Below are positions 1-22,636 of a DNA stretch of 22,636 nt, piece after piece. Position 1 is the first letter of the stretch. Every line of letters starts with the position of its first letter. Source of the stretch: a virus. The position numbers and the translations under genes were made by a program. The stretch is taken from positions 1 to 22,636 of IMG/VR virus record IMGVR_UViG_3300046011_005515, one strand, 5' to 3'. A model generated the notes under the pieces. It had not been told where the DNA came from. It saw only the letters and a list, made by a program, of their open reading frames with translations, and searched no databases.

Positions 1-873
1 CGGGATGCGGCTGTGGACCCTGATAGCGTTCCGTTGCAGTTTCGTGGGAAGCCGGTTGATACGCCTTGGAACGACGACATTCGCGAACGATGGGCGGATG
101 ATTTTGTGGGTTTAAACGAAGACGACGCAGACGCTTTTGAGGAACTGCTAGGCAACTTGTCGCAGGTAAATAACCTGAATGACGTAAAAAACGTCCTTAG
201 TAATGTAAGTCCAAGGGCGCGGGCGCTGTATAATACTCGCGTAAGGGGTGATTTGGTTAAGCCGGATTTTGGCCCCGGCTCGATGTATGAGGTCGGCATT
301 AACGCTAGCCCAGACACCTTCCTTGATTGGGACAGGCCGCTAAGGGAGCAAAGCGAGGCGGTGCGTCGTGCTTATGCACAGGCGCGAGCGAGCGGCGACC
401 CGCTAGTAAGCGATTTGCTTGGTGATCTGAGCGACCCGACGCAACTGAGCCTTGCTGGCCTGTTTCCCAATAGCGGTGGGGCGCAAGCCTACAACTCGTT
501 AACACCTGAAGCCGCCGAGGCGTCACGCCGTTTGAATGAATACGGCATCAGCGGAATCCGGTATTTTGACGCTAACTCGCGCGGGCCAGAAGAGATTTAT
601 AACGTTGGCGTTCCAACCGACGATTTCGGCCCATATTCGCCTTACACGTCTATGGATGACGCAAACGCTCAATTGGAAATGTTGCGCCGCGCCGGGTTTG
701 GTAACGCCGAGATAAAGACGCAAGCGCAGCCTCGCTCATCTAACTACGTCCTATTTGACGACGAACTTGTCAAAATCATACGGAAGTATGGTATAAGCGG
801 TTTGGGCCTTGGAGCTGGCCTAAGCGCATTCGGGTATAACGAACCCGCCGAACAATCTTTGCCCGACCTTTAA
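1..873 (+). CDS. C-terminal part of a phage polyvalent-type protein (5' end outside window)
   Basis: The frame is open to the left edge, so the GTG at 13 is probably internal and this is the last ~290 residues of a longer protein. Seen: a block with YEVGINASPDTFLDWDRPL, then GISGIRYFDANSRG, then NYVLFDDELVKIIRKYG, followed by a short Gly/Leu tail. From memory of the family, this order (a 'Y-x-V...FLDWD' strand, a 'G-I-x-G-I-x-Y-x-D' turn and a terminal 'NYV-x-FDD' strand) is typical of C-terminal domains in very large phage 'polyvalent' proteins, some of which are assigned to ADP-ribosyltransferase-like folds (ART-PolyVal). Such proteins are often packaged and injected. Lying just upstream of the terminase genes it may be the last gene of a late block. 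The enzymatic assignment is uncertain; an inactive structural domain is the main alternative. Confidence 0.6.
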   Translation, partial: RDAAVDPDSVPLQFRGKPVDTPWNDDIRERWADDFVGLNEDDADAFEELLGNLSQVNNLNDVKNVLSNVSPRARALYNTRVRGDLVKPDFGPGSMYEVGINASPDTFLDWDRPLREQSEAVRRAYAQARASGDPLVSDLLGDLSDPTQLSLAGLFPNSGGAQAYNSLTPEAAEASRRLNEYGISGIRYFDANSRGPEEIYNVGVPTDDFGPYSPYTSMDDANAQLEMLRRAGFGNAEIKTQAQPRSSNYVLFDDELVKIIRKYGISGLGLGAGLSAFGYNEPAEQSLPDL

Positions 874-893
874 GGGCAGACATAACCCACACA

Positions 894-916
894 GTCGCCA
901 AGCCCTGAGCAGCGAC
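894..916 (+). promoter_or_regulatory. Covarying hairpin, copy 1 (upstream of small terminase)
   Basis: GTCGC (894-898) pairs with GCGAC (912-916) around a 13-base loop, CAAGCCCTGAGCA. The same loop with one C/T change occurs at 4937-4959, where the stem is GACGC/GCGTC. The second stem position changes from T to A and its partner from A to T, so pairing is kept. That compensatory change argues for a selected RNA or DNA hairpin. Function unknown: a protein-binding operator on the mRNA or a processing site are options. A weak promoter-like TTGCCC (859-864) with CATAAC (881-886) would place this hairpin close to the 5' end of a transcript, but I do not call that promoter. Confidence 0.6.
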
Positions 917-918
917 TA

Positions 919-945
919 GGGAGCGTCTAAGATAGACGAAAATAG
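919..945 (+). promoter_or_regulatory. Shine-Dalgarno separated from start by a hairpin (small terminase)
   Basis: GGGAG (919-923) is 22 bases from the ATG at 946, too far for normal initiation. The space holds a perfect inverted repeat, CGTCT (924-928) and AGACG (934-938), loop AAGAT, followed by AAAATAG. If the hairpin forms, the effective distance is 7 bases. A TAG at 943-945 is in frame with the ATG, so no upstream start exists. T4 phage genes are known to use hairpin-shortened Shine-Dalgarno spacing; that it operates here is inference. Confidence 0.45.
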
Positions 946-1230
946 ATGGCGATAGGCGTAAAGACTGGCGGGCGTCAAAAAGGGACGCTTAACAAGGCAA
1001 CTGCTGACATTAAGGCCCTTGCAAGAGAGTTCACGCCAACGGCGATGGAGCGGCTTGTTAGGATTATTCAGGAAAGCGACAGCGACGCTGCTGTGGTCTC
1101 CGCGATTAAGGAAGTTTTCGACCGAGGCTACGGCAAGGCGAAACAACCAATAATCGGTGGCGATGACGATGACCCGGCCATGAAGATGGTTGCGGCTATC
1201 GAGTGGAGGGTCGTTGATAGTCGCCCCTGA
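946..1230 (+). CDS. terS: Putative terminase small subunit
   Basis: A 94-residue protein that would recognise phage DNA and regulate the large terminase during packaging. The N-terminus (VKTGGRQKGTLNKATADIKALAREF) has the Gly-Arg-x-x-Gly-Thr-x-N-K-A start common in small phage proteins encoded immediately before large terminases. The middle (residues ~25-70) is helical and ends in FDRGYGKAKQP, another hallmark of this group, followed by an Asp-rich stretch GGDDDD. The length is short for a small terminase, which often exceeds 120 residues, so DNA binding rests on the basic N-terminal segment. It overlaps the terL start. An in-frame TAG directly precedes the ATG, which fixes the start; the only Shine-Dalgarno lies beyond a hairpin. 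The assignment rests mainly on position plus the N-terminal pattern. Confidence 0.7.
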   Translation: MAIGVKTGGRQKGTLNKATADIKALAREFTPTAMERLVRIIQESDSDAAVVSAIKEVFDRGYGKAKQPIIGGDDDDPAMKMVAAIEWRVVDSRP

Positions 1231-2488
1231 AGTCGCGCGGGTGTTTCAGCCGCTGTTGGCCCCGACCCGATACAAGGGCGCACACGGCGGGCGCGGTTCT
1301 GGTAAGTCGCATCACTTTGCGGACCAGATGGTGGCGAAGGCTATCGCTAAGCCCGGCTTTCGCGGGGTGTGCATCCGTGAGGTCCAGAAAGACCTAAACC
1401 AATCGGCAAAGCGGCTGATCGAGGATAAGATCGCGCAACACGGTCTGGGGCATCTGTTCGATTGCCAAAAGGCTGTGACGGTTACGCCGGGCGGCGGGAT
1501 TATCATTTATCAGGGTATGCAGGACCACACGGCGGATTCGGTGAAGTCGCTGGAAGGCTTTGACGTGGCATGGGTTGAGGAAGCCCAGACGCTTTCTCCG
1601 CGCTCGCTGACCCTGCTTAGGCCGACAATCCGCAAGCCCGGTTCTGAGCTTTGGTTCTCATGGAACCCGCGCCGGAAAAAAGACCCGGTTGACGTGATGC
1701 TAAGGGGTGAGGACCGGCCTACTGGTTCCGTTGTCGTTCGCGCTAACTGGTCGGATAACCCGTGGTTCCCTGCCGAACTAGAGCAAGAGCGGCTAGACGA
1801 TTTCCGTATGAAGCCGGACCAGTATGACCATATCTGGGAAGGTGGTTACGAGGCCGTCACCGAGGGCGCATACTTTGCCAAGGCGCTGGCGCAAGCTAGG
1901 GCGGATAGCCGGATAGGTGAGATCAGCCGGGACCCGCTTATGGCGTTGCGGGCTTATTGGGATATTGGCGGGACGGGTGCCAAGGCCGATGCTACGGCCA
2001 TTTGGATTGCCCAGTTTGTCGGTGAGAAGATTAAGGTGCTGGCGTATTACGAAGCGCAAGGGCAGGACTTGGCAACGCACGTCAACTGGCTGAGACAGTC
2101 GGGCTTTGGCGCTGCTGAGTGTTTCCTTCCCCACGATGGCGCGTCGCACGAAAAGGTTTTCGATGCGTCTTACCAGAGTGCGCTAGAGCAAGCGGGCTTC
2201 TCTGTGAGGGTGATACCTAATCAGGGGCGTGGGGCGGCTTCACAGCGCATTGAGGCGGTTCGGCGGTGGTTCCCTCGCATCTGGTTTAATCAGGCGACGA
2301 CGCAAGCCGGATTGGATGCGCTAGGGGCGTATCACGAAAAGAAAGACGAAGCCCGAGGGATTGGGCTTGGCCCTAACCACGATTGGGCAAGTCATGGGGC
2401 TGATGCGTTCGGCCTGATGTGCTCTACATACGAAGAGCCGAGGGTTATGGCTGCAATCCTCGATATACCTAGCTACGGAGCCGTGTGA
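1214..2488 (+). CDS. terL: Terminase large subunit
   Basis: ATP-driven packaging motor and headful or cos nuclease that docks on the portal. Walker A is GGRGSGKS (about residues 25-32), Walker B is VAWVEEAQ (about 118-125) with the catalytic Glu, and the coupling segment WFSWNPRRKKDPVD follows. The C-terminal RNase H-like nuclease shows YWDIGGTGAKADATAIW with the first Asp, DGASHEK, and the closing NHDWASHGADAFGLM motif. All expected motifs are present and the length (~424 residues) is normal for the Terminase_3/XtmB type. The start is uncertain: TTG at 1214 has GGAGG at 1205-1209 and is preferred; TTG at 1190 would add 8 residues and GTG at 1241 would remove 9. Either of the longer options overlaps the small terminase gene, consistent with coupled translation. 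Confidence 0.95.
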   Translation: MIVAPEVARVFQPLLAPTRYKGAHGGRGSGKSHHFADQMVAKAIAKPGFRGVCIREVQKDLNQSAKRLIEDKIAQHGLGHLFDCQKAVTVTPGGGIIIYQGMQDHTADSVKSLEGFDVAWVEEAQTLSPRSLTLLRPTIRKPGSELWFSWNPRRKKDPVDVMLRGEDRPTGSVVVRANWSDNPWFPAELEQERLDDFRMKPDQYDHIWEGGYEAVTEGAYFAKALAQARADSRIGEISRDPLMALRAYWDIGGTGAKADATAIWIAQFVGEKIKVLAYYEAQGQDLATHVNWLRQSGFGAAECFLPHDGASHEKVFDASYQSALEQAGFSVRVIPNQGRGAASQRIEAVRRWFPRIWFNQATTQAGLDALGAYHEKKDEARGIGLGPNHDWASHGADAFGLMCSTYEEPRVMAAILDIPSYGAV

Positions 2489-2529
2489 TGACCCGACTGA
2501 CTGCATCTAGCACGGTAAGCGCAAACTGA
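2488..2529 (+). CDS. 13-codon linker ORF between terL and portal
   Basis: ATG at 2488 shares its A with the TGA of terL. The frame runs for 13 codons (MTRLTASSTVSAN) and ends in a TGA whose A is the first base of the portal ATG at 2529. GGAG at 2477-2480 lies 7 bases before the ATG, a better Shine-Dalgarno than anything directly before the portal gene, where only GGTAAG is seen. The arrangement would let ribosomes pass from terL to portal without leaving the mRNA. It could also be a remnant of a deleted gene or chance; no product function is implied. Confidence 0.4.
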   Translation: MTRLTASSTVSAN

Positions 2530-4682
2530 TGGCAAGCGACCGCCTCGCCCTTGTAGCTGACGAGTTCGCGCGGGCTGTTGGCCGCAGCACGGACGAACTG
2601 AACGCGCAACGCGAGAAAGCCCTGCAATACATCAAGGGCGTGATGGATGATGTTCCGTCGCTGCCCGGTCGTTCGTCGGCTTGCTCTACGGACGTGTCAG
2701 ACGCTATCGAGATGGCGCTGCCTGACCTCATTGAGATTTTTACGGGTGAGGATATCGCGACGTTCCGGCCTGTCGGGCCAGAGGACGTTGACGCGGCGCA
2801 ACAAGAGACGGATTACGTCAAGCACGTCTTCTTTGAGGAAAATCCCGGCTTCCTGAACCTGTATAGCGCGATTAAGGACGCGCTCTCGATCAAGACCGGC
2901 GTGTTCAAAGTCTTTGGCGAGGAATACGAAGAGCCGGAGGAAGAGTTCGAGGGCCAGAGCCTCGATCAACTCGCATCGGCGGTGCAAAAGCACGGCGACC
3001 GGGTTTATCTCAAGTCTGACCTTGGGGACATGACTGACCCCGAGATGACGGTCGATTTCTGCATCCGTGCCAAGAAGAAGTGGCGGGCGCGGGTGATGGC
3101 CGTTCCGCCTGAGGATTTCGGCGTCTCGAAGGACACGGTTCTGCTGACGGAAAGCCCGTATTGCTTTCACAAGACCCGTCTGCGGGCCTATGAGCTTAAG
3201 CGCCGGGGCATTGATGCGGCTAAGGTCGATGCGCTTCCTGCCTATGGCGTGATTGATAATCAGGTAAAGCAAGCGCGGGACCGGACCGATCAAGAGGTGG
3301 ATGATCGAGGCGGGCTTGGTGACCATCGGATTGTCGAGGTCATTGAGCATTACATCGACGGCGAGGATGGGCGCTACAGGCTGCTGACGGACGGTGCGGC
3401 GCTTACTTTGCTGGAAGAGGAAGAGCATCCCACGGTGCCGTTCTCGGCCATTACGCCTTACATCGTGCCTCACCAGTTCATCGGGGAATCGGTCGCTGAC
3501 CGCCTGATTGAGATACAAAAGATCAATACCGTCCTGACACGGATGACGCTGGATTCGGGCTATTTCGCCCTTAATCAGCGCATGTATGTCAACATGGACA
3601 AGGCGAACGACTGGACCATTGCCGACCTTCTCCGCAATGAGCCTAACGTTCCGGTTCGCGGCAAGGGCGACAACGCTATTGTTCCGCTGACCTCTGGCGG
3701 GCTGTCGTTTGATACGCTGTCGGCTATCGAGCATTTCTCGGTGGCGGGTGAGAAGCGGACGGGCATCGTTCGCAACTCGCAAGGCTTGAACCCGGACACG
3801 CTGCATGACACGGCGCGGGGCGCAATGGCGCTTATGTCGGAATCGCAAAAGCGTGTGCGCTTGATCGCGTCTATTCTTGCCCATACCGGCATCAAGGACG
3901 TGTTCCTGCTGCTGCATCGCCTGTTGCGCCAGAACGCGACACAAGCGGAGACCGTGCGGCTTCGCGGCAAGTGGATTGATATTGAGCCGTCGTCGTGGGC
4001 TAACCGCTCTGACATGACGATTGAAGTCGGCGTCGGGTCGGCTGGCAAGGATGCCGAGATGGCGCGACTGCAAGCCGGTATGGTGACGATGCAGGAAATC
4101 ATCGGGATGCAGGGCGGCGTTGAAGGCCCGCTGGTGAAGCTCGATAACATCTATGCGTATCTGAAGCGGTATTTTGAGAAGGGTCTCGACTTCAAGTCTG
4201 CCGAGCCGTTCCTGACTGACCCTTCGGTGCAATCGGAGGAGCCGCAAGCCCCGCCGCCGCCTGACCCGGCTGTTCTGGAAGCCCAAGCCAAACTCCAAAT
4301 GGCGCAACAAGAGGCAATGGCAAAGCAGGAACTGGCGCAGCAGCAAGCCCAAGCCGACGTGCAACTGGCCCAAGTCAAGGCGCAGGCCGAGATTGAGACC
4401 GCCCGCGCTATCGCTCAAGAGAAGGCTGCCCTTGCCCGTGCGGAGGCTGAGGAACGCGCATTGCTGAAGCGTCAAGAGAACGCGGAAGCCATGCAAATGC
4501 GGCGTGAGATGGCGGCGTTTGACCTTCAACATAAACGTGACATTGCAGAGGTTGAACTTCAGCAACGGGCGCGCGAGATTGAGCTAGAAGGCCAACTGAA
4601 AGCGTCGGCAATCATGATGAATGCCCAGACCGAAAGCCAAAGGATTTCTAACGGCGTTGAGCTTGGTGGAGAGCCGGGATGA
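2529..4682 (+). CDS. Portal protein (P22/SU10-like)
   Basis: Forms the dodecameric ring at one vertex of the head through which DNA is packaged and ejected. At 717 residues it has the size of P22-type portals. Seen: an N-terminal helical region with KALQYIKGVMDDVP, a conserved SDAIEMALPDLIEIFTG segment (about residues 55-75), an acidic stretch EEYEEPEEEFEG (about 132-145), the crown/stem region around PYIVPHQFIGESVADRLIEIQ, and GLNPDTLHDTARGAM. A Pro-rich hinge (PQAPPPPDPA, about 570) leads into a very long Gln/Ala/Glu coiled coil to the C-terminus (about 580-710), the 'barrel' that can extend into the head. It follows terL through a linker ORF and overlaps the next gene by ATGA. The family is inferred from the sequence pattern and from the SU10-type capsid and adaptor downstream. 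Confidence 0.9.
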   Translation: MASDRLALVADEFARAVGRSTDELNAQREKALQYIKGVMDDVPSLPGRSSACSTDVSDAIEMALPDLIEIFTGEDIATFRPVGPEDVDAAQQETDYVKHVFFEENPGFLNLYSAIKDALSIKTGVFKVFGEEYEEPEEEFEGQSLDQLASAVQKHGDRVYLKSDLGDMTDPEMTVDFCIRAKKKWRARVMAVPPEDFGVSKDTVLLTESPYCFHKTRLRAYELKRRGIDAAKVDALPAYGVIDNQVKQARDRTDQEVDDRGGLGDHRIVEVIEHYIDGEDGRYRLLTDGAALTLLEEEEHPTVPFSAITPYIVPHQFIGESVADRLIEIQKINTVLTRMTLDSGYFALNQRMYVNMDKANDWTIADLLRNEPNVPVRGKGDNAIVPLTSGGLSFDTLSAIEHFSVAGEKRTGIVRNSQGLNPDTLHDTARGAMALMSESQKRVRLIASILAHTGIKDVFLLLHRLLRQNATQAETVRLRGKWIDIEPSSWANRSDMTIEVGVGSAGKDAEMARLQAGMVTMQEIIGMQGGVEGPLVKLDNIYAYLKRYFEKGLDFKSAEPFLTDPSVQSEEPQAPPPPDPAVLEAQAKLQMAQQEAMAKQELAQQQAQADVQLAQVKAQAEIETARAIAQEKAALARAEAEERALLKRQENAEAMQMRREMAAFDLQHKRDIAEVELQQRAREIELEGQLKASAIMMNAQTESQRISNGVELGGEPG

Positions 4683-4924
4683 ACGTCGCTGAAACCGCTG
4701 CCCTTGGCGCTGCTGCAAAGCAAGCCCTAGACGTTCTGGACCCTGCTCTTGACGCTGTAAGGGCGGCTATTGTCCGGCGTATGATTGCTACTTCCCCGGC
4801 GGACACCGCGTCCATTCTAGGACTTCACGCCGCTATCCAGTCAACCGATGCCATTCGCCAGATGATCGGGGAATACATCGCTAACGGGCAGATTGCCGAA
4901 TATCACCTTTCCGCCGAGGCTTAA
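4679..4924 (+). CDS. Small helical protein between portal and scaffold
   Basis: Not assigned a function. The 81-residue product is Ala-rich and predicted helical throughout (AALGAAAKQALDVLDPALDAVRAAIVRRMIA), with no Cys and no membrane segment. The start overlaps the portal stop by ATGA, indicating coupled translation. Small genes at this place are common in podovirus head operons and may assist portal or scaffold assembly, but that is only inferred from position. Its end is followed by 51 bases that carry the second copy of the covarying hairpin. Confidence 0.8.
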   Translation: MNVAETAALGAAAKQALDVLDPALDAVRAAIVRRMIATSPADTASILGLHAAIQSTDAIRQMIGEYIANGQIAEYHLSAEA

Positions 4925-4936
4925 CCCTCGGTCCTA

Positions 4937-4959
4937 GACGCCAAGCCTTGAGCAGCGTC
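4937..4959 (+). promoter_or_regulatory. Covarying hairpin, copy 2 (upstream of scaffold)
   Basis: GACGC (4937-4941) pairs with GCGTC (4955-4959) around the loop CAAGCCTTGAGCA, which differs from copy 1 (894-916) by a single C/T. Relative to copy 1 one stem pair is changed on both sides, keeping the helix. It ends 16 bases before the scaffold ATG, and that start has no recognisable Shine-Dalgarno. As with copy 1 it precedes a head-morphogenesis gene, which suggests shared control. Confidence 0.6.
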
Positions 4960-4975
4960 GCCACCCCTGAAAACC

Positions 4976-5956
4976 ATGTCTGAATCCGCGACCCGTGAAA
5001 GTGTTGTAGCCGAACTGATGGCGGAAGCCGCACCGGCCCCTGAGATTGAGAAAGCCCCCGTCCCTGATGCGCCGGAAGAGGCCGCAGAACCGGACACAGA
5101 CCCTATTCCAGAAGATGACCAGTCTTCTGACCTCGAAGCACCGGAGACGGCAAGCGACGAGGGCGAGGAACAACCCGAACCGGAAGCCCCGGCAATCGAG
5201 GCCCCTCATTTCTGGTCAGCGGAAGCAAAGGCCCGCTTTGGTGAACTGCCGCCCGATCTCCAGCTTGTTGTGTTGGAGAACGAGAAGGCAGGGTCCAAGG
5301 CCCTGACGCTGAAGCTAGAAGAGGCTGCTGCTATCCGTAAGGAGGCAACGGCTAGAGCCAAGGAGCTATCCGCGCTCAACGCCCGCATTGCTGACGCTGC
5401 AATAAAAGCAGAACGAGCGATGACGGACCGATGGGCGGGGATGACCCCGGAAGCGTGGCTGCGGCTCGCACATGACGACCCGGCTAAATATACCAAATAC
5501 AAGGCTCAGTTTGACGCCGAACAAACCATCGTCCAGCAAGCTCAGTTTGCCAAGGAAGATGCTGAACGGGTCGCTCGCAGCCAATGGCGTGACGAACAGG
5601 TAGAGGCGCTCAAGACCGCCTGCCCCCCGCTGGTTGACCCGGTGCAAGGGACTGCCAATCTCGGCAAGCTCTCTGACTATCTGGTTTCCCAAGGGGTAGC
5701 GGAACAAGACCTCCCAAGCGTCGGCGCCCTCGAAATGACCGTGGCGTGGAAGGCTATGCAGTTTGATGAACTGCAAAAGCTTAAGCCCACGCTGAAATCA
5801 CAGCCGAAGGCTGCCCTGCGACCCGCTGCGGCCCCTCCGGCTATTCCCTCCGCACAACGCGAAATCCAGACCCTCAAAAACCGATTTGCCCAGACTAGCA
5901 GTCGGGAGGATTTGGTCGCGCTCATGCTCGCCGAAGGGCGGGCGAAAGGTTCCTAA
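4976..5956 (+). CDS. Putative head scaffolding protein
   Basis: Would guide capsid assembly and then leave the procapsid. The 326-residue product begins with a very acidic, Pro/Glu-rich segment (about residues 12-75), followed by HFWSAEAKARFGELPPDLQLVVLENEK (about 78-105), a W...KA.F..LP...Q pattern that I associate with scaffold proteins of this phage group. A long coiled coil comes next (about 105-150) and then a C-terminal region with Pro/Ala (ALRPAAAPPAIP) and a basic end typical of capsid-binding tails. It lies directly before the major capsid gene, the classic scaffold position. There is no visible protease motif. The ATG at 4976 lacks a good Shine-Dalgarno. Confidence 0.8.
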   Translation: MSESATRESVVAELMAEAAPAPEIEKAPVPDAPEEAAEPDTDPIPEDDQSSDLEAPETASDEGEEQPEPEAPAIEAPHFWSAEAKARFGELPPDLQLVVLENEKAGSKALTLKLEEAAAIRKEATARAKELSALNARIADAAIKAERAMTDRWAGMTPEAWLRLAHDDPAKYTKYKAQFDAEQTIVQQAQFAKEDAERVARSQWRDEQVEALKTACPPLVDPVQGTANLGKLSDYLVSQGVAEQDLPSVGALEMTVAWKAMQFDELQKLKPTLKSQPKAALRPAAAPPAIPSAQREIQTLKNRFAQTSSREDLVALMLAEGRAKGS

Positions 5957-5958
5957 CA

Positions 5959-6909
5959 ATGGCCGTCCCCTCGAATACCCAACAGACCTTTGCCACTGTC
6001 GGCAACCGCGAAGACCTTGAGAATAAAATCTACAAGATCGCCGCGAACAAAACCCCGTTCACCTCGAACATCGGTAAGGAAAAGGCGTCGTCCACTTTCC
6101 ACGAGTGGCAGACGTTCTCGCTCCGCACCCCGGATGCCCAGAACAAGCAAGTTCAGGGCGATACGACCGCTGCAACTGGCGTTAAGGTCACGGCCCGCGT
6201 CGGCAACCGCACTCAAATCTTCAAAGAGATGGGTTCGGTCTCTGGCACTCAAGAGGCTATGGACCACGCTGGCGTTGCGTCGGAACTGGCATGGCAGAAA
6301 GTCCAAAAGGGCGAAGAACTGGCAACGGACATTGAAGCCCGTATGCTCGGCAACTTTGCCTCTGTGACCGGCGATGCTTCGACCGCTGCTGAATCGGCTG
6401 GCGCTCTCGCTTGGCTGTCGTCCAACGTCTCGCGCGGCGTCGGCGGCTCCTCGGGCGGCTTCTCTGCCGGTATCGTGGCTGCTGCCACCAATGGCACTCA
6501 GCGGGCCTTCACTGAAGCCCTGCTGAAGACCGTGCTGGCCTCGGCGTTCAATAACGGTGCGCGTCCCTCGCAAGCCTATATGAGCGCCACTCAAAAGCAG
6601 CAATTCTCGGCCTTCACCGGCATTGCTGACATCCGCAAGGATGCTGGCAACGGTCAAGCTACCATCGTGGGCGCCGCTGATGTCTATGTCTCGGACTTCG
6701 GCTCTATCTCGACGGTTCCGGTTCAATACGGCCTGACTCGCGACGTGCTGCTGATCGACCCGGAATACTGGGCGGTTGGCACCCTGCGTCCGATGAAGGA
6801 CGAAATGCTGGCCAAGGTCGGTGACGCGATGCCGTTCCAAATCATCGCTGAAAAGACCCTGATCTGCCGCAACCAACGCTCTTCGGCTGTCATTGCCGAC
6901 CTGAGCTAA
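5959..6909 (+). CDS. Major capsid protein, SU10/DUF5309-type
   Basis: Forms the icosahedral shell. The 316-residue protein fits the DUF5309 (SU10 major head protein) family: an N-terminal arm with DLENKIYKIAANKTPFTSNIGKEKAS, then HEWQTFSLRTPD, the segment NRTQIFKEMGSVSGTQEAMDHAG, a conserved helix QKVQKGEELATDIEARML, a Gly/Ser-rich loop around residues 150-175, and C-terminal PEYWAVGTLRPM. The start has AAAGG about 9 bases upstream and follows the scaffold stop by two bases. An intrinsic terminator follows the stop, so this transcript end is probably the most abundant in the head operon. The C-terminus after TLICRNQRSSAVI is short and carries no extra immunoglobulin-like domain. Confidence 0.9.
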   Translation: MAVPSNTQQTFATVGNREDLENKIYKIAANKTPFTSNIGKEKASSTFHEWQTFSLRTPDAQNKQVQGDTTAATGVKVTARVGNRTQIFKEMGSVSGTQEAMDHAGVASELAWQKVQKGEELATDIEARMLGNFASVTGDASTAAESAGALAWLSSNVSRGVGGSSGGFSAGIVAAATNGTQRAFTEALLKTVLASAFNNGARPSQAYMSATQKQQFSAFTGIADIRKDAGNGQATIVGAADVYVSDFGSISTVPVQYGLTRDVLLIDPEYWAVGTLRPMKDEMLAKVGDAMPFQIIAEKTLICRNQRSSAVIADLS

Positions 6910-6916
6910 TCGACGG

Positions 6917-6944
6917 AGGGGGTGGGGCAACTCACCCCCTTTTT
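6917..6944 (+). terminator. Intrinsic terminator after major capsid gene
   Basis: GGGGGTG (6918-6924) pairs exactly with CACCCCC (6933-6939), extended by A6917/T6940, with an 8-base loop, and runs directly into TTTTT (6940-6944). It lies 8 bases after the capsid stop, while the next genes continue on the same strand 27 bases later. It therefore most likely acts as a partial terminator that lowers expression of head-completion and tail genes relative to capsid. Confidence 0.85.
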
Positions 6945-6970
6945 CCTATCAACAACTGAAAGGGCTACAC

Positions 6971-7213
6971 ATGGCCAAATCACAAGCCGAATTCCGGGGC
7001 GCTGACGCCGGGGCCGTCGCTGTAAAGAACGACCCCATCGTGAACGTCCGTGTTCTCAAAAAGGGCGACGGCAAGGTCAGCACGGGCGCTCACTCGAACC
7101 GTGGCGGCGAAGAGCTTTATGAGTATGGCGACCACTTCGAGATTGCCAAGTCGATTGCGGACGAACTCGAAGACCGTGGCTATGTCGAGATTGTCGAGGC
7201 TGCTAAAAAGTGA
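6971..7213 (+). CDS. Small conserved phage protein after capsid gene
   Basis: Function not recognised. The 80-residue product contains VNVRVLKKGDGKVSTGAHSN, then ELYEYGDHFEIAKSIADELEDRGYVEIVE. The pattern 'valine-rich strand, KGDGKVSTG, fall-back to a helix ending in RGYVEIV' recurs in small proteins encoded after phage capsid genes; it could be a minor head or decoration protein. GAAAGGG lies about 6 bases before the ATG. The stop overlaps the next gene's GTG start (GTGA). Confidence 0.75.
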   Translation: MAKSQAEFRGADAGAVAVKNDPIVNVRVLKKGDGKVSTGAHSNRGGEELYEYGDHFEIAKSIADELEDRGYVEIVEAAKK

Positions 7214-7557
7214 GCGGCTGGCGGTTCGGTCATCAAGATAAGGACGGAATCGTCAAGCATTGGCGACCGGACGGAAGCGGTGGCGTTGAGGTTCGCATCT
7301 CGCAAGATGTCGCGCCGCTGCTAGACCGCAACCGGGCGATGGCGACACACAATGACGGGTATAGCGAAAGCCGGGAGATGCGCCGTGTGGCGTCGGTTCC
7401 GGCTATCGTCCGTCAAAAGTGGCTGATCGAGGAGGGATGGGATATGATGGACCCGGCCCACGCCGATAAGCTGGCCCGAAAGCTTAATGACCCGGACTGG
7501 GCCTATCTCCGCACGGCACCGGGCCGCGTTGGCGTTTCTAACGGGGTGATGAGATGA
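7210..7557 (+). CDS. Conserved podovirus hypothetical protein (head-completion region)
   Basis: The 115-residue product starts at a GTG that overlaps the preceding stop. It shows HQDVAPLL-like spacing (SQDVAPLLDRNRAM), then GYSESREMRRVASVPAIVRQKWLIEEGWDMMD and a C-terminal HADKLARKLNDPDWAYLRTAPGR. The last block ('A-x-x-L-x-RKLNDP-x-x-x-YLRT') is a recurrent pattern in proteins found between capsid and adaptor genes of podoviruses; no function is established that I know of. It overlaps the adaptor gene by ATGA, so it is probably made together with head-completion proteins. Confidence 0.75.
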   Translation: MSGWRFGHQDKDGIVKHWRPDGSGGVEVRISQDVAPLLDRNRAMATHNDGYSESREMRRVASVPAIVRQKWLIEEGWDMMDPAHADKLARKLNDPDWAYLRTAPGRVGVSNGVMR

Positions 7558-8138
7558 GCCTCGATACCTATGCTGGCCTGAAAGCAGCGATTGCCTCAAC
7601 GCTGAATAAGACGAACCTGACGGCATCAATCCCGGACTTCATCACGCTGGCGGAAGCGGTGATGTCGCGGGAGATTTCGTCAATCGGGCAAGTCGATAAC
7701 TACGCTGACGTTGAGGTCGGAGAGGAAGGCTGGGGCCTGCCGTTTAGCGCCGATGAAGTGGCATCAGTCACATACAACGGCATCCCGCTAACCTATCTTT
7801 CCCCAGACCGTGTGGGAGAAGTGGTCAGCACGAACCCCGGCTTTTATACGATTGACGGGTCAACGCTGAAGGTCGCTCCGGCTGGCACCGTGACCATCCG
7901 AATGACTAAATCGTTCTGCCCGCTTTCGTCATCGGTGCCTTATAACTGGCTGCTCCGCTCGCACCCAGACGCTTATCTCTACGGCTCGCTGATGCAAGCC
8001 GCGCCTTTCCTGCGTGACGATGAACGCATTCCCGTTTGGGGAAACTTTTTTGCCAGCGCGATTGATAGTATTAACCAACGCGAAATCCGTCGTCAGATTG
8101 GCGGGATTATTCGTATGCAAGCGGGTCCGACGCCATGA
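7554..8138 (+). CDS. Head-to-tail adaptor protein (SU10 adaptor-like)
   Basis: Would form the ring that extends the portal and seats the tail nozzle. The 194-residue protein has the expected helical N-terminus (TYAGLKAAIASTLNKTNLTASIPDFITLAEAVMSREI), a beta domain (DVEVGEEGWGLPFSADEVASVTYNGIPL, then FYTIDGSTLKVAPAGTVTIRMTKSF) and a helical C-terminus (HPDAYLYGSLMQAAPFLRDDERIPVWGNFFASAIDSIN). The 'YLYGSL..AAPFL.DD.R...W' block is the most telling signature of this family. It overlaps the genes before and after by ATGA, and its place between capsid and nozzle fits the role. Confidence 0.8.
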   Translation: MSLDTYAGLKAAIASTLNKTNLTASIPDFITLAEAVMSREISSIGQVDNYADVEVGEEGWGLPFSADEVASVTYNGIPLTYLSPDRVGEVVSTNPGFYTIDGSTLKVAPAGTVTIRMTKSFCPLSSSVPYNWLLRSHPDAYLYGSLMQAAPFLRDDERIPVWGNFFASAIDSINQREIRRQIGGIIRMQAGPTP

Positions 8139-8833
8139 CCGTAGCTATCACTTACTCGGGCGCGGCCCCTACGGTTGGCGCGAGTGCCGACACATGGGGA
8201 ACGACCATCAATGTGAACGCGCTGGCCCCGATCAAAGTCGATCTGGATGCACTGGCGGTTCAATCGAACGCTGACAATGCGCGGGTTACGGCCATTGAGG
8301 CTGCGGACCTGAAAACGGTTCATACGGGTGACATCAAGTTCGGCCTGTATTCGGTCGCGCCGTCTGGATGGGTCAAGGCTAACGGCGGGACGATTGGCAA
8401 TGCGTCGTCCGGGGCAACGCGGGCTAACGCTGACACGGCGGCGCTGTTTTCCCTGCTTTGGGACTTGAACGCGACGGATTCGCCTATCCTGACTTCGGCG
8501 GGTGCTGCGTCAACGCGCGGTGCAAGTGCGGCGGCTGACTATGCGGCGAACAAGCGCCTTACGGTTCCTGATTTCCGTGGCGAGTTTGTGCGCGGTCTGG
8601 ATGATAGCCGTGGGGTAGATGCCTCGCGTCGGCTTGGCTCGGCACAAGCGGGAGATATTGAGGCGCACACGCACCTGATTTCGCCTGTTGCGTCTAGCAG
8701 CGATGCTGGCGCGGGCTATACGGCCACGGGTTCGGGCGGGGTTGAATCAATCTTTCCTTACGATTCCGGCTCTTTTGGCGGTGCGGAAACCCGTCCGCGA
8801 AACGTTGCAGCGCTGGCGGTGATTAAGCTCTAA
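8135..8833 (+). CDS. Tail fibre protein with tail-collar domain
   Basis: The 232-residue protein begins with a virion-attachment-like segment (APTVGASADTWGTTINVNALAPIKVDLDAL, about residues 10-40), a short helix, then GDIKFGLYSVAPSGWVKANGG, a phage tail-collar domain start. It continues with LTVPDFRGEFVRGLDDSRGVD (about 142-162) and ends in ETRPRNVAALAVIKL. The PDFRGEFVRGLD and RPRNVA motifs match the conserved ends of P2-type and other short fibres. It would bind host surface structures or decorate the tail. It sits inside the head-completion block between adaptor and nozzle with tight overlaps on both sides, whereas the main tailspike is 7 kb away. Confidence 0.8.
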   Translation: MTVAITYSGAAPTVGASADTWGTTINVNALAPIKVDLDALAVQSNADNARVTAIEAADLKTVHTGDIKFGLYSVAPSGWVKANGGTIGNASSGATRANADTAALFSLLWDLNATDSPILTSAGAASTRGASAAADYAANKRLTVPDFRGEFVRGLDDSRGVDASRRLGSAQAGDIEAHTHLISPVASSSDAGAGYTATGSGGVESIFPYDSGSFGGAETRPRNVAALAVIKL

Positions 8834-10296
8834 TGCTTATCCCGCTGGACATCCCGCCCGGCGTTTATCGGAACGGGACCGACTATTCATCGCGCGGTCG
8901 GTTCAATGACGCGGACCTGTGGCGCTGGTTTGAGAACACGCAACGGCCTATCGGCGGATGGCGTCTTAAATCAACGCAGACGGTCACTGGCAAGGCACGA
9001 GCTATCCTGACGTGGCTGGATAATTCTAGCCAAGCATGGACCGCTATCGGCACGGAGCAGGGCCTTTACGTCTATACCCGTTCGGGTGTGCGCCATACGA
9101 TCACCCCGGCTGGATTTGTGGCGGGTAACGCCAACGCGACCACGGGCGGTGGTTACGGGACGGGAACCTATGGCACGGGCGTTTATGGCGTTCCGCGCCC
9201 TGATTCGACTAACACCATTCCGGCTGATGTCTGGACGCTTGACACATGGGGCGAGTATCTGGTCGCTTGCTTCAAAGGCAACATTTACGAATGGACGCTC
9301 AACGTTGCCAATCCGGCGGTGCTGATTAGCGGTGCGCCAGATGCGGAAGCGATTATCTCAACTGAGGAGCGGTCGCTGTTCGCTTTGGGGGCCGATGGAG
9401 ACCCGCGCTCGGTCAAATGGTCTGACCTTGAGGACAACACGGACTGGACGCCTTCTGCGACTAATCAGGCGGGCGGAAAGCGGCTTCAAACGGATGGGCG
9501 GCTGCTTTGCGGAAAGCGTATCCGGGGCGGCTTGCTTCTATTCACTGACACTGACGTTCATCTGGCGACCTATGACGGCTTGCCCTACGTTTATCGGATT
9601 GAGCGGCAAGCGACGGGTTGCGGGCTGATTTCCAAGCAAGGCGTGGCGGTCACTGGCGCTGGCACCTATTGGATGGGCGCTAACGGGTTCTGGGTCTATA
9701 ACAGTGGCGTTCAGCCGCTTCAGTGCGATGTCGGGGACTATATTTTCTCGGACATCAACCAAAGCCAACGCTCAAAAGTCGCGGCGGTTCACAATAGCCA
9801 ATATGGCGAAGTGTGGTGGTGCTATCCATCGGCGGCGTCGATTGAGATTGACCGTTATGTCTCGTTTAACTATCGCGAAAACCATTGGAGCATCGGGTCG
9901 CTTGTGCGGCTTTGCGGGACTGATCGCGGGGTTCTGCCTTATCCGCTGATGGTGGGAAGTGACGGCTCGCTTTATGAGCATGAAGTCGGAACGCTTCGCG
10001 ACGGTCGCTCGCCCTATGCCTTGTCCGGGCCGGTTGAGATGGGGAATGGTGAAACGACGATGGATGTCGAGGCCGTCATTCCCGATGAACTGGCGCTCGG
10101 TGACGTGGTGGTGAGCTTCACTACAGGTGACTGGCCTTTGTCGCCTGATGAGATATTTGGCCCCTATGCCGCGTCGGAGAAGACGGACGTGCGCTTTAAT
10201 GCGCGGCGGGTGGCGATAAAGCTGGTTGCTACGCCCGATCAGGATTTTCGGGTCGGGACGTTCAGGGTTGAAGCTAGACCGGGAAGCCCGCGATGA
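8833..10296 (+). CDS. Tail nozzle / gp10-like DNA stabilisation protein
   Basis: Would form the hexameric beta-propeller nozzle that closes the portal-adaptor channel. The 487-residue protein starts with IPPGVYRNGTDYSSRGRFNDADLWRWFENTQRPIGGWR (about 8-45), a highly conserved opening in SU10-type nozzles. Repeated beta-propeller blades follow: LYVYTRSGVRHTITPAG, a Gly/Thr-rich loop (GGGYGTGTYGTGVYGVP), VWTLDTWGEYLVACFKGNIYEW, STEERSLFALGADGDPRSVKWSDLEDNTDWTP, RGGLLLFTDTDVHLATYDG and YWMGANGFWVYNSGVQPLQC. The order and spacing agree with P22 gp10/nozzle proteins. The start overlaps the previous stop (TAATG), and the end overlaps the next gene by ATGA. Confidence 0.85.
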   Translation: MLIPLDIPPGVYRNGTDYSSRGRFNDADLWRWFENTQRPIGGWRLKSTQTVTGKARAILTWLDNSSQAWTAIGTEQGLYVYTRSGVRHTITPAGFVAGNANATTGGGYGTGTYGTGVYGVPRPDSTNTIPADVWTLDTWGEYLVACFKGNIYEWTLNVANPAVLISGAPDAEAIISTEERSLFALGADGDPRSVKWSDLEDNTDWTPSATNQAGGKRLQTDGRLLCGKRIRGGLLLFTDTDVHLATYDGLPYVYRIERQATGCGLISKQGVAVTGAGTYWMGANGFWVYNSGVQPLQCDVGDYIFSDINQSQRSKVAAVHNSQYGEVWWCYPSAASIEIDRYVSFNYRENHWSIGSLVRLCGTDRGVLPYPLMVGSDGSLYEHEVGTLRDGRSPYALSGPVEMGNGETTMDVEAVIPDELALGDVVVSFTTGDWPLSPDEIFGPYAASEKTDVRFNARRVAIKLVATPDQDFRVGTFRVEARPGSPR

Positions 10297-10499
10297 GCCT
10301 TCCTTACGCGCCTTCGGCCTATAGCCAATCGGATGAAAACACGGCGCGGGCGGAAATGCAGCGCGAGCTTGATCGGCGTCATCGGCGCGGGATTGACATT
10401 GAGCTTGCGTCTGACCGCCTGATACTTCGCTCTCCGAACGGCTCGCGGTTTGCACTGGCGGTTAGCAATGCAGGGGTTTTGTCCGCTGTCGCTCTCTAA
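10293..10499 (+). CDS. Small conserved protein after nozzle gene
   Basis: A 68-residue product with a Ser/Tyr/Pro-rich start (SLPYAPSAYSQSDENTARAEMQRELDRRHRRGIDIE) and a beta hairpin end (RLILRSPNGSRFALAVSNAGVLSAVAL). The 'L-x-L-R-S-P-x-G-x-x-x-x-L-x-V-x-x-x-G' finish is typical of small phage proteins next to nozzle genes. Function unknown. GGGAAG lies upstream of the ATG, which overlaps the nozzle stop by ATGA. Its last ~32 bases overlap the next gene in another frame. Confidence 0.75.
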   Translation: MSLPYAPSAYSQSDENTARAEMQRELDRRHRRGIDIELASDRLILRSPNGSRFALAVSNAGVLSAVAL

Positions 10500-10824
10500 G
10501 TGGATTGGTGAGGCTCTCGAAGGCTCGGGCTGGTCTGTTTTGGAGATATTGGAAGGCGTCGAGCGCGGCGACTTCTATCTGTTCATGCATGATGAAGGCT
10601 GCATGGTCGGAGAGTTCATTGTCAGCCCGCGTCACAAGGCGATGCATATTTTCGCGGCTGGCGGAACGCTTAAAGCAATGTCGGACCTTGGCCCTACGGT
10701 CGAGGCATTTGGTCGGCTTCATAACTGTGACATGACGTGTGCGACGGGCCGCAAAGGCTGGTTGCGATATGCACGAAAACACGGATATTCACCGGGTGAG
10801 CCGGTTATCTGGAAGGAACTATAG
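10468..10824 (+). CDS. Conserved phage protein, T7 gp13-like candidate
   Basis: The 118-residue product contains KWIGEALEGSG, then EILEGVERGDFYLFMHDEGCMVGEFIVSPRHKAMHIFAAGGTLKAM and a C-terminal FGRLHNCDMTCATGRKGWLRYARKHGY. The layout (helix, 'gave-entry' beta pair around a charged EFI strand, then IFxAGG and GRKGW) is shared by small podovirus proteins related to T7 gp13, which is implicated in head or internal-core assembly, and it has an acetyltransferase-like look. ATG at 10468 is preferred; a TTG at 10450 would add six residues. Neither has a strong Shine-Dalgarno, and the start is buried in the previous gene, which suggests coupling. Confidence 0.65.
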   Translation: MQGFCPLSLSKWIGEALEGSGWSVLEILEGVERGDFYLFMHDEGCMVGEFIVSPRHKAMHIFAAGGTLKAMSDLGPTVEAFGRLHNCDMTCATGRKGWLRYARKHGYSPGEPVIWKEL

Positions 10825-11409
10825 ATGCCCATTTCCGCCACTGGTAACAAAAACAGAAGCCGTTCGTCGAATACGTCTAACCAGACGCAAACGAATACGC
10901 TTTCTGACCGGGCTGTCGGGATGCTTAATCAGGGCATCGCGGATGCGAGCGGTCGGACCTATCAGCGGTTCAATCCGGGCGACATTGCTCAATATCAGTC
11001 GCCTTACACGCAAAGTGTCATTGATGCGTCGCTTGGCCAAGCCGACCGGCAAGACGCTATCGCTCGCAATGCCCAGATGTCGGATTTCGCAAGGTCGGGG
11101 GCCTTTGGTGACAACCGCCGGGGCATTTATGAGGCCGAACTGGCGGGCAACCAATCGCGTGACCGTGCGGCTATGATCGCGGGCCTGAATGACCGTGCCT
11201 TCGGTCAAGCGCGAGACGTGGCGCAAGGTGAAAGTCAAAACGCTAATCAATACGATCTGGCGATGCAGCAACTTCTGGCGCAACTGCGTGGGCAGTTTGC
11301 GAACGAGGGAACCCAAACCATGCAGGGCTCTAGCCTTACGAGAAACACTGGTTCAAGTTATAACATGGGCGGTTCGTGGACGCCTAAGTTTGGGTTCAAT
11401 GGCTCGTAA
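10825..11409 (+). CDS. Putative internal virion/ejection protein (small)
   Basis: The 194-residue protein starts one base after the previous stop, with GGAAGGA at 10811-10817 as Shine-Dalgarno. It is rich in Ser, Asn, Gln and Ala and has no hydrophobic segment. The region YQSPYTQSVIDASLGQADRQDAIARNAQMSDFARSGAFGDNRRGIYEAEL (about residues 55-105) is characteristic: 'P-Y-x-x-x-V-x-x-A' then 'AxxxGAFG-x-x-R' is frequent in proteins encoded between nozzle and ejection genes. The C-terminus is Ser/Gly-rich (SLTRNTGSSYNMGGSW). It is probably a virion component delivered with the DNA; this is inference from position and composition. Confidence 0.7.
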   Translation: MPISATGNKNRSRSSNTSNQTQTNTLSDRAVGMLNQGIADASGRTYQRFNPGDIAQYQSPYTQSVIDASLGQADRQDAIARNAQMSDFARSGAFGDNRRGIYEAELAGNQSRDRAAMIAGLNDRAFGQARDVAQGESQNANQYDLAMQQLLAQLRGQFANEGTQTMQGSSLTRNTGSSYNMGGSWTPKFGFNGS

Positions 11410-11424
11410 GTCGGGATTGATTTA

Positions 11425-12639
11425 ATGGCTCTTCTTGATCGCCCCGGCCAGCCGCAGCGGTATAGCCTGCTCGCGCCTGACGTGATGAACCTTATCCAAT
11501 CGGGCGGGCCTCGCGTTGCCCCGGCTCCGGTTGCGCCTGCCCAGCCTGATCGTCGTGGTCAGCCCGGCTTTCTGACGTATCTGCTTGGCGGAAGCGAAGG
11601 GCTAGAGGCCGAACGCGCCCGTCGTCAAGCGGAGGCCGACCGTCCGCAGATGCTCGCAAGGCAAGCGCAATTGCGTCAAGCGGCTGAAGCAATGGGTCCT
11701 GCCGCAGTGTTGGCATTTGACCTTAATCCAGAAAAATTCGGTGAAAATCTCGCGCAACAATACGCACCGCAAGTTATTGGAGCAGGCGGCGTTCAATCTC
11801 TTATCGGAACTGGCGCGAAAGTGTCAGCGCCACGAGATGTCGAGTTTGGCAATAGCCTTGTGAGGCTCGACCCGCTTAACCCGCAACCGCAAACTTTGGT
11901 GACACGCGGAGAGACCATTGAAGAAGGCATCGCGCGGCAAGCCGCCGAACAGCGGGCGCGGGATGATGAAGAGCGCAGGCGCTTAGACCGAGAACGACTT
12001 TCGCTAGACCGTTCCCGATTTAACAGTGACGAAGAGTATCGGCAGGCGCAGCTTGACCTTGAGCGACGCAAGCTGGAGGTGGGCCAGAACGCACCGCGCC
12101 CCGGCGACAACGAGGACCGCGCGGCAATCGTGGGTTTTGAGGCCGCTAATGCACGGTTTGCAACACAGCTTCGCAACATTGCGGGCGACCCTCAGACGGG
12201 AGCGCCGCCGTTGTTTGATCTCTCTCCGGCTAGCACGGCGGCTTACAAAGCCCAACTGGCAACGGGCCTTGGGATGACGCCGGAGGCAGCGGCTTACGGG
12301 GATTACGTTTCGGAAATTGAGGCGGCGGTGTCGGATTCGCTTCGACTTAATACCGGCCCGCAAACCGATCAGGACGCCATTCGCGAGGCTCGCGCCCTGC
12401 TGTCCAATGTCGATAACAAAGATTACGTTATGCGTCGCCTGCCTACCGTCATTGCTAACAATGAACGGCTTCGTGCTGGGCGTGAGCGGCTTTTGCGTGA
12501 GCGTCGTCCCGGCGGCGGTCAAGCGGCGGCTTCTGCTCCGGCGTCGAGCGTCGTTACGGTTCGCACCCCGACGGAGGCCCAAGCCCTTCGCCCCGGCACT
12601 CGCTACCGCACCCCTGACGGGCAGGAGTATGTTCGATGA
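11425..12639 (+). CDS. Putative ejection/internal virion protein, Arg/Glu-rich
   Basis: A 404-residue protein without a recognised domain. The N-terminus is Pro-rich (GGPRVAPAPVAPAQPDRRGQPGFLTYLLGGSEGLEAERARRQAEADRPQM). A highly charged helical region follows at about residues 165-220 (EQRARDDEERRRLDRERLSLDRSRF), then helices (NARFATQLRNIAGDP, SEIEAAVSDSLRLNTG) and a C-terminal RTPTEAQALRPGTRYRTPDGQEYVR. That last motif, a short 'GTRYRTPDG' end, is common at C-termini of phage structural proteins. No membrane segments. It overlaps the next, larger gene by ATGA, and the set of three genes (10825-15014) occupies the place of ejection proteins in P22-like podoviruses. Confidence 0.7.
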   Translation: MALLDRPGQPQRYSLLAPDVMNLIQSGGPRVAPAPVAPAQPDRRGQPGFLTYLLGGSEGLEAERARRQAEADRPQMLARQAQLRQAAEAMGPAAVLAFDLNPEKFGENLAQQYAPQVIGAGGVQSLIGTGAKVSAPRDVEFGNSLVRLDPLNPQPQTLVTRGETIEEGIARQAAEQRARDDEERRRLDRERLSLDRSRFNSDEEYRQAQLDLERRKLEVGQNAPRPGDNEDRAAIVGFEAANARFATQLRNIAGDPQTGAPPLFDLSPASTAAYKAQLATGLGMTPEAAAYGDYVSEIEAAVSDSLRLNTGPQTDQDAIREARALLSNVDNKDYVMRRLPTVIANNERLRAGRERLLRERRPGGGQAAASAPASSVVTVRTPTEAQALRPGTRYRTPDGQEYVR

Positions 12640-15014
12640 TGCAGCAGTGGCCGGGAACGCCTGTTAATCAGCCGCCCGCTGCGCCGCAAGCGCAATGGCC
12701 GGGGCAACCTGTCGCGCCCGTTGCCGTTGCTCCCGCACCCGCTCGCCAGCCCGCACCCGCTCGCGCGGCTGGTAATCGTCCCGCTCCCTCCGCACCGCTG
12801 AACGCCCTCGGCATCACGGATGAGGAAGAGATTGCTGCACTGACGGCTCAATACGGCTCGCGGGAACGTGCGCTGGAGGAACAAGCGGCGCGCGTTGCTG
12901 CTGACCCGAACTATGACCCCGGAATGGCACCGGCTCAACCGGCGCTGGACCGGGCCGACGCTATCGACGAATGGTTTTTGCGGCGCGACGCCACCCGTGC
13001 GGCGGGCATCCCGCTTCAATCGCTTGAGGGCGTAGGAAATGAGCAAGTGCGGACCGTTGCCGACCGCGCTTACGCTGCTCCGCAGACCGGCGGGCGCATT
13101 CAGTTTCAGCCGTGGCTCGCGCGTGAACCGCGCTTTGCATCCGGTGATCTTGGCGAGATAGACCCGCAGTCGGGCGGACCAGTGATAAACCGTGCGGGCA
13201 TTTTGGAACGCGGCAACGGGCAGTTTGAAATCTATGACCCCGCATCCGATGCCTATTATCCGGCGACCCAAGCGGAGGTCAACGATTATCAGGGGCAGCT
13301 TGCGGGCGAGCGTAAGGTCCGCATGGACCGCTTGGCGCGTGAGGCCGACCCGAAATATCAAGCCGAATACGCAGCCGCGCAACGGGGTGCCGAAAACATC
13401 CCGCCGTGGCTGATGAACCTAACGCAAGGGCAATCGCTTGGCGCTGTTCCTTATGTTCTCGGTGCAGCAAGCTGGGCCGCGCCGTTCACGGACGACATTG
13501 ATCGAGGGCTGGCCTCGCAAGCCGCCCGCGACGCTGTGCGGGACCGATTTGACGCCCTTATAGCCAATGACCCGTTAGGGTCTGTCGGTATGCAAATGGT
13601 CGGGGGCCTTCTCACGCCGGGATTGGCGCAAGCCAACACCTACATTGGGGGGGCAACAGGTGCGACCCGCGCCGGGCGAGCGGCAGCGGTTAGCGGCGGC
13701 TACGGCGCTGCTTCAGGCGCATTTAACACCGAAGGCGGGCTTCTTGACAAAGGCCAAGGGGCGCTGCTCGGGGGCGCGGTTGGGGCGGGGGCCGGTGGAC
13801 TTTTGGACCTCGGGCTTCAACGCGGAGCGGCGAATGCGGCGGCGCGGGCGGCTAATCCGGGTCCCGTTCGTCAACTGTCTCGCGCTGGGGTTAATATGAC
13901 GCCAGCGCAACTGTTGAGCGAGGTTCCTCTTGTCGGGCGTATTGCGAGGACGCTTGAGCAAGGCGCGGCATCCATTCCGTTTGTTGGCGCTGTTCCTGCG
14001 TCCGCAGAGCGCGAGAGTGTGCGGAGCTTTGGTCGGGCTGCAATCAATCAAGTGTTGGATATCATTGGGGAGCAGTTGCCGGACGGCGTGTCGGGGCGAG
14101 AGGCTATTCGGATAGGGGATGACCTCATTTCGGCTCGATACCGTGCCGACCTTGGCCCTGTAACCATCTCGCCTGACCCGCAAATAAACGCGCGTATCCA
14201 AGCGGCTATTAACCCCGGCAATATGTCCGCTGCGACCCGCGACAAGTTGAGCGATTCGGCGCAGGAAGTTGTGCAACGGATGCAAGGGCCGCTTACGGGC
14301 GAAGAATGGAAGCAGTTGGATTCGGAACTTTCCGCTGCAATAAACAGCGCTGCACAAGGCGGGCCAGAAAACCGGCCTCTTGCTCAAGGTTTGCGGAATG
14401 TCCGCACGATATTTGGTGATGCGCTAGAACAGGCATCGCCGGGAACGCTGGCGAGGGTCCGCGAAACGGACGATGCCTACGGCAATTTTCAACTTATCCG
14501 CAAGGCCGCAAGCAACCCGACCACGGGGCGCAATGACGAACTATTTACGGCGTCAAACCTGAATAGCGTTCTTGCCCGATCTGAGGGGCGAGCCTACGGT
14601 CGCGGCGAAGCTCGCTTGCAAAACCTCACTGACCCGGCAGAGCGCGTTATGGCCGGAACTTTGCCTAACAGCGGCACGGCTGAACGCTTGGCGACTATCG
14701 GTCTGGCGACCACAGGGGCTGGGGCTGGCACAATCGTAAACCCCGCCGTTGCCATTCCTGTAGTCGCTGGCGTGTCCGCGCTTTATTCAAAGCCCGTGCA
14801 AGTGGCGATAAACGCTATTTATCGCGCCACGGACCATCGCGCCGCCCGTGCTGCAAGCGCTGCTCTTGCGGAACTTCGGGACTTTGCAGCCCGTGACCCG
14901 GCTGTTCAGCCGTATTACCTAGAAGCCGCTCGGCACATTCAAGGCGTTCTTGAAGGTCCAGAACAAGGGCAAACGCCAAGAGCAACAGGGCTGCTATCCC
15001 CCACTTCCCCATAA
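12636..15014 (+). CDS. Putative DNA ejection protein with glycine zippers
   Basis: The 792-residue product begins with a Pro/Ala/Gln repeat (PPAAPQAQWPGQP, PAPARQPAPARAA, about 10-50). A soluble domain follows with RFDALIANDPLGSVGMQMVGG. Gly/Ala-rich stretches at about residues 325-395 (IGGATGATRAG, GGYGAASGAFN, GALLGGAVGAGAGGLLDLG) look like glycine-zipper membrane-inserting segments. VPLVGRIARTLEQGAASIPFVG (about 425-450) and a second hydrophobic block ATIGLATTGAGAGTIVNPAVAIPVVAGVSALY (about 688-720) add potential membrane-active helices. These features fit an ejection protein that forms a channel through the host envelope. No lytic transglycosylase motif is seen. The function is inferred from architecture and position. 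Confidence 0.7.
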   Translation: MMQQWPGTPVNQPPAAPQAQWPGQPVAPVAVAPAPARQPAPARAAGNRPAPSAPLNALGITDEEEIAALTAQYGSRERALEEQAARVAADPNYDPGMAPAQPALDRADAIDEWFLRRDATRAAGIPLQSLEGVGNEQVRTVADRAYAAPQTGGRIQFQPWLAREPRFASGDLGEIDPQSGGPVINRAGILERGNGQFEIYDPASDAYYPATQAEVNDYQGQLAGERKVRMDRLAREADPKYQAEYAAAQRGAENIPPWLMNLTQGQSLGAVPYVLGAASWAAPFTDDIDRGLASQAARDAVRDRFDALIANDPLGSVGMQMVGGLLTPGLAQANTYIGGATGATRAGRAAAVSGGYGAASGAFNTEGGLLDKGQGALLGGAVGAGAGGLLDLGLQRGAANAAARAANPGPVRQLSRAGVNMTPAQLLSEVPLVGRIARTLEQGAASIPFVGAVPASAERESVRSFGRAAINQVLDIIGEQLPDGVSGREAIRIGDDLISARYRADLGPVTISPDPQINARIQAAINPGNMSAATRDKLSDSAQEVVQRMQGPLTGEEWKQLDSELSAAINSAAQGGPENRPLAQGLRNVRTIFGDALEQASPGTLARVRETDDAYGNFQLIRKAASNPTTGRNDELFTASNLNSVLARSEGRAYGRGEARLQNLTDPAERVMAGTLPNSGTAERLATIGLATTGAGAGTIVNPAVAIPVVAGVSALYSKPVQVAINAIYRATDHRAARAASAALAELRDFAARDPAVQPYYLEAARHIQGVLEGPEQGQTPRATGLLSPTSP

Positions 15015-15075
15015 ACGGCAAGCCGATCACGGCGACGACGATAACGGCGGCTCTCCACATTCCTTACCCTAACAC

Positions 15076-15097
15076 AAAAACGCTCCCATTGGGAACG
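15076..15097 (-). terminator. Minus-strand intrinsic terminator before the tailspike cassette
   Basis: Read on the minus strand, CGTTCCC-AAT-GGGAGCG forms a 7-bp stem with one G-U pair (plus coordinates 15081-15097), followed by TTTTT (15080-15076). On the plus strand the equivalent pair is a C-A mismatch and the run is A, so the signal points leftward. It lies in the 100-base gap between the ejection gene and the tail cassette and may stop antisense transcription entering the structural operon. Confidence 0.4.
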
Positions 15098-15114
15098 CTG
15101 TCTCGCGAGGCGCT

Positions 15115-15501
15115 ATGTCTGACATCCTGCTAGGCTTTGACGATTGCGGGAACCTCCGTGTCAACAAATCGGCTGACACCAAAGAGACGTTCGTATTCCC
15201 GTCGTCTTATGACTTCACGGGCTATTCGGGTCAGTTTCAAATCCGTGCAACTAGCGCATCGGCGTCTGCTTTGCTTTCGGTAACGACCACGGCGACCGGG
15301 GCGGGTTCGGTTATCGTATTTGACGCGAATACGATTACACTGCGGCTGAAGAAGGCTGATTTGACGACGCTGCCGGACAATGCGACTGACGCCAGCAACC
15401 CTTATGAGGGCGTGTTTCAGTTTGTTGTGACGGACCCCGATAGCCTAACGTCTGAGCTTCTTGACGGCGTTCTTATTGCCGAGAAAGGCATCGTTCGATG
15501 A
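15115..15501 (+). CDS. Small beta-rich protein preceding tailspike
   Basis: A 128-residue protein predicted to be mostly beta strand: LGFDDCGNLRVNKSADTKETFVFPSSYDFTGYSGQFQIRATSASASALLSV, then TITLRLKKADLTTLP and YEGVFQFVVTDPDSLTSELLDGVLIAEKGIVR. The pattern 'G-x-x-x-x-x-Q-I-R', 'x-I-T-L-x-L' and 'G-x-F-x-x-x-V-T-D-P... L-x-G-x-x-x-x-x-G' is seen in small proteins encoded just upstream of tail fibres or spikes, possibly as an adaptor that seats the fibre. GAGG is 4 bases before the ATG. It overlaps the tailspike gene by ATGA. Confidence 0.7.
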   Translation: MSDILLGFDDCGNLRVNKSADTKETFVFPSSYDFTGYSGQFQIRATSASASALLSVTTTATGAGSVIVFDANTITLRLKKADLTTLPDNATDASNPYEGVFQFVVTDPDSLTSELLDGVLIAEKGIVR

Positions 15502-17984
15502 GTATTGTTCGGGTCCAGCTTGGGGGGCAGACTGTCCCGGTTCAAGTCCTGTCGTCAGGGTTTGCACGGGCTAATGAGGCGGTATCGGAGGCTGCTGCAT
15601 CGGCGGCGGCTGCTGCTGCGTCGGCGGCGGCGGCTTCGGCTACGCTTGCGGCGGCGGCGCTCAAGGCAAACAACCTGTCAGACCTTACATCCGCTTCAAC
15701 GGCAAGAGCAAATCTTGGGCTAGGGTCTATCGCAACGCAATCGGCTAGCGCTGTTGCGATTACGGGCGGCGCTATTGCGGGGATTACCGATCTGGCCGTA
15801 GCTGATGGTGGCACGGGCGCGTCTGACGCATCAAACGCTCGCACAAACCTTGGCCTTGCTATCGGCACAAACGTCCAAGCGTATGACCCGGACCTTCAAG
15901 CTATAGCGGCCCTGACCTCCGCTGCTAACAAGATGCCCTACGCCACCGGCGCGGGAACGTGGGCAATGGCCGACCTGACCTCGTTTGCCCGGACCCTGCT
16001 GGCCACGGCGAACAATAGTGCCTTCCTTGCTGCGCTGGGGCAGATTGCTTCGTCGTTCGTGGATTTTATCCAGTCGGGCGCTGGCGCTGTCACTCGCACG
16101 GGCCAAGCCAAACTGCGGGACGCCGTGTCCGTTAAGGACTTCGGCGCGGTCGGAGACGGGGTGGCTGATGATACTGCCGAAATAGCAGCGGCCCTTGCGG
16201 CCCTCGCAACGGCTGGCGGTGGAACTCTGCTGTTCCCTCCCGGCACCTATTTGATTTCTGCGGCTATCTCGCAACTGTTCGGCAACTCGGCCAACGTCCA
16301 CCTGATCGGCTACGGCGCGACTATCAACGGATCGTCTGTGACGGGCGGATCGCCCGGCGACACGACGCTGTTCAAGTTGGGTGGCCAGCGTTTGACCTCT
16401 AGCCTGTTGAGCGCCAGCCCCGCTAAGGGGGCGCTGTCGATTGCAACCACTTCCGCAATCGGCGCGGTCGCGGGCGAAATCGTCCTCATCACGTCAACGG
16501 ACCTGTGGAACCCGACGCGGGCAACCTACTACAAGGGCGAACTGGCCGAAGTTCGGAGCGTAGCGGGAACGACGCTTAATCTTTCATCTCCGCTGTTTGA
16601 TGGATATACCGCTGCGACGACGACCGTTCACCGCCTCGCCATGCCGAATGTGACTGTCGAGGGTTTGACGTTCCAAATGAACGCTAATCAGCTTTGCCTG
16701 ACGGTGGCTTACGCCAGAAACCCAAGCATCATTAACTGCGTTGTGCGCGGGGCAAGATACGCGGGGATTTCTGCCGACTATTTTTATGGTGGCGTTGTTT
16801 CCGGGTGCCAAGTGTCGGACGGTTGGTATAGCGGGACCGGAACTTCATACAGCATTTCGGTCGGGTCAGGCCAAAACTTAAAAGTGGTGAATAATGATCT
16901 GTCGGAAGCCCGGCACAACATTGCAACAGGCGGCGCGGAGCCTGCCCGCTACGTTTTGATTGACGGCAACACCTGTCGGATGCATCCGTCCGAAGCTAAT
17001 ACCATGTCAATAGACCTGCACGGCAACTGCGAATACTGCACGGTCACAAACAACTTTGCCGAAGGTGTGCTTACGGCTGGCATTAACCTGACTATTTCAA
17101 ACAACACAATCACAGGCAATCAAGCCACGCCGCTGCTGAACATTTTTCAAGAAATCAGCAGCGATTTTTACATCATTACGAACAACGTGTTTCGTGGTTT
17201 GAACGGCTCAAGCGTGGCACTGTCTGTAACGCCAACGCAAACCAATCTGGTCATTACGACGCTGGATTTCAGCGGAAACTATGTGTTGACCGCAGGGGGC
17301 GGTGTCCGGTTGCAGCCGCGAAACTCGGGAGCGACCGGATGTTCGATCGCTCGCTTGCGTATTCGAAACAACGACATGACGGCGGGCGCGCTGCAAGCGT
17401 TTGTGCTCACAAACTCGGGGGCGGCGACCTACACCGTTAATATCGACAGCGCAAACAACGTGTATGCATCTACGGCGCAGGACAGCTTTGTCATGGACGC
17501 GGGGAACCCCGCGACGACGGAAAGCCGTAACGACGCGTTCCGCTCAAACCGTGCGTCTGGCAGCGCCGCCTATTTTGCGGGTTCGTCTGTCTATCTGGAC
17601 AGCCCGTCGTTTGTCGGCAACACGGGAGGGGCGGGCGACAGCCGTTCGGTGTTCTATGAGAACTCGGGCAAAGTCACGATCATTAACCCGTCGTTTTCGG
17701 GCATCAATATCTATCGGGCGGAAAGCTCAACAATCACGGAATACGCGGAGACAAACTTTGCCACGACCGGCGTGGGGTTGTCACTTCCCGCCGCTTGCCG
17801 GATTATCAGCCATTACGAAGCGCCAGCCATATCGGTTTCCTATGGCGCAGCGGCTCCGACGACGGGGGCTTGGGTGGTCGGAGAGCGGCGTTATAACAAC
17901 GCGCCAGCTGTTGGCCAGCCTAAGTCTTGGGTCTGCACGGTCGCTGGAACGCCGGGGACTTGGGTTAGCGAGGGCAATCTGTAA
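15498..17984 (+). CDS. Tailspike with pectate-lyase-type beta-helix
   Basis: The receptor-binding and probably polysaccharide-degrading spike. In 828 residues one sees: an N-terminal virion-binding segment and an Ala/Ser-rich helix (about 28-55); a fibre shaft with repeated 'NLSDLTSASTARANLGLG' and 'DGGTGASDASNARTNLGLA' modules; the DPDLQAIAAL and KMPYATGAGTWAMADLTSFARTLL module (about 130-168); the beta-helix opening VKDFGAVGDGVADDTAEI (about 212-229) and LLFPPGTYLI, diagnostic of Pectate_lyase_3; and many NN, NNV and GN turns up to ~690. The C-terminus (VVGERRYNNAPAVGQPKSWVCTVAGTPGTWVSEGNL) matches a cap frequent in phage spikes. Substrate cannot be told. It is the last gene of the structural operon and overlaps the following gene (TAATG). 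Confidence 0.9.
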   Translation: MSIVRVQLGGQTVPVQVLSSGFARANEAVSEAAASAAAAAASAAAASATLAAAALKANNLSDLTSASTARANLGLGSIATQSASAVAITGGAIAGITDLAVADGGTGASDASNARTNLGLAIGTNVQAYDPDLQAIAALTSAANKMPYATGAGTWAMADLTSFARTLLATANNSAFLAALGQIASSFVDFIQSGAGAVTRTGQAKLRDAVSVKDFGAVGDGVADDTAEIAAALAALATAGGGTLLFPPGTYLISAAISQLFGNSANVHLIGYGATINGSSVTGGSPGDTTLFKLGGQRLTSSLLSASPAKGALSIATTSAIGAVAGEIVLITSTDLWNPTRATYYKGELAEVRSVAGTTLNLSSPLFDGYTAATTTVHRLAMPNVTVEGLTFQMNANQLCLTVAYARNPSIINCVVRGARYAGISADYFYGGVVSGCQVSDGWYSGTGTSYSISVGSGQNLKVVNNDLSEARHNIATGGAEPARYVLIDGNTCRMHPSEANTMSIDLHGNCEYCTVTNNFAEGVLTAGINLTISNNTITGNQATPLLNIFQEISSDFYIITNNVFRGLNGSSVALSVTPTQTNLVITTLDFSGNYVLTAGGGVRLQPRNSGATGCSIARLRIRNNDMTAGALQAFVLTNSGAATYTVNIDSANNVYASTAQDSFVMDAGNPATTESRNDAFRSNRASGSAAYFAGSSVYLDSPSFVGNTGGAGDSRSVFYENSGKVTIINPSFSGINIYRAESSTITEYAETNFATTGVGLSLPAACRIISHYEAPAISVSYGAAAPTTGAWVVGERRYNNAPAVGQPKSWVCTVAGTPGTWVSEGNL

Positions 17985-18274
17985 TGACCCCACAAGAACA
18001 CATCGACGCCATCGGACGGGCGGTCGTTCAGGTGGAAGCCGCCGTAAAGGTCATGCAAAAAGCGATACAGTTAGCGGACCAACGAGACCCCGCTGCAAAG
18101 GCTATGCGGAAGGCGACGGAGCAGGCGGAAAAAAGCCTTGCCCTCCTTCACGCAAGGCTGGACAAGGCGCAGAAAGCCTACATGGCCACGCGCGACGGAA
18201 AGAACATCGTTGCTTTCTCTGGGGGCACGTCAAAACCGCCTGTTGACGATCCTGATAAGCCTATTAAGCCGTAA
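17984..18274 (+). CDS. Coiled-coil protein with Pro/Asp/Lys tail
   Basis: A 96-residue protein of unknown function. Residues 1-70 form one long charged helix with Ala-rich heptads (QVEAAVKVMQKAIQLADQRDPAAKAMRKATEQAEKSLALLHARLDKAQKAYM). A linker GKNIVAFSGG leads to the tail PPVDDPDKPIKP. The ATG shares a base with the tailspike stop (TAATG). The tail peptide is almost identical to the end of the HNH endonuclease encoded next, PPVNDPDKPVKP, which marks a duplicated gene end. The neighbouring membrane genes and endolysin suggest an accessory or lysis-region role, but nothing in the sequence shows it. Confidence 0.75.
   Translation: MTPQEHIDAIGRAVVQVEAAVKVMQKAIQLADQRDPAAKAMRKATEQAEKSLALLHARLDKAQKAYMATRDGKNIVAFSGGTSKPPVDDPDKPIKP
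18236..18271 (+). repeat. Duplicated gene end, copy 1
   Basis: Encodes PPVDDPDKPIKP at the end of the coiled-coil gene. Aligned codon by codon with 18739-18774 it is identical at 26 of 36 bases; eight of the ten differences are at third positions. The two flank the HNH open reading frame. Confidence 0.7.
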
Positions 18275-18276
18275 CC

Positions 18277-18777
18277 ATGAACGCTTTTTTTGATCGTCAC
18301 GAAGCCAAAATCGAATACGGCTCTCCGACCGGCTGCTGGCTATGGAACGCGGGCGCTGACAAAGACGGATATGGCAAAGTGTTTTCTGGTGGTGAAACTC
18401 GCGTTGCTCACCGTATTGCCTATGAATCTGTTCACGGGGATGGGGCTGCGGCAGACATCCTAGTTCGCCATCGCTGCGACACTCCATCTTGCGTAAACCC
18501 GAATCACCTTGAGCTAGGAACCTTTGCTCAAAACAACCGCGACAGAGTCGTGCGCGGCAGGTCGATAAAGGGGGCGGCGCACAAGCTATCAAAACTTTTG
18601 GAAAGTGATGTGCAAATGATTCGTGCGCTGCATATTCCGCAAAGTCGCGAATTTAGTCACAACGCGCTTGCACGACGTTTTGGGGTTTCACGACCCACTG
18701 TCGCAAGAATTATTGCCCGAACGGCGTGGACGCATTTGCCGCCCGTCAACGACCCCGACAAGCCGGTGAAGCCATGA
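18277..18777 (+). CDS. HNH homing-type endonuclease with C-terminal HTH
   Basis: A free-standing nuclease, probably a selfish mobile gene. The 166-residue product shows an N-terminal GCWLWNAGADKDGYGKV (residues 19-35), AHRIAYE (44-50), and the HNH_3 core VRHRCDTPSCVNPNHLELGT (63-82) with His65, Cys67, Cys72, Asn74 and His77 in place. A NNRDRVVRGR segment follows, then a helix-turn-helix near the C-terminus (LARRFGVSRPTVARIIA, about 132-148), typical of DNA-targeting modules fused to HNH cores. The final 12 residues PPVNDPDKPVKP copy the end of the upstream gene. It begins two bases after that gene's stop and overlaps the next gene by ATGA. The catalytic residues appear intact. Confidence 0.9.
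   Translation: MNAFFDRHEAKIEYGSPTGCWLWNAGADKDGYGKVFSGGETRVAHRIAYESVHGDGAAADILVRHRCDTPSCVNPNHLELGTFAQNNRDRVVRGRSIKGAAHKLSKLLESDVQMIRALHIPQSREFSHNALARRFGVSRPTVARIIARTAWTHLPPVNDPDKPVKP
18739..18774 (+). repeat. Duplicated gene end, copy 2
   Basis: Encodes PPVNDPDKPVKP at the end of the HNH gene, followed by a TGA that overlaps the ATG of the membrane gene. Removing the segment from 18236 to 18738 would place this tail on the coiled-coil gene and restore an ATGA junction like most others in the window, so this copy may be the original gene end. Confidence 0.65.
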
Positions 18778-19262
18778 TGTTTCTCTATCTCATTGCGACC
18801 GTCGCGGTCTTCGTGATCTGCTTTCTGGCCTATCGGTCGAAGCCGGAGAAATATGCAGACCTGATGGGCGTCAGCGCCTTGCTCGCGCTGGTGTTTTGCA
18901 TCGGGAACGCAATCACGGTTCTATACCACTTCCCGGATGCGCTGCTGGCCTCGCCGGTTCTGGACCTCTTTCTGGTCGCAATGATCTTCCGGTCAAATCA
19001 GCAAAGCAGGGAAGGCTGGAAATCGCTTATGGTCGGCACACTGGTCGGTCAGCTTACGCTTCACGCCGTGACTATCGGCCTTTGGAAAACGGGAAGCCTG
19101 ACCGAGCATGGACTGTGGACTTATGTCGTGGCTGTCAACGCGATCTTCGTGGTTCAGCTCCTTACCCTCGCGGCCATCGGAGTGGGTCATGGCCTGGATT
19201 GTCTTCGCGTCTGGCTGTCTGATCGCAGGCGCGCACTTCTTGCATCGGATGCTGGGCAATGA
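18774..19262 (+). CDS. Multi-spanning membrane protein
   Basis: The 162-residue product has about five hydrophobic segments: residues 1-18 (MMFLYLIATVAVFVICFL), ~30-48 (VSALLALVFCIGNAI), ~58-73, ~85-103 (SLMVGTLVGQLTLHAV) and ~115-135 (YVVAVNAIFVVQLLTLAAIG), with a basic C-terminus SDRRRALLASD. The start at 18774 overlaps the HNH stop (ATGA); an upstream in-frame ATG at 18726 lies inside the HNH gene and would add 16 non-hydrophobic residues, so it is rejected. Function unknown; it is an inner-membrane protein in the lysis neighbourhood, possibly holin-related or an accessory factor. It overlaps the next gene by ATGA. Confidence 0.75.
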   Translation: MMFLYLIATVAVFVICFLAYRSKPEKYADLMGVSALLALVFCIGNAITVLYHFPDALLASPVLDLFLVAMIFRSNQQSREGWKSLMVGTLVGQLTLHAVTIGLWKTGSLTEHGLWTYVVAVNAIFVVQLLTLAAIGVGHGLDCLRVWLSDRRRALLASDAGQ

Positions 19263-19311
19263 TTCCGCCAAGTCTGGACGTAATAGACGAGCGCGTTCGC
19301 CATTTGGTTGA
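19189..19311 (+). CDS. Possible nested 40-residue membrane ORF
   Basis: An out-of-frame ATG at 19189 inside the end of the membrane gene is preceded by GGAG with 6 bases spacing. The frame encodes MAWIVFASGCLIAGAHFLHRM, one hydrophobic segment, followed by a basic tail ending RRARSPFG, and overlaps the start of the next gene. The Shine-Dalgarno is better than those of the neighbours. It could be a single-span accessory protein, or a chance frame. Confidence 0.35.
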   Translation: MAWIVFASGCLIAGAHFLHRMLGNDSAKSGRNRRARSPFG

Positions 19312-19447
19312 CCGCGTGGAGAAGCTTGAAGCCAAGCTAGAGGCATCGCTGAGAAAAGGCGATATACAGACGGGCGTGGCGGTTGGGTTTGGAGCGATTA
19401 TGACCCTGCTGATGCCGAAGATTGCCGAAGTGCTGGGGCTGTCCTGA
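19259..19447 (+). CDS. Small single-span membrane protein (coiled coil plus TM)
   Basis: The 62-residue product has an N-terminal amphipathic coiled coil (VIDERVRHLVDRVEKLEAKLEASLRKGD) and a C-terminal hydrophobic stretch (GVAVGFGAIMTLLMPKIAEVLGL, about 38-60). This resembles small phage proteins with a coiled coil and terminal membrane anchor found next to holins. The start overlaps the previous stop by ATGA and the stop overlaps the next start by TGATG. It could be a holin partner or an antiholin; the function is not proven. Confidence 0.7.
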   Translation: MIPPSLDVIDERVRHLVDRVEKLEAKLEASLRKGDIQTGVAVGFGAIMTLLMPKIAEVLGLS

Positions 19448-19704
19448 TGAACTTGCCAGAGCGCAACTACGCTACGCTCGACGCGCTGGCCGTCATTGGC
19501 TCGCTCGTCATTGTCGCGGGCATCGTGGCGGGCTTGTTTATCTACCAACTGGACCCGGCTGTTGCCCCTATTGTCTCGGCCTTGGCTACGGCAATCCTTG
19601 GCATCCCGGTATCCTACGGCGCTTTCCGGTGGGGTAGCAGTGTGGGGGCGAAGAACGCTCAAAACCCGGCGGGCCAGCCGCCTGTTGAGGAGAATCAGCC
19701 GTGA
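19447..19704 (+). CDS. Two-span membrane protein, holin candidate
   Basis: The 85-residue product carries two hydrophobic helices, LAVIGSLVIVAGIVAGLFIYQL (about 14-36) and VAPIVSALATAILGIPVSYGAF (about 39-60), then a polar, Pro-rich C-terminus (AKNAQNPAGQPPVEENQP). Size, two spans and position immediately before the endolysin gene fit a class II-type holin that would permeabilise the inner membrane. The endolysin has no signal or SAR segment, so some holin is needed nearby. Starts with TGATG coupling and overlaps the endolysin start. Confidence 0.65.
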   Translation: MNLPERNYATLDALAVIGSLVIVAGIVAGLFIYQLDPAVAPIVSALATAILGIPVSYGAFRWGSSVGAKNAQNPAGQPPVEENQP

Positions 19705-20249
19705 GTAAGGCGCTTTTTGACGCTGTAAGGGCCATTAAGGGCGCTCCGCTGACACAGGCAGACGTGGACGCCATAAACGCGGCAATGGCCCCTGTAGCGG
19801 CTCCTACGGGCAAGCGCGTTAGTCCTGCTGGCATCGCGCTCATTCATTCGTTTGAATCGTGCAAGCTGACCGCCTATCCAGACCCCGGCTCGGTTGACGG
19901 TAAGCCGTGGACGATTGGTTGGGGTTCAACCGGACCCGGTATCGCCAAGGGTGTCGTATGGACGCAAAAGCAGGCGGATGATCGGTTTGCTGCTGACCTT
20001 GGCCGGTTTGAAAAAGCGGTCGCGCTTATGGCTCCCATGACGACGCAAAGCCAATTCGATGCGCTTGTGTCGTTCGCCTATAACGTCGGCTTGTCGGCTT
20101 TGAACGACAGCACCTTGCTGAGATTGCACAAAGCGGGTGATTACGCGGCTGCTAAGGCGCAGTTTGCCCGTTGGGACAAAAACGACGGGAAAGTAATGAA
20201 GGGCCTTACGCGGCGGCGGGCTGCGGAATCTGCTTTGTATGGCTCCTAA
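19701..20249 (+). CDS. Endolysin, GH24 lysozyme
   Basis: A muramidase that cleaves the MurNAc-GlcNAc bond of peptidoglycan. In 182 residues: an N-terminal helical leader (ALFDAVRAIKGAPLTQADVDAINAAM, about 4-29), then the catalytic domain with SFESCKLTAYPDPG holding the presumed catalytic Glu52 and Asp61, and TIGWGST with Thr71, the T4-lysozyme type E-D-T set. SFAYNVG (about 117-123) and a C-terminal GLTRRRAAESALY, both typical of GH24, follow. No signal peptide or SAR domain is seen, so release depends on the holin. The GTG start overlaps the holin-candidate stop. A strong GC hairpin follows its stop. Confidence 0.92.
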   Translation: MSKALFDAVRAIKGAPLTQADVDAINAAMAPVAAPTGKRVSPAGIALIHSFESCKLTAYPDPGSVDGKPWTIGWGSTGPGIAKGVVWTQKQADDRFAADLGRFEKAVALMAPMTTQSQFDALVSFAYNVGLSALNDSTLLRLHKAGDYAAAKAQFARWDKNDGKVMKGLTRRRAAESALYGS

Positions 20250-20254
20250 CGAGA

Positions 20255-20282
20255 AGCCCCGCCAACCGAAGCTGGCGGGGCT
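20255..20282 (+). terminator. Strong GC hairpin after the endolysin gene
   Basis: AGCCCCGCCA (20255-20264) pairs perfectly with TGGCGGGGCT (20273-20282), loop ACCGAAGC. It lies 5 bases after the endolysin stop. There is no T run on either side, so it may be a factor-dependent terminator or an mRNA-stabilising end rather than a classical intrinsic terminator. Confidence 0.55.
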
Positions 20283-20284
20283 AT

Positions 20285-20348
20285 CCGGCTTGTGGCCGGG
20301 AAGATAGGGGCTAATGCCCGGTGCGGTCCTACTATCCGGTTGTGCCGG
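20285..20348 (+). repeat. Pair of similar hairpins with TTGTG loops
   Basis: CTATCCGGC-TTGTG-GCCGG (20281-20299) and CTATCCGG-TTGTG-CCGG (20332-20348) share the left flank CTATCCGG and the loop TTGTG. The second lacks exactly one base pair, lost from both arms. Between them lies a third small hairpin, GGGC-TAAT-GCCC (20308-20319). Confidence 0.5.
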
Positions 20349-20511
20349 TTTCAGACCACTTGAGAGAGTCCGCTTTCATCACCCCGCCTACGGTAAACGT
20401 AGGAAGTCCGATTGCAGACGCTCGCGCTTGCGGGTTGCAACTACCACACCAAAACCTGACGGGAGGCCGCTCGCTCTACCCTTATAGGCTATCTGTGCTA
20501 GGATGTCACCC

Positions 20512-20796
20512 ATGAACATTCCGACCGAAATTCGCCGCTGGATTGCGCTAGGCGCTCTAATCGTCGCCCTTCTATTTGCGGGCGCGGTTCTGACCATGTG
20601 CCAAGCCCGGAACCGAGACGACAATCGAACGCAAGTCGCGACCGGAAAAGCGTTAGACCGGGTAGCGACTGAAACCCCTGTCATTCGACAAGAGCAAGAG
20701 GACAAGCAACGTGAAGTCGATCAAATCCAAGGTGCTGATACTCCCCTTCCTGACGGCTTCGGCGCTGATCTTGAGCGGGTGCGGAGGGGCGGCTAA
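20512..20796 (+). CDS. Rz-like inner-membrane spanin (i-spanin)
   Basis: Acts in the last lysis step, joining with the outer-membrane spanin to fuse the membranes. The 94-residue product has a short basic N-terminus (IPTEIRRW), one membrane helix (about 11-29, IALGALIVALLFAGAVLTM), and a periplasmic coiled-coil-like region (ARNRDDNRTQVATGKALDRVATETPVIRQEQEDKQREVDQIQ). ATG at 20512 has AGGA at 20500-20503, spacing 8; an in-frame ATG at 20503 would add three residues but overlaps that Shine-Dalgarno. The lipoprotein gene starts inside its 3' end, the classic Rz/Rz1 layout. Assigned by architecture, since spanins are poorly conserved. Confidence 0.75.
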   Translation: MNIPTEIRRWIALGALIVALLFAGAVLTMCQARNRDDNRTQVATGKALDRVATETPVIRQEQEDKQREVDQIQGADTPLPDGFGADLERVRRGG

Positions 20797-20986
20797 CGTC
20801 GTCATCCCGGAAAGCCTGAAAGCCCCTTGCGTCTCGACTGTGGACGTAAGCACGGCACAGACCGTTGGCGATCTAGGCCGTGCAATAGTTGCTCAAGATG
20901 GTGACCTCCGCGTTTGTGACGTAAAGCGCGAGGCAATCGTCGCTATCGCAGAAAGTCAAAACCGCGTGTGGTGGTGGCCCTTCTAA
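20711..20986 (+). CDS. Rz1-like outer-membrane lipoprotein spanin (o-spanin)
   Basis: The 91-residue precursor has a basic start (MKSIKSK), a hydrophobic core (VLILPFLTASALI) and the lipobox LSGC with Cys24 as lipidation site; the mature part is about 68 residues. DLGRAIVAQDGDLRVCDVKREAIVAIA resembles the C-terminal helix of other Rz1-like proteins, and the chain ends in WWWPF. The GTG start has GAGGA at 20698-20702, spacing 8, inside the i-spanin gene, giving an 86-base out-of-frame overlap. Its stop runs into the end of the convergent minus-strand operon. Confidence 0.75.
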   Translation: MKSIKSKVLILPFLTASALILSGCGGAANVVIPESLKAPCVSTVDVSTAQTVGDLGRAIVAQDGDLRVCDVKREAIVAIAESQNRVWWWPF

Positions 20987-21069
20987 CGCCTCTGGTCCTC
21001 CCGAATCCACAACTGACAGAACGCGGCCACGGCGATAAAGAACCCGGCGAGAAGCAAGTCGGTCATCAT
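20983..21069 (-). CDS. 28-residue membrane microprotein
   Basis: MMTDLLLAGFFIAVAAFCQL followed by WIREDQRR: one hydrophobic helix with a charged C-terminus. The ATG (21069-21067) overlaps the stop of the upstream gene by ATGA, and AAGGA lies about 10 bases before it in that gene's last codons. The 3' end overlaps the o-spanin end by three bases in convergent orientation. Size and form resemble other phage inner-membrane microproteins; the function is unknown. Confidence 0.6.
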   Translation of the reverse strand: MMTDLLLAGFFIAVAAFCQLWIREDQRR

Positions 21070-21260
21070 AGTCCTATCCTTTTCAGTTCGTCTGAAATTG
21101 AAGGAGGTTCTGGCCATGTTTTGTGCCAGTCAGCGGCTTGGAGCGCGGCGGTGCGGCTTCGATAGTTCCGCCCGCCACTGTGCCAAATGCCGTTTTGAGT
21201 GAGCGTGAAGGACCATCGGTCGCCGTCCTGCTCAAGCTCGGTGTGCCATGTGTCAGTCAT
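21066..21260 (-). CDS. Small hypothetical protein (64 aa)
   Basis: Soluble, aromatic-rich product: WHTELEQDGDRWSFTLTQNGIWHSGGRNYRSRTAALQAADWHKTWPEPP. The Trp and Gly/Arg pattern suggests a small beta fold followed by a helix, but I recognise no family. Its Shine-Dalgarno AGGAG lies in the final codons of the upstream 46-residue gene, with the start 8 bases inside that gene. Probably an early or accessory phage gene. Confidence 0.7.
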   Translation of the reverse strand: MTDTWHTELEQDGDRWSFTLTQNGIWHSGGRNYRSRTAALQAADWHKTWPEPPSISDELKRIGL

Positions 21261-21393
21261 GGTCTTCTCCTGTAAGGGCGGCTCGGATTAGGTCGCGCAC
21301 AAGTTTCCGTTGGTCTCGCGCGTCTTCAATCAGTTCCTCTGTGGTGTGAACGCCGAACAGTTCAAGCCACTTCACGGTTGCCCGAACGTCCAT
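21253..21393 (-). CDS. Small hypothetical protein (46 aa)
   Basis: MDVRATVKWLELFGVHTTEE, then LIEDARDQRKLVRDLIRAALTGEDHD, a short helical product. The ATG (21393-21391) shares a base with the TGA of the upstream gene (TGATG) and has AGGAG with 7 bases spacing. Its last codons (ACA GGA GAA) form the Shine-Dalgarno of the next gene. Its C-terminus RAALTGED is identical to that of the upstream 110-residue protein because of an exact 24-base repeat. Function unknown. Confidence 0.65.
   Translation of the reverse strand: MDVRATVKWLELFGVHTTEELIEDARDQRKLVRDLIRAALTGEDHD
21263..21286 (-). repeat. 24-base direct repeat at gene junction, copy A
   Basis: Identical to 21397-21420. On the minus strand it encodes the end RAALTGE of the 46-residue protein and carries the Shine-Dalgarno AGGAG of the 64-residue gene. 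Confidence 0.85.
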
Positions 21394-21725
21394 CAATCTT
21401 CTCCTGTAAGGGCGGCTCGGGCTTCGATCACATCAACGTTGAGAGCGCAGATGTTGACGAAGCCTTTTGCAGCAGTCGGTTTGACTTGAGCGAACGGCCA
21501 TAGCGCTTTCCGCAGCCTCTCTATCTCAGCGGCTTGGCGTTCAAGGGTGTCGGCGCTCCCTACCGGGACGACAGGGGCTGCTGCGAGCATGTCCTTCCAG
21601 ACGCCGATCAGCGGCCCGTAACTGTCCAACCGGACGAGAGGCATCAGCGCCTCGCGGCCATTCACCAACATTGCCTCTGTCGGCTCTACCGGAACAGTCC
21701 GCCAAGCCTTTAGTTTCTCGCTCAT
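21393..21725 (-). CDS. Conserved small phage protein (110 aa)
   Basis: The product starts MSEKLKAWRTVPVEPTEAML, continues with NGREALMPLVRLDSYGPLIGVWKDMLAAAP, then a coiled coil (DTLERQAAEIERLRKALWPFAQ) and the end VIEARAALTGED. 'VPVEPTEAM...W..ML.AAP' is a recurrent opening of short phage proteins of unknown function. It overlaps its upstream gene by ATGA; AAAGGTGA serves as Shine-Dalgarno. Its end contains the second copy of the 24-base repeat. No catalytic motif is visible. Confidence 0.75.
   Translation of the reverse strand: MSEKLKAWRTVPVEPTEAMLVNGREALMPLVRLDSYGPLIGVWKDMLAAAPVVPVGSADTLERQAAEIERLRKALWPFAQVKPTAAKGFVNICALNVDVIEARAALTGED
21397..21420 (-). repeat. 24-base direct repeat at gene junction, copy B
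   Basis: Identical to 21263-21286. On the minus strand it encodes the end of the 110-residue protein and the Shine-Dalgarno of the 46-residue gene. Confidence 0.85.
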
Positions 21726-21994
21726 CGTTCATCACCTTTCTGGTTGAGGGCGCGTTGGGCTTCCGTCACCACTTGCCCGAGGCGGCGCATAGCCCCACCA
21801 TCATCACGCAGCGTCGTAATCGCGATCCGCTCCAAAACCCGGCGCTGCTCTTGGTATGCTTTCAGGAGGGCGCGGGTGCGGCACAGAAAGTCCCGCGAGA
21901 CTTTTGTTTGTCCGTCGCGGCAGTCTGCGATTGAAAACTCAATGTCACGCAGCAGCCGCCCCTCCATATCAGCGGGGAGTTCGTCGGGGGTCAT
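21722..21994 (-). CDS. Small helical phage protein (90 aa)
   Basis: Charged, helical product: MEGRLLRDIEFSIADCRDGQ, then FLCRTRALLKAYQEQRRVLERIAITTLRDDGGAMRRLGQVVTEAQRALNQ. The segment 'RLLRDIEFSIADCR' and the long Arg/Glu-rich helix suggest a coiled coil; no enzyme motif. Both ends overlap neighbours by ATGA. AGGA lies upstream of the ATG within the preceding gene. Function unknown. Confidence 0.7.
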   Translation of the reverse strand: MTPDELPADMEGRLLRDIEFSIADCRDGQTKVSRDFLCRTRALLKAYQEQRRVLERIAITTLRDDGGAMRRLGQVVTEAQRALNQKGDER

Positions 21995-22200
21995 GATGCT
22001 TTCCTCTTGGACTTGGCAGCGGCTCGGGCTTTCGCGCGATCAATCCGCCGCGTCTGATGGTTGCGAGTGTCGGGGTCCGCCGTGAAAGCGTCTATGAATA
22101 CCTCCCGGACCACATGGCGCTTCCCGTTGACCAAAATTGTCTGGCCAACGCGCAAAGTCTTATCGGCACCCGACATGGTGTATACGGGGTCCGAGGTCAT
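21991..22200 (-). CDS. Small basic phage protein (69 aa)
   Basis: An N-terminal beta segment (TLRVGQTILVNGKRHVVREVFID) is followed by a strongly basic tail (RRIDRAKARAAAKSKRKAS). The 'VGQTILVNGKRHVV' strand-turn-strand resembles small SH3-like folds, and the tail could bind nucleic acid; this is inference. The Shine-Dalgarno AGGAG lies 7 bases upstream in the ACAGGAGAA codons at the end of the upstream gene. ATGA overlaps at both ends. Confidence 0.7.
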   Translation of the reverse strand: MTSDPVYTMSGADKTLRVGQTILVNGKRHVVREVFIDAFTADPDTRNHQTRRIDRAKARAAAKSKRKAS

Positions 22201-22532
22201 GATGCTTCTCCTGTGGCTTTTCGGATAGCGTCGAGCGCCTGTCGGCCTTCATCGGTGTCCTCAAGCCGCCAGTTTCCTGCGTCGCCGCTGTCGGCCAGCG
22301 CTTTGTAGCTGGCATACAAGGCCGTCAGCGCCTCCAAAAGATCAGGAGCGGATGCGATAAGGCGAGCGTTGGCTTCGCTTTCTTGAGAAGCGGGCGCAGC
22401 CATGCCACCCCAGTTGACAATGTTTTTCGGCGTTGGTCCGCGCTTTCCGGCGCTAATGCCATACGGGCGCTGTCCGTGACACTCGCTAGTTCTGTCAATC
22501 GTCCACGGCCCCGGCGTATGTTTCGACCCCAT
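22197..22532 (-). CDS. Conserved phage protein with HTPGPW start
   Basis: The 111-residue product starts MGSKHTPGPWTI and has the central ANARLIASAPDLLEALTALYASY, a pair of motifs found in a very widespread group of small phage and prophage proteins of unknown function ('HTPGPW' then 'ANARLIA-APDLLEAL'). ATG at 22532 is preferred; a GTG at 22544 would add four residues and overlaps the upstream gene more. No strong Shine-Dalgarno is visible for either, so translation is probably coupled by the TGATG junction. Its last codons ACA GGA GAA serve as Shine-Dalgarno of the next gene. Confidence 0.8.
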   Translation of the reverse strand: MGSKHTPGPWTIDRTSECHGQRPYGISAGKRGPTPKNIVNWGGMAAPASQESEANARLIASAPDLLEALTALYASYKALADSGDAGNWRLEDTDEGRQALDAIRKATGEAS

Positions 22533-22636
22533 CACAGCCACCACAGGCTGATGACGCCAGCGAGGGCCAGCAGGATGATGATGCTACGCGGGCGCAGCAC
22601 CTCGGCCACGGCGCGAAGCCACATCGGAGGCTCGTC
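22532..22636 (-). CDS. Membrane microprotein at the right edge (possibly partial)
   Basis: The frame is open to the right edge. An ATG at 22624-22622 gives a 30-residue product, MWLRAVAEVLRPRSIIILLA followed by LAGVISLWWL, with one hydrophobic helix after a basic N-terminus. Its TGA shares a base with the ATG of the next gene (TGATG). Upstream codons (DEPP) stay open, so the gene could be longer and begin outside the window. Such short membrane proteins are common between phage early genes. Confidence 0.55.
   Translation of the reverse strand, partial: DEPPMWLRAVAEVLRPRSIIILLALAGVISLWWL

Follow-up and report, generated by a model that had tools for sequence, protein, structure and literature searches.

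A candidate leftward small RNA unit between the endolysin and spanin genes of a viral contig

The locus studied here belongs to a 22.6-kb virus record that was analysed as a whole (the window, to whose full length positions refer unless another locus is named). Its endolysin gene ends in a stop codon at 20247–20249 and the Rz-like spanin gene starts at 20512, leaving 262 nt between them. By reading of the ORF table, this is the longest gap between plus-strand genes and the second longest is only 100 nt (15015–15114), which bears out the 262-base gap described in the initial annotation. The Rz-like gene had no match in Pfam or PHROG and is named for where it lies and for the Rz1-type gene nested within it; with tblastn, 19 of 80 loci matched it. 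The Rz1-like gene matched phrog_456, an Rz-like spanin family (E 6.4e-06), as well as a Pfam family. The features of the region, with the basis of each in brackets, are:

19701–20249, plus strand: endolysin gene, left neighbour of the gap (Pfam Phage_lysozyme PF00959, E 1.2e-39)
20246–20474, minus strand: predicted non-coding transcript of about 230 nt (from promoter and terminator)
about 20254–20247, minus strand: U-rich tail of hairpin A, UUCUCGUU (sequence)
20255–20282, minus strand: terminator hairpin A, 12-bp stem with a cUUCGg loop (present in 6 of 6 units)
20285–20299, minus strand: hairpin H2, CCGGC-TTGTG-GCCGG (CCGGC-CACAA-GCCGG on the minus strand), just upstream of the terminator
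20336–20348, minus strand: hairpin H3, CCGG-TTGTG-CCGG (CCGG-CACAA-CCGG on the minus strand), common to the window and L139
20468–20501, minus strand: conserved block B, holding most of the promoter and the predicted start region (sequence conservation in relatives)
20481–20486, minus strand: −10 box TATAAG (sigma70 matrix rank and no-gap controls)
20504–20509, minus strand: −35 box GTGACA, with a 17-nt spacer to the −10 box (sigma70 matrix rank and no-gap controls)
20512–20796, plus strand: inner-membrane spanin gene (Rz-like), right neighbour of the gap (position and embedded Rz1-type gene)
20711–20986, plus strand: Rz1-like spanin gene, overlapping Rz (Pfam LysC PF23793, E 1.1e-07)

The terminase of the window has matches in 1335 phage records; the 12 matches listed are EBPR podovirus 2 (62%), Sulfitobacter phage phiGT1 (60%), nine Vibrio phages (58%) and a Bradyrhizobium phage (56%). 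No tRNA or tmRNA was found in the window. Integrase PF00589 was matched in none of 10 records, all of them possibly fragments, and the phage RNA polymerase family PF00940 gave no match in 10 records and none in the control genomes either. Three other places in the window deserve mention in their own right. An HNH endonuclease gene (PF13392, E 7.4e-08) at 18277–18777 on the plus strand directly follows the gene at 17984–18274, and the C-termini of the two products, PPVNDPDKPVKP and PPVDDPDKPIKP, are alike, as if the HNH insertion had duplicated the end of the preceding gene. The region around the 100-nt gap (14815–15114) holds a minus-strand terminator-like hairpin at 15099–15079 and a minus-strand ORF of 81 aa, membrane-spanning by eye and without a PHROG match. 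Beyond the spanins, small overlapping ORFs on the minus strand (20983–22544) converge on Rz1, whose stop codon overlaps that of the last ORF in the run; when seven of these leftward ORFs were queried in the fetched loci, three had no relatives and four had between one and four.

The history of the junction was read from related viral contigs, of which the best 80 of 141 endolysin relatives were fetched. With known duplicates removed, 96 loci matched one of two endolysin queries and 35 matched Rz; both genes were recognised, both on the plus strand, in 28 loci, the other 68 endolysin loci being uninformative. Endolysin and Rz overlap or lie within about 18 nt of each other in 21 of these 28, although these are not 21 independent cases because several are near-identical (e.g., L017–L019, L020–L023). 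In the remaining seven (L003, L011, L012, L105, L110, L139, L144) the distance is 237–835 nt, part of it taken up by a small ORF ahead of Rz in L003, L105 and L110. Since the two genes nearly abut in three-quarters of the informative loci, the 262-nt gap is most likely an insertion relative to an abutting ancestral state. Such a position, between genes that are adjacent in relatives, is that of a moron.

Five relatives (L003, L012, L139, L086, which is the same locus as L105, and L082, the same as L110) show the window's layout at the same junction; L139 was added to the set later, via its Rz1. Together these units form a family with conserved ends and variable middles, fixed in orientation and place: block A, the terminator hairpin, directly follows the endolysin gene, and block B directly precedes the first gene of the spanin group. 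The endolysin of L082 and L086 is a glycosyl hydrolase 108 protein (a profile match made on L105) that is not significantly similar to the lysozyme of the window (E 0.11), so that the unit appears tied to the junction rather than to one endolysin. Patterns for A and B were both present in four viral contigs; all four contigs with B also carry A, and in the four unit-bearing contigs searched whole, each block occurs once. A looser B pattern picked out 22 stretches in viral contigs, four of which are known units (L082, L084, L085, L086); the other 18 had no flanking resemblance by eye. Among genome contigs, block B gave no match and hairpin A gave two, in Nocardia and in a Planctomycetota MAG. 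One further match to hairpin A, at up to two mismatches, lies elsewhere in the L011 contig, and comparison of the unit DNA with phage and plasmid collections returned only short matches in nine and two records, respectively, at E 0.2 or worse. The A pattern alone also matches L083 at 795–832 (minus strand), a similar UUCG hairpin in an unrelated phage contig; the idea that this hairpin sits beside a tRNA was dropped, as ARAGORN finds none.

Hairpin A adjoins the endolysin stop codon and has the form of an intrinsic terminator of leftward transcription. On the minus strand its stems are uninterrupted runs of 12–15 pairs capped by cUUCGg in all six units; the tail is only moderately U-rich (e.g., CUUCUCGUUU). 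Read as plus-strand RNA, the same sequence contains A·C mismatches and a wide loop, making a weaker hairpin with no U-rich tail downstream, and in each of three copies compared it folds better as minus than as plus. The covariation alignment comprised six copies, five of them distinct, with L083 included and L139 left out. In it 59 of 60 cells pair, one pair occurring as CG, GC and AU and another as UA and GC, and none of the slid-alignment controls had any pair changed on both sides. The percentage paired, the number of cells with two-sided change and the covariation score were each matched by two of 500 shuffles; the number of pairs with two-sided change and the number of further pair types were unexceptional, being matched by 243 and 128 of 500. 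A stricter terminator scan reported the A terminator in L012, L105 and L110, and missed it in the window and L003. The 12-bp cUUCGg hairpin, with its compensatory changes, would thus supply the intrinsic 3′ terminator expected of an sRNA gene.

At the other end of the gap, adjoining the spanin start and reading leftward, the site GTGACA-17-TATAAG ranked fifth of 225,960 candidates in the window under a sigma70 matrix of approximate frequencies. The homologous sites ranked second in L003, third in L012, first in L105 and fourth in L110, ranks that are not independent because the B blocks of these four relatives are near-identical to each other. Five units share the 17-nt spacing; in five the −10 box ends in G, which counts against the promoter. 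The homologous site of L139 is weak (TTGCAT-16-CATTAT, score 7.44, rank 10). In 15 no-gap loci tested, of the 21, the best minus-strand score near the Rz start was 1.7–7.8, and none of the 15 has a comparable leftward promoter; in the seven gapped loci scored (the window, L003, L012, L105, L110, L139 and L146, with L011 and L144 left out) it was 8.75–11.2, the value of 8.75 belonging to L139 and stemming from a different site, inside Rz. A promoter of its own on the same strand, as an sRNA gene would have, is therefore suggested by the matrix and its controls but not by a stricter promoter scan, which called none at the unit in the window, L012, L105 or L110. That scan reported a plus-strand promoter-like site nearby in L003. 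A match to the Caulobacter-type consensus (PMC8144410) was rejected: the window site agrees with it at 9 of 14 positions, which is ordinary, and the relatives' site at 11 of 14, which several other sites per locus also reach.

Placing the start about 7 nt after the −10 box gives the predicted transcript listed above, which is convergent with the late genes. Counted from the first base past the −10 box as far as the tail (L139 being cut at the start block), the predicted RNAs measure 236 nt in the window, 81 in L003, 173 in L012, 122 in L086, 158 in L082 and 249 in L139. The units largely agree in the first dozen bases and in the terminator but not in the middle, except for a 46-nt block that differs at three positions between the window and L139, and for H2 in some units. 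On coding potential the picture is mixed: four of the six predicted RNAs contain no ATG, the only ATG of the window opens 15 codons, and L139 has an ATG frame of 31 codons. A few GTG or TTG frames of 24–36 codons occur in some units, none seen to be shared on informal inspection.

The initial annotation had drawn attention to at least four stems in the gap, among them two TTGTG hairpins that differ by one base pair. The two hairpins are present, and the stems seen are hairpin A, H2, H3, which is one pair shorter than H2, and CCTACG/CGTAGG at 20387–20403. The accompanying argument, that a loss matched in both arms is a sign of selection, does not amount to independent proof, as the hairpin forms vary across relatives. 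By eye, L139 has the shorter hairpin only (CCGG-CACAA-UCGG on the minus strand, one pair having become G·U), and H2 is differently paired in L086 and L082, reduced to its right arm in L012, and absent from L003 and L139. The L139-type and L086-type hairpins seem to coexist in the window, which would account for its two TTGTG hairpins through mosaic assembly or duplication. Pairing was thus conserved in relatives for hairpin A, as had been proposed as a check, and the picture for the TTGTG hairpins is mixed.

The further claim that the gap as a whole is structured holds for the minus strand only, by a small margin and mainly through the terminator; the plus strand and the rest of the gap are ordinary. 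The gap folds with z = −3.63 as minus-strand RNA and −1.32 as plus-strand RNA, the lowest value among 86 window/strand samples across the contig being −3.59. Without the terminator hairpin, the window's predicted RNA has z = −0.93, so that most of the folding signal comes from that one hairpin. The terminator-free fold is likewise ordinary in L003 and L012; the corresponding z is −1.94 for L086 and −2.1 for L082, where the plus strand scores just as low. Pairing between the conserved 5′ end and the body of the RNA was considered and set aside (shuffle values of 0.026 in L086 and 0.02 in L082, and of 0.43 in the window, 0.33 in L003 and 0.13 in L012).

Taken as a whole, these features make it probable that the gap consists of an inserted non-coding transcription unit, self-contained and read from the minus strand, that separates the endolysin and spanin genes. 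Transcription by host RNA polymerase of the sigma70 type would begin near 20474, and an RNA of about 230 nt would run toward the endolysin gene and stop at the UUCG hairpin beside its stop codon. Because the genes nearly abut in most informative relatives and the 15 no-gap loci tested have no comparable leftward promoter, the unit has the appearance of a non-coding moron, most likely a small RNA gene in convergent orientation to the late genes. If transcribed, the RNA may use its variable part to base-pair in trans, in the manner of prophage anti-sRNAs. Head-on interference with late transcription may accompany this as a side effect, or take its place. Of the three candidates first put forward, the phage small RNA is thus the best supported, with the changes that it lies on the minus strand and that the covarying element is the terminator hairpin and not the TTGTG hairpins; a pure DNA signal found no support of its own. 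A tentative extension is that the units are a family of RNA cassettes, with promoter and terminator constant and the RNA between them swapped or fast-changing.

Among the other readings, the one that shares most with a leftward unit is control purely in cis, which we consider unlikely. Polymerase from promoter B would collide with late transcription and lower or delay spanin expression, terminator A would keep the antisense RNA out of the endolysin gene, and the RNA itself would be inert. A promoter immediately ahead of the spanin start and an RNA predicted to end at the endolysin stop fit such a scheme, and a variable middle between conserved ends suits an RNA of irrelevant sequence; on the other hand, neither the 46-nt block common to the window and L139, with its three differences, nor the partial retention of H2 is needed in a meaningless spacer. 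Somewhat less probable again is that hairpin A merely terminates the leftward cluster at 20983–22544, with B an operator or other DNA site and no sRNA involved. The overlapping minus-strand ORFs downstream of Rz1 would indeed read antisense through the spanins toward A, but B contains a well-spaced, correctly directed promoter and was never found without A, and L004, where three of the leftward ORFs have relatives, shows neither a gap nor such a hairpin.

Improbable too, and slightly more so, is the long plus-strand leader that had been proposed for the spanins, in which the gap would act as a regulatory leader or promoter and hairpin A would end the endolysin mRNA. The gap does lie immediately upstream of Rz and a weaker plus-strand hairpin does form there. 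Against this stand the A·C mismatches and missing U-rich tail of the plus-strand stem, the unremarkable plus-strand fold (z = −1.32), the rank of 461 for the best plus-strand promoter site in block B, and the lack of room for a leader in most relatives (21 of 28 loci). Two further explanations are very improbable. A small plus-strand protein could be read from the ORF at 20321–20515 (64 aa), which shares an ATGA with the Rz gene, its stop overlapping the start codon there in a way common for coupled genes. However, tblastn at E 0.01 did not match it in any of 80 loci, Pfam and PHROG gave nothing for it, its best E in the phage collection was 4, and all four block-B differences from relatives change a residue in this frame when compared by hand. 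The gap could equally be the scar of a lost homing endonuclease gene, minus-strand HNH genes being present at this junction in two relatives (L011 and L012), but L012 has its HNH gene and an intact A–B unit side by side, and the A–B gaps of L003, L082, L086 and L139 are too short for such a gene.

The OOP RNA of phage lambda runs against neighbouring genes and ends at its own terminator. It is a short phage RNA of 77 nt made from its own promoter, pO, and is antisense to cII (PMC12197685). The leftward small RNA favoured here would share with OOP its shortness and its own promoter, but unlike OOP it is predicted to overlap neither neighbouring coding sequence, as its ends would fall between the endolysin stop and the Rz start. 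PAK_P4as15, likewise a phage antisense RNA and one associated with an endolysin gene, is absent from the related phage PAK_P3; it differs in its length, about 550 nt, and in being a proposed repressor of the endolysin itself (PMC12197685). The nearest published pattern is that of the convergent anti-sRNAs AgvB and AsxR (EcOnc01–03), encoded at a moron site of E. coli O157:H7 prophages (PMC4104026). Those RNAs are 51–60 nt long, lie 3′ of PR′, are convergent with the late genes and bound by Hfq, and have a common 3′ region and differing 5′ sides, and two have known targets. The window unit resembles them in being convergent with late genes at a tolerated insertion site and in combining a shared 3′ region with a variable part; it differs in predicted length, which is 81–249 nt across the units, in its endolysin–spanin site and in having a conserved start block as well. 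Because length and position differ, it is not assigned to the AgvB/AsxR class. The available portions of the literature on small or antisense RNAs of phage lysis cassettes and the spanin–endolysin region yielded no comparable case.

Searched against Rfam at the gathering threshold, the window gave nothing. Below it, isrB (RF01386) gave a weak full-model match on the minus strand at 20256–20328, at 25.5 bits against a gathering threshold of 35 (E 0.012 for 361 bases searched and 0.0078 for 241). Much of this match consists of the UUCG terminator and hairpin H2; isrB scored 15.3 bits in L139 (E 2) and gave no match up to E 5 in L105, L110 or L012, L003 having been left out. The resemblance is a weak lead only.

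The endolysin–spanin junction looks like a hotspot for reverse-strand insertions. HNH endonuclease genes lie between endolysin and Rz on the minus strand of L011 (3491–4084) and L012 (3527–4062), and block A of the L012 unit follows the inserted HNH gene. L144 has a minus-strand ORF of 130 aa (1623–2015) within its endolysin–Rz distance of 835 nt. Upstream of Rz in L146 (1710–2195, minus strand) is an ORF (1746–2168) with no PHROG match, which follows a gene with peptidoglycan-binding and weak transglycosylase matches and is flanked by a minus-strand, U-tailed terminator-like hairpin and the top-ranked promoter-like site of that locus; this arrangement is a putative protein-coding version of the same promoter–hairpin layout.

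A search for protein genes sees an empty gap at this locus. Should the RNA be produced, the lysis cassette would include a leftward non-coding gene with the potential to tune lysis or host RNAs; if the units do form a cassette family, the antisense payload, directed at host RNAs or at competing phages, would differ from phage to phage. The constant ends of the unit offer a ready probe for more such units, and the junction itself appears to accept reverse-strand inserts of several kinds: RNA units, HNH nucleases and protein ORFs without assigned function.
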